Positions 1 through 64,000 of a stretch of DNA of 64,000 bases are shown here, piece after piece. A program made the translations under genes and the position numbers. The stretch comes from Methanomassiliicoccales archaeon. GTDB taxonomy: Archaea > Thermoplasmatota > Thermoplasmata > Methanomassiliicoccales > JACIVX01. The notes under the pieces are model-generated. The model was not told the DNA's origin. It ran no database searches and saw nothing but the letters and a program-made list of their open reading frames with translations. The DNA is taken from NCBI GenBank assembly GCA_038850735.1, contig JAWCLO010000005.1, positions 62,001 to 126,000 on the forward strand. Direction: 5' to 3'. Within the stretch, counting starts at the first letter, position 1, and each line of letters begins with the position of its first letter.

Positions 1-258
1 AAAATGCCAAGACCAATACCGCCGGGTGCCGATCCGAAACCAATGATCGAAAGCTTGCGAAAGACTATTTCTGTGAGAAGCAGAGACAAGAGAACGTTTC
101 ACGCACCAGTCGGCACAGTCGACATGACGCCCGAGCAGATAGCCGACAACATCGAGGAAGTTCTGAAGAGAGTTTCATCAAAGCTTGAGCGAGGCATGAT
201 GAATATAGGGTCCGCTTACGTGAAAACAACCATGGGACCTTCCGAGAAGGTGAAGTAA
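1..258 (+). CDS. rpl1: Ribosomal protein L1 (uL1), C-terminal part
   Basis: The last 85 residues of the large-subunit protein uL1, which forms the mobile L1 stalk on 23S rRNA at the tRNA exit site; the rest lies before the window. The visible part has the family's typical KMPRPIPPGAD entry and a C-terminal helix-strand ending near TTMGPSEKVK. The stop codon directly abuts the ATG of the L10 gene with no spacer, as expected for the conserved archaeal L1-L10-L12 operon. In euryarchaea this operon is often autoregulated by L1 binding the mRNA leader, but that leader is not in view. Confidence 0.95.
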   Translation, partial: KMPRPIPPGADPKPMIESLRKTISVRSRDKRTFHAPVGTVDMTPEQIADNIEEVLKRVSSKLERGMMNIGSAYVKTTMGPSEKVK

Positions 259-1266
259 ATGGCCAAGCAGGCTCACGTTGCTCAGTGGAAGAAAGAAGTC
301 GTCGGCAATCTCGTTCAGATGATGAAGAAGAGCAAGGTCGTTGCGCTCGTAAGTATAAACCAGATTCCAGCCCCACAACTACAGCAAATCAAAAGACGAT
401 TGAGGGGAAAGGCAGAGATTGTAATGACTAGAAATACGCTGCTTAGCCTCGCTATCGAGGAAGCGTCTAAGGGGCAAAATGGGCTTCACGAACTTAAGAA
501 TATGATTTCTGGACAATGTGCGATGTTGACTACGAATATGAATGCCTTTAAACTCTTCCGAGAAATCGAGGCAACAAGAACAAAGGCAGCAGCGAAGCCC
601 GGTGACATTTCTCCAGAGGATATCGTTATAAAGGAGGGCGAAACGCCATTCAAGCCCGGGCCAATCGTTGGGGAATTACAAAAAGCTGGGATACCTGCTG
701 GCATAGAGGGCGGAAAGGTTGTCATTAAGAAAGAAAAAGTATTGGTTAAGAAAGGCGAAAAAATTCCTGAGGAAATCGCGAAAATCCTCCCAAAGCTTGA
801 GATTTATCCAATGACTATCGGCCTCGAACTGCTTGGAGCATTCGAGGAAGGAGTGGTGTTCAAGAAGGACGATCTCAAGATCACCCCAGAAGAATTTGTA
901 TCGATGATTGTAACGGCAGCGAGGACTGCGATTAACCTCGGCGTTTACATAGCTTATACCACTCCACAAACAATTACACCTATCCTCGCAAGAGCCTATC
1001 GTGAAGGAGTTGCTTTGAGCATTGCAACGGCATTCCCGACGAAGGACAATATAAAGCTACTGCTTGCAAAAGCCGAAGCAAGCATGCTCGCACTCGCATC
1101 AAAGATTCCTGGTTTCGACGATGATCGAGTGCGACAAAAATTGGCAGTAACTTCCGCGGAAAAGAAGAGTGAGGTGCGGAAGAGCGAGGAGGATAGAGAG
1201 GAAAAGAAAGAAGAGAAGGCCAGCGAAGAAGAGGCCGCTGCTGGTCTTAGTGCCCTGTTCGGATAA
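259..1266 (+). CDS. rpl10: Ribosomal protein L10 (P0, uL10)
   Basis: Stalk-base protein of the large subunit: it binds 23S rRNA through its N-terminal domain and carries L12 dimers on its C-terminal helices. It is 335 residues, normal for archaeal P0 and much longer than bacterial L10. The sequence shows the rRNA-binding domain (about 1-110), the archaeal insertion (110-200), an Ala/Leu-rich L12-binding spine (200-295) and a highly charged Lys/Glu hinge. The final residues [13 protein letters not shown] form the factor-recruiting tail and match the end of L12. The gene begins immediately after the L1 stop, so translational coupling is likely. Confidence 0.97.
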   Translation: MAKQAHVAQWKKEVVGNLVQMMKKSKVVALVSINQIPAPQLQQIKRRLRGKAEIVMTRNTLLSLAIEEASKGQNGLHELKNMISGQCAMLTTNMNAFKLFREIEATRTKAAAKPGDISPEDIVIKEGETPFKPGPIVGELQKAGIPAGIEGGKVVIKKEKVLVKKGEKIPEEIAKILPKLEIYPMTIGLELLGAFEEGVVFKKDDLKITPEEFVSMIVTAARTAINLGVYIAYTTPQTITPILARAYREGVALSIATAFPTKDNIKLLLAKAEASMLALASKIPGFDDDRVRQKLAVTSAEKKSEVRKSEEDREEKKEEKASEEEAAAGLSALFG

Positions 1267-1281
1267 ATAGGAGGTAGAAAA

Positions 1282-1599
1282 ATGGAATACATCTATAGTG
1301 CGATGGTTCTCCACGCCGCTGGAAAGCCGATCACAGAGGAGTCGATAGCGAACATCCTCAAGAGTGCTGGCATTGAACCTGACGCCGCGAGGATAAAGGC
1401 ATTGACCGCTTCCCTTGAGGGGATCAACATCGACGAGGCTATAGCCTCAGCGATGGTATCAACCGCTGCACCTGCGGCTCCGCAAGCTGCACCGGCTGCT
1501 GGAGAGCCGAAGAAGGAAGAGAAGAAGGAAGAAAAGAAGAAAGAGGAAACAGTCAGCGAAGAAGAGGCTGCAGCTGGTCTTAGTGCCCTCTTTGGATGA
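1282..1599 (+). CDS. rpl12: Ribosomal protein L12 (P1)
   Basis: Acidic stalk protein of 105 residues that binds L10 as dimers and recruits translational GTPases. An N-terminal helical dimerisation domain (1-58) is followed by an Ala/Pro hinge (about 62-77), a Lys/Glu-rich segment and the conserved C-terminal hydrophobic tail ending GLSALFG. A strong Shine-Dalgarno (GGAGG) lies 8 nt before the ATG, and the spacer from L10 is only 15 nt. The last 42 coding nucleotides are nearly the same as in the preceding L10 gene. A T-rich stretch follows the stop and probably ends the operon. Confidence 0.97.
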
Positions 1600-1671
1600 G
1601 CGGATAGCGACTGCAGTTTCCATCTCTTCTTAATCCATTTCTTCTCGATTCTCATATCTAGCTTGTCTGCT

Positions 1672-2013
1672 TCAGATGTGGTCGACAACACGTGAGACTT
1701 CGCGCTCGAGAAGCGAGGCAAGATCCTTTTCTAATTTTTCTTTGATGTCCCTTGGAACTAGCGTAATCCCTAGTTCAGCACCGCATTTCGCTAGCTTCAC
1801 TAAAGCGTAGGCTTCCTTCACCTTAGCAGCTACAAATTCTCCGATCGCCTCTTTGATCTCTTTCTTCAATTCGGGATTCTCATCGATTTTCTGTCGGACA
1901 TAACGCTTGATCTCATCTCGAACGAGATCTTTCATCGCTTCCAGCAAAATATCTTCACTGTGAAGAATTCCTAACTGGCTTTTTAGAATTGATTCGATAG
2001 TTTCTGCTGACAT
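1672..2013 (-). CDS. Conserved hypothetical helical protein
   Basis: A 113-residue, strongly charged protein without transmembrane segments or cysteine motifs; I do not recognise a characterised family. It is predicted almost entirely helical, with a central Lys/Glu-rich stretch (about residues 25-60) and a short hydrophobic turn (AKCGAELGITLVP). I place the start at the ATG at 2013, not the upstream in-frame ATG at 2037. A TATA-like TTTATCTA at about 2043-2050 would put the transcript start near 2020, giving an almost leaderless message. It stands alone, convergent with the L12 gene. Function is unknown. Confidence 0.7.
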   Translation of the reverse strand: MSAETIESILKSQLGILHSEDILLEAMKDLVRDEIKRYVRQKIDENPELKKEIKEAIGEFVAAKVKEAYALVKLAKCGAELGITLVPRDIKEKLEKDLASLLEREVSRVVDHI

Positions 2014-2129
2014 GCAAATAAAACATAGATGATTCATTGATAGATAAACTTACTTTTCCAAATCAGAAAACAAAAAGGATCTAGATAATCAAACTACCTT
2101 ATTCATTAGTCTCTTTAGATTCTAATCCG

Positions 2130-2143
2130 CTTCAAATTTGAAG
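2130..2143. promoter_or_regulatory. Perfect 14-bp palindrome
   Basis: CTTCAAATTTGAAG is a perfect inverted repeat in the intergenic space between the divergent genes starting at 2013 and 2262. It lies about 120 bp before the Nif3-like gene. It could be a dimeric regulator site or chance in AT-rich DNA; no second copy was seen in the window. Confidence 0.25.
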
Positions 2144-2261
2144 TAGAGCGCTTGAAAATTATCTTGGCAGCGAAATTAACTGTACAATTTTATATTTGTA
2201 GAAATCTCGGATTGAATAGCTATGCAACGATTAAATAAATGCACGTCGAGATTACCAAGAA

Positions 2262-3224
2262 GTGAATCCTATGAAACTCATTGAAATTTATAAGGCGGCA
2301 GTACAAATTGGTATTGATGCAGATCCCCGAACAAAGGAGGAAATCGGGGCTGATCTAAGAAGGGTGGAAGAAAATTACAAAAAAATGGAAGAGAAAGAAA
2401 GAAAATGGTTCGACGCGGACCGTCTTTGGAATCCTTATGCAGACACACGGATACTTGCTGGTGATCCAGAAACGGAGATCAAAAACATCATGTGGGGTAT
2501 TGACATCACACCAGCAGAAGTCCTGCTTGTGGATCGGCTCAGAGAGCGCGGGAGGCGCATTGATCTTATCATTGGGCACCACCCAAGAGGGAGGGCAATG
2601 GCGAATTTCTTCGACGTCATGCACTTGCAAGAGATTATGCTAAACAGACTTGGAGTGCCGATTACTGTGGCCGAAGATATATTGGCACCCAGGATAAAGG
2701 AGGTGCAAAGGGGTGTTCATCCACAAAATTTCAACCAGACGGTCGATGCTTGCAATCTTCTTGGCATTCCATTTATGTGCATACATTCTCCGACGGACAA
2801 CCTCGTACAGAAATATCTCCAGGGCATCTTTGATGAGAAGAAGCCGGAGCGGATCAGAGACCTTTTGGATATCCTTTGTGCAATCCCAGAATTCGAATTT
2901 GCAGCACGTAATAACGCTGGACCCGAAATTTTTGTCGGAGAGAAGAGCAGGAGAGCAGGAAAGATCGCAGTGAAGATGACGGGTGGAACCTCTGGCCCCA
3001 AGGAAATGTATGAACAGCTTGTTCAGGCAGGCGTGGGAACAGTGGTATGCATGCATGCACCAGAAAATCACATTGATGAAGCAAAGAAGTACCACATCAA
3101 TCTCGTGATCTCGGGTCACATGGCATCGGATTCCTTGGGAATGAATATGCTTGCCGACAAACTTGAAGAGAAAGGATTATCGATTATTCCGTTCTCAGGT
3201 TATATTAGGGTGAAAAGAAATTGA
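2262..3224 (+). CDS. Nif3-like dinuclear metal-centre protein
   Basis: Member of the NIF3/YbgI family, whose proteins hold a two-metal site in a toroidal hexamer; some have been annotated as type 2 GTP cyclohydrolase I, but the true reaction is unsettled. Metal-ligand motifs are visible: GHHP (105-108), HSPTDN (175-180) and the closing SGH with ASDSLGMN (284-295). It is 320 residues, with an unusual charged N-terminal extension of about 70 residues. The start is GTG 2262, or ATG 2271. A TTAAATAAA box centred near 2235 predicts transcription from about 2262, so the message would be leaderless. Its TGA overlaps the TTG of the following orc1/cdc6 gene. Confidence 0.85.
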   Translation: MNPMKLIEIYKAAVQIGIDADPRTKEEIGADLRRVEENYKKMEEKERKWFDADRLWNPYADTRILAGDPETEIKNIMWGIDITPAEVLLVDRLRERGRRIDLIIGHHPRGRAMANFFDVMHLQEIMLNRLGVPITVAEDILAPRIKEVQRGVHPQNFNQTVDACNLLGIPFMCIHSPTDNLVQKYLQGIFDEKKPERIRDLLDILCAIPEFEFAARNNAGPEIFVGEKSRRAGKIAVKMTGGTSGPKEMYEQLVQAGVGTVVCMHAPENHIDEAKKYHINLVISGHMASDSLGMNMLADKLEEKGLSIIPFSGYIRVKRN

Positions 3225-4390
3225 ATTACCGTGACGTGCACAGCCAGAGATCAAAGATTTTCAAAGACATCGCTAAGCTCTCATTCGATTATATACCAGA
3301 AAAATTAGTGCACAGAGAGATTCAAATGCAAAAGCTCTGGATGCTTTTCAGACCTTTGCTTGAAAAAGGCGTTTCTCAAACGGCTTTGCTGATCGGAAGC
3401 GTCGGAACTGGCAAGACAGCTGCATCGAAACGCTTTTGCCTAGACTTTGCAAAGGCTTCCAATGAGGCTGGGCGGGCCCTCGATTTCATCATAGTGAATT
3501 GTCGTCAGCGAAATACCGAAGCTAGCGTGATGCTCCGTCTTGTATCACACTTTGACGAAGGTTACCCTGATCGTGGAATATCCATAGCGGAAATGATATC
3601 CGCTTTGAAAAAGCATTTAGAGAAGCGGAAACTTCATTTCATTGTAGTACTTGATGAGGTTGACGTACTCCTCAGACGAGGGGCAGCTGATCTGGTCTAT
3701 CAGTTGTCGCGATTCGATGAAGAAAAATTAGGAAGCCGGGCTTCTCTCTCACTTATCCTTATTTCCCAGAAGCCAATAATCGAACTCCTTGATACATCTT
3801 CGCTTTCAACGCTCCGAAGGACAAATGTTATCAACTTTAATAAGTACACAAGGGATGAATTGAGGGATATAATCGCAGATAGGGTTTCGCTCGCATTCTT
3901 TCCTGGCACTATAAGGGAAGATGCAGTTGATCTGATAGCAGACATTGCTTCTGATTGGGGGGACGCACGATTTGCAATCGAACTGTTGGAACGATCTGGT
4001 ATGATTGCTGAGGAAGAGGGCGAAGATTTGGTCACACCGGAACATGTACGAGCGGCAAAGGCCTTCACATACAGCGTTGTAACAGAGTCAAAAATTGAGG
4101 AACTCGACAGGCAAAAGAAAATCGTGCTCTTGGGAATTTGTAGAGCACTCAAAGATCGCGCTTATGTGACCACAGGAGAAGCAGAGAAGGCTTATGCAAT
4201 TGCCGCTGAAGAATATGGGGAGAGGCCAAGAAGCCACACGCAATTCTGGTCCTATATACAAGAGTTGTCAAATGAAGGCATTCTTACAACAAAGGTATCC
4301 ACAGATACAACGGGAGGAAGAACCACTTTTATTTCTCTACCAGACATTCCTGCAAGGGTACTGAGGCAAAAAATTGAAGAAATGCTTTAG
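3221..4390 (+). CDS. Orc1/Cdc6-family replication initiator paralogue
   Basis: AAA+ ATPase plus C-terminal winged helix, the architecture of archaeal origin-recognition/helicase-loading proteins; 389 residues. Walker A is GSVGTGKT (59-66), Walker B is LDEVD (144-148), and the sensor-2 region contains GDAR (247-250). At the sensor-1 position it reads ISQK (181-184), whereas the other family member in this window has the usual ISND, so the sensor asparagine appears replaced. The start is a TTG overlapping the preceding stop by 4 nt (TTGA). The conserved IFKD N-terminal motif at residue 13 leaves no room for a later start. No ORB element was found next to it. Confidence 0.87.
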   Translation: MNYRDVHSQRSKIFKDIAKLSFDYIPEKLVHREIQMQKLWMLFRPLLEKGVSQTALLIGSVGTGKTAASKRFCLDFAKASNEAGRALDFIIVNCRQRNTEASVMLRLVSHFDEGYPDRGISIAEMISALKKHLEKRKLHFIVVLDEVDVLLRRGAADLVYQLSRFDEEKLGSRASLSLILISQKPIIELLDTSSLSTLRRTNVINFNKYTRDELRDIIADRVSLAFFPGTIREDAVDLIADIASDWGDARFAIELLERSGMIAEEEGEDLVTPEHVRAAKAFTYSVVTESKIEELDRQKKIVLLGICRALKDRAYVTTGEAEKAYAIAAEEYGERPRSHTQFWSYIQELSNEGILTTKVSTDTTGGRTTFISLPDIPARVLRQKIEEML

Positions 4391-4494
4391 AAGATTTTTC
4401 ATAAGCCGTTTGTGGTTTTGGCGTTCATTGTTTTCATACGTTGCTTATCCTTTTTCCTGAACCACGAAGACCTTCAAATCGGGGAATTAATCAA

Positions 4495-4512
4495 GGTGAA
4501 ACGGTATTCACC
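4495..4512. promoter_or_regulatory. Inverted repeat upstream of M42 peptidase gene
   Basis: GGTGAA and TTCACC form a perfect 6+6 inverted repeat around a 6-nt centre, 29 nt before the peptidase start. It lies just after a GAATTAAT element that could serve as TATA box, so it overlaps the predicted transcription start. That position fits an operator, but no cognate regulator is known. Confidence 0.3.
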
Positions 4513-4525
4513 CTAATTGAGAAGA

Positions 4526-4540
4526 GGGGGATAGTCCTCC
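4526..4540 (+). promoter_or_regulatory. Possible RBS-sequestering hairpin
   Basis: GGGGGA (4526-4531) can pair with TCCTCC (4535-4540), including one G-U pair, across a 3-nt loop directly before the ATG at 4541. The purine-rich arm is the best Shine-Dalgarno candidate for the gene, so the stem would hide it. Short stem; speculative. Confidence 0.25.
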
Positions 4541-5587
4541 ATGCTGGAAGAGCTGGTTGAGTTGTTGAGGGTGCCGGGTGTTTCTGGATTTGAATCAAGG
4601 ATAAGAGAGAGTATAAGAAGTAAGGTTGATTCGATCTGCGATACTCGAGTTGATGGGATGGGCAACTTGTATGCAACAATTGGAAGTGGGAATAACCACC
4701 TGCTTCTTGTTGCGCATATGGATGAAGTTGGAATGGTCGTATCGAAGATTGAAGAGAACGGCTTTTTGCGTTTCAGAAAGGTCGGCGGAATCGATGATCG
4801 CACGCTTCTTGGTCGAGTCGTCACCGTTTATACAAGGTGTGGGGAGCTCAAAGGCGTCATTGGCGTGCTTCCACCGCATCTCATGAAAGATCCGGCATCA
4901 GAAATGAAAGAAGTACCATCTGCTGATGACATGGTCATCGATGTGGGTTGCCAATCAAAAAAGGAGGCTGAAGAGGCGTGTATTTCTATAATGGATCCGA
5001 TCATCTTTGACAAGAATATAATCCAAATGCGAAACGAAGTTTTGTGCGCACGTAGCCTTGACGATAGAGTCGGCTGCCTAGCCCTCATAGAGGTGCTCCG
5101 TAAAATCGAAAGAGTCGATAAACTCAAGATGACATTTGTCTGGAGTGTTCAGGAGGAGGTCGGATTAAGAGGCGCCCGAGTAGCCGCGTTAAAAGAGAGA
5201 CCGGATTTTGTGATCGCGGTTGATACCTGTTCTGCAACTGACTTTCCGTGTGCACCTGAGCATCTTGAGAAAATTGCACTTGGCTCTGGACCGGTGGTGA
5301 GGTATATGGATAATAAATCAATTGCATCGCCAGCATTTGTCGATTTCGTTAGAAACCTCGCTGAACGCGAGAATATACCAATACAGATAGGAATCAGCGG
5401 AGGCAGTACGGATGGAGCGGTTGCACAGGAATTTGGATCGGTAATGGTTCCTCTATGCGTTCCGGTGCGATATACCCACTCCCCTGTCGAATGTGTTCAT
5501 CTTATGGATGTAAAGAACCTCGTAATCCTGCTTGAAAAGATCATCAAATCATTTGAAGAAGGAATGCCAACAGGAGGCTTGATATGA
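4541..5587 (+). CDS. M42-family metalloaminopeptidase
   Basis: Cytosolic dinuclear zinc/cobalt aminopeptidase of the tetrahedral TET type, which trims short peptides released by the proteasome; 348 residues is typical. Metal-ligand and catalytic motifs are all present: HMDEVG (59-64), the bridging Asp in LDDR (172-175), the Glu pair in QEEVG (203-207), VDTC (226-229) and the final His in RYTHSP (309-314), with GGSTDG at 286-291. Family members differ in substrate (acidic, basic or hydrophobic N-termini; some are called endoglucanases), and specificity cannot be read here. It overlaps the next peptidase gene by ATGA, so the two are probably one operon. Confidence 0.92.
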   Translation: MLEELVELLRVPGVSGFESRIRESIRSKVDSICDTRVDGMGNLYATIGSGNNHLLLVAHMDEVGMVVSKIEENGFLRFRKVGGIDDRTLLGRVVTVYTRCGELKGVIGVLPPHLMKDPASEMKEVPSADDMVIDVGCQSKKEAEEACISIMDPIIFDKNIIQMRNEVLCARSLDDRVGCLALIEVLRKIERVDKLKMTFVWSVQEEVGLRGARVAALKERPDFVIAVDTCSATDFPCAPEHLEKIALGSGPVVRYMDNKSIASPAFVDFVRNLAERENIPIQIGISGGSTDGAVAQEFGSVMVPLCVPVRYTHSPVECVHLMDVKNLVILLEKIIKSFEEGMPTGGLI

Positions 5588-6654
5588 AAGATAGAATACT
5601 TCCACTTCTTCTCGATCTACTATCTATCAAAAGTGATTTCCAATCAGACAAGATGCTTATTGTGGACTTCGTAAGGAAAACGCTCAAAGATAAAGGATTC
5701 GAAACCTCAGTTTGCGGGGACCGGTCGAATCCATGTCTCATTGCATCCTGGGGAAGTGGCGGGATCGCGTTTTCTGGTCACCTTGACACAGTACCTGTTG
5801 GAAGCGGCTGGTCGAGAAGTCAAGGAGAAATTGTCGGGGGCAAAGTATATGGAAGAGGTACTACAGACATGAAGGGTGCTGCAGCCGCGATGATATGTGC
5901 CGCTGAAACTCTCAAGGAATTAAACGTCCCTAGTACCATTCTCTTCACAACGGATGAAGAGGAGAAGATGCTCGGTGCGATAGAGTTGAGCAAACATAAG
6001 TTGGTGACGTCGGCACCGGCGATCATTATTTGTGAGCCGACAGATCTCAACGTGGCTTGTAGAGAGAAGGGCGTTTTTCGATTCAAGTTGATTACAAAAG
6101 GTAAAGCCGCACATTCGAGCCAATGCTGGCTTGGGGAGAATGCGATCTTCAAAATGCATATGCTCCTTTCGAGGTTGTTGGATCTTGCGGAAACGCCGAA
6201 TGGGCCAACTAGTAATATGACAGTATGTTTCACGACCATTAGAGGTGGTACTAAAGACAATGTTGTCCCAGATAGATGCGAGACAGAGATTGACATACGC
6301 TTTCCTTCGCCTTCAACTCTAGCGGGCGTTGAAAGGCTTATTAGAGATCGCTTGAAAGGGCTGGACCATGAAGTTGAAGTGATTTATGGGCTCGAGCCTT
6401 TTGAATCGGATACGAATTCATCCGTCGCACGATTCCTCACGAGTTATCTCAACTCGAGAATAGTAGATGTTCCGTATGCCACAGAAGCGCCTCGATATCT
6501 TCCGTCGAATCGATCGATATTCATATGCGGTCCAGGAAGCCCGTCACTTGCTCACGTTGCGGATGAATACGTTGAAATCCGGGCTCTGGAGAAAATGTAC
6601 TCAGCCCTGGTTGAATTAGGCCGGAAAATCACCTCGCGAGATGATTATGGATAG
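5584..6654 (+). CDS. M20-family peptidase/deacylase (ArgE/DapE/LysK type)
   Basis: Zinc-dependent amidohydrolase of the ArgE/DapE/CPG2 superfamily, 356 residues. Visible motifs are GHLDTVP (65-71, first metal His and Asp), GRGTTDMKG (90-98, bridging Asp), TDEEE (123-127, catalytic Glu) and EPT (151-153); a late LAHVADE supplies the last His. A lid/dimerisation domain sits between about 160 and 270. The family includes succinyl-diaminopimelate desuccinylase, acetylornithine deacetylase, the LysW-type LysK and dipeptidases. There are no lysine or arginine biosynthesis genes nearby. Coupling to an M42 aminopeptidase (4-nt overlap) makes peptide catabolism at least as likely. It ends convergently into asnS with a 10-bp overlap. 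Confidence 0.85.
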   Translation: MKDRILPLLLDLLSIKSDFQSDKMLIVDFVRKTLKDKGFETSVCGDRSNPCLIASWGSGGIAFSGHLDTVPVGSGWSRSQGEIVGGKVYGRGTTDMKGAAAAMICAAETLKELNVPSTILFTTDEEEKMLGAIELSKHKLVTSAPAIIICEPTDLNVACREKGVFRFKLITKGKAAHSSQCWLGENAIFKMHMLLSRLLDLAETPNGPTSNMTVCFTTIRGGTKDNVVPDRCETEIDIRFPSPSTLAGVERLIRDRLKGLDHEVEVIYGLEPFESDTNSSVARFLTSYLNSRIVDVPYATEAPRYLPSNRSIFICGPGSPSLAHVADEYVEIRALEKMYSALVELGRKITSRDDYG

Positions 6655-7943
6655 ACACGCGTAGGTGTCCTGGGAAAAGGAATAACATCTCTGATATGCT
6701 CGATGCCACAAATCCACCGCACTAGCCTCTCCACCCCCATTCCAAAGCCTGAATGGGGGACGCTTCCGTATCGCCTTAGATCTAAATACCATTCGTAATT
6801 CTCTCTTGGTATGCACATGGCATCGAGTCTTTCTATCAGCTTGTTTACATCAGTCTCCCTTTCACTTCCACCGATAATTTCTCCGTAACCCTGCGGGGCG
6901 ATAAGATCGGAGCATTTGTAAGTCCTCGGATCATCTGGATCTTCTTTCATGTAAAATGCCTTACACTCTTTCGGATAATTCGTGATAAATACTGGGACGA
7001 GCTCGTCTTCAGTTACCGCACGCTCCTCGGGTGCACCGAGATCGCAGCCATAGGAAATCTCGAACCCTTTTGATCGCAACAGATCAATAACTTTCTCATA
7101 TCTGATTTTCTTAAAAGGCGGACAAACTGCCTTTAATTGTTCGATATTCCTGTTGAGCAATTTCAATTCCTCAGTGCGTTCAGAAAGCACCTTTTCAACG
7201 ATTGCCGTGACAAGTTCTTCCTGAATATTCATATTACCCTCGTTCTCTACCCAAGCTTCCTCGAGTTCCAAATGCCAGTACTCAGTAAGATGCCTTGGTG
7301 TCCTTGATTTTTCTGCGCGAAATGACGGAGTCAAAGACCATACCCGCTCAAGCGCAAATATGAGTGCTTCAAGGTACATCTGAGCGCTTTGACTCAAATA
7401 TGCCTGCTTTCCAAAATAATCTAGTTTGAATAGAGTTACTCCGCCTTCACAGGCATTTGTTGTGAAAATTGGCGGCGTTACCTCTACAAAGTCATTCTCT
7501 TTTAACCATTCTCTTGCGCCTTCAAGTGCCGTGGCCTTAATTTTCATAATGGCATTCTGCTCTCTGGAACGAATCCAAAGATGCCGCTTGTCAAGTAGCA
7601 ATTCTTCACTCTGGTATTCCGTGATGGGAAAGGGATCCGCGAGCCCAATCAACTTGAATTCATGAGCTCTGATTTCAAATCCGCCCGGAGCCCTCTTATC
7701 TTCTGCCAATGTTCCTAACACAATTACAGAAGATTCGATCGAGGCCGAAGATGCTGCGTTAAAAGCATCATCAGAAACTACGCCTTTCTTTGCGGTGACC
7801 TGGATGATGCCTGTAGCGTCCCGGATAACAGTGAATATTATCGAGCCGCTCGAGCGTGTTCTATAAATCCATCCCCTTATGCATACTTTTTTGTTTACTT
7901 CAGGATTTGAAAATATCTTCGATATCGGAACTGGCTCGCACAT
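6645..7943 (-). CDS. asnS: Asparaginyl-tRNA synthetase
   Basis: Class IIb aminoacyl-tRNA synthetase charging tRNA-Asn. An N-terminal OB-fold anticodon-binding domain (about 1-110, with CIRGWIYRTRSSG) precedes the class II core. Motif 2 is seen around FRAEKSRTPRHL with the acidic HLELEEAW, and motif 3 around GFGMGVERLV near the C-terminus; the protein ends RDVIPFPRTP, as in archaeal AsnRS. The length of 432 residues assumes ATG 7943. The frame stays open further upstream but lacks homology there and runs into the divergent acetyltransferase gene. An AATAAAG box about 30 nt upstream supports a short or absent leader. Confidence 0.93.
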   Translation of the reverse strand: MCEPVPISKIFSNPEVNKKVCIRGWIYRTRSSGSIIFTVIRDATGIIQVTAKKGVVSDDAFNAASSASIESSVIVLGTLAEDKRAPGGFEIRAHEFKLIGLADPFPITEYQSEELLLDKRHLWIRSREQNAIMKIKATALEGAREWLKENDFVEVTPPIFTTNACEGGVTLFKLDYFGKQAYLSQSAQMYLEALIFALERVWSLTPSFRAEKSRTPRHLTEYWHLELEEAWVENEGNMNIQEELVTAIVEKVLSERTEELKLLNRNIEQLKAVCPPFKKIRYEKVIDLLRSKGFEISYGCDLGAPEERAVTEDELVPVFITNYPKECKAFYMKEDPDDPRTYKCSDLIAPQGYGEIIGGSERETDVNKLIERLDAMCIPRENYEWYLDLRRYGSVPHSGFGMGVERLVRWICGIEHIRDVIPFPRTPTRVYP

Positions 7944-8040
7944 CCATTGCTTACGAAGAACATTCAAGTATCTCTTTATTTCGGTCCGTGAATTTGCTAT
8001 ACAATTGATCGGGCAAAGACTACTTGAGTGGGGACTTGAC

Positions 8041-8550
8041 ATGTCCAAGAATGAAATACGACGCAGGGAACCTATTAATGATTTGAACAACGGACTTCAT
8101 ATTAAAGTAAAAGAGGCATCAGTTGCAAACATCAATGAAATAGAATCTATTGAAAAATTATGTTTTAGCCCCGAGGAGCGGTTCGATCGGTCTCTCCTCG
8201 AAGCGATCCTCAGGAATCGCAATTTTATCACTTTTATTGCGGAAGTGGAAGGCTCCGTCGCGGGTTATGCCACGATGCACTTTTCTAGAGTATCTATCGA
8301 TTCAATGATTGTGTCTATAGCAGTCTTCCCTCGTTTCAGGAGAAAAGGCGTTGGTACGGCATTAATGCGCGCATTAGAGAAAAAGTCGGTCAAAATGGGT
8401 TCGACTAGAATCGTCCTCCAGGTTAATACAAGGAATGCTGGTGCATTGTATTTTTACGAAAAACTTGGATTCTATCAAAAATGCATATTAAGAGACTATT
8501 ATGGACCTGGTATAGATGCATTTCTTATGGAAAAACATGTCAAATGCTGA
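8041..8550 (+). CDS. rimI: GNAT N-acetyltransferase, RimI/Ard1 type
   Basis: N-alpha-acetyltransferase-like protein of 169 residues. The acetyl-CoA pyrophosphate-binding motif A is RRKGVGTALM, preceded by the beta-4 strand VSIAVFP. Motif B follows as NAGALYFYEKLGF, with a terminal strand ending DAFLMEKHV. This is the pattern of archaeal Ard1/RimI enzymes that acetylate protein N-termini. I use ATG 8041 because upstream sequence is not family-like and overlaps the promoter space shared with asnS. It is transcribed alone, divergent from asnS. Confidence 0.85.
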   Translation: MSKNEIRRREPINDLNNGLHIKVKEASVANINEIESIEKLCFSPEERFDRSLLEAILRNRNFITFIAEVEGSVAGYATMHFSRVSIDSMIVSIAVFPRFRRKGVGTALMRALEKKSVKMGSTRIVLQVNTRNAGALYFYEKLGFYQKCILRDYYGPGIDAFLMEKHVKC

Positions 8551-8857
8551 GCATGAACAATCTAAACGGGATGACATTAGGTAAATGAAATGACTGATCA
8601 CAGTTTCAGGAGGACCGCTTGATAGAATAGATTGGTGTCACCACCAACGTGGAAAAGTTGATGATCATTCCATATCCTTTTTTGTCTCAGGTTAATTCGT
8701 GAAGGAGTATCAATTGGTCACTGAAAATGATCGTATTGAAGAATGAAACTTCATTTAATATCGACACGTCAATTCATTGCAAAAATTATTATATACCAAA
8801 CCATACATGTGGCGCACGTTGAGATTCTCTAGGATGTTGGCTGGAGGTGGATGAAGA
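8551..8857. other. Intergenic region with hairpin and promoter
   Basis: No credible gene on either strand. It holds the TTGGTG/CACCAA hairpin near its start and a TATA-like TTATTATATACC at about 8783-8796 that should drive the small gene beginning at 8858. The predicted leader is about 40 nt with a Shine-Dalgarno sequence. Confidence 0.6.
8632..8647. terminator. Small hairpin downstream of rimI
   Basis: TTGGTG and CACCAA form a 6-bp stem with a 4-nt loop about 80 nt after the rimI stop. There is no immediate T-run; a T-stretch comes only about 35 nt later. It may end rimI transcription, or be coincidental. Confidence 0.25.
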
Positions 8858-9025
8858 ATGGAAGAGACCCTCTGTAATGTCGAATTTCTTAAGAGCAATA
8901 CGACCTATGTTGCAAGAGTTCAAAGCGATATTGGCGGTCTGAGAGAATATAGGAGTTCAAGCCTGGAAGAAGTACTCGAACAAGTGATAATAGACCTTCA
9001 GGAAGAATTCGAAACCACGGGCTAG
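8858..9025 (+). CDS. Small conserved-looking protein, 55 residues
   Basis: An open frame of 55 codons from ATG 8858 to TAG 9023-9025. It has a good GGAGGTG ribosome-binding site 8 nt upstream and a clear TATA element about 65 nt before the start. The product is acidic and soluble, with a predicted strand-rich first half (NTTYVARVQSDIGG) and an amphipathic C-terminal helix (LEEVLEQVIIDLQEEFE). That is the layout of a small beta-beta-alpha domain. I know no family for it. It may form a unit with the RAM-domain, UPF0147 and tRNA-Gly genes downstream. Support rests on the start signals and codon pattern; no homology was tested. Confidence 0.6.
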   Translation: MEETLCNVEFLKSNTTYVARVQSDIGGLREYRSSSLEEVLEQVIIDLQEEFETTG

Positions 9026-9122
9026 GGTCTTCTTTCCTCTGCGTCGCGTCGGGTCAAGAGGCAACAAAATCTGTCACAAAAGTTTACGGGCGGTCTCCGA
9101 ATAGATGAGTGGAGGTGTTTTA

Positions 9123-9482
9123 TTGCAGGACAAAGGGAAGCCGGATTATGATAGCGTTATGTCGAGCTACTACGGTGATGACCAGGTAACATCATTAATC
9201 AATCTAAAAATCGATACAAAAGAAGCGGATGCGATAGCAGAGTGTTTATCCGAATATGAAGTGGTCGAGGATGTATTTCTCGTTACTGGGGATGCGGATA
9301 TCATTGCAAAAGTGAAATTTCAAAATTACAATCAGCTCAAACGCTTTCTCGTAGAGAAGATTGCCAACATCCGTGGAATAAAAGAAATAAAGACGATGAT
9401 GGTCGTAATGACTTTCAAAGAAAGGGGCGAGATGAAGACCGAACAACAAAACGGTTCGGACTCTGAGTCCCCAAAAGAATGA
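9123..9482 (+). CDS. Lrp/AsnC-type RAM domain protein without HTH
   Basis: A protein of 119 residues containing one RAM (regulator of amino-acid metabolism) alpha-beta fold: INLKIDTKEADAIAECLSEYEVV, then VFLVTGDADIIAKVKF, then IRGIKEIKTMMVV. There is no DNA-binding HTH. Stand-alone RAM proteins bind small ligands and can modulate full-length Lrp regulators; this role is inferred. The TTG at 9123 sits 5 nt after a strong GGAGGTG and is my preferred start; ATG 9105 in the same frame would place that sequence inside the coding region. The C-terminus is a polar tail (EQQNGSDSESPKE). Confidence 0.78.
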   Translation: MQDKGKPDYDSVMSSYYGDDQVTSLINLKIDTKEADAIAECLSEYEVVEDVFLVTGDADIIAKVKFQNYNQLKRFLVEKIANIRGIKEIKTMMVVMTFKERGEMKTEQQNGSDSESPKE

Positions 9483-9516
9483 TCTCAGCGAATATCAGGG
9501 TGAAGGAGGTGTTTGG

Positions 9517-9771
9517 ATGGATCAAAATGCAAAGCTCAAACAAATCATTGAAATTCTTGATCAGTTGGCTGAAGATACTTCTGTTCCGAGGAATATTAGA
9601 AGGGGAGCAACGCAGGCGAAAGAGCGTCTTCTTCAGCAGAATGAAGCACTCGATGTAAGAGCGGCGAGTGCTATTTTCATTCTTGATGAACTTGCGAATG
9701 ATCCTAACATTCCCCTCCATGGCAGAACTCTGATTTGGAACATAATTAGCCAGTTGGAAACCGTAAGCTAA
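9517..9771 (+). CDS. UPF0147 family protein
   Basis: An 84-residue helical protein matching the archaeal UPF0147 family, widespread but uncharacterised. Recognisable parts are the helical repeat LDQLAEDTSVPRNIRR and its near copy LDELANDPNIPLHGRT, each a helix-turn with a conserved D-x-x-(V/I)-P. The gene has a strong GGAGGTG ribosome-binding site 7 nt before ATG and follows the RAM-domain gene by 34 nt, so the two are probably co-transcribed. In other archaea the family often sits near translation or tRNA genes, and here tRNA-Gly follows 83 nt later. Function is unknown. Confidence 0.85.
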   Translation: MDQNAKLKQIIEILDQLAEDTSVPRNIRRGATQAKERLLQQNEALDVRAASAIFILDELANDPNIPLHGRTLIWNIISQLETVS

Positions 9772-9854
9772 CTATTCTGAAGGTCTTCATGTGGAAAATA
9801 TCAGCTTAGAGCCACGGGTAAAAGAAATATTGGTCAAATGCAATCAGTCTATAA

Positions 9855-9926
9855 GCGGCTGTAGTCTAGTGGTTAGGACTGGAGCTTCCCAAGCTTCAAA
9901 CCCGGGTTCGAATCCCGGCAGCCGCA
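9855..9926 (+). tRNA. tRNA-Gly(CCC)
   Basis: A 72-nt cloverleaf. The acceptor stem GCGGCTG pairs with CAGCCGC, with A as discriminator base. The D arm carries the GTC/GAC stem around AGTGGTTA, and the anticodon stem GGAGC/GCTTC (one G-U pair) bounds the loop TTCCCAA with anticodon CCC. The T arm is CCGGG TTCGAAT CCCGG. A73 is the archaeal/eukaryotic state for tRNA-Gly. CCA is not encoded and there is no intron. It decodes GGG. Confidence 0.96.
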
Positions 9927-10240
9927 CTTATTTCTCATCAACAGCTATTTCATAAATACTCGACATGATTTCTTTTGATTGATCGATATCTAGATTGAAG
10001 ATTAAGCGCAGTCAAATAAGCTCGAATCTCAATGAAAAAACTGTTGCAACAAGAATGAATTTCCTAATCAAAACGAAGCTCATCAATTCTGAAGATAAGT
10101 TCTCTAAAAGAATTGCCAATTTGAATTTGTTTTTTAATATATATTGTTTACGATGTTTATAATTCCTTTAATTTTGAAAATTTGAATTACTAGCCAGCAA
10201 GGCTGCAAATGCACAAATTTTTCGGGTTTTATCGGAAAAG

Positions 10241-10250
10241 TCTATATATT
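10241..10250 (+). promoter_or_regulatory. TATA box of the AmiS/UreI-like gene
   Basis: TCTATATATT, preceded by a purine-rich BRE-like stretch (CGGAAAAG), predicts a transcript start near 10271. The resulting leader is about 43 nt and carries a GGAGGA ribosome-binding site, unlike the leaderless arrangement common in this window. Confidence 0.6.
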
Positions 10251-10270
10251 TCCTTTCAGATTACAAATTA

Positions 10271-10298
10271 CACACACCTTAATGTGGGGGACTGTGTG
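10271..10298 (+). promoter_or_regulatory. 5' leader hairpin of the AmiS/UreI-like mRNA
   Basis: CACACA (10271-10276) can pair with TGTGTG (10293-10298) at the very 5' end of the predicted leader, just before the GGAGGA ribosome-binding site. It could protect the message or be regulatory. Confidence 0.35.
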
Positions 10299-10313
10299 AA
10301 AGGAGGAAACTGA

Positions 10314-10871
10314 ATGGCCTTCAACATGCTAGTGCCCATAACCTGCGTCATGTGGTTCTGTGGCATCTCCTGTTTTGTAGGCGGTTGGTTGTGCCTTGGG
10401 AGATGCGACGGAAAGGGCGGAGGTTTTGTTGTAGCGCTAGGCGGTATCGCGGCGACGCTGACAGCATTCATCAGCCTGGCTGTATATGCCCCATCGAACT
10501 CAATAATCGATCCGGATGTCTTCGTCAACGTACCAACAACAGCTGCATTATACATCATATGCCCAATTATCTATGGGTTGGTACTGACATCCTTTGGATT
10601 CCACGCATTTAACGGATGGGACGGAAGAAGCCAAGGTTGGCTTGCCCTATACATGGGCTTGACTGCGCTCTTCTTCCAGTGGTACTTCTGGGGCAGCTGG
10701 TTCTGGCAGGCAATGAACTTCACATGGGTCGTCGCCTTGTTTGCAACCGCAGCCGCGAACCTAACAAAGTGGCCCGTACTTAAATTCCTAGGCGCATGGT
10801 TGGTTGTAGCTTGTGGTCTGTTCTCACTGCTGTACGCCAGCCTGGCACTGGGAATGGGTTGGGTCTGGTAA
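10314..10871 (+). CDS. AmiS/UreI-type urea/amide channel
   Basis: Integral membrane protein of 185 residues with about six hydrophobic helices. It resembles the AmiS/UreI family of hexameric urea and short-chain amide channels: the family's N-x-x-x-L-D-x-R-x-x-x-W-x-x-L-F motif is echoed by NGWDGRSQGWLAL followed by a hydrophobic helix, and the W-x-x-x-(W/F)-x-x-A-x-x-x-N pattern recurs near the end. Codon use and a GGAGGA ribosome-binding site suggest good expression. No urease or amidase gene is nearby, so the substrate is open (urea, acetamide, ammonia or another small solute). The assignment is by motif memory, not alignment. An oligo-T region follows. Confidence 0.65.
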   Translation: MAFNMLVPITCVMWFCGISCFVGGWLCLGRCDGKGGGFVVALGGIAATLTAFISLAVYAPSNSIIDPDVFVNVPTTAALYIICPIIYGLVLTSFGFHAFNGWDGRSQGWLALYMGLTALFFQWYFWGSWFWQAMNFTWVVALFATAAANLTKWPVLKFLGAWLVVACGLFSLLYASLALGMGWVW

Positions 10872-10886
10872 AACCTTAACATCAAC

Positions 10887-10913
10887 CTTTTTCCTTTTTT
10901 TTATACATTTTTT
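10887..10913 (+). terminator. Oligo-T terminator after the AmiS/UreI-like gene
   Basis: A run of CTTTTTCC followed by eight T and a further T-rich tract begins 16 nt after the stop codon without a strong hairpin. Archaeal RNA polymerase commonly terminates at such T-runs. Confidence 0.55.
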
Positions 10914-11017
10914 ATAATTTCTTTATGAGTAATAGCGGAGAACTTAGGTCAATGCTTTACACAATCCAAAAAATCTATGCATCAGTTGAGTTGCATCGGT
11001 TAAATATCAATTCTTGT

Positions 11018-11422
11018 TTACTTGTTTAATTTCGCTCGTTCGCGGATAACTCTCACCATTTCTTCAGCCTCTGATTTAGGATTTATCCAGAATATTGTTC
11101 TCTTGACATTGTTCGACTCAAGATCAATACATCCGCTGAAATATGGTGTTTCACACAATCCAATCGATGTGATTTGATCATAAGGATATTCTTCAATCTT
11201 GAACTCCTCAAATAATCGAGGAATAAACAGTAATACCCTCCTATCGGTAGCCACCATCAAGCCGACTGGGGATTTCTGCATTTTACCAGGCCTTATATCT
11301 TTTATTCTGCAATTTTCTACAATGTACAGAATTTCTTCGCCAGGTTTTATCACTTCCCTGATCAACCACTCCTGATCCCTTGCAAACATGAATTTGAGCC
11401 ATTTTGAAATCGAGCCTGCCAA
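11018..11422 (-). CDS. PH-like domain protein, uncharacterised
   Basis: A soluble 134-residue protein whose central part looks like a bacterial-type pleckstrin-homology fold: GLMVATDRRVLLFIP is the strand-turn-strand typical of such domains, followed by EYPYDQITSI, then strands and a C-terminal helix (AEEMVRVIRERAKL). Proteins of this class often act at membranes or as small protein-binding modules; nothing more specific is justified. The start is TTG 11422, 6 nt after a GAGGAGG ribosome-binding site, and no in-frame ATG lies near. It is convergent with the AmiS/UreI-like gene and apparently monocistronic. Confidence 0.65.
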   Translation of the reverse strand: MAGSISKWLKFMFARDQEWLIREVIKPGEEILYIVENCRIKDIRPGKMQKSPVGLMVATDRRVLLFIPRLFEEFKIEEYPYDQITSIGLCETPYFSGCIDLESNNVKRTIFWINPKSEAEEMVRVIRERAKLNK

Positions 11423-11752
11423 ATTTAATCCTCCTCGTTTTAATATTATTATCTTAACAGTTCTCTACATTTATTAATCTTGTCCGCCACAATTTCAATG
11501 GATTTTCGATAACCCGTCAGGAGTTACGAAATAGGATCGCGATGAGGAGGCGCTCTTGAAAGTGGCGAGATTCGAGATAAATATCGCAACACACTTCGGC
11601 GTGTAAAATGACCCTTATTCGTCTCTGTTATGAAGGGTAACTTTGCAGTTCAGGGTGTGATGATAATGGCATAATTCCAATCAATGTTCATACGCCATTT
11701 CAATATGCTAATCTACTAACCGTAGTGTGGTTTTAAGTTTTCTAATGCCAAC
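11423..11752. other. Intergenic region, no gene recognised
   Basis: About 330 bp between two minus-strand genes. A TTAATATTATT run at about 11440-11450 can serve as promoter for the PH-like gene. Longest frames are under 20 codons. No RNA gene or repeat was recognised. Confidence 0.5.
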
Positions 11753-13444
11753 TCACCTATTTGGATATGGATAGATCATCGGCTTTGTCATAATTTTTCC
11801 GTAAGTGTTCTTCATTCTGATGAGGACCCAGATGAAATATATAAGAAGAGCCATGGGAGAAAGAGCCCAGTAGTAAGTAAAAAAGAATGCGGTACACATC
11901 ATCGTCACGAAACCGCCTGAAACAAAAGACGATACGAAATTCGCGATCAATATGCTGTCTCTTGTTGATGCATTGAGATTAGAATAATTTGCGTTTCTTA
12001 CTATGCTACGAACCTCTGATGAGATCACAACATGGAGGGTTGCTGTACATGCTAAGCCGATGAGGAAGGCAATAATATGTTCAAGACCCCTTGTCACAAT
12101 GATCGCGCAAAGTGCTATAAAATTCGATACCAGTATAATCATGGCTATTTTCGTCTTTCTCCGGATTGGAAATGCTCTCGGAATTATGAGTTTCGAAAGG
12201 GTGCGAGATATTAGCGCACCACTGTGTTTTGCGAAATCCGGAATAATCTTTGAGATCTTATCAGCGAGTTTTAATGAGTTTTTCATAAGTAAAGGCGTTA
12301 TTGCACTCGTTATGAAGCATAATGCCCCAGCAAAGGGGTAGAGAATTGCCCCCTTGGTTGCGCCAAATGCCTTACTTCCAACACTTGCAAACATTACTGA
12401 TTCTGCATCCCTACCGCAAAGGGCAGTTCCTATCGATACGGAGGCTTTCGAAGAGAAGCCGAGTAAATATGCGATCGTTGCCGTCAAAAAGAGATCGTTA
12501 ATGATTACTAATGCCACAGCTAGAATAACCATCCACCATATATCAGTGAAAAGCGCTGGATTGATTAACATTCCAAACGATACAAAGAATATTGCCACAA
12601 AGGCATCTCTGAACGGGACTATTTTCTCATGAAATCGTTCAGAGACTTTCGTTTCTGCGAAAACCATCCCAATGAAAAATGCACCTATGATCGCAGGGAC
12701 ACCAAGCAGCTCTGCAAATGCTGCCGCTAGGAATACAATTCCTAAAGCAAATAAAACGAAGAGTTCATCGCTCTTAATTTTTCTGAGGTGGTTGAGTGTT
12801 CTGGGAATGACAATAATTGCAAGGAAGACAAAGAACACATAAAAGGCAATGATACCGAACGCAAGAGAGGTAAGATTCAGCGAGCCAGATCCATCTTTTA
12901 TCATCAATCCGGCTATAATCGTCAGCAGAATCATTGAAAGAAAGCTTTCCATTACGGAAATCCCTATGAGGTATTCTGTTTCCGGATTTGCCAATCGCTT
13001 CAACTCGATTATTGACTTCATTGCCACCGCACTGCTGCTCATCGAAATTATACCCGCAAGAAATATAGTATCGATAATTGGCCAACCTAGAGCTGTGCCA
13101 AGCACAATCCCAACAAACATGTTGATTCCCAAATTAAACATCGCAATAATTGCAGCAGCAGATTTGGTACGTTTCACCCTGCTGAATGAAAATTCAAGAC
13201 CTATGAAAAACATAAGCAATATGAGACCAAGATGAGAAAGAAAATCGATTATTGTAGTATCATTGATTATGCCAGTATAAACAACTGGACCGATTTGAAT
13301 GTGTATGTGTGGTCCGATAAGAATGCCTACAAGTATATAACCCAGTATGACGCTTTGCCTCAACCTGGATGCAATTGCGGCACCGATGAATGCGATTAAC
13401 ATTATGGCGCCGATCTCAAGCATCATATTATCAGGGGTCAGCAT
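11753..13444 (-). CDS. Cation/proton antiporter, CPA2 (Kef/NapA) type
   Basis: Membrane protein of 563 residues with 12-13 predicted helices in the first 390 residues, matching the CPA2 family of monovalent cation:H+ antiporters. Features are the short re-entrant N-terminal segment with GYILVGILIGP, and a second half beginning FVLFALGIVFLAAAFAELLGVPAIIGAFFIGM, typical of Kef/NapA. The GRDAESVMFAS motif lies in a late helix. There is no C-terminal TrkA-N domain; instead a basic linker leads into three further hydrophobic segments (about 430-545). Ion specificity (Na+ or K+) is not decidable. It is divergent from the Ca2+ ATPase gene, which hints at shared ion-homeostasis duties. Confidence 0.85.
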   Translation of the reverse strand: MLTPDNMMLEIGAIMLIAFIGAAIASRLRQSVILGYILVGILIGPHIHIQIGPVVYTGIINDTTIIDFLSHLGLILLMFFIGLEFSFSRVKRTKSAAAIIAMFNLGINMFVGIVLGTALGWPIIDTIFLAGIISMSSSAVAMKSIIELKRLANPETEYLIGISVMESFLSMILLTIIAGLMIKDGSGSLNLTSLAFGIIAFYVFFVFLAIIVIPRTLNHLRKIKSDELFVLFALGIVFLAAAFAELLGVPAIIGAFFIGMVFAETKVSERFHEKIVPFRDAFVAIFFVSFGMLINPALFTDIWWMVILAVALVIINDLFLTATIAYLLGFSSKASVSIGTALCGRDAESVMFASVGSKAFGATKGAILYPFAGALCFITSAITPLLMKNSLKLADKISKIIPDFAKHSGALISRTLSKLIIPRAFPIRRKTKIAMIILVSNFIALCAIIVTRGLEHIIAFLIGLACTATLHVVISSEVRSIVRNANYSNLNASTRDSILIANFVSSFVSGGFVTMMCTAFFFTYYWALSPMALLIYFIWVLIRMKNTYGKIMTKPMIYPYPNR

Positions 13445-13821
13445 AATTCCTCTGCGACATGGTGCAAGCCTTCGGGTTCCATTTTGGCTTTTCTTAAACC
13501 TGCAGAAGATTGAACAAGGCGAAGTTGATTGGCTAATTGATTCGCATGAATAAACTGACTGTCGCTCTTTTGAAGTAAGCGCGTCAAGAGTGCATCCCTC
13601 CGACGCTATATTGGATAGGCTGATATTAATAAATTTCCAGCTTATCTTCTAACAGTAAAGCGATACATAGGAAATTTATAAAAGAGAAAAAACCACAGTA
13701 GAAGCTACACTGAGGTATAAAAAGGCCTTATCTCAGATACAAGCCCAGATTTTCAGAATGAATCACTTTATCTAGGATTTGAAGTTCCATCCATTAGATC
13801 GGTATATTTTTGGGCTAAGAG
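13445..13821. other. Divergent promoter region antiporter / P-type ATPase
   Basis: No gene seen. It contains several TATA-like boxes: TATTAATAAAT near 13623-13634, AAATTTATAAAAG near 13671-13683, GGTATAAAAAGG at 13714-13725 and GGTATATTTTT at 13801-13811. A dyad symmetry encloses the third box. The multiple boxes suggest complex or regulated initiation. Confidence 0.5.
13710..13736. promoter_or_regulatory. Dyad enclosing a TATA box upstream of the P-type ATPase
   Basis: CTGAGGTA and TATCTCAG pair over 8 positions (one G-T) around an 11-nt centre containing the TATA-like TATAAAAA. A symmetric site on top of a TATA box is a typical place for an archaeal repressor, so metal-responsive control of the ATPase is possible. 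Confidence 0.3.
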
Positions 13822-16596
13822 ATGTTCCCCTTATTGATGGCTTTGACTTGGCATTCCCTCAAAAGAGAAGATGTGGTCTCCGCCCTTGATACCGATGCTG
13901 AAAAGGGTCTCAGTGAAGAGGAGGCAAGGGCGCGATTGGAAAAATATGGCTTTAATGAGATTGTAAGGAGTGACGCTCTTTCCCCACTTAAGATCTTTGC
14001 CAGTCAGTTCAAAAACCTCATGGTCATCATTTTAGTAATTGCAGCGGTGGTTTCTGCGACAATCGGAGCCCTAAAAGGTTCCTCGGAAGAATGGCTTGAT
14101 GCTACAGTAATAATGGTTATCGTCATTTTAAATGCAATTCTCGGCTTTGTTCAAGAATATAAAGCAGAAAGAACTCTTGAAGCACTGAAAAAATTGGCAT
14201 CTCCTGATGCCACTGTCATTAGAAACGGAAAGGAAAAGGATATTCCTTCAAGTCACTTGGTTCCTGGCGATATCATAATTCTGAAAACGGGAGACAAAAT
14301 TCCTGCTGATGGGAGGTTACTAGAATCGATTAACCTGAAGGTAAACGAGGCTTCCCTGACAGGGGAGTCCATGCCGGCCTCAAAAGATGCTGGTATCGTT
14401 TTGGATGAAGATACGTACATAAGCGACAGAGAAAACATGGTATTTTCTGGCTCAACTATCGAATACGGAAGGGGTATCGCAGTTGTGACATCTACGGGTA
14501 TGAACACAGAACTAGGAAAAATTGCACACATGATACAAGAAGAGGAATCGGAAACTCCCCTTCAAAAGAAACTTGCGAATTTGGGAAAGCAACTAGGCTT
14601 TATGGTTCTTGGTGTTTCTATTTTTATCTTCATCGTTGGCCTCATTAGAAACGTCGCAGTTGAAGAAATGTTTCTTACCGCAGTGAGTCTCGCGGTTGCA
14701 GCTATTCCTGAGGGGCTACCAGCCGTCGTTACTATCAGCCTCGCACTTGGATTGCAACGGATGGCTAGCAGAAATGCTCTCATTAGAAAATTACCAGCAG
14801 TAGAAAGTCTAGGTAGTGCGACAGTGATCTGTACAGACAAGACAGGGACTCTTACAAAAGGGGAAATGAGCGTTCGTGAGATATGGATTGGCGATACGAT
14901 TCAGGTCACTGGAGAAGGATTCACGCCCGAAGGTGAATTTACAAAAAATGGAGAAAAAATAAGCCCCCAAGAGGTTGAAAATCTAAAGTGGCTTATCACA
15001 GCTGGAGCATTATGCAACGACGCGTCTCTAGTTTTTGAAGAAAATAGATGGTCGATAAGGGGCGACACAACTGAAGGTGCTTTACTTGTGATGGCAAAAA
15101 AGGCAGGTATAGATTTATCTAAGCTAAATGAAGAGTTTCCGAGGATTTACGAATTGCCTTTTGACTCCGTGAAGAAAAGAATGATAACGGTTCACGAGAG
15201 ACAGAATCGAATCTTTGCCTTTTTGAAGGGGGCTACGGAATCTACGCTCGCGATTTGCAGCAAAAGATACGTCGACGGTACAATTGTGGATTTATCAGAC
15301 GAGGAAAAGAAAAAGATAATGGACAAGAATAATGAAATGGCCTCTCGGGCACTTCGCGTTCTTGCAATTGCGATGAAGGAAATAGAGGATTTTGAAAGGG
15401 ATGATACCCAAATTGAACGTGGGTTCATCTTTCTCGGACTTGTTGGAATGAGTGACGCCCCAAGGAAAGAAGCCATTGAAGCTGTGAAGAAGGCCAAAAA
15501 TGCTGGCATTAGAGTTATAATGATAACGGGAGATCATGAACTCACGGCAAAATCAATAGCCGTGGAAATGGGAATTGCCGATACGCTGGATCCAAAGGTC
15601 ATCTCAGGAAGTGAGCTCGAGAAACTGAGTGTAGAGGAGCTGTCCAAAAGAGTAAAAGAAGTGTCAATTTTCGCAAGGGTCGCACCAGAACACAAGGTAA
15701 AAATTGTCGAGGCACTAAAAAGGAACGGTGAAATCGTCGCGATGACTGGCGATGGAGTCAATGATGCACCCGCACTCAAGAAGGCTGATATCGGAGTTGC
15801 CATGGGAATAACTGGTACCGACGTCTCGAAGGAAGCTTCTGAGATGGTTCTGACCGATGATAACTTCGCCTCAATTGTTCATGCCGTTGAAGAGGGAAGG
15901 GGAATCTATGATAACATCAAAAGATTTGTTGAATATTTGCTTTCTTGCAACGCAGGCGAAGTGGCAGCCATGTTCATTGCGACACTTGCCCTCGCCGATC
16001 CGGCATTCCTGCCCTTCCTCTTGCCAATCCAGATCCTGTGGATGAATCTCGTTACAGACGGACTACCAGCACTAAGTCTCGGCGTGGAGCCGATTGCAGA
16101 TGATGTTATGGAAAGACTGCCTCGCGATCCCCGGGAAAAGCCGATCACTAGGCATATGGCGTATAGAATTGTGACCGTGGGCATCATAATGGCCATCAGC
16201 ACGAATTTTGCATTTTTCCTCGAGTACTATGATACTGGCGATATCGTTCATGCGAGAACAGTTGCTTTCTGCACCATAGTTTTCTCGCAATTATTCTACG
16301 CATTTTCAGCAAGATCTGAAAGAAAAACAATAAAGGAATTAGGCATCCGTTCAAATCCAAAAGTCCTATACGCATTCATAATTTCTGCACTTCTGCAGCT
16401 TGCTGTAATTTACATATATCCATTGAACTCTGCGTTTAAGACTGTTCCCATAGGAATAGATGAATGGGTAATAGTCTTGATATTTGGCTCAATTGCGACT
16501 ATAGCCATGGAATCCTGGAAGATAATCACAAGAATAAGAGAAAAAAATACCCGATTGTCTAGTCAAATTGAGCTGCAGCAGATGGTGGGCGAATGA
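13822..16596 (+). CDS. P-type Ca2+-transporting ATPase (P2A type)
   Basis: P-type ATPase of 924 residues close to SERCA/PMR1 pumps. It has an N-terminal cation-ATPase domain (about 6-75), actuator motif TGES (180-183), M4 motif AAIPEGLP (293-300, the SERCA calcium-site Glu), phosphorylation motif DKTGTLT (339-345) and the hinge GDGVNDAP before M5. M6 reads WMNLVTDGLPA, with the calcium-coordinating Asn, Thr and Asp, and a C-terminal M7-M10 block follows. These residues support Ca2+ (or Mn2+) export. The start is ATG 13822 or ATG 13837; the TATA box at 13801-13811 predicts transcription from about 13831 and would favour the second. It overlaps rtcA by ATGA. Confidence 0.92.
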   Translation: MFPLLMALTWHSLKREDVVSALDTDAEKGLSEEEARARLEKYGFNEIVRSDALSPLKIFASQFKNLMVIILVIAAVVSATIGALKGSSEEWLDATVIMVIVILNAILGFVQEYKAERTLEALKKLASPDATVIRNGKEKDIPSSHLVPGDIIILKTGDKIPADGRLLESINLKVNEASLTGESMPASKDAGIVLDEDTYISDRENMVFSGSTIEYGRGIAVVTSTGMNTELGKIAHMIQEEESETPLQKKLANLGKQLGFMVLGVSIFIFIVGLIRNVAVEEMFLTAVSLAVAAIPEGLPAVVTISLALGLQRMASRNALIRKLPAVESLGSATVICTDKTGTLTKGEMSVREIWIGDTIQVTGEGFTPEGEFTKNGEKISPQEVENLKWLITAGALCNDASLVFEENRWSIRGDTTEGALLVMAKKAGIDLSKLNEEFPRIYELPFDSVKKRMITVHERQNRIFAFLKGATESTLAICSKRYVDGTIVDLSDEEKKKIMDKNNEMASRALRVLAIAMKEIEDFERDDTQIERGFIFLGLVGMSDAPRKEAIEAVKKAKNAGIRVIMITGDHELTAKSIAVEMGIADTLDPKVISGSELEKLSVEELSKRVKEVSIFARVAPEHKVKIVEALKRNGEIVAMTGDGVNDAPALKKADIGVAMGITGTDVSKEASEMVLTDDNFASIVHAVEEGRGIYDNIKRFVEYLLSCNAGEVAAMFIATLALADPAFLPFLLPIQILWMNLVTDGLPALSLGVEPIADDVMERLPRDPREKPITRHMAYRIVTVGIIMAISTNFAFFLEYYDTGDIVHARTVAFCTIVFSQLFYAFSARSERKTIKELGIRSNPKVLYAFIISALLQLAVIYIYPLNSAFKTVPIGIDEWVIVLIFGSIATIAMESWKIITRIREKNTRLSSQIELQQMVGE

Positions 16597-17621
16597 TTGA
16601 GATAGATGGATCTTACGGCGAGGGGGGGGGACAGTTACTGCGGATGGCAGTTGCACTCTCTGCTCTCACCAAAAAAGAAGTTAGAGTTTTCAATATAAGG
16701 GCAGGAAGACCTAATCCAGGTCTAGCACCACAGCATCTAGCTGCTGTTAAAGGTGTCGCAACAATTTCGAATGCAGAGATCGGTGGCGCTTTGGCAGGTT
16801 CGAAAGAATTGATCTTTCATCCTGGAACTATCCGAGGCGGTCGATACAAAATAGACGTAGGAACTGCAGGGAGCATAACGCTCGTGATGCAAGCATGCCT
16901 TTTGCCGTCTTCCCTCGCTGAGGCGGAAACAGTGCTCGAGATCTCTGGAGGTACAAATGTCAAATGGTCGCCATCGATCGATTACTACAAACTCGTCTTT
17001 CTTCCACTTCTTGAGAAAATTGGAATAAAGGCAAAATTGAGCATAGTGTCGAGAGGCTTTTACCCAGAGGGTGGTGGGAGAGTCGTCGTTGAAGTAACGC
17101 CAACAAGTAAGTTCAAACCCCTTCATTTGGATGATCGCGGAACCTTATCCGAAATCTCAGGTATCTGCTTTTCACAGAATCTTCCAGAGCACATTTCACG
17201 GCGCATGGCTCTCTCGGCAAAGAAAGCGTTAATTGATATATCTGATGCTAAAATATTAACGGAGTCCTCGACTGGCATATCCACTGGTGCGGGCATTTGC
17301 ATAGCAGCGAACTTTGAGAATACAGTTCTTGGATCTGATACACTTGGAGAAAGAGGAGTCCCAGCAGAAGCCGTTGGCTTAGAGGCGGCAAGGAATCTAA
17401 AAGAAGAAATTAATGGTATGGGAACGCTCGATATCCATGCCGCAGACCAAATATTGGCTTATCTAGCACTTTCTGAGGATCGTTCGCAGTTCTTCGTAAA
17501 GAATATTACAAAACATCTCGAGACACAGATTTGGCTGATTGAGAAATTTACTGGCGCAAGATTTCAACTGCAAAAAACACAGAACAGATGGAAAGTTACT
17601 GTCGTCCCTAACCGTACATAA
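16593..17621 (+). CDS. rtcA: RNA 3'-terminal phosphate cyclase
   Basis: RtcA converts RNA 3'-phosphate ends to 2',3'-cyclic phosphates through a covalent histidine-AMP intermediate. The protein is 342 residues with the family signature GEGGGQLLR at 9-17, the RxGRPNPGL region (36-44), the GTAGSITL strand (90-97) and the predicted nucleophile His308 in KHLETQIW. Its role in archaea is probably RNA repair or processing. The gene overlaps the P-type ATPase by 4 nt (ATGA), an odd functional pairing that probably reflects only co-transcription. It overlaps the convergent PAC2 gene by 14 bp at the 3' end. Confidence 0.93.
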   Translation: MIEIDGSYGEGGGQLLRMAVALSALTKKEVRVFNIRAGRPNPGLAPQHLAAVKGVATISNAEIGGALAGSKELIFHPGTIRGGRYKIDVGTAGSITLVMQACLLPSSLAEAETVLEISGGTNVKWSPSIDYYKLVFLPLLEKIGIKAKLSIVSRGFYPEGGGRVVVEVTPTSKFKPLHLDDRGTLSEISGICFSQNLPEHISRRMALSAKKALIDISDAKILTESSTGISTGAGICIAANFENTVLGSDTLGERGVPAEAVGLEAARNLKEEINGMGTLDIHAADQILAYLALSEDRSQFFVKNITKHLETQIWLIEKFTGARFQLQKTQNRWKVTVVPNRT

Positions 17622-18390
17622 TCGATCTCATTCTGGATAGTTCTTCCTTTTTACCAGCTCTCTTATACATTTCCTTCAGTTTCTCCTCGATCGCCACGGC
17701 CTCATCGAGCAACGGCCTTACATCGATTTCTGTATGAAGGAGGATTTTGTCGATTGCGGCCGTAACCGCTGCTGCTGCTCTTGCATCTGGATAATCAGCG
17801 CGGGCTTCGGAAAGAAGAAGCAACACGTCCAGATCCCGGTAGACGCCTTCATTCAACAATGTGGCCGCAAGACCAACTATAACTCCATTCTCGAAAAGTT
17901 GAATTCCGTTGCTTTTTAGTATTTCATTTGCTCTAGCGGTGGATCCTATACCCCATACTCGACTAAGGGCATCGCTCCCAGATTTTGAATCAGCCACGTT
18001 TTCGCTTTCATCAGAACCTGTCTGCACTATCAGACCTTCTGGCGAAATCACCATACCGCATTTATGATCTTCGAACCAATCCATCATCGTCGTTGCCAAA
18101 GATCTAATAAGATTAACAGGTGGCTGGAATTCAGATACGAAGATAGCAACTTTATCTTCACCGCTTTCACCGCCATAGATCCTTACAGGACCAAAGGGTG
18201 TACCATCTTTAACCCAGGATATCGCTGGGAAAAACTCCGAGTCAATCACGCCGATAAGCTCTAGTGGCAGTGTCTTAATGAGATAGTTTGCAGCAATCGA
18301 GCCCACTAGTCCGACGCTTGGAAAGCCGTCTATCACGTAAGCGCCTCTCAAATCCATTTCCTTGAGCTCAACGACTCTAATTTCATCCAT
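17608..18390 (-). CDS. PAC2 family protein (proteasome-assembly-chaperone-like)
   Basis: A soluble 260-residue protein of the archaeal PAC2 group, homologous to the eukaryotic 20S proteasome assembly chaperone PAC2. Typical segments are VIDGFPSVGLVGSIAANYLI (25-44), the strand AIFVSEFQPP, and late GVIVGLAATLLNEG followed by SEARADYPDARAAA. The C-terminal 45 residues are a charged helix. In archaea a role in proteasome assembly is suggested but not established for all paralogues. No proteasome subunit gene lies in this window. It is divergent from arfC with about 130 bp between them. Confidence 0.87.
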   Translation of the reverse strand: MDEIRVVELKEMDLRGAYVIDGFPSVGLVGSIAANYLIKTLPLELIGVIDSEFFPAISWVKDGTPFGPVRIYGGESGEDKVAIFVSEFQPPVNLIRSLATTMMDWFEDHKCGMVISPEGLIVQTGSDESENVADSKSGSDALSRVWGIGSTARANEILKSNGIQLFENGVIVGLAATLLNEGVYRDLDVLLLLSEARADYPDARAAAAVTAAIDKILLHTEIDVRPLLDEAVAIEEKLKEMYKRAGKKEELSRMRSIMYG

Positions 18391-18523
18391 TGATGTTAAA
18401 ATTCAAATCAAGATACTTAATAATTGGGAATTCTCGTGCTTGATGCGCATGTAGCACAACAAATCAACAAGTCTTGAGCCATTTCAGGAAAGGGGAGCGG
18501 AAATATTATCAGGCATTTAGATC

Positions 18524-19183
18524 ATGAATCGCCTGATGAGACCTTTCGTTATTGTGAACTGCGCAATGACAGCTGATGGCAAGATCGCAGGAAGAGAAAG
18601 AAGGCAGGTAAGAATTTCCTCTGAGGAAGACCTAGAAAGAGTTAGAAAATTGAGGGCATCGTGCGATGCGATTCTCGTAGGCGTCGGAACCGTCCTTGCA
18701 GACGACCCTCATCTTACTGTAAAAGGCACACCGAAGGGGGGCAATCCTCTGCGAGTCGTTCTCGATTCAAGAGGGCGAACTCCAGAGAATGCGAGAGTTC
18801 TCAATGGCTGTGCACCCACACTCATCGTAACAACGGAGTTTTGCCAGAAAACTTGGAAAAATGCTGAGGTGGTCAGATTTGGCAAGGAGAGGGTGGATAT
18901 AAGACGGCTTCTTTCATATCTCTATAACAAAGGAGTCCGATTACTTCTTGTAGAGGGGGGCGGCGAGACTATATGGTCATTTTTTAAAGGAGGGTTTGTC
19001 GATAGATATTTTGTATTTGTTGGCGATATTATTCTAGGTGGCCGGGAGGCACCAACCCCGGTGGACGGAGAGGGGTTTTTATCTCATGAGGCAATCCATT
19101 TAAACCTCATTTCGTTTGAACGCTTAGGAAACGGCGTACTCCTAGAGTACGAGGTTGTATATGATGGAAAGAAACAAAGTTAG
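18524..19183 (+). CDS. arfC: Archaeal riboflavin reductase (RibD C-terminal type)
   Basis: Product: 2,5-diamino-6-(ribosylamino)-4(3H)-pyrimidinone 5'-phosphate reductase, which uses NAD(P)H to reduce the ribose side chain in the archaeal/fungal order of riboflavin and F420 precursor synthesis. It is 219 residues with the RibD-C/DHFR-like fold: CAMTADGKIAG, the substrate/cofactor region VGVGTVLADDPHLTV, and VEGGGETIWSF near the C-terminus. There is no deaminase domain, as expected for the archaeal enzyme. ATG 18524 is used; ATG 18536 (MRPFVIV) is an equally plausible start. It overlaps the Mut7-C gene downstream. Confidence 0.92.
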   Translation: MNRLMRPFVIVNCAMTADGKIAGRERRQVRISSEEDLERVRKLRASCDAILVGVGTVLADDPHLTVKGTPKGGNPLRVVLDSRGRTPENARVLNGCAPTLIVTTEFCQKTWKNAEVVRFGKERVDIRRLLSYLYNKGVRLLLVEGGGETIWSFFKGGFVDRYFVFVGDIILGGREAPTPVDGEGFLSHEAIHLNLISFERLGNGVLLEYEVVYDGKKQS

Positions 19184-19646
19184 GTTTGCAACTGATGAAA
19201 TGCTGGGTTCTCTATCGAGGTGGTTGCGCATATTAGGCTATGACACAGAATACCTCAAGGGCATGAAAGACGAAGAAATTGAAGCATTTGTATTATCGGA
19301 GGAGAGGGTATTACTCACCAGAGATAAAGACTTAGCAAGAAGACTAAGAAGAAGAGCTCTGTGCATCAAAAGCGATGAAATTCGCGATCAATTGCAGCAA
19401 GTCATTATTGAATTTGATTTGAAAATCAACGGTGAGTTCACTAGATGCACACTATGCAACGGAGAATTGCGTGAGGTTCCAATAGTAGAAGTCGAAAAAG
19501 AAGTTCCGCAAGGAGTGATATTGAATACGACAGAATTCTATCGCTGCAACCGGTGTGGCAAGATCTACTGGAAGGGGTCACACTGGAACAACATTATGAA
19601 GCAACTTAACATCCTGAATTCTTCTGCGAAAGTAAATAACCGATAA
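19164..19646 (+). CDS. Mut7-C RNase-domain protein
   Basis: A Mut7-C (formerly DUF82) protein of about 160 residues, a PIN-like nuclease fold fused to a zinc ribbon. Visible features are the acidic N-terminal DEMLGSLSRWLRILGYDT, the second acidic cluster LLTRDKDLARR, and paired cysteine knuckles CTLC and CNRC about 35 residues apart. RNase activity is predicted for the family, chiefly from structure comparison. The start is ATG 19164, or ATG 19161; TTG 19155 is possible. The reading frame overlaps the end of arfC by about 20 bp, so translation is probably coupled. Confidence 0.85.
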   Translation: MERNKVRFATDEMLGSLSRWLRILGYDTEYLKGMKDEEIEAFVLSEERVLLTRDKDLARRLRRRALCIKSDEIRDQLQQVIIEFDLKINGEFTRCTLCNGELREVPIVEVEKEVPQGVILNTTEFYRCNRCGKIYWKGSHWNNIMKQLNILNSSAKVNNR

Positions 19647-19704
19647 AATAATTCAAACTGAGGGAAATGAACAATTCCTATTTCGATTGTTCAAGATTCC
19701 TGAC

Positions 19705-20682
19705 CTATATCATGTAATAATCTTCCGAAATGATTTTTCCGTTTCCCGCATTCAATATCATGACGCCGTGTATTCCCTCGACACACCAAATGGGAATGTA
19801 GAAAATACCCATATCTTTGATCAAAACATCTTCTGGACTTGGCGATACCGTTTTCTTTTCAACTATAGTGATTTGGCCGGTGTCCCTGATGATCTCTTGC
19901 TCATGAGTATGGATCTTGATGACTTCGCTCTTGACGAGATTCCTTGCTTCATCTGCATCAAAGGTGGGTTCCAATCTCTTGAATACATGGTCAAGGGACA
20001 ATACAATATCGACGTTTTCATTCCATGACTCCACCTTTCCGGTCAACGCATTGACCGCTAAACAACCACGCTCAGCACCCACTTTGATCTTGTCCAAAAA
20101 AAGGTCGCATGAATATTGATATACAAAATATGGCACTAATTCCAGTCTATACCTAAAACCACCAACAGTTTGTCTAGATATCTCCTTTACGTCTTCGATG
20201 CTTATAACTGGTTTGATGATTCTTTCACTTAATTCTGAGCCATGCATTTCCTCAAGAATTTCTGGAGCTACAATCTGTGGATAATCATCCGCGATTAATT
20301 CATCGATGAGCCCGTGATCGTGTTCCCCCAGAAGCTTCTCGATGCGCGTGCGTCCAATCTCTTTAGCAATGGCTTCTCTGTCCCAAATGATTACTGACGG
20401 GTCTATGGCTTGGACCGTCACCTCCGAGATTGGGTTAAGTGACGCAATGACTTTCTTTCCCTTAAATCCACTTAGATCGCTGGCGAATTTACGAATCCTT
20501 TTTTCATCTTCCTTTCCATCTAGCAGCAAGAAAGCAATTTCGATAGGGCCTTTTTTGCCAATGATCCTATCTACTTCCTCAATTATTTGAAACTCCCTTG
20601 AACTCAATATTTCTTTAACCACACTGCTCAGGGAGGTCAATTTAGCACCAGATCCACAATGAAGTTCACAAAATAAAAACAT
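19705..20682 (-). CDS. Uncharacterised two-domain protein
   Basis: A protein of 325 residues that I cannot assign. The N-terminal half (to about 140) is alpha-beta with CELHCGSG near the start and IDPSVIIWDREAIAKEIGR later, an arrangement reminiscent of restriction-endonuclease-like or Rossmann-like domains. The C-terminal half has strands and a segment CLAVNALTGKVESW resembling PepSY-type units; it ends with a repeat of that idea, VMILNAGNGKIIS. ATG 20682 is chosen because a CTATATGG box near 20702-20711 predicts transcription from about 20680, leaderless. The frame is open upstream but lacks protein-like sequence. No operon partner. Confidence 0.6.
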   Translation of the reverse strand: MFLFCELHCGSGAKLTSLSSVVKEILSSREFQIIEEVDRIIGKKGPIEIAFLLLDGKEDEKRIRKFASDLSGFKGKKVIASLNPISEVTVQAIDPSVIIWDREAIAKEIGRTRIEKLLGEHDHGLIDELIADDYPQIVAPEILEEMHGSELSERIIKPVISIEDVKEISRQTVGGFRYRLELVPYFVYQYSCDLFLDKIKVGAERGCLAVNALTGKVESWNENVDIVLSLDHVFKRLEPTFDADEARNLVKSEVIKIHTHEQEIIRDTGQITIVEKKTVSPSPEDVLIKDMGIFYIPIWCVEGIHGVMILNAGNGKIISEDYYMI

Positions 20683-20972
20683 TATCACAGAAAAAGGTCG
20701 GAATACCATATAGACCCGCAGATGGTGAAGCAATGGGGTTCTTGATATATCGTATGTCCTCTGCGAAGAATGCAAGGCTAGAATTTGAGAAGGGAGAAAC
20801 GTTGCAGCTAATACTGTATGAAATGCCATATGCATTGGCTCGACGTGAATATTTAGAAAATTTGCATTATCTCGACTTTAACGCTTGCTACCAAGTACAT
20901 ATGAAGATTTTTCAGGAACCGAGTAAATTATAAGTACAACCTGTTAGCAAAAAAAGTAGAATTACAAGATCG

Positions 20973-22256
20973 ATGAAGGTAGATCTCATGGAGGAACTGA
21001 GGAGGCGGTTAGAGATTTCAAGCGATGCGTTGTCAGAAATTAACAAATTTCTCATGGACCCCAATAATAAATTGGTTAATGCGATTCTTTCGATTATCAA
21101 AAAATATGGCACTCCAGAGGAAATAAATGAAAAGGCACGTCGAGCCAGAAGTCTAGAGTTTATGTTTAAGCGACTTGAGGCAATTAACTCGCCTTATTTA
21201 AAAGATCTAAAATGGTTGATGCAGGTCAGGGATGAAGGTAAATTCATTTCCATTCGAGAATTCAGGAAAAAGGTGATTGGTGAAAAGGCAGACATGGTAT
21301 CATTCAACGAGAGATTCCCCGTAGTTCTCGAAATAAGTGCTCTCCAATATTTCCCATGGCTTATTGCTGAGGCGGAACAAGCAATAAGAAATCGAGAAAT
21401 CATGCCGTCGAGATACATTCGGGTTCGTAAAATGAAGGAGCAGGAAGCTGATCAGGGTGACATTATAGCAACAGCAGCTGCGATGCAGATTATAGGTGCT
21501 TCTTACGTCGAAACTTTAGACACTAGAGGTACCGATGGTTCAAATATTCATCTCGGTGGTCCTGAAACCATAACTGGTTACTTTGGCGGGGTTGGACAGC
21601 CGAACGAACATGCGCTACAATACATCGATGAATTCCTTTACTATTACACGAATTATGGAATCAAACAGGTATTGAACGTCAACCCTGGTACCGTTTTGCT
21701 AGGATACATATTGCATAGACTCGGAATTGACATGGAATTCAAAATATCAGTTTTCATGGGAAATGACAACCCATATTCGGTCTTATGGACGCTCATGACG
21801 GCGAAGCTATTTTCAAGACCAGATGGTACAACTCCACTTGTTGGTTTCAACCTCAGCAACTCTGTCAATGTTGATACGTTGGAAAAGACCGCATACATTC
21901 GCCGGGAGCTCGGCCTTGAAAAAGCGGTAAGAATTGAACATCACATAACTGAAACTTGGAAAAGTATCGTGAGGCAACCATACAATCGCAGAGATGATCT
22001 TCTCGCAGTCGCCGACCATATTCCGAATATTGCTGCGAAACATGAGGGCGGGGAGATAGATGTAGAGAAAATGAGAGAGCACCCATCAGACATCCTCGAC
22101 TACTTCAGGGATAAAAAAGAGGTCATAGAATCCGGTCATATGCCATTATTAGAAAGGAATTACCTCGACAAACACGATGCGGTGAACAAGACTGCAGAAG
22201 CACTTGTCAGAAAGGGGCTATCGTTTGTCGCTGCATGGAATCTCCACAGGTATTAG
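20973..22256 (+). CDS. Conserved-looking protein of unknown function, possible enzyme
   Basis: A soluble protein of 427 residues that I do not recognise. An N-terminal helical domain (1-140) is followed by a Gly-rich region with enzyme-like motifs: ETLDTRGTDGSNIHLGGPETITGYFGGVGQPNEH (quoted in parts: DTRGTDGS, GGPETITGYFGG) and VNPGTVLLGYILHRLGI. Later there is a string of His/Glu (IEHHITETW) and an acidic C-terminal third. The strand-helix alternation in the middle would suit an alpha/beta barrel. The start is ATG 20973 or ATG 20988. A TAAATTATAAG box at about 20923-20934 supplies a promoter. It stands alone between two divergent or unrelated genes; T-rich DNA follows the stop. Confidence 0.6.
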   Translation: MKVDLMEELRRRLEISSDALSEINKFLMDPNNKLVNAILSIIKKYGTPEEINEKARRARSLEFMFKRLEAINSPYLKDLKWLMQVRDEGKFISIREFRKKVIGEKADMVSFNERFPVVLEISALQYFPWLIAEAEQAIRNREIMPSRYIRVRKMKEQEADQGDIIATAAAMQIIGASYVETLDTRGTDGSNIHLGGPETITGYFGGVGQPNEHALQYIDEFLYYYTNYGIKQVLNVNPGTVLLGYILHRLGIDMEFKISVFMGNDNPYSVLWTLMTAKLFSRPDGTTPLVGFNLSNSVNVDTLEKTAYIRRELGLEKAVRIEHHITETWKSIVRQPYNRRDDLLAVADHIPNIAAKHEGGEIDVEKMREHPSDILDYFRDKKEVIESGHMPLLERNYLDKHDAVNKTAEALVRKGLSFVAAWNLHRY

Positions 22257-22368
22257 AATATTTTTGTTTTTTTGATAATCTGGGTTCGTTTTTTTTCAAT
22301 CATAATCTGGAGATAATTCGTGTTCTCCCGTAGAAAGTTTAATTAACGATCAATTTTCTTGAAAAAGC

Positions 22369-22848
22369 GTGAAGCTACGAAGATTCCTGCAATTCATATC
22401 CATTTCAATGGTTATAATTGGTTTAGCACTGGTCTTGGCGGCCCTCTTAATTGGAGAGCTACACGTAGCGCTCTTCCTCATTTTCCCTATTATCTATGGT
22501 TCAGGAGCACTAGGTTCTGCTGCGATCATTATCATCTTTTTCGGATTTCTCATCCTAATCCTGGCATTTTTCATGAGTCCTTACGGATGTGAAGATCTAT
22601 CAAAAAGGAATTTGTCAAAAACCTCTTGGATTTCTAGGGAAAAACACGACAAATTTGAAGACTTTTCCAATGACGATGACAAATGGAAAGAGGGTCTGGA
22701 AAAGAGAGCAATAAAAACTAAGGGGGCGGGAGTTGTACTAATCGGTCCAGTGCCAATCATTTTTGGATCTGAGCCGAGGATGGTCATTGTTGCGATGCTG
22801 CTCGCCATTGCTATGATCGTTTTAGTGATCATACTCGCCTTCATTTAG
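22369..22848 (+). CDS. DUF131 / TIGR00304-type membrane protein
   Basis: A 159-residue membrane protein with two N-terminal helices (about 8-30 and 33-68), a polar cytoplasmic or external loop rich in Lys and Asp, then the family hallmark GAGVVLIGPVPIIFGS and a final helix. The hallmark places it in the archaeal DUF131 (TIGR00304) group, of unknown function. The start is GTG 22369. A TTTAATTAA box at 22338-22346 predicts transcription right at this codon, so the message is leaderless. Its end overlaps the convergent small gene by 27 bp. Confidence 0.8.
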   Translation: MKLRRFLQFISISMVIIGLALVLAALLIGELHVALFLIFPIIYGSGALGSAAIIIIFFGFLILILAFFMSPYGCEDLSKRNLSKTSWISREKHDKFEDFSNDDDKWKEGLEKRAIKTKGAGVVLIGPVPIIFGSEPRMVIVAMLLAIAMIVLVIILAFI

Positions 22849-23052
22849 TCCCTTGGTCAATAAATTTCCAGCTTCGTAAAGCGACATTTTCTTCTTTCTT
22901 GCAATTTCCCGCAACTCCCCTATGATTCTGAGATAGTCATCAAATGAGCGTCCATTTCTGCGAAGTACCCGGCCAAGAGTTTTCTCGAATGGTTCGTCCT
23001 TCCGCACTCGTTCTAGCGCATCCTTTATTGCAGCGATGTCCTCACTGTTCAT
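22822..23052 (-). CDS. Small helical protein coupled to guaAa
   Basis: A 76-residue charged helical protein without a known family; it has helices at about 4-20, 24-34, 36-52 and 55-72. The ATG at 23052 overlaps the TGA of the GMP synthase amidotransferase gene as ATGA, so translation is coupled and a link with GMP synthesis is possible. The alternative ATG 23061 would overlap further. No cysteine motif or membrane segment. It could be a regulator of, or connector between, the split GMP synthase subunits, but nothing in the sequence proves that. Confidence 0.62.
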   Translation of the reverse strand: MNSEDIAAIKDALERVRKDEPFEKTLGRVLRRNGRSFDDYLRIIGELREIARKKKMSLYEAGNLLTKGLNEGEYDH

Positions 23053-23624
23053 TTTTTCCATCCTTCAACGATTCTAAGAAAATTACGGAAAATTTCCATT
23101 CCATATTCGGTGTGTTCGACTTCTGGATGAAATTGGAGCCCGTATATAGGTTTCTTTTTCATTCTGATAGCTTCAACTGGACAATTATCTGAGTGGGCCA
23201 AAACTTCGAACGAATCTGGTACCGCCGTCACCTCATCGTTATGAGATTCCCAAACTGTAAAACGATTTGGGAGTCCTGTAAATAAATCGTCCGCATCGTC
23301 CACATAAATGATCGTCTTGCCAAATTCTGGAACTCTCGCAGGCTCAGTCCTACCGCCAAATTTCATGCACATATATTGCATGCCCGCGCAAATTCCCAGT
23401 ATTGGAAAATCGGCCATCTCCAGATATTCACCATTACGGCCCATTCGATCAGCGTCGAGCGCAACGCGCGGCGCACCGCCAGAAAGAACGAGGGCATCTG
23501 CATTGCCCAGCTTTTCAAAAGGCGTCGTATTCGGAACAATAATTGAATCGACACCAAGATATCTGAGAACTCTCCACTCCCTATGCGTCCATTGTCCTCC
23601 ATTGTCAATGACGTACACCTTCAT
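23049..23624 (-). CDS. guaAa: GMP synthase, glutamine amidotransferase subunit
   Basis: Class I glutamine amidotransferase that delivers ammonia to XMP in the last step of GMP synthesis; a separate protein in archaea. The catalytic triad is in view: the nucleophile Cys in the LGICAGMQ elbow, and His and Glu in LQFHPEVEHT. N-terminal MKVYVIDNGGQWTH is typical of archaeal GuaAa. Length is 191 residues from ATG 23624; the slightly longer frame adds only five residues. A CTTAAATAC box about 30 nt upstream supports this start. It is not adjacent to its partner guaAb, being separated by a HAD gene on the other strand. Confidence 0.93.
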   Translation of the reverse strand: MKVYVIDNGGQWTHREWRVLRYLGVDSIIVPNTTPFEKLGNADALVLSGGAPRVALDADRMGRNGEYLEMADFPILGICAGMQYMCMKFGGRTEPARVPEFGKTIIYVDDADDLFTGLPNRFTVWESHNDEVTAVPDSFEVLAHSDNCPVEAIRMKKKPIYGLQFHPEVEHTEYGMEIFRNFLRIVEGWKK

Positions 23625-23847
23625 CGACGTGTAAAACATATGCTTTGTATTTAAGGGATGTTTAGCCTCCTAATCAACATATGTGTACCGTATGCATTCA
23701 ATTGTGTTATCTACTGGGAGATATATATTTGGAATCAGATGCAAAACACGATTTGAAAGAAATTATTGCCAGGATAAACACAAACTCTCAATAAGTGATC
23801 GAAGTAACTTGAAAAACCAAACGATATTATTAATAGAGAAATCTTAC

Positions 23848-24594
23848 ATGAATCACATCGTGAAAGCGATATTTTTCGACCTGGGTCATACGCTAATTGA
23901 CTACTATCACGATTGGAAAGAGCCCGAGTGTAAGGCGATAAGGAGAGTTTATCGAATTATGAAAGAGGATTATGGACTTGGAGTTGAAGAAGATAATTTC
24001 TGTTCCTGCCTCGGCAATTTACTGGCTGAGGCAAGAGAGATCAAGCTGGCGAGATCGATTGAGATACCCCTTTCTGACATTCTCAATCGGTGCTTTCGCC
24101 AATATGGTTGTGATGGCGATGAAGGCCTCATAGAGCGGAGTCTTACAGCATTTTACGAAACTTTGCTGGAAGATCGCCGGTTGATTTCTGGCACAAAGGA
24201 GATGCTAGAAAGGCTTAGTGAATTGGGGTACGCACTTGGTCTCATATCGGACGTGGCCTGGGGGTTGCCCTCGGAGTTCCCTTTAAAAGATATGCATCAT
24301 TACAATATTGATGTATACTTTGATGATCTTGTTTTTTCAACTGATGTCGGTCTGAGAAAACCTAATCCAAAAATCTTCAAGATAGCACTGTCTAATTTGA
24401 ATTCAAGACCTGAAGATGCAATTTTTGTAGGCAACTCGCTGCAAGCCGACATCAAAGGTGCAAAGAATGTTGGTATGATTGGAATTTTGAAAGAATCGAA
24501 ATTTTACCAACATGATGATTCTATCAAGCCCGATGATAGAATTTCTAACTGGAATGAAATTGATCGCATCCTGCTGAAATATGATAAGCGCTAG
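23848..24594 (+). CDS. HAD-superfamily hydrolase
   Basis: Haloacid-dehalogenase-like hydrolase of 248 residues with an inserted helical cap after motif I (about 20-105). Motif I is FFDLGHT (nucleophile Asp11). The second Asp normal in phosphatases is Gly here, as also seen in several dehalogenase-like and phosphatase-like members. Motif II is LISDV, motif III Lys falls in GLRKPNP, and motif IV is FVGNSLQADIKGAKN. The substrate is unknown; phosphoglycolate-type phosphatases are relatives. The ATG at 23848 fits a CGATATTATTAAT box at 23821-23833 about 20-25 nt upstream; sequence before it is not family-like. Confidence 0.82.
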   Translation: MNHIVKAIFFDLGHTLIDYYHDWKEPECKAIRRVYRIMKEDYGLGVEEDNFCSCLGNLLAEAREIKLARSIEIPLSDILNRCFRQYGCDGDEGLIERSLTAFYETLLEDRRLISGTKEMLERLSELGYALGLISDVAWGLPSEFPLKDMHHYNIDVYFDDLVFSTDVGLRKPNPKIFKIALSNLNSRPEDAIFVGNSLQADIKGAKNVGMIGILKESKFYQHDDSIKPDDRISNWNEIDRILLKYDKR

Positions 24595-25542
24595 CTATTC
24601 CCATTCAATTGTCGCCGGAGGTTTATCAGTTATATCATAAACCACTCTATTCACCTTGTCTTTCATTTCGTTAACAATACGCTGGGATATCCTTTCGAGA
24701 ACGTCATGTGGAATCTTCGAATAAGTGGCAGTCATCGCATCGACTGAGTCAACGGCTCTTATTGCCACAGTTCTGCCATATGCACGCCTGTCACCCTGAA
24801 CGCCAACAGATCTCACTGGAAGCAAAACTGCAAAATACTGCCAAGGTTTCATCATCTTTTCATTTTCAACTGCTCTTTCGATCTCCTCCTCAACGATCGC
24901 GCACGCCTTTCTCACAATTTCCACAGATTCACGTGTAACTTCCCCAATGATCCTCACCGCGAGAGCCGGTCCTGGAAACGGCTGACGTTCTGAAACCTCA
25001 ATTCCTAGATATCTTGCGACTTTTCTCACTTCATCCTTGTAAAGATCGCGTAGAGGCTCCACAAGTTTCAACTTCATATCAGATGGCAAACCACCAACGT
25101 TATGATGCGTCTTGATGGTGTCCCGTAGGCTATCCCCACTTTCAATCCAATCTGGTGCTATTGTCCCCTGAACGAGATACTCAGCGCCATATTCTTCCGC
25201 AGCTTGCTCAAACACCCTAATGAATCTTTCACCGATAATTTTCCTTTTCTTTTCTGGATCGACAATACCTTTCAATGCGCTGAAAAATTCACCAGAAGCG
25301 TCAATGATTTTATGATTAATGCCAAGTCGGGAGAGCATATTCTCAACGGTCTCGCTCTCCCCCATTCTCATGAGTCCAGTATCTACATATACAGCTAGGA
25401 GACGATTGCCAACGGCCTTACTTGCAAGAACAGCTGCAACAGTGCTATCGACGCCTCCTGAACAGGCAATAATCGCTTTTCCTTGAATTATCTTCGACAA
25501 TTCCTCTACCTTTTCGGCGACAAATTTCTCCACATCGAACAT
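24595..25542 (-). CDS. guaAb: GMP synthase, ATP-pyrophosphatase subunit
   Basis: Adenylates XMP and accepts ammonia from the amidotransferase subunit to form GMP; 315 residues. The PP-loop is ACSGGVDST (25-33), followed by the family stretches VQGTIAPD, KTHHNVGGLP and PFPGPALAVRI. The C-terminal dimerisation domain ends YDITDKPPATIEWE. ATG overlaps the purE stop codon (TAATG) and has a GGAGG ribosome-binding site inside purE, so the two are co-translated. A purE-guaAb pair joins an early and the final purine step. Confidence 0.95.
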   Translation of the reverse strand: MFDVEKFVAEKVEELSKIIQGKAIIACSGGVDSTVAAVLASKAVGNRLLAVYVDTGLMRMGESETVENMLSRLGINHKIIDASGEFFSALKGIVDPEKKRKIIGERFIRVFEQAAEEYGAEYLVQGTIAPDWIESGDSLRDTIKTHHNVGGLPSDMKLKLVEPLRDLYKDEVRKVARYLGIEVSERQPFPGPALAVRIIGEVTRESVEIVRKACAIVEEEIERAVENEKMMKPWQYFAVLLPVRSVGVQGDRRAYGRTVAIRAVDSVDAMTATYSKIPHDVLERISQRIVNEMKDKVNRVVYDITDKPPATIEWE

Positions 25543-26009
25543 TAATGCTGTACCTCCTGCGAATCGATCTCGATCTGCTTGGCCATTTCCCTTCGGTAAT
25601 CGACCAGCTTCCTCTGTATTCGATCATCTGATAGTGCGAGGATCTCCAGGGCTAGCAGAGCGGCATTTTCTCCCCTGTCCAACCCTACAGCCGCAACTGG
25701 TATTCCAGGCGGCATTTGGATTATGGAGAGTATCGAATCCAAATTGACTTTTCCACTTACAGGAACGCCAATAACCGGTTTCGTAGTCAGGGCAGCCACT
25801 GCTCCGGGCAAGGCCGCAGAGAGCCCAGCAATAGCAATGAAAATTTTAGCATCGCTTCTTGTCACAATTTCTTTTAAACGATCGGGTGTCCGGTGTGCCG
25901 ATGCTATGAGCAGTTCAGCGCTCACTTCAAAACGCCTTAGGATTTCAAGCGCTTTTTCTCCGATCATCAGGTCGTTCTTGCTTCCTAGCAGTATGGTAAC
26001 ATCGGGCAT
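25542..26009 (-). CDS. purE: N5-CAIR mutase / AIR carboxylase PurE
   Basis: PurE forms 4-carboxyaminoimidazole ribonucleotide in purine synthesis. It is 155 residues with the family signatures GSKNDL (9-14, usually GS-x-SD), SAHRTP (37-42), AIAGLSAALPG (58-68) and the C-terminal GVPVSGKVNLDS. Whether it is class I (with PurK) or class II cannot be settled here because no purK lies nearby. A TTTTATTC box about 25 nt upstream suggests a leaderless message. It is followed without gap by guaAb. Confidence 0.93.
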   Translation of the reverse strand: MPDVTILLGSKNDLMIGEKALEILRRFEVSAELLIASAHRTPDRLKEIVTRSDAKIFIAIAGLSAALPGAVAALTTKPVIGVPVSGKVNLDSILSIIQMPPGIPVAAVGLDRGENAALLALEILALSDDRIQRKLVDYRREMAKQIEIDSQEVQH

Positions 26010-26070
26010 GACTCACTCACTAAATTTTAAGAATAAAAGTATTTCGAAATCAAGATCAAAAGAAAATTTA

Positions 26071-26106
26071 TAATGAAGAGGGAAAGAATAATGAAGAGGG
26101 AAAGAG
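26071..26106. repeat. Tandem 18-bp direct repeat
   Basis: TAATGAAGAGGGAAAGAA is followed at once by a copy with one change at the last base, in the intergenic space before purE. It may be simple slippage or a regulatory duplication. Confidence 0.5.
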
Positions 26107-26153
26107 TTTTGCCAAAAATTGTATTGTAAAATTAAGAAGGGAATTATATTTGC

Positions 26154-26447
26154 CTAAGATTTCATGATCGCCAATAGGAATATGCCAACAGCGATGAGTG
26201 CACCAATGACTGCAGCAAGAATGTTGACAAATGCTTCCCAGACGACATCGGCAACCCAGACATTTACTAGATCTGTAAAGCCAGCGAGATACACCCATAC
26301 GATGCCGACTACAAGACCAATTATGAGTAACGCAACTCCAATTGCCCTGCTCTTGCCGCTACCGAAGTAGGCTGTGAATGCTCCTGCCAAAACCATGAAC
26401 AATCCAAATGTCAACAAAAGCACTGTCAAGAAACCTTCCCATTCCAT
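26154..26447 (-). CDS. Small membrane protein with three helices
   Basis: A 97-residue protein with three hydrophobic segments (about 6-28, 33-56 and 70-94), joined by a short GSGKSRA loop and an acidic LVNVWVADVVWEA loop. No family recognised. It follows the RAM-domain gene by 13 nt, with a GGTGA ribosome-binding site directly before the start, so the two form an operon: a ligand-binding RAM protein followed by a small membrane protein. Such a pairing could mean sensing near a transporter, but that is speculation. Confidence 0.65.
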   Translation of the reverse strand: MEWEGFLTVLLLTFGLFMVLAGAFTAYFGSGKSRAIGVALLIIGLVVGIVWVYLAGFTDLVNVWVADVVWEAFVNILAAVIGALIAVGIFLLAIMKS

Positions 26448-26460
26448 TCGATCACCTTTC

Positions 26461-26694
26461 TTAGAACTTGATGCCCGTAAGCGTCTTTGTATCGATTACG
26501 CCGGGGATCGATCTGATCTTGTCGACGACGACCTGACCAAGAAGGTTAAAATCTTCCGCCTCGATCTTAGCGATCAAATCATACTCTCCAAACAGCGGAT
26601 GAAGTTCTACAACCTCCTTGACTTTTAGTAGTTCGTTATAAACTTCGTGCTCCTTTGCGGGTGCCGTGCTGATCAGAACAAAACCCACAGCCAT
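26461..26694 (-). CDS. Lrp/AsnC-type RAM domain protein without HTH
   Basis: A single RAM domain of 77 residues with no DNA-binding part. The pattern FVLISTAPAKEHEVYNELLKVKEVVELHPLFGEYDLIAKIEAEDF (read in strands: FVLIST, VVELHPLFGEYDLIAKI) and the final IPGVIDTKTLTGI is the standard beta-alpha-beta-beta-alpha-beta order. Such proteins form ring- or dimer-shaped effector-binding assemblies. It is the second HTH-less RAM protein in the window, after the one ending at 9482. A GTTTAAACACAAA box at about 26725-26737 is a possible promoter. Confidence 0.82.
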   Translation of the reverse strand: MAVGFVLISTAPAKEHEVYNELLKVKEVVELHPLFGEYDLIAKIEAEDFNLLGQVVVDKIRSIPGVIDTKTLTGIKF

Positions 26695-26815
26695 TTATTC
26701 ACCAAGTCCCCATTACAGTTTATTTGTGTTTAAACTTTTCGATGATTGCGTCTTGCCGTGATATAAGATTTTTAATGAAAAAAAGAAATGTAGTCCCCTT
26801 TGCCAGGCAGGAGGT

Positions 26816-27763
26816 TCATGATATATCATCTACTCTTATCTTAGGCAATATTCGCTCCATCCTCTTCTCAACATCGTCCCAACTCGGAATATTGGTCAAA
26901 GTGCCCTTTGCCTCAATGATGAAGGAGGCGGTTGCACATCCGGCAGCGAGACACGATTCTAAAGGCAGTTTTCTGAACTTGCCCGCATAAAAACCGGCTC
27001 GGAAGGCATCTCCTGCACCAGTTGGATCGACAATCTTATCGGTATCAAAGGATGGAACCGTGATCCTCCTTATGCCGCCCTCATAAGCAACACAGCCATC
27101 TTTTCCCTTCGTGTTGACGAGAAGTCTCACCCTCTTTGCAATATCCTCTACGGCAGCGAGCTCCAAATGTTGCAATGCACGCCTCAGTTCGCTATCATTA
27201 ACGAAGATAGCATCACAAAATGTGATGGCTTTGCGAAAATCAGTGGCATTCCAAATATAATGTATTTCCTGCGAGGGGTCAAATGCGATATACTTCCCCA
27301 TGCTCTTGCACAATTCCATCAACTTGAGATAGTAACTAGGCCTACCAGTACAAATATGCACGACATCGGACTCAACTGCAGCGTTCATTTTCACTTCATA
27401 CTCGTCCATTTTTCGCATAGGGCCCTGATAAACATATGCGATTTGATCATTTGATGCATTAGATACGATCCAGACAGTAGGTGTTTTCTCGCCCCTTATT
27501 TTTACAAGCTCCCTGAGGTCGACGTTACGGCTGCGCATAAAATCAAGAAAATCGTCAGGAAAATCTTCCCCAACAAAAGAGCAGAGAGCCGTAGGAACGC
27601 CCAGCGAAGACGCAATTGTAGCGATATTGGCACCTGTTCCTCCGTAATACGTTTCTTTCTCCAAAATATCAACTGAGGTATTGGGTTCCGGAAAATCTGC
27701 TAGTTTAATAATGTAGTCTAGGGCCACATGCCCGTAAACACAGAGAAAGAGCGGCGGGGTCAT
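26816..27763 (-). CDS. PfkB-family carbohydrate/nucleoside kinase
   Basis: Ribokinase-fold kinase of 315 residues. Family signature 1 is the YYGGTGANIA region (about 40-49) and signature 2 is DPTGAGDAFRAGF with the catalytic Asp. An internal VNTKGKDGCVAY strand-turn precedes it. It overlaps the S-adenosylhomocysteinase gene by ATGA, with GGAGG ribosome-binding sequence inside the latter. Because AHCY releases adenosine, an adenosine or nucleoside kinase is an attractive role, as it would pull the hydrolysis forward; this is inference from context. Sugar kinases share the same motifs. Confidence 0.83.
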   Translation of the reverse strand: MTPPLFLCVYGHVALDYIIKLADFPEPNTSVDILEKETYYGGTGANIATIASSLGVPTALCSFVGEDFPDDFLDFMRSRNVDLRELVKIRGEKTPTVWIVSNASNDQIAYVYQGPMRKMDEYEVKMNAAVESDVVHICTGRPSYYLKLMELCKSMGKYIAFDPSQEIHYIWNATDFRKAITFCDAIFVNDSELRRALQHLELAAVEDIAKRVRLLVNTKGKDGCVAYEGGIRRITVPSFDTDKIVDPTGAGDAFRAGFYAGKFRKLPLESCLAAGCATASFIIEAKGTLTNIPSWDDVEKRMERILPKIRVDDIS

Positions 27764-28998
27764 GTACCTCCTTCCCATCCTGACAAATACGCCCTCTGCT
27801 GCCTAGTTAATCTATCAATTCTGATTCCCATAGTCTTCAACTTCAGTTCCGCAACCGTTCTGTCGATTTCCTCTGGAACGCGGTATACCCCTGGTAGCAT
27901 TTTCTCGCAATTCTTTGATAAGTATAAGAGCGACAATGCCTGAATCGAAAAGCTCATGTCCATAATCTCAACAGGATGCCCTTGGCCAGCTGCTAGGTTC
28001 ATCAATCGCCCTTCGCACAAGAGGTACACCTTCCGTCCATCAGGTAATCTGTATTCGTCGACATATTCCCTGACCCTTTTAGGCTTCCCGCACAACTCCT
28101 CAAGTGCTGTCTTCGAGATTTCATTATCAAAATGACCCGAATTCCCCAAAACACAGCCGTCTTTCATCACCACGAAATGCTCCTCTCGAACGACATCGCG
28201 GCTTCCAGTTGCGGTGATAATCATGTCCGCCACTCGCACGGCCTTGTTCATTGGCATTACGTCAAAACCATCCATAGCAGCTTCAACAGCACGAACTGGA
28301 TCGACTTCTGTAACAATCACACGCGCGCCAAGACCTTTTGCGCGCATTGCAATTCCCTTACCGCACCAGCCATAACCCGCGACAACAAGTGTTTTTCCAG
28401 CAACAAGAAGATTTGTTGCAGTCATCCATCCGTCGAAAGTAGATTGGCCGGTTCCGTAGCGGTTATCAAAAAGATATTTCATCTGGGCATCGTTCACCGA
28501 GATTACTGGGAATCTTAGCTTCTTCTGTGAGGCCATGGCTCTCAATCGAATGACACCAGTAGTTGTTTCCTCATTACCTCCCTTGACACCTTCAAGCTTC
28601 TCTTTACGTGATGTATGAAGCATTGTGATGAGGTCTGCTCCGTCATCAATCACGAAATCTGGTCCGATATCTATAACAGCGTTAAGATTATCATAGTACT
28701 CGTCGCGACTTTCCCACTTTTTTGCAAAAACCTCTATTCCAAAATCTTTTCGAAGAGATGCGGCGACGGAATCATCCGTTGAAAGCGGATTGCAACTGGC
28801 AAGCCTTACTTTTGCACCCGCCTCAGAAAGCGCTACTGCAAGAATTCCCGTCTTCGCTTCCACATGGAGAGCCATCCCGATTTTCAATCCGTCTAGAGGT
28901 CTTTCTTTAGAAAGCCTGTCGCGGATCGACGCCAATACTTTCATGTGCTCACTAGCCCATTGAAGTCGCTTAAGTCCGATAATGGCATCAACGGTCAT
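27760..28998 (-). CDS. ahcY: S-adenosylhomocysteinase
   Basis: NAD-dependent hydrolase that splits S-adenosylhomocysteine into homocysteine and adenosine, relieving methyltransferase inhibition. Length is 412 residues from ATG 28998. Visible are the substrate region GLKIGMALHVEAKTG, the DDGADL motif, VNDAQMKYLFDNRYGTGQS, and the NAD-binding GYGWCGKG; the C-terminus ends in a Tyr-rich tail as in archaeal enzymes. The frame extends 19 codons upstream without homology. It lies 58 nt after the phosphopantothenate synthetase gene and is coupled to the PfkB kinase, giving a CoA/methyl-cycle/nucleoside operon. Confidence 0.94.
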   Translation of the reverse strand: MTVDAIIGLKRLQWASEHMKVLASIRDRLSKERPLDGLKIGMALHVEAKTGILAVALSEAGAKVRLASCNPLSTDDSVAASLRKDFGIEVFAKKWESRDEYYDNLNAVIDIGPDFVIDDGADLITMLHTSRKEKLEGVKGGNEETTTGVIRLRAMASQKKLRFPVISVNDAQMKYLFDNRYGTGQSTFDGWMTATNLLVAGKTLVVAGYGWCGKGIAMRAKGLGARVIVTEVDPVRAVEAAMDGFDVMPMNKAVRVADMIITATGSRDVVREEHFVVMKDGCVLGNSGHFDNEISKTALEELCGKPKRVREYVDEYRLPDGRKVYLLCEGRLMNLAAGQGHPVEIMDMSFSIQALSLLYLSKNCEKMLPGVYRVPEEIDRTVAELKLKTMGIRIDRLTRQQRAYLSGWEGGT

Positions 28999-29056
28999 TG
29001 TTACACACCATTCCTGTCCACGTAAATCGATTGAGAAATGCATATCTGTTTGCATT

Positions 29057-29800
29057 TCAGAATTGGGAGTTCAAATACCTGCAAATCGCTTGGATAATTT
29101 TCTTTAAGTTTTGCCGGTTTTCAAATCGCGATATGAGATCGCGACAAGCTGCAACGTCGCCCTTCAATTCTGCGGCAAAATGATGAATGTTTGGAATTGC
29201 CCGTGTTAATTCGTCAACGATGGTAACCGTTGCTGCCCGAGAGGTTCTCGAAAGCGGGTTTAGATCGATGGCGAGAACCACTTTACCGGATTTGACAAGT
29301 GCTTCCGTTCTGTCGCCATCCTCAAGAGGAACAAGAACCACATCAGCTTTGAAAATGCCTTCTCTGGCGCACAGTGCACGGTCTGATGAAATCCTGGGAA
29401 GTACTGCATCTGGATTTCTTCCTAGAATATCATTGGCCCCCATTTTTTCCATGTATGCACAGACCTTCTTTACACGCTCTTCCGTTCGATGAAAAAGGTT
29501 GACCTCAATCTTAGCCTTCAATAGGTGAGCTAGATCTATTATTTCCTTGGCACAGAGAGCCGCAGTATTTCCATTAACAGAGATGACTGGATGCTTTGCC
29601 ATTAGGAGATAGGCAGCTGCAACTTTCTCAGCGAGAGCTGACTCCTCTATGGTTCTTTCGCCCAATAGATAGTCAAATGCTTCACCCCTTCCATGTGCTA
29701 TAAGACCCGTAACAGCAACTATGCCTTCCTTGCTGAGCTCTGCCAATTTTTCTCTCACCATAAGCGATTTCCATCTGGGGTGATTCTTCGGAATATCCAT
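29057..29800 (-). CDS. 4-phosphopantoate--beta-alanine ligase
   Basis: Archaeal phosphopantothenate synthetase (former DUF137), which joins 4-phosphopantoate and beta-alanine in CoA biosynthesis, replacing bacterial PanC. At 247 residues it carries the family's characteristic stretches: IPKNHPRWKSL at the N-terminus, GLIAHGRGEAFDYLLGE, HPVISVNGNTAAL, the PLEDGDRTEAL motif and IDLNPLSRTSRAATVTIVD. Its usual partner pantoate kinase is not in view. The ATG start sits at the conserved N-terminus. It heads a minus-strand cluster with ahcY and the PfkB kinase. Confidence 0.93.
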   Translation of the reverse strand: MDIPKNHPRWKSLMVREKLAELSKEGIVAVTGLIAHGRGEAFDYLLGERTIEESALAEKVAAAYLLMAKHPVISVNGNTAALCAKEIIDLAHLLKAKIEVNLFHRTEERVKKVCAYMEKMGANDILGRNPDAVLPRISSDRALCAREGIFKADVVLVPLEDGDRTEALVKSGKVVLAIDLNPLSRTSRAATVTIVDELTRAIPNIHHFAAELKGDVAACRDLISRFENRQNLKKIIQAICRYLNSQF

Positions 29801-30024
29801 AAGTACGGATTAGTTGGATCGTAATTAAAAGATTCCTTGCAGAAAATTGACACACGAGAGGAGGTTGCTGATCCCTGAGAATTAATGGGCAAGTAATTTG
29901 TTTCCTTCTCCACGCCTGATTTGCTAAAATGTCAATAGCAGAAAAAGTACAGATGCTAAATAAATCATTTACGAAAATTATAAATATAACATCCCGTATT
30001 CCGACACTATACTGGGGAAGATCA

Positions 30025-30306
30025 GTGAAATCATATAGACGTATTAAACTCCTTGGTGAAATTGAGGAAATCGGTTTTGATGGTAAATATATAGTGCGTG
30101 CGCGTTTCGCGCCACCACATGGGGCTTATGTTTTTGACAACAGAAAAAGAATGGTTGGACGTATCAAGAGAGTTTTTGGTCCAGTAGCTTCGCCTTTTGT
30201 GTCAATTGAGCCCGACGATGAATATCGGCTGCCGAATACAATCGGCAGACCCCTGTATGTAGAAGAGGTTGAGGAAAATGGCAAAACAAAGAGAAGGAAT
30301 GGATGA
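30025..30306 (+). CDS. gar1: H/ACA RNP protein Gar1
   Basis: Gar1-like component of H/ACA ribonucleoproteins that guide pseudouridylation of rRNA and tRNA, acting with Cbf5, Nop10 and L7Ae. The 93-residue product is a single reductase/translation-factor-like beta barrel with the motifs [23 protein letters not shown], and [18 protein letters not shown] choose GTG 30025: a GGGGAAGA ribosome-binding site precedes it, and an ATTATAAATAT box at about 29974-29984 places transcription start near 30005. A longer ATG frame (29929) would include the promoter. It overlaps tfb, the usual archaeal gar1-tfb linkage. Confidence 0.88.
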
Positions 30307-31210
30307 GATTGAGCGCTGTCCTGAATGTAATAGCGCCCACCTCGTGAGAGATTACGAGCGTGGCGAGCTTATATGTGAGGATTGTGGTCTCGTCATAGAT
30401 GACCAATTTATAGACCAGGGACCCGAATGGCGGGCATTTGATGTAGAGCAAGGAGAAAGGAGGGCTAGAACTGGAGCCCCCATGACGTATACGATACATG
30501 ATAAAGGACTTTCCACAGAAATTTCATGGAAAAATAAGGACAGTTATGGTAAGAGCATCCCCACTAGAAATCGAGCGCAATTGTACCGCCTCAGAAAATG
30601 GCAGAGAAGGATTAGGGTTTCAAACGCCACTGAGAGAAATCTCGCATTTGCTCTCAGCGAGCTGGATAGAATGGCATCGGCCATGGGGTTGCCTAGAAAT
30701 GTCAGAGAGACCGCTGCAATGATTTATAGAAAAGCCGTTAACAAGAACCTCATTAGGGGGAGGAGCATAGAGGGTGTTGTTGCAGCTTCTCTTTACGCAG
30801 CATGCCGGCAGTGCGGCGTACCGAGAACTCTTGATGAGGTCGCGAATTCGAGTCGCATAGGGAGAAAAGAAATTGGCAGAACATATAGGTTCATGACCAG
30901 AGAATTGAAACTGAAACTGATGCCAACAAAACCTCAGGATTACATTCAGAGATTTTGTAGCGAGCTCAAACTGAGCGGCGAGGTCCAATCAAAAGCAAAT
31001 GAAATACTCAAGGATGCGGCAAAGAAGGAGCTCACGTCAGGTCGTGGTCCCACAGGAGTTGCAGCAGCTGCAATATACATCGCATCGATTCTATGCAACG
31101 AGCGGAGAACTCAGCGCGAGGTCGCAGACGTGGCTGGTGTAACTGAAGTGACTATAAGAAACAGATACAAGGAATTGACGGAAAAGCTTGGCATTGATAT
31201 ACAGCTCTAG
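30278..31210 (+). CDS. tfb: Transcription initiation factor TFB
   Basis: Archaeal TFIIB homologue that bridges TBP-TATA-BRE DNA to RNA polymerase. An N-terminal zinc ribbon (CPEC ... CEDC, residues about 14-36) is followed by the B-reader/linker (GPEWRAFD and the basic GERRARTG) and two cyclin folds (about 115-200 and 210-305). Each cyclin fold carries a recognisable repeat: [15 protein letters not shown] and [14 protein letters not shown]. The C-terminal helix-turn-helix [20 protein letters not shown] contacts the BRE. Start ATG 30278; it overlaps gar1 by 29 bp. Confidence 0.97.
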
Positions 31211-31303
31211 AGAGGCTTCAAAAGAGACTTTATATTTGGGATATTTGAATGGGAACCACGAAGCCTATTTATTGGCTATTGCCATTACCAAATAGGTGAC
31301 GTT

Positions 31304-32257
31304 GTGCAGTTAGGAAGAGCGCTATTGAAACCTGCGGCAATATGGCTCATAGCAGGTGGAGTTTTATCGATTGCGGCATCGATTATTGTTTTTATCGTTG
31401 GCAAGGTTGTAAGCACGACTTTTGGAACGCTCATCGTCATCGTATATTTCCTCATCGGGATATCTGAGATCTCCGTCACGAGGGCACTGTGGCGGTGCGA
31501 AATAGGGGCGTGGAAAACTATCATCACCTGGCTTGGTTTTTCCCTGATTGGTAGGAGCGCCATCATTTACCTTTCCTCAGAAGATCTATTACTTGTGAGC
31601 TCGGTGATTGGAGGGGGAGAGCTCGCAATTTTCGTTTATGTACTGCTGAAAAAAAATTACTTCATACCGCCCGAGTCCGAAAGGGTTGCATCTGCGATGC
31701 CATTTGAAACTGCAGGGCTCAAGAGCGTCTCAGAATGTCCCAATTGCAAAGGTATTATCGAAACTGATTGGGCATCGTGTCCCTATTGCGGAACGCCTAT
31801 ACCGAAGATCTGTGGGAAGTGCGGCGCAGAAATAAAAGAGGGGTATTCCAAGTGCATAAAATGCGGGGCTGAGGTCATTCGTTCTGAAGCGCTAACGCGA
31901 CAGATCGAGACTCTGAGAATCCTCGCGGAGGAAGAGGGTTCCCGAGAAGTGAAATCGAGTCGTTACGCAAAGCTTGGGGAATCGTTGCTGAAGGCTGGAA
32001 GGGTGGAAGAGGCTGTAAATGCATTTAAAAAAGCGATTGATCTTACATCATTCGACAGGAAAAAGAGCCATTACATGGTAAGAATTGCAATCATTCTGGA
32101 AAATTACGGAAAGACCTCCGAGGCCCTAAACATTCTAGACGAGGCTATGAAACTAGACCCAGAGGATTATGTGGGAGCGAAAAAAGTCAAAGATGAAATC
32201 TTGAAATCACAGAGCGCAGAAACGGCAGCTGCAGAGGAGAAGGCGGTTTCGACATAA
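31304..32257 (+). CDS. Membrane protein with zinc ribbons and TPR repeats
   Basis: A 317-residue protein of unusual make-up. Four N-terminal transmembrane helices (about 8-36, 39-62, 67-88, 92-114) are followed by two short zinc-ribbon units: CPNC/CPYCG (about 143-162) and CGKCGAE/CIKCGAE (about 167-187). A helical tail contains TPR-like repeats (AKLGESLLKAGRVEEAVNAFKKAIDL and ILENYGKTSEALNILDEAMKLDP, described in short: RVEEAVNAFKKAI, KTSEALNILDEAM). This suggests a membrane-anchored scaffold. The start is GTG 31304; a CCTATTTATTGG box at 31264-31275 gives a leaderless start. Its stop codon directly abuts the convergent endA stop. Confidence 0.72.
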   Translation: MQLGRALLKPAAIWLIAGGVLSIAASIIVFIVGKVVSTTFGTLIVIVYFLIGISEISVTRALWRCEIGAWKTIITWLGFSLIGRSAIIYLSSEDLLLVSSVIGGGELAIFVYVLLKKNYFIPPESERVASAMPFETAGLKSVSECPNCKGIIETDWASCPYCGTPIPKICGKCGAEIKEGYSKCIKCGAEVIRSEALTRQIETLRILAEEEGSREVKSSRYAKLGESLLKAGRVEEAVNAFKKAIDLTSFDRKKSHYMVRIAIILENYGKTSEALNILDEAMKLDPEDYVGAKKVKDEILKSQSAETAAAEEKAVST

Positions 32258-33316
32258 TCATGGTCGAACCCTCTTGAGTCTCAAGTACTCGACGCCGTAT
32301 TTTGTCGTTCTTGCGAGAAGAATTTCTTTCTTAACGCCATGAGCTAGCCTGACAGCCCTTGAGATCTCTGGCCAGGAAGCTTCGTAGTTCTCTGGTATCG
32401 CATGAACCAAATACCGAGAGTGATGTTTCCCAGGATCGGCGTCGTATACCCTGAAGTGCGAGCCGTACTTGAAGCCAGTCTTTACAACAAGTCCTCTTGA
32501 TCGCAGATCGCTGTAGACCGAGAATCTAATGTCAAAGTCCATTTGAATGTTTCTTGCGCGTCTTTTGAGCCCCTTCAGACCTATTCTTTTTCCTGATCTA
32601 GCGCTCTTGAGCGATATTCTGCCTTTTTCCAACAAAAAGGCTGTTTCTATCATTGAAAGCTGAAGGGCATCCCCGATTTTCTTTCCGTAAAATTCACGAT
32701 CATAGAGATACTCGACGGCGGTTCTGTCGAAGATCAATGCTCTATCCTCAAACAAAGTTGCCTCAACGACCTCGTCTCTTTCATCCCGCGCGATTACATG
32801 TCCTTGCGGATCGATTGCAGAAGCCTTATAGTATGTTATATCGCCTTCCTCATCAACGACTGCAACAAGAAGTTCTTTCCTCGTTTTCTCGGATCTTTCA
32901 ACAGCCTCCCTGAACGATTCGATATTAAATGACGATCTCTCAGTTATGGACATTACCCAAAACTTAGTCGCCGAGCTTGATGGGGTGCCGCCCCTTGGAA
33001 ATACCCTGAAGTCGAAATCGTCCGCGCCCCTTTTCACAATATAACCTCTCTGCCTGAGATCTCTATAGACCAGATAATCGATTTCAAAATCATTGTATAT
33101 GCGAGCGGCTCGCCTCATCACCTCTTCAAGATTCATAGCACTGGATTTTTGTTGTACAACTAAACGTCCTGTTTCAACAAGATAACACGCCTCCAGAAGG
33201 TCGAGTTCTAGACCGCCACCAGAAAGCGGGTATCCATAAAATCCCTTGTTGTAAATTTGGCTTCCTTCAACTGGATCATCGATAATGATCGATTCTTCTT
33301 TCAGAACGCCAGGCAT
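32258..33316 (-). CDS. endA: tRNA-splicing endonuclease, duplicated (alpha2) type
   Basis: Cuts introns from pre-tRNA at bulge-helix-bulge sites. It has 352 residues made of two fused EndA repeats, the alpha2 homodimer form known from several euryarchaea. The C-terminal repeat keeps the catalytic set: Tyr in KYGSHFRVY, His in HHSRYLVH and Lys in GVKKEILLA. The N-terminal repeat (about 1-165) has the same scaffold (DLRQRGYIVKRG, KELLVAVV) but lacks this triad and should be structural. The C-terminus ends LRLKRVRP as usual. It probably works on tRNAs elsewhere in the genome; the tRNA-Gly here has no intron. Confidence 0.92.
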   Translation of the reverse strand: MPGVLKEESIIIDDPVEGSQIYNKGFYGYPLSGGGLELDLLEACYLVETGRLVVQQKSSAMNLEEVMRRAARIYNDFEIDYLVYRDLRQRGYIVKRGADDFDFRVFPRGGTPSSSATKFWVMSITERSSFNIESFREAVERSEKTRKELLVAVVDEEGDITYYKASAIDPQGHVIARDERDEVVEATLFEDRALIFDRTAVEYLYDREFYGKKIGDALQLSMIETAFLLEKGRISLKSARSGKRIGLKGLKRRARNIQMDFDIRFSVYSDLRSRGLVVKTGFKYGSHFRVYDADPGKHHSRYLVHAIPENYEASWPEISRAVRLAHGVKKEILLARTTKYGVEYLRLKRVRP

Positions 33317-33601
33317 CGGATCTCAAATTCCGTTGGGATAATTATAGTTATTCACATTGATTTCTTAATCAACCCATTCTCTAGTAGATCACAATGAAAC
33401 AGAGAAATGATCAGATTGCCCGCCCCGCTTCAATTGCTGCAGTCAACGAAATGACCAACCAAGATGGCAAAAGAAATCTCGAGAATAACTGGTACTGAAA
33501 AGATAAAGCTGGAGCATATTTTAGACAAGGCATGAAACGTATACACCGATGAGTATTAATATAACTTGTTAATAACTTTAGGTTGTTTAGAAGGGGTAGA
33601 T

Positions 33602-34258
33602 ATGATCGATCTCGATACACTTCTATCCATAATTGAAAACCCAACTCGTAGAAAGATTCTGGAAGCACTAGTAAGGGAGCCTCACTACCCATTGCAACTT
33701 TCAAGAGAGCTCCGCATGAGTCAGCAGGCAATAATGAAACACCTAAAGGTTCTGGAAGAAAACAACATCGTAAGGAGTTACATTGTGGATAGTGATCGGG
33801 GAGGTCCTGCACGAAGAATTTACGTGCCGGTTCAAGGATTTACGATCTTTGTTGATGTTGGTCCTGGTCTATTCAACGTTGAAATATTTTCGCGGGAGAA
33901 TTTCAACAAGAAACAGGGCGCTGATTTTGATGTATCGAGGAATGAAGAAGTCGATTTCAACACGTTCTGCAAAAAATATTCCAATACGAAAAAGGAAATT
34001 TCAGAAATCGACAAAGAGCTTGACGATCTGCAGAGAAGGCGCAAGGAGCTTATAGAAAAGAAGGAAGCATTACTCAACGAAGCTAAAGAGTTCATTGAAT
34101 CATTCATCGGAGACTATGAGGCGCGAAGGGTGATTTACGAATCCATTAAGAGGCCCATGCTTAGCCCATCTGAAATCGCACGTGAATTGGATCTCAGAGA
34201 TGAAGTCGTGGAGGAGATACTTAATGAAATAGACCGGGGGGATAGGAATGTGGGATAA
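33602..34258 (+). CDS. ArsR-family regulator, Phr (heat-shock repressor) type
   Basis: A 218-residue protein: an N-terminal ArsR-type winged helix (residues 1-75, with NPTRRKILEALVREPHYPLQLSRELRMSQQAIMKHLKVLEE as the core; recognition helix SQQAIMKHL), a beta-rich middle, and a long coiled coil rich in Glu, Lys and Arg (about 130-180). A second helix-turn-helix-like C-terminal segment follows (LSPSEIARELDL). This is the layout of Phr, the Pyrococcus heat-shock repressor, which controls hsp20 and an AAA+ ATPase gene. Here both gene types follow directly, strongly supporting the same job. ATG 33602 has a GAAGGGG ribosome-binding site; a TATTAATATAAC box is at 33553-33564. Confidence 0.75.
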   Translation: MIDLDTLLSIIENPTRRKILEALVREPHYPLQLSRELRMSQQAIMKHLKVLEENNIVRSYIVDSDRGGPARRIYVPVQGFTIFVDVGPGLFNVEIFSRENFNKKQGADFDVSRNEEVDFNTFCKKYSNTKKEISEIDKELDDLQRRRKELIEKKEALLNEAKEFIESFIGDYEARRVIYESIKRPMLSPSEIARELDLRDEVVEEILNEIDRGDRNVG

Positions 34259-34562
34259 GGTGCGCCTCAAAGCGTTAATGGAAGAATATGAGGAGGAGCT
34301 GAAGAAACTGGCTAAAGAAACTAGCAAAGATATCGGGAAAGTCATTCACAAGATTGAGAAAACTGGCGAGGAGACGCTTGATGAACTCGTTAAAGTTGCG
34401 AAACAAACAGGAGAGGGCGCTAAGAAAACAGCGGAGAAACTTATTGAAGAAGTAAAAAAGGAAACGCCCGAGATAGTAAATGATCTGAAAGAAATTGAAG
34501 AAATAATAAAGAATCGAATCGAGCGGATAGAAGAAGATCTCAAGAAGCTCTTGACCGAATAA
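34248..34562 (+). CDS. Charged amphipathic helical protein of the chaperone locus
   Basis: A 104-residue protein, almost entirely Lys/Glu with regularly spaced Val, Ile and Leu; it contains 11-mer-like amphipathic helices such as EETLDELVKVAKQTGEGAKKTAEK. The pattern resembles LEA-like or apolipoprotein-like stress proteins. No homologue recognised. It overlaps the ArsR-type regulator gene by 11 bp and sits before hsp20, so it is probably part of the stress locus and co-expressed with the repressor. A role as a stress-protective or regulator-interacting helix bundle is speculation. Confidence 0.68.
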   Translation: MWDKVRLKALMEEYEEELKKLAKETSKDIGKVIHKIEKTGEETLDELVKVAKQTGEGAKKTAEKLIEEVKKETPEIVNDLKEIEEIIKNRIERIEEDLKKLLTE

Positions 34563-34570
34563 TTTATATA
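34561..34570 (+). promoter_or_regulatory. TATA box of the hsp20-cdc48 operon
   Basis: AATTTATATA overlaps the stop codon region of the helical-protein gene and predicts transcription from about 34592. A separate promoter here would let the chaperone genes be induced independently of the regulator. Confidence 0.6.
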
Positions 34571-34595
34571 GATGATCATTGTAGTTATAGATTGC

Positions 34596-34620
34596 AACCC
34601 GTGGTTATCAACTGCGGGTT
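34596..34620. promoter_or_regulatory. 25-bp dyad: likely heat-shock operator or leader hairpin
   Basis: AACCCGTGGTT and AACTGCGGGTT flank a 3-nt centre; 9 of 11 positions are Watson-Crick and two are G-T. It begins 4 nt after the predicted transcript start, so it can act as a repressor operator in DNA or as a hairpin at the mRNA 5' end. The inner GTTGATAAC (minus strand) differs by one base from GTTAATAAC in the regulator's own promoter (33568-33576). Confidence 0.5.
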
Positions 34621-34646
34621 AATTAGAGAGCAATGGAGGTGACCAT

Positions 34647-35126
34647 ATGAGAAAGGAAGATCGAGAAGGCATCGTTCCTCGATCATACTGGGGGCCGCTT
34701 GGCTTGCTGGATGAAATGGAAAGAATGCTCGATAACCTGCGAATGGGCTGGGGTGAGACCTGGTTCCCGTCCTTCCCGATATTCAGCAGAACCTTTGAAC
34801 GGATTCCGGCGGTTGACATCAAGGACTTAGGAGACAAATACATCATACAAGCCGAGATGCCTGGGATCGGTAAAGAGGACGTGGAAATAGAGATCGTAGA
34901 TGGGGCTCTGGAGATCAAAGCAAAGAAGGAGGAGGAGAAGGAGGAGAAAGGTGTTGGTTACGTTCGACGGGAACGAGGCAGACTCTCATTTTACAGGAGG
35001 ATACCCATCTACGAGGATATAGACCAAGAGAAAATCGAGGCCAAGATGGAGGACGGGGTGCTGGAGATCACCCTGCCAAAATTAAGGAAAGTCGAGGAAA
35101 AGCGAAAGAGGGTGGAGGTTAAATAA
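34647..35126 (+). CDS. hsp20: Small heat shock protein Hsp20
   Basis: ATP-independent holdase of the alpha-crystallin family, 159 residues. The N-terminal arm (1-50) is followed by an alpha-crystallin domain (about 50-140) with the hallmark IQAEMPGIGKEDVEIEIVDGALEI and the late A-x-x-x-n-G-V-L equivalent KMEDGVLEITLPK. It lacks a clear terminal I-x-I/V motif, ending in a Lys/Glu-rich RKRVEVK. A GGAGGTGA ribosome-binding site lies before ATG. It is the first gene after the predicted heat-shock operator and precedes cdc48 by 38 nt. Confidence 0.94.
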   Translation: MRKEDREGIVPRSYWGPLGLLDEMERMLDNLRMGWGETWFPSFPIFSRTFERIPAVDIKDLGDKYIIQAEMPGIGKEDVEIEIVDGALEIKAKKEEEKEEKGVGYVRRERGRLSFYRRIPIYEDIDQEKIEAKMEDGVLEITLPKLRKVEEKRKRVEVK

Positions 35127-35161
35127 ATCCTCCATCCCTAATCATTTGAAGGAGTGAATGA

Positions 35162-37348
<2,187 letters not shown>

Positions 37349-37353
37349 TGAAA

Positions 37354-37863
37354 ATGGTAAGGGACAAGAAAAAGAAGGACTGGGACGACTTCTTTGGCGA
37401 CTTCGATGATGAATTCGAAGAAATGCGACGCAGAATCGAAAGAATCATGGAGAAGTTCTTCAGCGGGGATCTGCACTTCGATAGAGAACCGATGATCTAC
37501 GGCTTCTCCATGCGCATCGGACCTGACGGCAAACCGCGGATCCAGGAATTTGGCAATACGATCAGGCAGAGGGAAGAGGCTGCGAAGCGAGAACCTCTTA
37601 CAGACATCATTGAAGAGGCAGATAAAGTGCGCATCATAGTTGAACTACCGGGCGTTGAGAAGGAGGATATCAAACTCAATGCAACAGAGGATTCTCTAGA
37701 AATTGAAGTCGATAACCCCGATAGGAAGTTCGAGAAGCGCATAGATCTACCATGCGAAGTCGATCCCGATAGCGCCAAGGCGACCTACAAGAATGGAGTC
37801 CTCGAGATCCACCTCAAGAGGGCTCGTGTGAAGGAAAAGGGCAAGGAAATAAGAATTGAATAA
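37354..37863 (+). CDS. Second Hsp20-family protein
   Basis: Alpha-crystallin-domain protein of 169 residues. The N-terminal 80 residues are highly charged and helical (DWDDFFGDFDDEFEEMRRRIERI, in part), unlike the first Hsp20. The domain proper starts around residue 85 with DIIEEADKVRIIVELPGVEKEDI, and YKNGVLEIHLKR is near the end; it closes with KEIRIE, an I-x-I-like tail (IRI). ATG 37354 follows a GAGGTGA ribosome-binding site; ATG 37345, overlapping the cdc48 stop, is the alternative. It resembles the divergent Hsp20/Gas-vesicle-GvpH-like proteins and may be a CDC48 partner, given the coupling. Confidence 0.85.
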   Translation: MVRDKKKKDWDDFFGDFDDEFEEMRRRIERIMEKFFSGDLHFDREPMIYGFSMRIGPDGKPRIQEFGNTIRQREEAAKREPLTDIIEEADKVRIIVELPGVEKEDIKLNATEDSLEIEVDNPDRKFEKRIDLPCEVDPDSAKATYKNGVLEIHLKRARVKEKGKEIRIE

Positions 37864-37873
37864 TATGGGGGAT

Positions 37874-37898
37874 TGGAGCGCTAATTTAGATCGCTCCA
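37874..37898 (+). terminator. Hairpin terminator of the chaperone operon
   Basis: TGGAGCG and CGCTCCA form a perfect 7-bp stem around an 11-nt loop 10 nt after the second hsp20 stop. It is followed by a T-rich tract (ATTTTATTTTTATATTAT). This looks like an intrinsic terminator. Confidence 0.75.
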
Positions 37899-37962
37899 GC
37901 ATATTTTATTTTTATATTATCATTTAGCAATGCTTATATAGAAGTTCACCCCGTTTACAATT

Positions 37963-38919
37963 GTGCAGAGAGACGAACTCGTTGAAGGGATTCGACATAT
38001 TCTAGCAAAAGCAGGTTTCTACGTCTCAAAACCCATCAACATGAAAAGCATCAGTTTTGACATAGTTGCAAGAAGAGATCAACTATTGTTGATTATCAAA
38101 GTTCTCACAAACGTCGATGCGTTCTCAAAGGACAACGCCGAGGAAATAAAAGTGCTTGCAGAAGCACTGCAAGCGGCGCCTATCCTTATTGGCGAAAAAT
38201 CTGGTTCTAGAGATATCGAGGCGGGTATTGTATACTCGCGCTTCGGTGTGCCGATCATATCTCCCGAAACACTTTCAGATTACCTGCTTGAAGGCGTGCC
38301 TCCGTTCATTTTCGCGGCGCCAGGTGGTCTATATGTGCGCCTCGATAGTGATTTGCTCAGATCAATCCGCGAAAAGAAAAACATAAGTCTCGGCACCCTA
38401 GCGGAAGTTGCTGGTGTATCGAGAAGAACAATAAAGATGTACGAATCTGGGATGGGAGCAATGATCGATGTAGCACTCAGGCTTGAGGAGTATCTTGGTG
38501 AGTTTCTCGTCATGCCGCTCGATCCTTTTAAGTACACTCCTGACACTTCTGAAAGATTAACCAATCTGAGCGATATGGATGATTTGAGCAGAGAAGTCTT
38601 CGCACTATTAGGGAGACTCGGCTATTCTGTTCTTCCCACTGCAAGGTGTCCTTTTGAAGCACTTACTAAAGACAACCGTACCCTGATCATCACAGGTGTA
38701 GGAAAGGATGAGACAAAACTCGTAGAGAAGGCCTGTATCGTCGGCGATATTTCAAAGATCACCGAGAGAAAATCAGTGATTTTTCTGAGACACTCCAGAT
38801 CCAAACAGAATATAGGAGGTGCGGCGATTATCGGCAAGGACGAATTGAAGAAGTTGGACGAATCGCAGGAGCTATTCGAAATGGTCATTGCGCGTTGTGG
38901 GGCGCATGAAAAGCATTGA
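37963..38919 (+). CDS. Putative HTH-type transcriptional regulator (archaeal family)
   Basis: A 318-residue member of the archaeal family annotated as putative HTH-type transcriptional regulatory protein. An N-terminal nuclease-like alpha-beta domain (about 1-115, DIVARRDQLLLIIKVLTNVD) is followed by a Cro/C1-type helix-turn-helix (about 128-180, ISLGTLAEVAGVSRRTIKMYESG). The C-terminal domain (about 205-310) repeats the first fold (PFEALTKDNRTLIITGVGK). Its targets are unknown. The start is GTG 37963. A TGCTTATATAG box at 37931-37941 predicts a leaderless message. It overlaps the next gene by 14 bp. Confidence 0.82.
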   Translation: MQRDELVEGIRHILAKAGFYVSKPINMKSISFDIVARRDQLLLIIKVLTNVDAFSKDNAEEIKVLAEALQAAPILIGEKSGSRDIEAGIVYSRFGVPIISPETLSDYLLEGVPPFIFAAPGGLYVRLDSDLLRSIREKKNISLGTLAEVAGVSRRTIKMYESGMGAMIDVALRLEEYLGEFLVMPLDPFKYTPDTSERLTNLSDMDDLSREVFALLGRLGYSVLPTARCPFEALTKDNRTLIITGVGKDETKLVEKACIVGDISKITERKSVIFLRHSRSKQNIGGAAIIGKDELKKLDESQELFEMVIARCGAHEKH

Positions 38920-39550
38920 ACTTAACGGCGCTTCCATATTCATTCTCCCAGTTATCAAAGGTCTAGTTTCGGAGGAAAAAGTAGTGGAAGATGTCTTTGT
39001 CGAAATCACACCGGATTTGGTTTGCATTTCTATCTCGCCAGAGGAACTTGATGGGCTGAGAGATCGAAAGAATTACGACAGTTACGAACCAAGCGAGCTT
39101 GAAGTTGTGTACGGCAACATCCTATCTACATTCGGAGAAGTTAGACTTCCACCACCCTGCTACGTGAAGACCCTTGAGCTTTGCGAGAAAAACGGTGTTC
39201 CGATTAAAGCGATCGACATGCCAGAAGAGCAGTTTACAGAAACTTACTGCAACTGCGTCAGCGCCTTCGATTTAATCCGGGAGTCCTTCATGGCAAGGAG
39301 AATATCGAGAAAACGATTCGACATTTCTTCGCCCTACAGTTTCGTGCTTGAATGGGATAGAAAAGTGAACGCCCCTCGTGGGTTTAGAAAACTTTCGGAA
39401 ATCAAAGAAAAGCATATGGCAGAGAGCATTGCATCGATGACGCTTACTTTTAGGAATATTCTTGCGGTTCTAGAATATGAAAGAGCGGGAGGAACAACGA
39501 CACTTTTAGAAAAGATGTCTGCAGATCGGATTAGGAGCTTGAGCCCATAG
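38906..39550 (+). CDS. Hypothetical protein, possibly TraB/TIKI-like
   Basis: A 214-residue protein. The strands ASIFILPVIKGLVSEEKVVEDVFVEITPDLVCISI and the EKHMAESIASM helix resemble the TraB/PrgY (TIKI-like) fold, in which a protein reads a His after GT and an Arg/His-rich end, but the catalytic residues are not clearly present; the match is weak. The middle (PPPCYVKTLELCEKNGVPIKAIDMPEEQF) is well structured. The start is ATG 38906, overlapping the HTH regulator stop by 14 bp. Being between two regulator-like genes, it may share an operon with them. Membrane segments are absent. Confidence 0.55.
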   Translation: MKSIELNGASIFILPVIKGLVSEEKVVEDVFVEITPDLVCISISPEELDGLRDRKNYDSYEPSELEVVYGNILSTFGEVRLPPPCYVKTLELCEKNGVPIKAIDMPEEQFTETYCNCVSAFDLIRESFMARRISRKRFDISSPYSFVLEWDRKVNAPRGFRKLSEIKEKHMAESIASMTLTFRNILAVLEYERAGGTTTLLEKMSADRIRSLSP

Positions 39551-39610
39551 TTTCTGATGGCAGAGGCAAATACACCACGATTAAATATTCCCCCTTGCAT
39601 TTTTCAATCA

Positions 39611-40750
39611 ATGCTCCAGCTTTCACCAAAAGACATTATCCTCATTCATCTTTATGAGAGACGAAAAGAACAGTCTCAAAATGTCCCGTCAGAAACTATA
39701 GCGCAATCCGGCATATCATCCGCGTTGGAGATTCCGCGCACACACATCACCAGACACCTTCGTCCTCTGATCGAAATGGGAATGATCGAAGAGCGGAAAA
39801 TGCACGTGGCGGGCAAGGAGAGGCGGATGAAAGTATATTATCTGACTCAAAAAGGAGCGCAGAGGGTCTCAGATCTGATGGAGCGGATACTTGATGAGAA
39901 AGTTAGAGTCACTGAAGGTGGCGATGAGAACGAGACTTCTGTTGCGGATCTTATGAAGAAGCGTCCAGATATCACGTTGGCGAAAATTGCAAAATGCGTT
40001 GCCACTGGCGCAAAACTGATAATCGCACATAAAAGAGTCATCTGGTCAAACGCCGAAATCGATCTGCCTCGTTTCTATGGAAGAGAAAAGGAGCTCGCAA
40101 CCGCGCTTTCGTTTTTTGAATCGAAAGCCACGGTGCTTGTCATTCTCGCAAACTTTGGATATGGTTCTTCCACAATGCTGAAGAAAATTGCAATCGAAAG
40201 ATCTCACATGCCGTTATTCTGGTACGATCTCCAGAACGATTGCAGTGCGGTGAAAATCAATGAATCGTTACGAGAATTCGCACTATTGAACGGCTGCTCC
40301 TCAGGCTCGATTGAGGAACTAAAGGAGAGGAATGTCCTGCTGTGCTTCGATAACTACTGCGAAGTTCAAGAGCCGGTCGTCGACTTCTTTTTTGACCTCA
40401 TGGCATCACTTGGTCAAGGCAGAGCCAAAATGGCAGTGGCAATGGGCGAGGAGACGCCATCTTACAGCAGATTCTTTCACAAGGACGACGTGATAAGAGG
40501 TAAGGTGATTGAAATCCACCTGCAACGCATGGACAAAACGACTGCTAAGGCGGTTCTTTCCATGGATCTTGATGATGAGGCCTTTCAGCTTATTTATCAG
40601 CTAACGAGAGGACAGCCATTGGCCCTTGAACTTGTTCGAAAGGGGGACAGTGAAAGACTGAGCATACTCAAACCAAAGGAGGAGGTAAGATTCCTGATGT
40701 ATCTGCGCAACCGTCTCAGGGAAAAGGATGACGTCGAAGAGTGTCAGTAG
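39611..40750 (+). CDS. Winged-helix regulator with degenerate STAND-like ATPase domain
   Basis: A 379-residue protein in two parts: an N-terminal winged helix (about 1-95, EIPRTHITRHLRPLIEMGMIEERK) and an ATPase-like region that opens with the usual FYGREKEL (155-162). Walker A reads ANFGYGSST (180-188) where G-x-x-G-x-G-K-S/T is expected, so the Lys is Ser and the first Gly is Ala. Walker B reads LLCFDNY (Asp followed by Asn). ATP binding or hydrolysis is therefore doubtful. The start at ATG 39611 is 25-30 nt after a GATTAAATATTC box (39579-39590); a longer frame from 39557 would contain that promoter. It overlaps the convergent cobO-like gene by 7 bp. Confidence 0.68.
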   Translation: MLQLSPKDIILIHLYERRKEQSQNVPSETIAQSGISSALEIPRTHITRHLRPLIEMGMIEERKMHVAGKERRMKVYYLTQKGAQRVSDLMERILDEKVRVTEGGDENETSVADLMKKRPDITLAKIAKCVATGAKLIIAHKRVIWSNAEIDLPRFYGREKELATALSFFESKATVLVILANFGYGSSTMLKKIAIERSHMPLFWYDLQNDCSAVKINESLREFALLNGCSSGSIEELKERNVLLCFDNYCEVQEPVVDFFFDLMASLGQGRAKMAVAMGEETPSYSRFFHKDDVIRGKVIEIHLQRMDKTTAKAVLSMDLDDEAFQLIYQLTRGQPLALELVRKGDSERLSILKPKEEVRFLMYLRNRLREKDDVEECQ

Positions 40751-41265
40751 TCTATGCCTTCCTTTGCTCCGATGCCTAAATCATAGGGATGTTTTACGCA
40801 CTTCATCTCCGTTACAAGGTCTGCCAAGTCAATCAGTGCCGTGGGTGCGTTTCTGCCCGTAAGAACTATGTCGGTTTCTCGATCTTTACTCATCAAGATT
40901 TCAAGAACGTCTTCGAGACTGATGAGACCGAAATCTATGGCGATACATATTTCATCTAGAATTACGACGTTATACAACTTCGAGGCGATCACCTGGGCTG
41001 CAAAATCCAGTCCCTTGCGAGCTTCCTCTACATCTTCTTTCGTATGTTTTCCCTTCATGATAAAAGTTCCAGTTCCAAACTGCCTGATCGACGCTTTCTC
41101 AAAGCAACTAAGCGCCTTCACCTCGCCGGTCATTCCCAAACCCTTCATGAATTGCACGATGCAAACACTTTTGCCATGGCCGAGAGCTCTCAATGCGAGA
41201 CCCAATGCTGCTGTTGTCTTTCCCTTGCCGTCTCCAGTATAAATGATGATAAGCCCTATTGCCAT
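40744..41265 (-). CDS. Cob(I)alamin adenosyltransferase (CobA/CobO/BtuR type)
   Basis: Transfers the adenosyl group of ATP to the corrinoid cobalt to make coenzyme B12 forms. The 173-residue product has the P-loop GDGKGKTT (11-18) with the characteristic KGKTT, the RFGTG-like IRQFGTGTFI stretch, the Walker B VILDEI and C-terminal TGRNAPTALIDLADLVTEMK. The start ATG 41265 is clear. It suggests B12-dependent metabolism, although no other corrinoid gene is nearby. Confidence 0.92.
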   Translation of the reverse strand: MAIGLIIIYTGDGKGKTTAALGLALRALGHGKSVCIVQFMKGLGMTGEVKALSCFEKASIRQFGTGTFIMKGKHTKEDVEEARKGLDFAAQVIASKLYNVVILDEICIAIDFGLISLEDVLEILMSKDRETDIVLTGRNAPTALIDLADLVTEMKCVKHPYDLGIGAKEGIDY

Positions 41266-41399
41266 AAAACCGCCTCATTGAAAGGTGTTCAAAGGATTCT
41301 ATAGGATTGCTGATTATCAAGATTCCGACTAACATGTTTTTTGGTGGAATGGCGCCGTAAGTCGATACTATTTAATTCATGATTCCTCTCTCTCTATGC

Positions 41400-41930
41400 A
41401 TGCTGGAAATTGAGATGAAGGCATACTGTGATGATTTGGAAACAGTGGCAAAGCGTCTTATGACCATGGGGGCGGTCAAGTGCGGATCAATGAACCAAGT
41501 AGATACGTATTTTGTTCATCCGAGTCGGAATTTTGCGGATACGGATGAGGCGCTTCGCGTCAGAGTGGAGGATGGTAAATGCACACTCACCTACAAAGGT
41601 CCAAAACTGGATTTTACAACAAAAACACGCGAAGAGATTGAAGTGGTAATTTCAGACTGCAAATTGCTTGTTGAATTGCTGGTAAGACTTGGATTCAGAC
41701 CATTAAGGGAAGTCATTAAAGAGAGGACGGTCTTCAGTAAAGACTCGCTCACCATCTGCTTAGATCGCGTGGAAGGGTTGGGCGATTTCGTCGAAATCGA
41801 ATATTCTGGCACTAACCTGGATAAAGGCAAAGAAGAAATCTCGTCGATGATGAATGAACTCAACTTGCGGAGAAATGAGCGAAGGTCCTATTTGGAATTG
41901 CTACTCTTAGCTGATTCCTTAAGAAAATAA
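41400..41930 (+). CDS. CYTH-domain protein, CyaB/ThTPase-like
   Basis: A 176-residue single-domain CYTH protein. The N-terminal EIEMKAY is the E-x-E-x-K signature of the family's phosphate-binding tunnel, followed by ALRVRVEDGKCTLTYKGP, TREEIEV, and DRVEGLGDFVEIEY. Archaeal members are often labelled class IV adenylate cyclase (CyaB), but many act on triphosphates; the actual substrate is unknown. ATG 41400 is preferred over ATG 41379 because a TACTATTTAATTC box at about 41367-41379 predicts transcription near 41398, leaderless. Confidence 0.85.
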   Translation: MLEIEMKAYCDDLETVAKRLMTMGAVKCGSMNQVDTYFVHPSRNFADTDEALRVRVEDGKCTLTYKGPKLDFTTKTREEIEVVISDCKLLVELLVRLGFRPLREVIKERTVFSKDSLTICLDRVEGLGDFVEIEYSGTNLDKGKEEISSMMNELNLRRNERRSYLELLLLADSLRK

Positions 41931-42016
41931 AGCGCAGAGCGGCAAATTAAAATAATCCAGATAAAAAATCAATATGTCCCCATCTATAGCCACTCGAGAA
42001 CTATATTTTCCCACGC

Positions 42017-42379
42017 TTACATTGACGAGATCTTTTCAACGATGAACGCCTTGATTTGGGGGTCATCCGGAATCGTCAAAGATTTTTTGAACCTTTCGGA
42101 GCCGTCAGGGAGGTAGTAGCCCCTTGAGAGCGAGATGAACTCGTTTTCGCCATCCTCCGTGATTGCCTTTTTTCTGGCCACCTCGATAAAATTATTCCTA
42201 CCGAACGGTATCTTCTCAGCGCTTATCGTCACAAATTCAACCTTCTTGCCGGTTACATCATCATCCATTTTTAGCCTCCTAATCGGCTTGTCCGAAAAGA
42301 CCCCGATACCTAATAAAAGTTTCCACAATTTTTTTGCCACTCTCTTTATATCGCTTCTAATCCAGTCGTGAAAAGACAT
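42017..42379 (-). CDS. Hypothetical protein
   Basis: A soluble, basic 120-residue protein that I do not recognise. It has an N-terminal amphipathic helix (MSFHDWIRSDIKRVAKKLWKLLLG, in part), then a predicted beta-rich core (KKVEFVTISAEKIPFGRNNFIEVARKKAI) and a C-terminal part with LPDGSERFKKSLTIPDDPQIKAFIVEKI. ATG 42379 follows a GATAAAAAAAG element about 25 nt upstream; ATG 42415 is further out and within the promoter region. It is divergent from the CPBP protease gene, so the two could share control. Function is unknown. Confidence 0.6.
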   Translation of the reverse strand: MSFHDWIRSDIKRVAKKLWKLLLGIGVFSDKPIRRLKMDDDVTGKKVEFVTISAEKIPFGRNNFIEVARKKAITEDGENEFISLSRGYYLPDGSERFKKSLTIPDDPQIKAFIVEKISSM

Positions 42380-42455
42380 GGTTATGATACCATCTTTTTT
42401 TATCGTCGAATACAAGGACCGACAAATAGAAATAGAGCGCTGGAAATGAAAGCCC

Positions 42456-43751
42456 GTGGCAACTGAAGAAGCCTCACCTTCTCCTCAGCATCATTTTCGA
42501 TATTGTCCGCGATGTGGACGGCCTGTCGTAAAGGATGCAAATTTTTGCGCATTCTGCGGGCAACCATTTAACATCCAGGTGGAGATCCCAGTAATAGCCC
42601 CTCCAAGCGTTGAACCATTCCTGGTCACATTTAAGCAAATCATACGGGGAATAGGAACTTATGTGATACTCAGTCTCATTGCTGTGACAATTTTGAACAT
42701 TCTCATACTCATCTGGAGTGTTAATATCGTGATCCCTGAGACGCCATATTATCACACTACACTATTTATCATAGTACCATGGATCATTAATATCGTAGAA
42801 CTCAGTGGGATTTCATTTGCTGTTTACCATATTCTTCTCATTGTGGCGATCGTGAGCTCTTTCATATTCTTAATGATCAAAAGCTGGCGCATATTCATCA
42901 GGGAACTGTCTGTAGAGCGAAAAATTGAAAACCACAGCGCGATATACACAGTAGGGACGATTTTCTTCGCAGTTCTCTTTTTTAACATAGTATATTATTT
43001 GATCCTTGATGCGTTTGGTATCACGCCAACGACGCCAGATACGGTCGATAAGGAGCTCTGGAAGCTTCTTTACAGTTTTGCCAACGCTTCTGTATGGGAA
43101 GAAATTGTAAGCAGAATGCTCCTCATCGGCATGCCCCTTCTTTTTGTAGATTTCTTTAGAAGAAAGCGACAGAAATTAAGACGATATTTCCTCGGAGGAC
43201 ATTTCTCTTTGGGCAAGGCCGAGATCACTTTTTTATTGATTTCGAGCGCGTTCTTCAGCGTTGCACATATCTTCTCCTGGGACGCTTACAAACTCCTTCC
43301 AACATTTATGGCAGGACTGGCGCTCGGCTATCTCTTTCTCAAAGAAGGTATCTACGCCGCAATCATGCTCCACTTCATGGTCGATTACTTGTCGATACCG
43401 ACTATGGTTTTCGAAGGCATTCCCTCTCAGATAATTATGGGGCTTTTTATTCTCGTTTGGGTTGTAATTGGATTCATCTATTTTGTTAACTACGCTTCGA
43501 AAGCGCTCGGCGCTATCTTGGGAAGGAAGGTATGGCCTGATTCCATCGACGTCCGTGCAGGGAGGGATGCTGGCAAGAAGGCAATGTACCTGCGAGACAA
43601 TGCTGAAGGGAGCGAAAGCGACCGCGTTGCCACATTAGACATGTACGGAGCTGGTTACTTCAAAATTGTCTGTCCTTACTGCGGGGCTGCAGAGGCGAGA
43701 TACCGCGATGGAAGATTTGAATGTATGAGATGTGGAAGGTACTTCATCTAG
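42456..43751 (+). CDS. CPBP-family intramembrane protease with terminal zinc ribbons
   Basis: A 431-residue membrane protein. The core is an Abi/CPBP (CAAX protease and bacteriocin-processing) domain with EEIVSR (215-220), the FSVAH motif with His271, and HFMVD (306-310), so all the putative metal-site residues are present. Eight or so helices lie at 62-390. It is flanked by an N-terminal zinc ribbon (CPRCG ... CAFCG, 17-35) and a C-terminal one (CPYCG ... CMRCG, from about 406). The start is GTG 42456; a possible leaderless start. Substrates are unknown; CPBP proteins include type II CAAX prenyl proteases and bacteriocin-immunity proteins. Confidence 0.85.
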   Translation: MATEEASPSPQHHFRYCPRCGRPVVKDANFCAFCGQPFNIQVEIPVIAPPSVEPFLVTFKQIIRGIGTYVILSLIAVTILNILILIWSVNIVIPETPYYHTTLFIIVPWIINIVELSGISFAVYHILLIVAIVSSFIFLMIKSWRIFIRELSVERKIENHSAIYTVGTIFFAVLFFNIVYYLILDAFGITPTTPDTVDKELWKLLYSFANASVWEEIVSRMLLIGMPLLFVDFFRRKRQKLRRYFLGGHFSLGKAEITFLLISSAFFSVAHIFSWDAYKLLPTFMAGLALGYLFLKEGIYAAIMLHFMVDYLSIPTMVFEGIPSQIIMGLFILVWVVIGFIYFVNYASKALGAILGRKVWPDSIDVRAGRDAGKKAMYLRDNAEGSESDRVATLDMYGAGYFKIVCPYCGAAEARYRDGRFECMRCGRYFI

Positions 43752-44508
43752 CTTCAGCCAATAGCTTCTCCAATCGTTCCTTTGAAATTTCGGCATCAGG
43801 CATGCTCCGTGCCTCTATGACCAATCTCCCCTTATAACCAGTAAGTAATTTAAGCACCCTCCTAAAATCGATCGTTCCAGAGCCGATTGGGAGATGTTCA
43901 TCATATTCACCGCGATTGTCATGCACATGCACGTTGACGAAGCGGCTAGTAAGCTTACAAAACTCATCAATTGATTGACAGGTATGAGCATGACCTACGT
44001 CAAAACAAATATCGATTTCAAAACCATCAAGCATCCTCATCAAATCATCCGGTGTTCTTCCCATGCTGATCTGCATATTAGGCATGTTCTCGAGCGCAAC
44101 CCTTACACCGGTATCCATTGACGCCTTCTCAATCTCTGACAATGATTTGTGAACTGCTTCGTATACGCCCTCTTTGTCGAGAAGTCCTATAGGGGACCAG
44201 AATCCAGGGTGAATTGTATATACGTCAAAATTCATGCGGTTCGCTGACTTTAATCCATCGATTATCTCCCTCACCGCTGCCTCTCGCAATCGGGGATTCA
44301 AGCTTCCGATATTGACGTCACTCAAAGGGGCGTGGGCTGAAAATTGCAGCGGATATGAAGGTGCAACTTCCAAAAACTGCTTTTCGATGCTGGGGAGGAA
44401 GTGGCGCCCCTCTCCAATAATTTCCCATGCATCGAATTTCTGGCTCACAAACCCCAACGCCATTTCAAAATCAAGCATGGAAAATACGGGCGATGAAACG
44501 GCTATCAT
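43744..44508 (-). CDS. TIM-barrel sugar-phosphate isomerase/AP endonuclease-like protein
   Basis: A 254-residue protein of the xylose-isomerase-like TIM-barrel superfamily (PF01261 type). Metal-ligand elements are recognisable: QFSAHAPLSD, IHPGFW, VALENMP (Glu), CFDVGHAHT (Asp and His), VHVHDNRGE and the late IEARS (Glu). The group holds sugar-phosphate isomerases/epimerases and endonuclease IV, and the substrate is not predictable. ATG 44508 overlaps the UPF0201 gene stop (ATGA), so they form one short operon. The C-terminus overlaps the convergent protease gene by 8 bp. Confidence 0.85.
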   Translation of the reverse strand: MIAVSSPVFSMLDFEMALGFVSQKFDAWEIIGEGRHFLPSIEKQFLEVAPSYPLQFSAHAPLSDVNIGSLNPRLREAAVREIIDGLKSANRMNFDVYTIHPGFWSPIGLLDKEGVYEAVHKSLSEIEKASMDTGVRVALENMPNMQISMGRTPDDLMRMLDGFEIDICFDVGHAHTCQSIDEFCKLTSRFVNVHVHDNRGEYDEHLPIGSGTIDFRRVLKLLTGYKGRLVIEARSMPDAEISKERLEKLLAEAR

Positions 44509-44894
44509 GAATTCACCTCGTCACCAGTTGTGCTGGGCGCAATCTTATCAATGATTTCATCGATGCGTTCGTCCTCAATCACAACTTCAATGGAGCCTAG
44601 CGGCGGGTCACGATCCTCGATGAAGCTAAGCTTGCCAACGAATGCAACCTGCTTATTGATCCTGATCTTGACCGAATTGTTGCGCTTCCCCCGAAGCAAA
44701 ACGGCCCTCGCTGAGTCTAGTATCTTCATATTTCTGACAAGCTCGGCAAGTCTTTCGCATGAATTTGCTGTAGCAACGAACCCGTTCTCAGATTCATCGA
44801 TGATGCTCTCTGGAAAAATGTTCAGAATGGCCTTTTTCACCTTTTCTGGATCTTCCGTTGGAAAGCATTTGACACGCGCTGTGATTAGAGGCAT
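44505..44894 (-). CDS. UPF0201 family protein
   Basis: A 129-residue protein of the archaeal UPF0201 (DUF54-like) family, with the N-terminal pattern ITARVKCFPTEDPEKVKKAILNIFP and a following strand GFVATANSCERLAELVR. Relatives have been suggested to be RNA-binding and to be related in fold to the 5S-rRNA-binding part of L5, but function is unproven. I use ATG 44894; the frame stays open to 45254 but that part runs antisense into the DP1 gene and has no family similarity. A shared TATA element lies 23 nt before the start. Confidence 0.82.
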   Translation of the reverse strand: MPLITARVKCFPTEDPEKVKKAILNIFPESIIDESENGFVATANSCERLAELVRNMKILDSARAVLLRGKRNNSVKIRINKQVAFVGKLSFIEDRDPPLGSIEVVIEDERIDEIIDKIAPSTTGDEVNS

Positions 44895-44916
44895 GCCACC
44901 CCGATACCAGAAAAAG

Positions 44917-44925
44917 TATTTAAAT
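44917..44925. promoter_or_regulatory. Shared bidirectional TATA box
   Basis: TATTTAAAT is nearly symmetric and sits between the divergent starts of UPF0201 (44894, minus) and DP1 (44944, plus). Its centre is about 27 nt from the first and 22 nt from the second. One TATA element could therefore direct both genes as leaderless messages. Confidence 0.55.
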
Positions 44926-44943
44926 GGGACTCCTTGTTGATCC

Positions 44944-46413
44944 GTGCAAATGAGAGAGCGTGTGCTTGAAATTCTAGCAGGGAATGGCGTACTGCTCGAG
45001 CCTAGTGCTTTGGATTTCGTCCTTTCAAAAGAGGATCCAATCGCATTTATCAAGTCAGCCATTTCATCCATGAAGCAGCATCCTTTGATTGTGACCAAAG
45101 AAGACATACTAGAATTAGTGAGAACGGCCGAAATTCTGGAATCTCCCGATGAAATTCCTGAGCAGAAGATTACGGTTTCTCGATCGGAAGGGTCTTCAGG
45201 GGGTATCACCTCAACGGTCGGCGACGTGCGAATTCTGAAGGATATAACGGGCAATTCGACGTGCGAGGGTAATATCTCGGACTTTGCGCGTTATTTTCTT
45301 GATCGTTTCAACGCGATAAAGCGGATGCTTATTCATAGAAGAGAATTAGCGGGAGTTCTCTCGATCTCAAAGGCCCTCAAGTTCGACCGTGAAGTTAGAA
45401 TCATTGGCATGGTGAACGAGGTCAGGTCTACAAAAATGGGACACAAGATCATTGAGATTGAAGATGATGAAGAGCGCTGTCTTGTCCTCATCCCTAAGGA
45501 TTCTCCACTGATCAGCGAATCCGTAATTGCGGATGAAGTGATTGGTGTTGTTGGAAGACCTAACAAGAAAGGAGAGATGATTGTTGCTCAAGAAATCATC
45601 CGACCCGATGTCCCCCTCAAAACCAGATTTGAGAAAAACGATTCAAGTTCGATGGTCGCCTTTGCGTCTGATGTCCATGTAGGAAGCAAAACTTTCCTCA
45701 GGAAACAATGGGATGCGATGGTGTCCTGGCTCAAACACGAAGGTGTTCAATCTGGTGTCAGCTACTTGGTTATACCTGGCGATTGCGTTGACGGGATAGG
45801 TGTCTTCCCAGATCAAGAGGAGGAGCTTGCTATTGATGATATTTTCAAGCAATATGAAGCGCTGAGCGATCTCATGAAAGAGCTTCCTGATGAGGTAACT
45901 GTTATCATGCAACCAGGCAATCACGACGCTGTGCGTCTTGCGGAGCCTCAACCAGCATTTCCGAAGGAGATCAGGGACCTCTTTGATTCAAAAATCATCA
46001 TGGTAGGCAACCCTTGCTTCGTAGAAGTAGAAGGAAGGATCATTCTTTCGTATCACGGCAGGAGCATTGATGACTTTGTTGGAAATATCCAGAGTTTAAC
46101 TTACGCAAATCCCATTGAAGCAATGAGAGAGATGCTGCGACGGAGGCATCTAGCACCGATATATGGCGGAAAAACTCCCATCGCCCCAGAAAAAAAGGAT
46201 TTTCTTGTGATCGACCCCGTGCCAGATATTTTCGTCACTGGGCATGTGCACGGAGCTGGGGTGTCTGATTATAGGGGGATTAGGATCATCAATGCGTCGA
46301 CTTGGCAGGCACAAACAACCTACCAGCGTATGCACAATTTCAATCCTGACCCGGCCAAATTGCCAATCGTGCATCTCGGGACTGGAAGATGTTTTGTAAG
46401 AAATTTCAATTGA
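44944..46413 (+). CDS. DNA polymerase D small (exonuclease) subunit DP1
   Basis: The proofreading subunit of the euryarchaeal D-family polymerase, 489 residues. An OB-like domain (about 145-220) precedes a Mre11-like calcineurin phosphoesterase with DVHVG (243-247), GDCVDG (279-284), GNHD (325-328), SYHGRS (369-374) and GHVHG near 437-441. All the usual metal ligands are present, so exonuclease activity is expected. A variable N-terminal helical region (1-70) should contact DNA-replication partners. The start is GTG 44944, or ATG 44950. DP2 is not in the window. Confidence 0.94.
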   Translation: MQMRERVLEILAGNGVLLEPSALDFVLSKEDPIAFIKSAISSMKQHPLIVTKEDILELVRTAEILESPDEIPEQKITVSRSEGSSGGITSTVGDVRILKDITGNSTCEGNISDFARYFLDRFNAIKRMLIHRRELAGVLSISKALKFDREVRIIGMVNEVRSTKMGHKIIEIEDDEERCLVLIPKDSPLISESVIADEVIGVVGRPNKKGEMIVAQEIIRPDVPLKTRFEKNDSSSMVAFASDVHVGSKTFLRKQWDAMVSWLKHEGVQSGVSYLVIPGDCVDGIGVFPDQEEELAIDDIFKQYEALSDLMKELPDEVTVIMQPGNHDAVRLAEPQPAFPKEIRDLFDSKIIMVGNPCFVEVEGRIILSYHGRSIDDFVGNIQSLTYANPIEAMREMLRRRHLAPIYGGKTPIAPEKKDFLVIDPVPDIFVTGHVHGAGVSDYRGIRIINASTWQAQTTYQRMHNFNPDPAKLPIVHLGTGRCFVRNFN

Positions 46414-46440
46414 AATAGAATAACCAGTATGTGTTGAAAT

Positions 46441-46563
46441 TCACGCATTCCAGAACAGTATTATTACAATGAATCCAAGAACAAGCATGAATGTGGAAAC
46501 GATCCATACAAGCTTGAATACAAGTTCTCTTTTCTTTTCTTCAGAGATACTAAAGATTCTCAC
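46441..46563 (-). CDS. 40-residue membrane protein at the end of the ATPase operon
   Basis: A short open frame of 40 codons. Its GTG overlaps the TGA stop of atpD (GTGA), so it is translationally coupled. The product has a basic/acidic N-terminal part (MRIFSISEEKKRELVFKL) and one hydrophobic helix (about 19-38, with WIVSTFMLVLGFIVIILFW). I know no named family. Its position after atpD, the last usual gene, suggests an accessory membrane component or assembly factor for the A-type ATP synthase. Evidence is coupling, frame and the clear transmembrane segment; homology was not tested. Confidence 0.6.
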   Translation of the reverse strand: MRIFSISEEKKRELVFKLVWIVSTFMLVLGFIVIILFWNA

Positions 46564-47195
46564 ACCGTTGCCTCCGCCTTCTGCTTGATGCGTTTGAGGC
46601 GGAAAATGTTTTCCCTTTCCATCTCTTCGAGCCTGAACTCAATGAATTCCTCGGCTTCTTTAAGCTCTGGAATAACCTTGTATTCAAGGGCGTTTACCCT
46701 CCTCTTCGTCTTTTCTATCTCGTCTAGGAGGCGCTTCATTGTCGTCTCAATCTGCGCAGCCCTGACGATCGTTTCTAAGAGCTCTTCATAGGCCGCAGCT
46801 GCTTCATCAATGAAAGGCGAGGTCCCGATGACTCCATATCCTCTTTTTTCTGTTGTCGTCTTGATGGTTGTTGTCTCGATTTCAGGCACGACCAGACCCA
46901 TGATGTTCTTGCTCTTTACCTTGACTTCAGGATGAGCCTTCAGAGCAAACGCAGCCGATTTGACCGCGATTACCCCCTCGACAGCCTTTGCGATGGCGAT
47001 CTTCTGCATCGCCCTTTCATAATCACGCACGATCTCTGCCCTTACATTCTTCGCTTCTTCGAGAATCTTGAAAAACTCAAGTATGAGGCCGTCGCGTTTC
47101 ATTTTGAGAATCTTATAGCCGGCCTCAGTCAGCTTGATTTTTTTCTTGATCTCAAGAAGTTCAGAGCGCGTCGGGTTCAACTCACGCCTAGCCAT
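46560..47195 (-). CDS. atpD: A-type ATP synthase subunit D
   Basis: Central-stalk subunit D, a long coiled-coil rotor axle in the A1 head; 211 residues. The N-terminal RRELNPTRSELLEIKKKIKLTEAGYKILKMKRDGL motif (NPTRSEL, GYKILKMKRD) and the C-terminal RRVNALEYKVIPEL are diagnostic. ATG 47195 is 1 nt after the atpB stop. The last codon GTG overlaps the start of the 40-residue membrane protein. Confidence 0.95.
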   Translation of the reverse strand: MARRELNPTRSELLEIKKKIKLTEAGYKILKMKRDGLILEFFKILEEAKNVRAEIVRDYERAMQKIAIAKAVEGVIAVKSAAFALKAHPEVKVKSKNIMGLVVPEIETTTIKTTTEKRGYGVIGTSPFIDEAAAAYEELLETIVRAAQIETTMKRLLDEIEKTKRRVNALEYKVIPELKEAEEFIEFRLEEMERENIFRLKRIKQKAEATV

Positions 47196-47196
47196 C

Positions 47197-48582
47197 TCAC
47201 TCACTCTTTCTGTGCGCGGGGTGGTACTTCTCGATGTACTTTCTATCAATACGCGTTAGCTGAGATTCTGGAAGCGTTGCCAGCAGTTCCCATGCGATCT
47301 CGAGCGTCGTCTCTATGTCCCTGTCTTCCTCCTTTCCCTGTCTGACAAACCTCCGCTCAAAGAGATCAGCGAACTCAAGGAATTTCTTATCTCTTTCCGA
47401 AAGCGAATCTTTGCCTACGATTGCCACCAGACCCCTAAGATCCCTGCCTTCAGCGTAAGCAGCATAGCACTGATCAGAAACGGCCTTGTGGTCTTCTCTC
47501 GTAAGCCCCGCACCGATCCCAGCATTCATGAGTCTCGATAGCGACGCGCCAACATTAATCGGTGGATAAATGCCTGCTCGATGGAGGTCCCTGGCAGCAA
47601 CTATTTGACCTTCAGTGATATATCCCGTCAGATCGGCAATTGGGTGAGTGATGTCATCGCCTGGCATGGAAAGAATCGGGATCTGCGTAATGGATCCTTT
47701 TTTCCCTTTGATTCTACCAGCCCTTTCATAAAGCGTTGCCAAATCTGTGTACATGTACCCAGGGTATCCCCTTCTACCTGGCACTTCTTCTCTAGCCGCG
47801 CCGATCTGTCTGAGCGCTTCGCAGTAGTTTGTGATGTCCGTAAGAATGACGAGCACGTGCATGTCGAGCTGAAATGCAAGATATTCGGCCGTGGTGAGCG
47901 CGAGTCTCGGCGTGATAATTCTCTCAATAGCAGGGTCATCAGCTAAGTTCATGAACACAACGGCCCTCTTCAGCGCTCCCGTTTTTTCGAAGTCAGACAT
48001 GAAATACTGCGCTTCTTCGCTCGTAATGCCCATAGCGGCGAAGACCACAGCAAATTCCTCTTCTTTTCCTAACACCTTCGCCTGTCTAGCGATTTGAAGC
48101 GCTATGTCGTTATGAGGCAGACCGCTTCCCGAGAATATGGGAAGTTTCTGGCCCCTGACAAGGGTGTTCATCCCATCAATCGCTGAGATGCCAGTTTGAA
48201 TAAACTCCTTTGGTTCATCTCTTGCCCACGGATTAATAGCAGCACCGACGATATCTAGGCGATCCTCAGGCACAATCGGCGGCCCACCGTCAAGCGGTTC
48301 ACCGGAACCAGAAAGGATTCGACCGAGCATATCTTGCGAGACTGGCATCTTCATCGTTTCGCCAAGAAAACGCACACCCGAAGACTTTTCTATACCCGAA
48401 GTTCCCTCAAAAATCTGGATTACCACAGTATCGTGAGAAGTATCAAGTACTTGCCCTCGCTTTGTGTTTCCATCTGGAAGCGAAACAGCGACGAGTTCTC
48501 CATATCCAACTGGCTCCGTTTTCTCGACAAACACCAGTGGGCCGGCTATCTGAGAAATTGTCCGATATTCTTTTGAGATCAT
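47197..48582 (-). CDS. atpB: A-type ATP synthase subunit B
   Basis: Non-catalytic regulatory subunit of the A3B3 hexamer, 461 residues. It lacks a canonical P-loop: the corresponding loop reads [10 protein letters not shown] (as in other archaeal/V-type B subunits). The segments GFLGE-like [25 protein letters not shown] and [22 protein letters not shown] are typical. It overlaps atpA by 4 nt (ATGA). Confidence 0.96.
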
Positions 48583-50312
48583 GTCTTACCCCCCAGTGAT
48601 TCAAACTGCGCATCCATTTCCTTGTTAATCGTTTCCAATTCTTCATCCACGTTTGGCTCGAATTTCGATTTCGTAAGTCTGATTCTGACGGGCAGTTCTG
48701 TGATCGTTTCAACAGGAACGTCCTGCTCGACTGCGCGTTTCGCGAGGTCGCTAAACCTCTTGATAGTCTTCATGAAAACGTACTGTCGCCTAAGCGGCGT
48801 GTAAGTGTCGACAGGATGATACGCATTTTGCTGGAGGAAGATCTCTCTGATCATACGAGCGATTTCAAGGGTGAGCTTCTGCTCATCCGGAAGCGCATCT
48901 GACCCAACAAGCTGGACGATCTCCTGCAATTCAGCTTCCCTCTGGAGGATTTCCATGGCCCATGCCCTCAATTCAGGGAAATCTTCAGCGACATTCTTTC
49001 TAAACCAAGTATCGAGGTTCGTTGTGTAAAGAGAATAAGACGTAAGCCAGTTAATCGCAGGGAAATGCCTGCGCTCTCTTAGTTTGGAGTCAAGTGCCCA
49101 AAAGACCCTCACGATTCTGAGCGTGTTTTGGGTCACCGGTTCGCTCAGGTCACCGCCTGGTGGAGATACAGCACCTACGACTGTGACAGAGCCGTTCATG
49201 CCAGAGAGAGTCTCTACCTTTCCAGCACGCTCGTAAAAGTCCGAGAGCCTTGCCGCCAGATAAGCTGGGAATCCCTCCTCTCCAGGCATTTCTTCAAGTC
49301 TAGAGGAAATCTCCCTCATGGCCTCCGCCCATCTGGAAGTGGAGTCGGCCATCAGCGAGACGTCATAACCCATATCGCGGTAGTATTCTGCAATGGTCAT
49401 GCCTGTATACACGGACGCTTCCCTTGCTGCTACTGGCATGTTGGATGTATTTGCGATCAGTACGGTTCTTTCCATCAGTGGTTTCCCTGTTTTTGGGTCT
49501 TCTAGCTTTGGGAACGTCACTAGCACCTCCGTCATTTCGTTTCCCCTCTCTCCGCACCCTATGTAAACAACGACGTCGGCATCGCTCCATTTAGCCAGCT
49601 GCTGCTGCGTCACTGTTTTTCCAGTACCAAACCCTCCAGGAATCGCACCAGCACCGCCCTTCGACAGCGGGAAAAGCGTGTCCAATATCCTTTGTCCAGT
49701 TACGAGAGGTATGTCTGGCATAGTTTTCTTCGATATGGGGCGTCCGACTCTCACAGGCCATTTTTGCATCATTGTTACTTCCTTCCCTGAAACCGCGCAT
49801 ACAGGCTCTTCGACGGTAAACTGACCTTCTTTAATCCAATCTACATTTCCCGACACATCTGGTGGCACCATGATTCTGTGGTCCATATGTCCTTCCCGTA
49901 CCTTTCCGATTACGCCACCCGCACGTACGCTATCGCCTTCTTTCACAAGGGGTATGAATTCCCACTTTTTCTGGAGATCAAGTCCGTGTGCGGCAACACC
50001 TCTTTTGATGAAGTCCCCCATAGTCTTCATCAACACGGGCAGCGGTCTCTGAATGCCGTCGTAAACACTGCCAAGCAAACCTGGACCAAGTTCAGCAACG
50101 AGGGGCTGACCCGTATCCCAGACCTTCTCTCCAGGTCGCAGTCCCGAAGTATCCTCATATACTTGGATGACCGTTTTATTGCCATAAATTTTGATGACTT
50201 CCCCCATCAGCTTCTCTTCGCCGACAAGAGCGACATCGTACATCCTCGGCGAAATACCTGTTGCGGTAACGACTGGCCCGGCCACCCTGTAAATCTCTCC
50301 AACTTTTCCCAT
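48579..50312 (-). CDS. atpA: A-type ATP synthase catalytic subunit A
   Basis: Catalytic subunit of 577 residues from ATG 50312. It has a P-loop GGFGTGKT (226-233), the archaeal A-subunit non-homologous insertion (about 110-190), the catalytic Glu in GCGERGNEM, and [31 protein letters not shown] (in short, [10 protein letters not shown] and MPGEEG). No intein interrupts it, unlike in some archaea. The GAGGG ribosome-binding site is within atpF. A frame of 14 further codons upstream lacks homology. Confidence 0.96.
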
Positions 50313-50313
50313 A

Positions 50314-50625
50314 TTAATCCCTCTGAGTCTTATATAAGTCAACACCGATAGCACGTTTAACTTTATCTCTCAGGTCGCCTTCCTCGCGACCTACTGGAAC
50401 GACGACCGGAGCGATATTTTCAAGTGCCTTCCTTCTCGTACTCACGCTCAATTTCTCAAGCATAGATGAATCTACTGCCAGTACCCCGATTGAGGTGTCC
50501 TGCATAAGTTCAAGGAGCTTTTCCTCGAATTCCTTCAGTTTGTCAGCTCTGAATACGCAGGTAACGCCCGCAAGGCGGAATCCGAGAACAAATTCCTCAG
50601 TTCCGAGTACTGCGATTTTCATCAT
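50314..50625 (-). CDS. atpF: A-type ATP synthase subunit F
   Basis: Central-stalk subunit F of about 103 residues, with the flavodoxin-like N-terminal [18 protein letters not shown] and a C-terminal part with a short helix. Two in-frame ATG (50625 and 50622) overlap the atpC stop. Its stop lies 1 nt before atpA. Confidence 0.92.
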
Positions 50626-51683
50626 ATCACCAGCAGATTCTTAATGATTTCATTATCAAGCCCGCTTTCTTTCCCCCGGGCAATGATCCTGATGTTATCA
50701 ACTTCGATTTTCTTCCTAATGATGTAATCAAGTACAGGGATAATCGATATAGGATAGATGTGCGAAAACGTTTCAGCCTGCTTGATAAGGTGTTTCTGAA
50801 GCTCCATAGTCACCTGCATCAGGGACCCGGTTTCTCTAGCCACACGCAGACCCTCTTTAATATCCTCGTAGAAAGAAAATCTCGCGAGCTCTTCGACGAG
50901 CCGGTCAAAATTCTCAACGCTGGCGAGGCTCAGGAGTTCTTTCATTGTTAGTTCACTGCCGCCCTCAACGAAATAATCCTTGCATTTATCAGGCGACACG
51001 CTTTCGCGTTTAAGCTTCAATAGCGTCCTCAGGTTTACGACATCGATTTCCTTTTTCACAAAGGCTAAGAATAACTTTCCTGGCTTAGTGCTCGGACAAA
51101 TTGTCGCAAGCAAACGAGAATAGAAGATCTTATCGAGATATTCCTCGATCGGCTCTAGAGTTCCAGATTCTCTGTATGCGGCGAGCACTTCATCTGGAAA
51201 TACGATACCTTCATCAGTTTTCAATGTCTCGAGCACTTCGTCGACAGTTTCTTTCATAAGCAGATTATTAAGCGCATCTTCTCCAAGCCTTCCTGCTGGG
51301 ACGAGATCTTCCTGTATTTCCTCGATAGTCGCACCAGCATATTTTCCTCGCAGAATTGTTTTTATGTTCCATTCGTCCCACCTGGCAAGATAACTACAAA
51401 TCATTTCTTTGAGTTCGCCTCTGGAAAATCCAATAATTTGCCTGTACACCCTTGCAAGATTGCGGCTCGTTCCTAGCTCAATGAGATCGACTCCTGAATA
51501 CCTCGAGGCAAGTTCTGCCATTTCCACATGATATTGCGTTTCCCCTAGGAAACGGCCTATCTCATTCAGATCCATCATGAGTAGCTTGGGATAGACGTCC
51601 TGCGTGAGAAGAAGGCTTTTCTTGGCCTTAATTCTAGTGCAGACATATGCGTAATTACCACTCTTCCCACGGAAAATCCCCAT
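50622..51683 (-). CDS. atpC: A-type ATP synthase subunit C
   Basis: Subunit C (V-type d homologue), a funnel-shaped adaptor linking the central stalk to the rotor ring; 353 residues of triple-repeat helical structure, typical of AC39/CotE-like proteins. Segments such as NYAYVCTRIKAKKSLLL at the start and INVVNLRTLLKLKRE-like EIDVVNLRTLLKLKRE in the middle support it. It lies 4 nt after atpE. Confidence 0.92.
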   Translation of the reverse strand: MGIFRGKSGNYAYVCTRIKAKKSLLLTQDVYPKLLMMDLNEIGRFLGETQYHVEMAELASRYSGVDLIELGTSRNLARVYRQIIGFSRGELKEMICSYLARWDEWNIKTILRGKYAGATIEEIQEDLVPAGRLGEDALNNLLMKETVDEVLETLKTDEGIVFPDEVLAAYRESGTLEPIEEYLDKIFYSRLLATICPSTKPGKLFLAFVKKEIDVVNLRTLLKLKRESVSPDKCKDYFVEGGSELTMKELLSLASVENFDRLVEELARFSFYEDIKEGLRVARETGSLMQVTMELQKHLIKQAETFSHIYPISIIPVLDYIIRKKIEVDNIRIIARGKESGLDNEIIKNLLVI

Positions 51684-51687
51684 AACT

Positions 51688-52245
51688 TCACCCGAATAAG
51701 ATTGCCGACACGCTCTTCATTTCCCTTTCCCAGATATCCTCGAGGAGTGTTCTGAATCTAAAATCGAGTCGAAGCATTCCGTCAGCGCTTTCGACAATGA
51801 GCCCCGGTTCCATATCTACCTCAGTGACTCTTTCCCTCGGCACGGTACCCTCAAGCAGCGATGCGTCGCCTTTTGGGCAGTAGACCTTAGGATCTGCAAG
51901 CACTCCCCTGGTTTTCTGTAGTATGTTTGCGTAAATTCTCGCCCTATTTCCTCGATCCATTTTGAAGAGTTCATCGAGCACTTCACTGAAGGTGCGATCG
52001 AGTATCTCCTTCTTCGCATTGAGTACGATCTTTTTTGCCTCCAGCTCAGCGCTCGAAACCTCCTGCCGTACGAGTCGCCTAGTGAGTTCTTCCAGCTGCT
52101 TCTCTTGTACCCTTCGCTTCTGTGCTATCGATGCCTCAGACTCTTTAAGAATCGAGTCGCTTTCCTTTTCTGCACTAGAGATCAGGCTTTCTGCCTCTGA
52201 TTTCGCCTTTGCCAGGATATCCCTGATGACTGCATCGAGTGCCAT
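51688..52245 (-). CDS. atpE: A-type ATP synthase subunit E
   Basis: Peripheral-stalk subunit E of 185 residues: an N-terminal coiled coil (about 5-95, AKAKSEAESLISSAEKESDSIL), and a C-terminal globular domain that binds the B subunit, ending with the conserved-type FRFRTLLEDIWEREMKSV. It pairs with subunit H. Confidence 0.93.
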   Translation of the reverse strand: MALDAVIRDILAKAKSEAESLISSAEKESDSILKESEASIAQKRRVQEKQLEELTRRLVRQEVSSAELEAKKIVLNAKKEILDRTFSEVLDELFKMDRGNRARIYANILQKTRGVLADPKVYCPKGDASLLEGTVPRERVTEVDMEPGLIVESADGMLRLDFRFRTLLEDIWEREMKSVSAILFG

Positions 52246-52272
52246 GGTCAGACTCCTTATTCATCCGATGGC

Positions 52273-52494
52273 TTACATCTTTACCCATAGTAGAATAGCC
52301 ATGACAAGACCGAAAATGATTATAGTCTCCGGAATGACCATCAATATCAGGCCCTTGCCGAAGAGTTTCTCATTCTCGGCCATAGCACCGACGGCTGCAG
52401 TACCTACGTCCTTTTCGGCGAGACCGGCTCCAAGGCCAGCGAGGCCTATGGCTAGACCGGCTCCCAAAGCGATTAGTCCCGCTTCTATTGCCAT
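52273..52494 (-). CDS. atpK: A-type ATP synthase subunit K (proteolipid c ring)
   Basis: A 73-residue hairpin with two transmembrane helices (about 5-26 and 48-70) forming the rotor ring. The ion-carrying Glu is E56 in IPETIIIFG. The Gly-rich first helix (ALGAGLAIGLAGLGAGLAE) is typical. The residues next to the site do not resemble a clear Na+ set (no obvious Gln and Thr pair), so H+ is likely but unproven. A GGAGGTG ribosome-binding site precedes ATG, 4 nt after the atpI stop. Confidence 0.95.
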   Translation of the reverse strand: MAIEAGLIALGAGLAIGLAGLGAGLAEKDVGTAAVGAMAENEKLFGKGLILMVIPETIIIFGLVMAILLWVKM

Positions 52495-52498
52495 TTTC

Positions 52499-54499
52499 TC
52501 ACACCTCCTTTGTGTATTTCCTTCGTATTCTCAACGGATTGAATTTAACTCCTCCGCCTTCATAGAACTTCGTGAAGAACTCCACATACTGCAATCTTAT
52601 ACCGTGCAGTCCTGCCGATATGATTGCAAGTATAAAAATCATCAAATGACCGATTGCAAAGATGACGAATGCAACCGCAATCATCACTCCGCCTGCTGGG
52701 GCAATCATTTCAATGGCTATCGCGTTGAACGCAAGTGCCATCCCAGCCTTGGACATTCCTATGGCGGCCAATCTTGAATAGGACATTATATTGCTGAGAA
52801 GACCAGGGATTTCTAATACAACATTCGCACCTTCCCCTTTGAATCCAATGGCCATCCCGCATACGAGTAAACCGAGGCCAGCAAACATCCTCACATCCAT
52901 GAAGTCCATTGGTTTCCCCAGGATGAGGACGTCAAGGAGGAAAAGGGCGACCATCACCAAACCTATTAGAATCAAAAGCCAACTGAGTTTCTCGAATATT
53001 GCATGCTTTAATCCGTGCCTAATCGTAACATTCACAAACCCCAAAATGTATCCGATTAACAGATGGGCAATTCCAATCCAGATGGTTATATAGAGGAGCA
53101 TTTTCACATCATGAAGCTTGCTGTAAATTCCAATGGGGATCGATATCGCGCCCAGTTCAATGTGATGCGGGATTTCTATTCCCAGCAGGCTTGACCAAGT
53201 CACCTCACCGTGGGCACTCGGTGCAAAATGCAAACCGAAAGCCTCGCCAAAGAGGAATAACCCAAAGATGATTGTGAATATACCACCAAAGAATAGCATC
53301 GTCGCGATGGTTCGCCATTCATTACTAACGCATTTCTTCAGCCCCAGGTAGCCGAGGATTACAAATGGAATGCCGTATCCCACATCTCCGACCATAAGAC
53401 CAAAGAACATAGGAAAGAATATTGAGATCATCGGCGTCGGATCCAGCTCGTTGTATTTTGGTAGAGAAATGAGCTCAACGAGATATTCGAACAGATTAAC
53501 GGGTTTGGGGTTTTCGACTTTAACCGGGGTTTCTTCGTTCCGATCGTCTTTGATTTCTTCTTTATGCACTTTCCTTTCAACCCTCGCCAGGGTCTCCACG
53601 TAAATTCGATCGCCAAGGTGTTGTTGAAGTGTTTTTTCTAATTTCTCGAAATCCTTCTCCGGCACCCAGGCTTCCGCTATAAACGAATGTTTAGTGGCGC
53701 CAACCCGCAAAGGTGTCTCGGACTTTTCCACGATTATACTGAGATGTTCTTCAATAGCTAACGCCAGCAGGGCGTGTTTTTCCTTGAGTTCGTCGAGCTT
53801 CGCCAGAAGGAAACCGAGATTCTCTCTGAGAATTTTCTCCTCGTCGAGGATTGTCGCTAACCGCTTGCTTGGAGCGCCACTTCCATGCGGAACGGGTACT
53901 TCCGAGAAACCATGCTGGACTAGGATGCGCTGCGCCTCATCGGCTTCCTCCCTTGCTACGAATAAAGCAACGAATTTCTTGTCCTCGCTCGTAAATAATT
54001 CAAATTTATGAAGTGCTTCTCTCAGAACGCCTTCGGGATCTGTTCTCACATATCCCGTCATTACGGCAATAGACTTGTATCCTCTATAATGATCTAGTTC
54101 AAGAGGCAGTGATGCAAAAGGCTCAAGATTCCTCCGTTCTTGTTCCAGCTCTCCTAAACGTATCTCAATCTTCTTCTTTGACTCCATGACATCTGATATT
54201 TCGGAATGCAATGATTCAATGGTCTTGTCAAGTTGTTCTGCAATCACATCAACTGCGATAGGTTCAGCGGCCCTCAGCTCATCTATTCCGAGGTCCTTTT
54301 TTATCGCTCTTAATCGCAAAAGTTTTTGCGATGCGTCTGAGGCTGACGGCAATGGAGAGCCGAGACTGATCCCTTGTTCACCGGATGGAAAATCAATCAA
54401 ATGAACGCATCCGAGTTCATAAAGCAGATCGACTGTTCTTTCTAATTGATCCTTACTGCCGACGATAAGAACCTTAACCATTTGCTCTGGCAGAAACAT
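52499..54499 (-). CDS. atpI: A-type ATP synthase subunit I (a)
   Basis: Stator and ion half-channel subunit of 666 residues. The cytoplasmic N-terminal half (1-350) has long coiled-coil stretches, and the C-terminal half carries about 7-8 membrane helices. The channel Arg region lies near LLSNIMSYSRLAAIGMSKAG. The start MFLPEQM matches the family's MxxPExM pattern, at ATG 54499, overlapping atpH. ATG 54481 is an alternative. Confidence 0.94.
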   Translation of the reverse strand: MFLPEQMVKVLIVGSKDQLERTVDLLYELGCVHLIDFPSGEQGISLGSPLPSASDASQKLLRLRAIKKDLGIDELRAAEPIAVDVIAEQLDKTIESLHSEISDVMESKKKIEIRLGELEQERRNLEPFASLPLELDHYRGYKSIAVMTGYVRTDPEGVLREALHKFELFTSEDKKFVALFVAREEADEAQRILVQHGFSEVPVPHGSGAPSKRLATILDEEKILRENLGFLLAKLDELKEKHALLALAIEEHLSIIVEKSETPLRVGATKHSFIAEAWVPEKDFEKLEKTLQQHLGDRIYVETLARVERKVHKEEIKDDRNEETPVKVENPKPVNLFEYLVELISLPKYNELDPTPMISIFFPMFFGLMVGDVGYGIPFVILGYLGLKKCVSNEWRTIATMLFFGGIFTIIFGLFLFGEAFGLHFAPSAHGEVTWSSLLGIEIPHHIELGAISIPIGIYSKLHDVKMLLYITIWIGIAHLLIGYILGFVNVTIRHGLKHAIFEKLSWLLILIGLVMVALFLLDVLILGKPMDFMDVRMFAGLGLLVCGMAIGFKGEGANVVLEIPGLLSNIMSYSRLAAIGMSKAGMALAFNAIAIEMIAPAGGVMIAVAFVIFAIGHLMIFILAIISAGLHGIRLQYVEFFTKFYEGGGVKFNPLRIRRKYTKEV

Positions 54500-54818
54500 C
54501 GATCGCCCTCTCAAAAGCGTTCTTCAGATAAGTTTTGACCTGTGGAATGCGCTCAGCGGCCATTTTCTTAACCTTTTCGGCTTCTTCCCTTCCACGCCTC
54601 AGTATTTCCTCCTTCTGAGATGCGATGCGGCTTTTCTCCCGAGCGACGGCCGCTTCAAATTCGACCCTGAGCTTCTCCTCGCTTTCCTTTAATTTTCGCG
54701 CGGCTTCCCTCCGGGCAGCGGCTATCATGGCCTTATGTTTTTCCTGGGCTTCCCGGACGATTTGTTCCGCTTCTTCCTCTGCCTTTTTTATTTCAAGAAG
54801 CGTTTCTGCTCGTGTCAC
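54474..54818 (-). CDS. atpH: A-type ATP synthase subunit H
   Basis: Peripheral-stalk subunit H of about 114 residues, a right-handed coiled coil rich in Glu, Lys, Arg and Ala (TLLEIKKAEEEAEQIVREAQEKHK, in part). The GTG at 54818 is chosen over upstream ATGs at 54860 and 54851: a GGGGAGAG ribosome-binding site (54823-54830) precedes it and the TATA box at 54857-54867 puts the transcript start near 54835. It is the first gene of the operon. Confidence 0.87.
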   Translation of the reverse strand: MTRAETLLEIKKAEEEAEQIVREAQEKHKAMIAAARREAARKLKESEEKLRVEFEAAVAREKSRIASQKEEILRRGREEAEKVKKMAAERIPQVKTYLKNAFERAIDVSARANG

Positions 54819-54856
54819 CAGACTCTCCCCGGATTGCAGCGAGTTGAACATTATCT

Positions 54857-54867
54857 TCATATATATA
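54857..54867 (-). promoter_or_regulatory. TATA box of the A-ATPase operon
   Basis: CTATATATATG on the minus strand predicts initiation about 25 nt downstream near 54835, giving a short leader with a Shine-Dalgarno sequence in front of atpH. Confidence 0.65.
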
Positions 54868-54961
54868 GCTTTAGTTAATTGATCGTCGAAAAATCGAAGC
54901 GACCCAATTATAGCCAGGATCGCCGCTTCTCCTGGGAATCTTTCGGCAAACGCCGAGGAAT

Positions 54962-55405
54962 TCACCCAAAACGCCTAACTCGAACCTTGCTTTCATTGAG
55001 AATATTCTTTGAGAGCTCGTCGATATATTCGTCCTTATAAACCACTTCCTCTATACCAGCATTTACTAACATTTTCGCACAAAGGACGCAGGGGAAGTTT
55101 GTCGTGTAAATCGTGCCACCCTTGATACTTACTCCAAAATAGGCGGCCTGAATGATCGCATTCTGTTCGGCATGAACGCCTCGACACAACTCGTGTCTCG
55201 TACCGGATTCAACATTGTTTTGAACCCTCACACACCCCACTTCTGCGCAGTGTTTGAGGCCTCTTGGGGCACCATTGTAACCCGTTGCAAGAACGCGCTT
55301 TTCCTTCACTATCACGGCGCCCACCTGTCTTCTTAAACATGTTGAGCGGGTAGCCACTAATTCAGCCATCTTCATGAAGTAAGTGTCGTTGTCTGGTCTT
55401 GCCAT
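54962..55405 (-). CDS. dCMP (deoxycytidylate) deaminase
   Basis: Zinc-dependent deaminase of 147 residues converting dCMP to dUMP for thymidylate synthesis. Zinc and catalytic residues are HAE (78-80) and PCVLC (105-109). The extra [10 protein letters not shown] loop and the Cys/His insert HCAEVGCVR...HELC match the ComEB/dCMP deaminase family. It is upstream of the ATPase operon, with a gap of about 140 bp holding the latter's promoter. Confidence 0.9.
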
Positions 55406-55541
55406 CGCTACAGGATGTATGAACGTTGAGTATATCCTTTTTTCTTATGTAACAATGAGGCTTTGTATTTCCGCGTTAGCAAGTTCAATTGATCTTCAGC
55501 AAGGCGCCATTGTATGAGAGGCGATTATTTCTTATCATTTC

Positions 55542-56462
55542 ATGCTTATCAATCCACGGGAAAGTGAACCAATGATCAAGAACGCCGTTATTCGAATGGC
55601 AGTCAACATCGGCGTTGCGCTTGCTGCCGTACTTGTGATGTTTTTTGTACTTTTCGCGTACAGCGGAGTGTGGCCCCCGATGGTAGTAGTAGAATCCAGC
55701 AGCATGCAACACAGCGATTTGAAAAGCTCTATCGGCGTGATCGATACTGGAGATATCGTTATCGTAAAAAAGGCTAGAGGCGACTCGATAATTACTTATA
55801 TCGAAGGGGTCGCAGGTAACCACAGAACCTATGGAGATTATGGGGATGTGATCATCTATACAAGAGGCGCCGATTCAAGTTCAACGCCGATAATCCACAG
55901 GGCTTTTTGCAGAATCATTTACAATGCGACGGGAGGGGGATTCGACATTCCTTCGCTATCGCTTCTTCCTGAGTCTCAATGGAGAGTTCTACCAGGCGGA
56001 GAGCATGTCTGGTGGAATCTAAAAACAGTTGTTGAGATCTACCAAGTCGGTTATCTCGGCGTAACAGTTCGCCTTGATATTGCTAATATATTGCAATACT
56101 TTAATGCAAGTGGCAAGATGCCTCACGGCGGCTTGATCACAATGGGGGATCACAACTTCATCACTGAGGGGGGAATTCTCTACGGCTATTACGATCAGAT
56201 TTCGATTTTCAGAGAGCCAGTTAAAGATGATTGGATTCGAGGAAAGGCTAGAGGCGAGTTGCCGTGGTTCGGATTGTTGAAGCTATGGTTTGGTGGAGAT
56301 GCTCCCGCGAATATACCTGAGAACAGCAAAACGAATCTCATTATTACAATAACAATCGTTGTTCTCGTTCCCATTCTGCTGGACGCCACGAGCCTCATAT
56401 TAAAAAGCAAAGGTACAAGCATCTCTATGGAATTGAAAAGGTTTTTCCGTAAAAATCATTAG
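55542..56462 (+). CDS. Signal peptidase I, archaeal/ER (S26B) type
   Basis: Membrane protease that removes signal peptides, 306 residues. A transmembrane helix (about 20-42) is followed by the catalytic Ser54 in ESSSM and the catalytic His119 in PIIHR, the archaeal/ER replacement for the bacterial Lys, plus the GDHN motif (202-205). A second hydrophobic helix lies near 265-290. A large insert between 130 and 195 makes it longer than most archaeal enzymes. ATG 55542 or ATG 55572 may be the start; the latter lies closer to the family N-terminus. Confidence 0.87.
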   Translation: MLINPRESEPMIKNAVIRMAVNIGVALAAVLVMFFVLFAYSGVWPPMVVVESSSMQHSDLKSSIGVIDTGDIVIVKKARGDSIITYIEGVAGNHRTYGDYGDVIIYTRGADSSSTPIIHRAFCRIIYNATGGGFDIPSLSLLPESQWRVLPGGEHVWWNLKTVVEIYQVGYLGVTVRLDIANILQYFNASGKMPHGGLITMGDHNFITEGGILYGYYDQISIFREPVKDDWIRGKARGELPWFGLLKLWFGGDAPANIPENSKTNLIITITIVVLVPILLDATSLILKSKGTSISMELKRFFRKNH

Positions 56463-56573
56463 AAAGGAGGGGGGACTGTCGAAAAAAAGGAAGGGGAAAA
56501 ATTAGAAAGTAAATTCTGCTACGCATTTTAGTGTGTATAAATTTCTGCCGGCCTAAGAATAATCACCTAAGCG

Positions 56574-57809
56574 TTAAATGAGGGTTGTCTGGGTCTTCGG
56601 TCTGAAGTTTTTGAGCCCGCGCAACATCTCATCTTCTTCTAAAACCTTTTTTGCTTCGTGTGGCTGAACGCTAAGTTCAATTTCCTTCGTCCTTCCGCCC
56701 CTCCCGAAAGACCTTACCCGTGCATGAATAATTCCAAGCATGTCCAGCTCCGAGATAAGATCGGTAATCCTCCTTTGGGTCAGAACGGTAACGCCTATAG
56801 CCCTGCATAGTTCTCTATAAAGTTCGTACACATCACCAGTCGTCAGTCTCTCGTGACCTTTTTCTTCGTGCAGCACAATACTCATTAGTACGAGCTTGGA
56901 CTGCGTTGGCAGTGTTCTTATTGCCTCCGTCACGCAGTCAAGCTCAATTTTATTTTTCGCCTTATAGACGTGAGCTTCTGTGATTTTTTCATCATGATTG
57001 CGTTCGGCTATTTCTGCGGCAACCCTCAGCAGGTCAAGAGCGCGCCTCGCATCTCCGTGCTCCTGGGCCGCGAGTGCCGCGCACAGTGGAATCACACTTG
57101 GTTCAAGCACGCCATCTTCAAATGCAAGCGTGGCCCTCTGACTGAGAATGTCCTGGAGCTGCTCAGCGTTATACGGCGGGAAAACCATTTTTTCTTCTCC
57201 CAACCTACTTTTTACACGTGGATCCAGAAATTCGGTGAATGTGAGATCGTTAGATATCCCTATGAGCGAGACTTTTGCCTTTGCTAGATCATCATTTATT
57301 TTTGAAAGATGATAAAGAACGTCGTCTCCACTCTTGTAAACCAATTTGTCGAGCTCGTCAAGCACTATGATGTTGACTTTTCCCTCATCATCAATTTTTT
57401 CCTTTAAGATGTTGTAGACTCTCTCTGTACTCCACCCAGTAAACGGGATTCTCTCCCCAAAATCGCTGATAAGGCGATTTCCAATGTTCTGAAGCACGCC
57501 ATATTGAGTGTCCACAACTTCACAATTCATATAAAAGAAATTTATGCGATTAGAAGTAGTATCAGCCTTTCTCATTTCATTACCGAGATACTTGACGCAT
57601 GCTGTTTTGCCAGTCCCAGTCTTTCCGAAAATCAAAACATTTGATGGTCGATCCCCCCTTAAAGCTGTGGAAAGCACCGCTGCGAGCTGATTTATTTGCT
57701 GCTGTCGATGAGGAAGTTCATCTGGTATGTACGAGGGCCTTAGAATTTCGCGATTCTTTTTGAAGAGTGGTTTTGATTTGAGATATGGTTGAAAGATGTT
57801 GTCTTCCAT
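56574..57809 (-). CDS. cdc6: Orc1/Cdc6 origin-recognition initiator
   Basis: Archaeal Orc1/Cdc6 of 411 residues. Walker A is GKTGTGKT (62-69), Walker B LDELD (150-154), sensor 1 GISND (184-188), and sensor 2 GDARRAL; the C-terminal winged helix is about 320-405. All consensus residues are kept, unlike in the paralogue near 3.2 kb. ATG 57809 is 7 nt after a GGGGAGGA ribosome-binding site; the upstream extension is spurious. Two ORB-like elements lie immediately upstream, which is where euryarchaeal origins sit relative to their cognate orc1/cdc6. It should therefore be the initiator for the origin described here. Confidence 0.93.
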   Translation of the reverse strand: MEDNIFQPYLKSKPLFKKNREILRPSYIPDELPHRQQQINQLAAVLSTALRGDRPSNVLIFGKTGTGKTACVKYLGNEMRKADTTSNRINFFYMNCEVVDTQYGVLQNIGNRLISDFGERIPFTGWSTERVYNILKEKIDDEGKVNIIVLDELDKLVYKSGDDVLYHLSKINDDLAKAKVSLIGISNDLTFTEFLDPRVKSRLGEEKMVFPPYNAEQLQDILSQRATLAFEDGVLEPSVIPLCAALAAQEHGDARRALDLLRVAAEIAERNHDEKITEAHVYKAKNKIELDCVTEAIRTLPTQSKLVLMSIVLHEEKGHERLTTGDVYELYRELCRAIGVTVLTQRRITDLISELDMLGIIHARVRSFGRGGRTKEIELSVQPHEAKKVLEEDEMLRGLKNFRPKTQTTLI

Positions 57810-57855
57810 TTGGGTCCTCCCCCCAAGATAAAAAGGTATGGGAGCAATGCATCCC

Positions 57856-57877
57856 ACCCCTTTGTTTCCGATGGAAA
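57856..57877 (-). promoter_or_regulatory. ORB-like element 1
   Basis: Minus strand reads TTTCCATCGG then AAACAAAGGGGT. It keeps the core (TTCCA-n-n-GGAAAC-AAAGGGG) of euryarchaeal origin recognition boxes as I know them from Pyrococcus. It lies about 47 bp before the cdc6 start codon. Confidence 0.75.
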
Positions 57878-58020
57878 TCAAATCCTACTTTGAACAAACT
57901 ATCGAATAGCGTTCTGTATTACAAGAACTTTATTTTTATCTTCGTTCAAAAAAATACTAGGCATCTGGTGCAGATCTAGATCTTTCTGGATAAAAAGGAA
58001 AAATCTCTTCATGATGTCCT

Positions 58021-58042
58021 ACCCCTTTATTTCCTGTGGAGG
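58021..58042 (-). promoter_or_regulatory. ORB-like element 2
   Basis: Minus strand reads CCTCCACAGG then AAATAAAGGGGT, in the same orientation as element 1 and 144 bp from it (end to start). It is 21/22 identical to element 3. Confidence 0.78.
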
Positions 58043-58296
58043 TTGTCGGATCACTGTTGTGCCTTTTTGATGTGAGATCATAGATATCTGGATGAGTGGC
58101 AAGCTTCGATATGTCAAGAAGGATTTAAGATCCTCATTTCATTTGGAGTTTCAATGATCAATGCATGCTCTTTTGATCACTTATAGACTTTTTTCCGTTC
58201 CAAATCGAGGCATTCTCCCCTAGCTTTCGTGCTGTGATTAACAATAAGACTTTAGTTTATAAATTGAATAATTATATTCGTTGAAGGTGAATTGAG

Positions 58297-58731
58297 ATGC
58301 TCTGTAGTAAGGAGGAAGATGTCATTATCGTGAAGCTTGAAGACGGCGAAGATGTTCATTCAAATCTGATTAGGGTGGCAGAGAAATACGGTGTAGAGTG
58401 TGGATGGGTATTCAGCGGGATAGGTATATTAAGAGAATTTACTCTTGGATACTTCACTGGAAGGGAATATATAAAAAAATACTTCGGGCAACCTCACGAA
58501 TTGTTATCATTGACCGGCTCAATTACTATTAACACCGACGTCCCGATTCATTTGCATTGTTCTGTTTCAAACTCAAAATTTGAAGCTTTTGGCGGCCATT
58601 TATTCTCTGGAAAGGCCAATGTCCTTAATGAAGTATTAATCAAAAAGTTTGACAAAATAAAGCTTTCAAGAAAATACAATCCAAAGACACAATATAAAGA
58701 GCTTGACATTATTACAAACGATTGTATCTGA
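58297..58731 (+). CDS. PPC-domain (DUF296) DNA-binding-like protein
   Basis: A 144-residue protein containing one PPC (plant and prokaryote conserved, DUF296) domain: the DGEDVHSNLIRVAEKYGVECGWVFSGIGILREFTLGYF region and HLHCSVSNSKFEAFGGHLFSG, with conserved His and Gly. In plants such domains are part of AHL DNA-binding proteins; archaeal single-domain forms are trimeric and of unknown role. It sits inside the presumed origin. An AT-rich tract (58250-58282) and GAAGGTGA ribosome-binding site lie before ATG 58297. Confidence 0.85.
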   Translation: MLCSKEEDVIIVKLEDGEDVHSNLIRVAEKYGVECGWVFSGIGILREFTLGYFTGREYIKKYFGQPHELLSLTGSITINTDVPIHLHCSVSNSKFEAFGGHLFSGKANVLNEVLIKKFDKIKLSRKYNPKTQYKELDIITNDCI

Positions 58732-58892
58732 GATTATATTCAAATTTCTATCAAAAATAATTTGAAATACTATCCAACATTTTAATAACTATAAGCACTA
58801 CTGAGCGAAACGATAAAGACACCGTTCTTTTTATTAATTTAATTAAGCCTTGAAATTTAAGAAGTCGACATTAAAGTCGCAGCGAGATTACC
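58732..58892. other. AT-rich segment, possible unwinding element
   Basis: The space between the PPC-domain gene and hflX is strongly AT-rich (for example TTTTTATTAATTTAATTAAG near 58837-58856) and has no gene. It may hold the hflX promoter and may also be the easily melted part of the origin. Confidence 0.4.
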
Positions 58893-60173
58893 ATGAATGA
58901 AGTTCCAGACGGAGAAATAATACATGAAGGAATAAGAGGGAACGCGATAGTGCTCACTATTAGCAAGAATACAAAAGAACTAGAAGATCTTATCGAGTCT
59001 GCCGGGTATAGAGTATATTGTGAAGTAATTCAGAGAAGGAACTCACCAGAAGCGTCTACATTCTTAGGCAGAGGTAAATTAGAATCCGTCAAAGCGCTTC
59101 TTTCACAGCTCCCTGCAGATCTTGTGGTCGTTAACGGAGATCTAAAACCAGCTCAGCAATTCAATCTGGAAAGAGAATTGAAGATAAAATGCATTGATCG
59201 TGTTGGAATTGTACTCGAAATCTTTGCCAATAAAGCTCGAAGTAAGGAAGCAAAACTTCAAGTTGAGAGAGCACGGCTCAAATACGAAATACCATTCATT
59301 CGTGAGTGGATTCATAGAATAAAAATCGGAGAACGGGCGGGTCATTTCTCAGGCGGTGAATACGAAGCATCGATTTACTACGATCTAATAAGAAGAAGAG
59401 TAAAAAAGATCGATGATGAATTAAAGGAGCTTCGCAGATCACATCTTAAATTTAACAAAAAAGAAGAAAATAATGCTTACATTGTATCTCTTGCAGGATA
59501 CACTAATGCTGGAAAGTCAAGTTTGTTCTCTGCACTTACAAATAAAGATACTGTTATTGATGAGAAAATGTTCTCGACATTGCGACCTTTATCTGCGCGA
59601 ATTCGTAAAACGAAAAAGAACGTCATTCTTATAGATACAATCGGGTTTCTCGACAATCTTCCCGTCTTCCTCATCGAATCTTTCAAAAACACAATTGATG
59701 ATATATTTGAGGCAGATTTAGTATTGCTTGTTGTTGATATTTCAGAGAGTGTGGCTGAAATAGAAAGAAAGATTAATGCAAGTATGAAAATTCTTCTGCC
59801 CCAGGTAGATCCTAGGAACATTTTGTTGATCGGTAATAAGACAGATAAGCTGGACGACATTGCACTTAAGGATCGCAAGCGTCTTTTAGAGTCCTATAAG
59901 GATACAGCAGGTGTAATTCTCACATCTGCAAAGGATCGAGTTGGAGTGACGGAAATCCTCAACTTCATAACCAATCGCTTCGGAAATTTTGAATCGATGT
60001 CTTTGGAATTACCTTATAACGAGAAAACGAACGGCCTTATTTCATGGCTCAGCAAAAATGTGATTATAAATGACATAGTGTATTCGAATTGTGTAAGTAT
60101 ATCTTTTGAATTTTCCATAGCACTAAGGTCAACACTGATGCGGAAATTGTCTGAAATCAATGTTCAAATATGA
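58893..60173 (+). CDS. hflX: GTPase HflX
   Basis: Ribosome-associated GTPase of the HflX/Obg class, 426 residues. The HflX N-terminal domain (about 1-185) includes TFLGRGKLE and the NGDLKPAQQFNLE region (normally D-E-L-x-P-x-Q-x-R-N-L-E); a helical linker with GERAGHFSGGE follows. The G domain has G1 GYTNAGKS (202-209), DTIGF (G3) and NKTD (G4). It splits or rescues ribosomes and is found in both archaea and bacteria. Its location in the origin region is a feature of this genome and may be accidental. Confidence 0.92.
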   Translation: MNEVPDGEIIHEGIRGNAIVLTISKNTKELEDLIESAGYRVYCEVIQRRNSPEASTFLGRGKLESVKALLSQLPADLVVVNGDLKPAQQFNLERELKIKCIDRVGIVLEIFANKARSKEAKLQVERARLKYEIPFIREWIHRIKIGERAGHFSGGEYEASIYYDLIRRRVKKIDDELKELRRSHLKFNKKEENNAYIVSLAGYTNAGKSSLFSALTNKDTVIDEKMFSTLRPLSARIRKTKKNVILIDTIGFLDNLPVFLIESFKNTIDDIFEADLVLLVVDISESVAEIERKINASMKILLPQVDPRNILLIGNKTDKLDDIALKDRKRLLESYKDTAGVILTSAKDRVGVTEILNFITNRFGNFESMSLELPYNEKTNGLISWLSKNVIINDIVYSNCVSISFEFSIALRSTLMRKLSEINVQI

Positions 60174-60231
60174 TGGTTTGTAATTCGGTAAATGAATATA
60201 GCAATCATGTCGCTGCATGAATAAAACTTAT

Positions 60232-60253
60232 CTTCCACAGGAAATAAAGGGGT
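60232..60253 (+). promoter_or_regulatory. ORB-like element 3
   Basis: Plus strand reads CTTCCACAGG then AAATAAAGGGGT, 59 bp after the hflX stop. It is inverted relative to elements 1 and 2, so the boxes point away from each other with about 2.2 kb between. Confidence 0.75.
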
Positions 60254-60312
60254 CCCTCCGATCTAATCCATAGACAAAAAACACGTCAAAAAAAGAAAGC
60301 TTGAATCAAATA

Positions 60313-60699
60313 TTACTTCAAATTAAATTCTCTTTTCTTGTTTTTCAAATCAGCTTCGTACTTCTTTGGCAGTCTCCACGCAAGATATTCAATCTCATCA
60401 AGATTCGAAATGAACTCCGATTTGCTTTTTGTCGAAATCCACCTGCGAAACCTAACGGCCATTGAAAAGAACTTCAAACCCCATCCAATACCAATAACTA
60501 GGAGAATAATGCCGATTGCCACGCAGTAATAACACCAAGCCTTAGGTATTAGTTCAGAACCTGAAAAAAATGAAACCGCAGAGGCTCCAATTAGCAGTAA
60601 TCCTACAATGAAGAGTGTAAGTGAGATGTGTAGGGCAAACTGAACATGAAGCGGTTTTGACACATCTGGTATATTGCCATCATTCCTTTTATTTCTCAC
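60313..60699 (-). CDS. Small membrane protein with two helices
   Basis: A 128-residue protein with two hydrophobic segments (about 25-48 and 54-78), a polar N-terminus and a charged C-terminal tail (KSKSEFISNLDEIEYLAWRLPKKYEADLKNKKREF, in part). No characterised family recognised; the arrangement resembles small two-helix membrane proteins of Thermoplasmata, but that is a weak impression. It is the only minus-strand gene to the right of the origin. ATG 60699 is the first start. Confidence 0.65.
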   Translation of the reverse strand: MRNKRNDGNIPDVSKPLHVQFALHISLTLFIVGLLLIGASAVSFFSGSELIPKAWCYYCVAIGIILLVIGIGWGLKFFSMAVRFRRWISTKSKSEFISNLDEIEYLAWRLPKKYEADLKNKKREFNLK

Positions 60700-60832
60700 T
60701 ATGGGAAATTGACAACTTTTTTGGTTTAACCTCTTTCAAATCAACCCAGATCAGGTGCAGTGAAAAACTAATTGTAACCACCATCTACGAATCGCCGCTC
60801 GATATGTGCTAAATAGCGATGCCGGTGAGTTT

Positions 60833-61195
60833 ATGGAAAGAAAAATAGCAATTTTAGGAGCGCTCGCAATCACTTGTCTCACGTTACTTTTCACTCTGAG
60901 TTGTTTAGAACCGACTCCGATCACGAACTTCAGTGAAATCCCACGAGAAGATGGTAGATATATCATTATTCTTTGCGAGGTGAGCAACGTGAGGGAGGCG
61001 AAAGGTGGATGGATATTAGAACTTTCAGACTTTTACAGTCATACTATACGAGCATTCTGCGGCTCATCTATCATCGATGAAGCGCCTAATCCAGGCACAG
61101 TAATCTTTGCAGGTGCTGATGTTTCAGACAACGGAGAATTTCTATTTTTGAAGTCAATTGAGATATACAAAAATCAATACGATGCCACTTTTTGA
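60833..61195 (+). CDS. Exported or membrane-anchored OB-fold-like protein
   Basis: A 120-residue protein with an N-terminal hydrophobic segment (about 5-22) that looks like a signal anchor, followed by a small beta-rich domain (YIIILCEVSNVREAKGGWILELSDFYSHTIRAF and GTVIFAGADVSDNGEFLFLKSIEIY). The repeating strands fit an OB-fold. I know no named family. ATG 60833 follows a GGTGAG ribosome-binding site; a GTG at 60806 would add a non-hydrophobic prefix. A Cys directly after the hydrophobic segment (LLFTLSC) could be a lipid-attachment site. Confidence 0.62.
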   Translation: MERKIAILGALAITCLTLLFTLSCLEPTPITNFSEIPREDGRYIIILCEVSNVREAKGGWILELSDFYSHTIRAFCGSSIIDEAPNPGTVIFAGADVSDNGEFLFLKSIEIYKNQYDATF

Positions 61196-61263
61196 AATTG
61201 GATCAAAATCACGAAAATTTAATGAAGTTGCGAGGTGTGTGACTCCGACCAAAAAGGTGCGCT

Positions 61264-62598
61264 ATGATTGTCGCTATTGATGATACGGACTCGACAAATG
61301 GTATGTGTACGACGTACTTAGCAACGAAAATCATCGAGGAATTGAGTGAGTATGATTTAGTAGGCATGCCCCGACTCGTGCGCCTCAACCCAGCGGTTCC
61401 CTGGAAAACCCGCGGTAATGGCGCAATTGCATTCAGGTTGGGGAAGGGACGAGGCAAGAAGCGACACATCGGCATGATTGCCGGTCGCGCGTTGTATTCG
61501 TACGAAAACGGCGTATCTTGGGGCGACCCCTCGGAGATTATAAGGCGCTGTAGAGAAGTCGTTGCAAAGTGGTCGAAAATTGACGAGGGAGCAAGTCCTG
61601 GGCTTATTGTCACGCCTAAAAAACCGCGAGAGATATTTTACTGGGATGCAGTGAGGGGAATCGTGGAAAAATCCCTTGTAGAGCAAGAATTAACAAGGCT
61701 TGGCGCCTTTAAGTATGAGCTCGCCGGCGGGAGAGGAATCATCGGTGCGACGGCTGCGGCTGCTTGGCGCCCAAAAGATCGAACATATGAGATCATTACC
61801 TATCGCCAAGAGATAAATTGGGGGAAAGAAAGATTGATCGATGAGGCAACGGTCAAAGCCCTCGATCATGCTTTCCCCTCTACCTTCAATAACTATGATT
61901 CTGATAGTGGCAGAATTGCCATCGCCCCGCATTCACCGTGTCCCGTGCTCTTCGGCATTAGAGCCGATGATCTTGAGGAATTAATACCTGCCATGGAGTC
62001 GATCAGAGGTGAGAGGCCAGAAAGCTGGATTATCTACCTTACAAATCAGGGCACGGACGATCATATCATAGTCAATTGGAAATCGGTGGAACCCAATAGG
62101 TCCTATGCCGTTGAAGGAAATGTTGCTAGCGATCCGGTCACAATAAAAGGTGGTCATGTCGTCTTCAAACTGAAACCTAGGCGTTTCCCGCAAACGATCG
62201 ATTGTACTGCCTACGAGCCTTCGAAAGGATTCAGGTATGTTGTGAGAAAGCTTCGGCCCGGGGATAAGGTAATCGTATACGGGGAAATGAGGGAAGAACC
62301 TAGAACGCTTAACTTGGAAAAATTGAAAGTCTTAAAATTAGTGGAAGCCAGAAAAAAAGTTGCAAACCCCCTCTGCCCAAATTGCGGAAGACATATGAAG
62401 TCAGCCGGCTCATCCGCAGGTTACCGTTGCAGACGCTGCGGTACAAAAGCTCGAGTCGACGAGGCGGAATACAGCGTTGCGGAGCGCGGGATTAGAGAGG
62501 GATGGTATGAGCCCCCCGTGTGCTCCCGCAGGCATTTGAGCAAACCGCTCAAGAGACTTGCTTCAAAGTCCCTGCGAAAAATTCAGCCTGTTTTTTGA
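61264..62598 (+). CDS. tiaS: tRNA(Ile2) 2-agmatinylcytidine synthetase TiaS
   Basis: Modifies C34 of tRNA-Ile(CAU) with agmatine so that it reads AUA, an archaea-specific reaction; 444 residues. Features: N-terminal DDTDS (6-10), the catalytic TCKD-domain-like part, the FLD domain, an OB-fold (about 280-360, with RPGDKVIVYGEM), and a C-terminal zinc ribbon with CPNCG ... CRRCG. A AAATTTAAT box at about 61215-61223 and a GGTG ribosome-binding site precede ATG 61264. It is monocistronic. Confidence 0.93.
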   Translation: MIVAIDDTDSTNGMCTTYLATKIIEELSEYDLVGMPRLVRLNPAVPWKTRGNGAIAFRLGKGRGKKRHIGMIAGRALYSYENGVSWGDPSEIIRRCREVVAKWSKIDEGASPGLIVTPKKPREIFYWDAVRGIVEKSLVEQELTRLGAFKYELAGGRGIIGATAAAAWRPKDRTYEIITYRQEINWGKERLIDEATVKALDHAFPSTFNNYDSDSGRIAIAPHSPCPVLFGIRADDLEELIPAMESIRGERPESWIIYLTNQGTDDHIIVNWKSVEPNRSYAVEGNVASDPVTIKGGHVVFKLKPRRFPQTIDCTAYEPSKGFRYVVRKLRPGDKVIVYGEMREEPRTLNLEKLKVLKLVEARKKVANPLCPNCGRHMKSAGSSAGYRCRRCGTKARVDEAEYSVAERGIREGWYEPPVCSRRHLSKPLKRLASKSLRKIQPVF

Positions 62599-62670
62599 AC
62601 TCAGGGAATTTTAAAATAATCTCCAATTGTTAGAGTTTGCATCATCAGGGAAAGTTGAAGGTGAAATAAA

Positions 62671-63846
62671 ATGAAAGAGGTCGTAATACTCAGTGCTGCC
62701 AGGACAGCTGTTGGAAAATTTGGAGGCTCTCTTAAGGACGTACCCGTCTATGAACTCGGCGCTCAGGTGATCAGAGAAGCGGTGAAAAGGGCAGGTCTTG
62801 AACCGAACGACATACAGGAATGTATCATGGGGATATGTCTCCCAGCAGGAGTTGGCCAAAATCCTGCGCGCATGGCTGCGCTCAAGGCGGGACTTCCGTG
62901 CGAAATCGGATCGTTCAACATCAATAAGATGTGCGGTTCAGGTCTGAAATCTGTAATGCTTGCTGCTAATGCTATAAAGGCTGGAGAGTGCGACGTGATT
63001 GTGGCTGGCGGTATGGAAAATATGAGTGCTGCCCCCTACCTGCTGCCACAAGCTCGTTGGGGATATAGAATGAACGATGGAAAGGTCGTCGACCACATGA
63101 TTTTTGATGGCCTCTACGATTCAAATGTAAACATGCTGATGGGCATGACTGGGGAGATTGTTGCTGAAAAGTACAATGTGACAAGAGAAGAAGCAGATCT
63201 TCTCGCGTATCAAAGCCACATCAAAGCCCTTGAGGCCATACGAACAGGTCGTTTCGAAAAAGAAATCGTGCCAATAATGGTGAGTGCTAAGAAGGGTGAG
63301 GTAGAGTTCAAAATTGACGAGGGCGTCAGACCTGATATTTCCTTGGAAGGACTTGCCAAGCTGAAGCCTGTTTTTAAAGAGGACGGCGTGGTCACTGCTG
63401 GGAATTCGTCGCAAATCAGCGACGGAGCTGCAGCAGTGGTCGTTTCTTCAAGAGAATTTGCCGAAACCCGTGGCATAGAGCCTATTGCAACCATAGTGGA
63501 CTACAACACAAGCGGTGTCAAGCCAGAATACATCATGGAAGCACCGATTCCAACAGTGCGAGCGCTTCTTAGCAGAAATAATATGACGATCGATGATATC
63601 GACCTCTTCGAGCATAACGAGGCGTTCGCGACAGCATCCGTAGCTGTCAAGCGTGAGTTAGGGGTTCCTGATGAAATCTTCAACGTGAACGGAGGTGCCG
63701 TTGCATTGGGCCACCCCATCGGGTGCAGCGGTGCGAGGGTCCTCACCACTTTACTCTATGCTATGCAAGATAGGAACAAGCACACGGGGCTGCTCACGCT
63801 GTGCCTCGGCGGGGGGAATGCAGTTGCAATGATCGTAAGAATGTAA
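62671..63846 (+). CDS. Acetyl-CoA C-acetyltransferase (thiolase)
   Basis: A 391-residue biosynthetic-type thiolase. The acyl-carrier Cys is C88 in NKMCGSG, the catalytic His is in the GHPIGCSGAR motif, and the second Cys is in LCLGGGNA; the NEAF motif is intact (EHNEAFA). It condenses two acetyl-CoA or cleaves 3-ketoacyl-CoA. It resembles bacterial-type thiolases of beta-oxidation or butyrate pathways rather than the archaeal HMG-CoA-linked thiolase, which lacks this full C-terminal signature. A GAAGGTGA ribosome-binding site precedes ATG. The 3-hydroxybutyryl-CoA dehydrogenase gene follows within 30 nt, so they form a pathway operon. Confidence 0.93.
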   Translation: MKEVVILSAARTAVGKFGGSLKDVPVYELGAQVIREAVKRAGLEPNDIQECIMGICLPAGVGQNPARMAALKAGLPCEIGSFNINKMCGSGLKSVMLAANAIKAGECDVIVAGGMENMSAAPYLLPQARWGYRMNDGKVVDHMIFDGLYDSNVNMLMGMTGEIVAEKYNVTREEADLLAYQSHIKALEAIRTGRFEKEIVPIMVSAKKGEVEFKIDEGVRPDISLEGLAKLKPVFKEDGVVTAGNSSQISDGAAAVVVSSREFAETRGIEPIATIVDYNTSGVKPEYIMEAPIPTVRALLSRNNMTIDDIDLFEHNEAFATASVAVKRELGVPDEIFNVNGGAVALGHPIGCSGARVLTTLLYAMQDRNKHTGLLTLCLGGGNAVAMIVRM

Positions 63847-63875
63847 AGGTTGATATAGGTGGGCTAGGGGAGAGC

Positions 63876-64000
63876 ATGAAAATTGATGAAGTGAAGAAGA
63901 TTGGAATAATTGGTGCGGGTACGATGGGCAGCGGCATTGCGCAGGTCGCCGTGCAAAGCGGTTTTGAGGTCTTATTGAACGATGTCAGCGATGCATTCAT
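63876..64000 (+). CDS. 3-hydroxyacyl/butyryl-CoA dehydrogenase, N-terminal part
   Basis: The first 41 residues of an NAD-dependent 3-hydroxyacyl-CoA dehydrogenase. The Rossmann nucleotide-binding sequence IGIIGAGTMGSGIAQVA is classical for Hbd/FadB-type enzymes. It continues beyond the window. A GGGGAGAG ribosome-binding site precedes ATG 63876, 29 nt after the thiolase stop. With the thiolase it suggests a beta-oxidation or butyrate-type CoA pathway. Confidence 0.92.
   Translation, partial: MKIDEVKKIGIIGAGTMGSGIAQVAVQSGFEVLLNDVSDAF

Follow-up and report, generated by a model that had tools for sequence, protein, structure and literature searches.

The window, a 64,000-nucleotide stretch of archaeal DNA, carries toward its far end an initiator gene, orc1/cdc6 (orc1/cdc6.1; 56574-57809, minus strand), followed by a PPC/PCC-domain gene (58297-58731, plus strand), hflX (58893-60173, plus strand) and a gene for a DUF3198 membrane protein (60313-60699, minus strand). 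The orc1 product scores over the cut-offs of NF001625 (610.6 bits against a cut-off of 501) and TIGR02928 and has a Cdc6_C winged helix. By sequence search its closest solved chains are 2qby_A (the best PDB relative, E 1.1e-113) and 2v1u_A, both of them ORB-binding initiators, and its closest relatives, most of them named Methanomassiliicoccales, are 77-86% identical. The hflX product reaches 267 bits with TIGR03156 (cut-off 216.75), the PPC-domain product matches PF03479 (E 1.2e-25) and the DUF3198 product PF11433 (E 2.6e-8); the preliminary description of this DNA had named the first three genes correctly. Its statement that genes diverge from the region holds for orc1 and the PPC-hflX pair and fails for the remaining genes. 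On the orc1 side lies a gene (55542-56462, plus strand) that is syntenic in relatives and appears signal-peptidase-like by motif, with no match in Pfam or NCBIfam, and tiaS is also among the neighbours. A second, divergent orc1/cdc6 paralogue, 32% identical, was seen at 3275-4360 of the window, 53 kb from the origin region and without ORBs; it fits the paralogue orc1/cdc6.2, whose role is unclear, that has been described for Methanomassiliicoccales (PMC4153887).

Three ORB-like boxes are set around these genes. ORB1 (57857-57876, minus strand), with no mismatches to the ORB pattern, lies in the 5' leader of orc1, downstream of the probable orc1 promoter and ahead of the start codon, and ORB2 (58022-58041, minus strand), with one mismatch, lies upstream of that promoter, at the inner edge of the enclosed segment. 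The probable promoter itself is a conserved AT-rich block, GATAAAAATAAAGTTCTTGTAAT (57918-57940, minus strand), that emerged between ORB1 and ORB2 in an alignment of four close relatives. ORB3 (60233-60252, plus strand; no mismatches) is the distal, inverted box; hflX and the DUF3198 gene converge here, and the box falls in the 139-bp gap that separates their 3' ends. Because this gap is non-coding and convergent, neither coding constraint nor a promoter accounts for ORB3. The enclosed segment (58042-60232, no strand assigned), proposed here as an initiation zone, is 2,191 bp long and AT-rich, with a GC content of about 0.37 against 0.44-0.50 in the flanking kilobases.

Sequence, number and polarity of the boxes

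Direct reading of the sequence bore out that ORB-like sites are present at 57856-57877, 58021-58042 and 60232-60253, and that the second and third of them match at 21 of 22 bases. Read 5' to 3' on the ORB strand, the 22-mers are TTTCCATCGGAAACAAAGGGGT for ORB1 (57856-57877, minus), CCTCCACAGGAAATAAAGGGGT for ORB2 (58021-58042, minus) and CTTCCACAGGAAATAAAGGGGT for ORB3 (60232-60253, plus). With the search pattern TTCCANNGGAAANAAAGGGG and up to three mismatches allowed, the window held four matches, having 0, 1, 0 and 3 mismatches, against 0.29 on average and never more than 2 in 100 shuffles of the window. The search was also made in the whole assembly (1.66 Mb in 24 contigs, 98% complete), where only ORB1, ORB2, ORB3 and one other site match with at most one mismatch, so that a concern raised beforehand, that ORB-like sequences might be equally frequent elsewhere in the genome, was not borne out. 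On the strength of the shuffles and of this scarcity, a chance occurrence of the three boxes was rejected. The other site (C7:2185, or L086:2185-2204; TTGCAGGGGAAATAAAGGGG, one mismatch) stands alone in the space between ORFs, away from any replication gene. At up to three mismatches the pattern found 8+5 matches in the whole assembly and the same pattern written backwards 7+4; because this control yields nearly as many, the weak matches were taken as noise.

The G-tails of the boxes face outward, away from hflX, with the two minus-strand boxes on the left and the one plus-strand box on the right. The boxes had been described as inward-facing, which is hereby corrected; the outward polarity is that of the proven oriC1 of Haloarcula hispanica. 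ORB1 and ORB2 are equal in orientation, and ORB3 is the only inverted partner. The interval between ORB2 and ORB3 holds two genes in place of a short non-coding unwinding element, which is a usual, if not strict, feature of oriC1, and because no such element lies between the inverted ORBs the locus was classed as a variant of the oriC1 type. Local GC skew changes sign at 55-58 kb of the window, a change that is confounded by gene orientation; whole-chromosome skew, sampled in 20-kb pieces, showed a weak trend in G036 and no signal in G147, G154 and G155.

Boxes and enclosed genes in related genomes

For comparison, 63 orc1 loci were fetched, mostly from metagenome-assembled genomes, and each was searched for ORBs and neighbour genes. 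Where hflX lies beside orc1, boxes recur at about -60 (plus), at about -190 to -275 (plus) and, inverted, beyond hflX at about -1.4 to -2.4 kb. The distal inverted box was found with at most two mismatches in 30 of the 35 testable loci of this hflX type, the window being counted among the 35, against a background of one such match outside the origin region in 677 kb of the same loci. Five of the 35 had no recognisable distal box, and more distant Thermoplasmatota (e.g., L054-L065) had the proximal box only. The DUF3198 gene is a conserved neighbour of the distal ORB, and a PPC gene was found between the boxes in this genus and its close kin (L014, L015, L105) and in one distant genome, G167. 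The placement of genes between inverted boxes, which the preliminary description had thought unusual, is thus real and is the norm across this archaeal group, with hflX conserved and the PPC gene restricted. The idea that the PPC gene is a recent insertion was dropped, since its adjacency to hflX recurs in G167; there (L210) it lies directly beside hflX inside the ORB pair, and the neighbourhood of these two genes may be old. In relatives (e.g., L018, L020, L022) a conserved run of C comes after the distal ORB (GGGGtCCCcCT), and more G after the proximal boxes (GGGGtgGGg).

Some ORB-like strings in relatives lie within coding sequence. The distal boxes of L029, L049 and L076, genomes from which hflX is absent, were not counted as support because they fall inside peptidase-like and GcvT-like ORFs upstream of orc1, and these may be either protein-constrained strings or real distal boxes. 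A second ORB locus was likewise not claimed, as one candidate, TTCCACAAGAAATGAAGGGG, is within a long conserved gene that is MCM-like by motif and the other, beside gyrB, is in the N-terminus of a gene that is ThiC-like by motif. Both strings recur across species (L088, L094-L099 and L107 for the first gene, L090-L093 for the second), are explained by protein constraint, and would mislead motif-based origin finders.

The boxes follow hflX and not orc1. In the 5.16-Mb chromosome of G155, hflX (250110-251312) is bracketed by ORBs at 250026 (minus) and 251400 (plus), with two mismatches each, and no ORB was found within 8 kb of orc1, at 3.29 Mb. In G167 the order at hflX is ORB(-)-PPC-hflX-DUF3198-ORB(+), with one mismatch per box, and orc1, which is located elsewhere, has no boxes. 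In a third genome, G154, hflX lies about 1 Mb from orc1 and retains one good box and a possible decayed one. In the ISO4-H5-like family no hflX was found, and orc1 itself lies between inverted ORBs 1.54-1.75 kb apart, a pair that tiaS and the signal-peptidase-like gene still flank; in a genome resembling Ca. M. intestinalis, hflX is missing and the box pair is merely 272 bp apart. The enclosed gene was seen in both orientations, as hflX in L071 and G155 (L192) and as orc1 in L175, L185 and G036 (L100/L101). In G036 and L185 a double ORB is present on the other side too, as if the entire unit flips.

Base composition changes with the enclosed gene. GC between the ORBs is below that of the flanks in 30 of 31 hflX-type loci and in 20 of 20 orc1-type loci, and the GC3 of enclosed hflX is below that of orc1 in 35/35 loci, of tiaS in 33/33 and of the signal-peptidase-like gene in 31/31. 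Enclosed orc1 has a GC3 below that of tiaS in all 19 loci compared, whereas un-enclosed orc1 is slightly above tiaS, a group difference with p = 8.5e-9, where p-values ignore shared descent. For that reason the argument from composition is rested on the exchange of the enclosed gene and on the unlinked cases. Ranked against ORFs of at least 200 aa in samples of each genome, the window's own hflX (GC3 0.336) is the lowest of 99 sampled ORFs. The GC3 percentiles of hflX and orc1 are 1.0 and 87.8 in G147, 1.0 and 93.5 in G155, and 6.4 and 77.7 in G154; in G036, where orc1 is enclosed, orc1 stands at 1.2, with tiaS (7.3) and the signal-peptidase-like gene (4.9) also low. Three hflX genes without ORBs have a GC content equal to or above that of their surroundings. 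Low GC3 goes with the enclosed position, whichever gene sits there, and hflX outside ORBs is not AT-rich.

Readings of the locus

The locus is very likely the chromosomal replication origin, of the oriC1 type, of an archaeon in or near Methanomassiliicoccales. This was the main proposal of the preliminary description, and it is supported by the rarity of ORBs, by non-coding sites that are kept in about 30 relatives, by the adjoining initiator and by the oriC1 gene context of haloarchaea. The call of an origin is itself not new: a 2014 paper already reported ORBs at orc1/cdc6.1 in Methanomassiliicoccales (PMC4153887), and haloarchaeal oriC1 likewise adjoins a GTP-binding protein gene (PMC4010727). 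In the open-access literature searched, neither an ORB pair that spans hflX nor an effect of enclosure on gene composition was found described.

Taken as a whole, the locus is best explained, with moderate confidence, as an oriC1-type origin in which inverted ORBs with outward G-tails bracket a gene-bearing initiation zone of 1.3-2.2 kb. Models of archaeal initiation suppose that two Orc1-bound boxes lie close together and pass MCM to a small melting element in the space that separates them. At the present locus Orc1 (56574-57809) would bind ORB1 and ORB2 on one side and ORB3 on the other, and, by analogy with Sulfolobus and Haloarcula, Orc1 on ORB2 (aided by ORB1) and on ORB3 may direct two MCM hexamers inward onto the hflX-bearing segment. 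The duplex would then open within the enclosed and presumably easily melted 2.2-kb AT-rich segment of PPC gene and hflX, with coding DNA taking the place of the short non-coding unwinding element used elsewhere, and synonymous sites of this DNA may have shifted toward A and T by drift or by selection. Through ORB1, in the orc1 leader, Orc1 probably also represses its own gene. Points against this explanation are the 2.2-kb spacing, some ten times as long as in characterised origins, the weak (G036) or absent (G147, G154, G155) GC skew of related complete chromosomes, and the loci in which a distal box is unrecognisable (five of 35) or only the proximal one is seen (more distant Thermoplasmatota). 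A more general proposal, made tentatively and at just under even odds, is that in Thermoplasmatota the initiation zone is a protein-coding gene, such that an ORB-bracketed stretch of 1.3-2.2 kb with codons held AT-rich for melting, and not proximity to orc1, would define the origin; orc1 could then leave while ORB-hflX-ORB stays.

The strongest alternative accepts the origin and denies the low GC3 any function in melting, attributing it either to mutation, as a by-product of repeated opening, or to the gene's own codon usage. Mutation bias produces just such GC3 shifts, and this alternative is a serious possibility that we would place somewhat short of an even chance, although its codon-usage variant is unlikely, given that un-enclosed hflX is not AT-rich and that the composition of orc1 changes with position. 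Even a mutational by-product would identify the segment as initiation zone, so that selection for melting and a mutational scar of repeated opening both place that zone in the enclosed segment.

Less probable, and in our estimate unlikely, is a compact origin consisting of ORB1, ORB2 and the adjoining intergenic DNA, in which ORB3 would be an accessory (for initiator titration, or as a domain edge or transcription block) and hflX a bystander. Such an arrangement would agree with the melting of a short non-coding stretch in all characterised archaeal origins (PMC4010727, PMC12141716), but would be built on ORB1 and ORB2, whose like orientation leaves ORB3 as the sole inverted partner. High AT content is found in the intergenic DNA upstream of orc1 too, yet the AT bias spans the whole enclosed gene and shifts to orc1 where orc1 is enclosed. 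In H. hispanica oriC2, accessory ORB clusters reduce origin activity (PMC3936714), and the distal box is unrecognisable in some relatives; the boxes of G155 and G167, however, bracket hflX, and there are none at orc1. That the boxes are Orc1 operator sites for transcription of orc1 (and hflX), with no origin at all, is very improbable, since the flanking of the conserved promoter-like orc1 block by ORB1 and ORB2, which would suit operators, is outweighed by the position of ORB3, which lies where two genes converge, a place not expected to hold a promoter, and which is the best-conserved feature on that side, by the bracketing of hflX without orc1 in two genomes, and by proven haloarchaeal origins that are marked by the same box type and gene context (PMC3936714, PMC4010727).

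For the favoured explanation, an origin with a gene-bearing initiation zone, a gene-containing interval conserved at 1.3-2.2 kb raises the question of how two inverted Orc1 sites cooperate so far apart, whether transcribing the enclosed gene competes with opening or drives it, and whether origin function can shape synonymous codons. The arrangement ORB-hflX-ORB also provides a simple handle for origin finding in uncultured Thermoplasmatota genomes, including those with orc1 elsewhere; where orc1 is unlinked, predictors that rely on it would indicate the wrong place.

Comparison with known origins

On one strand of H. hispanica oriC1, CCCCCC forms the end of the left ORB and GGGGGGGG that of the right ORB, giving outward G-tails, and removal of either box impairs autonomous replication (PMC3936714). 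The present locus resembles haloarchaeal oriC1 (Haloarcula hispanica oriC1-cdc6A; PMC3936714, PMC4010727) in its inverted ORBs with outward G-tails, in the AT-rich DNA between them and in the adjoining orc1. The haloarchaeal gene context, gbp-cdc6-sec (PMC4010727), may likewise be matched by genes for a GTP-binding protein, Cdc6 and a signal peptidase in the same order, of which hflX is confirmed here and the signal peptidase is recognised by motif only; from the account in PMC4010727, the haloarchaeal gbp would correspond to HflX. In haloarchaea, however, a short AT-rich minimal origin lies between the two ORBs and gbp is outside, whereas here the pair encloses a gene and a distance of 2.2 kb separates the boxes.

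In Sulfolobus, Orc1-1 on inverted ORBs is believed to bring two MCM hexamers to the intervening DNA (PMC12141716). With Sulfolobus oriC1 (ORB2-DUE-ORB3, Orc1-1; PMC12141716) the locus shares a closely related initiator (2qby_A) and inverted ORBs flanking the DNA to be opened, but in Sulfolobus that DNA is a short non-coding DUE with bound UBP protein and no gene is enclosed.

A further comparison is with the orc1/cdc6.1 origins of Methanomassiliicoccales (PMC4153887, PMC5011839), which are of the same order or near to it and have the same ORB type and A-type ATP synthase genes nearby. For Ca. M. alvus, ORB pairs have been listed on both sides of orc1 (PMC4153887, PMC5011839). These published origins differ from the present one in that a distal ORB beyond hflX is unlisted for M. 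luminyensis, and no role or composition of an enclosed gene is described. A precedent for boxes spread over a neighbouring gene is given in PMC2643942; there the boxes are within the coding sequence, whereas those of the present locus lie in non-coding gaps on either side of the gene.
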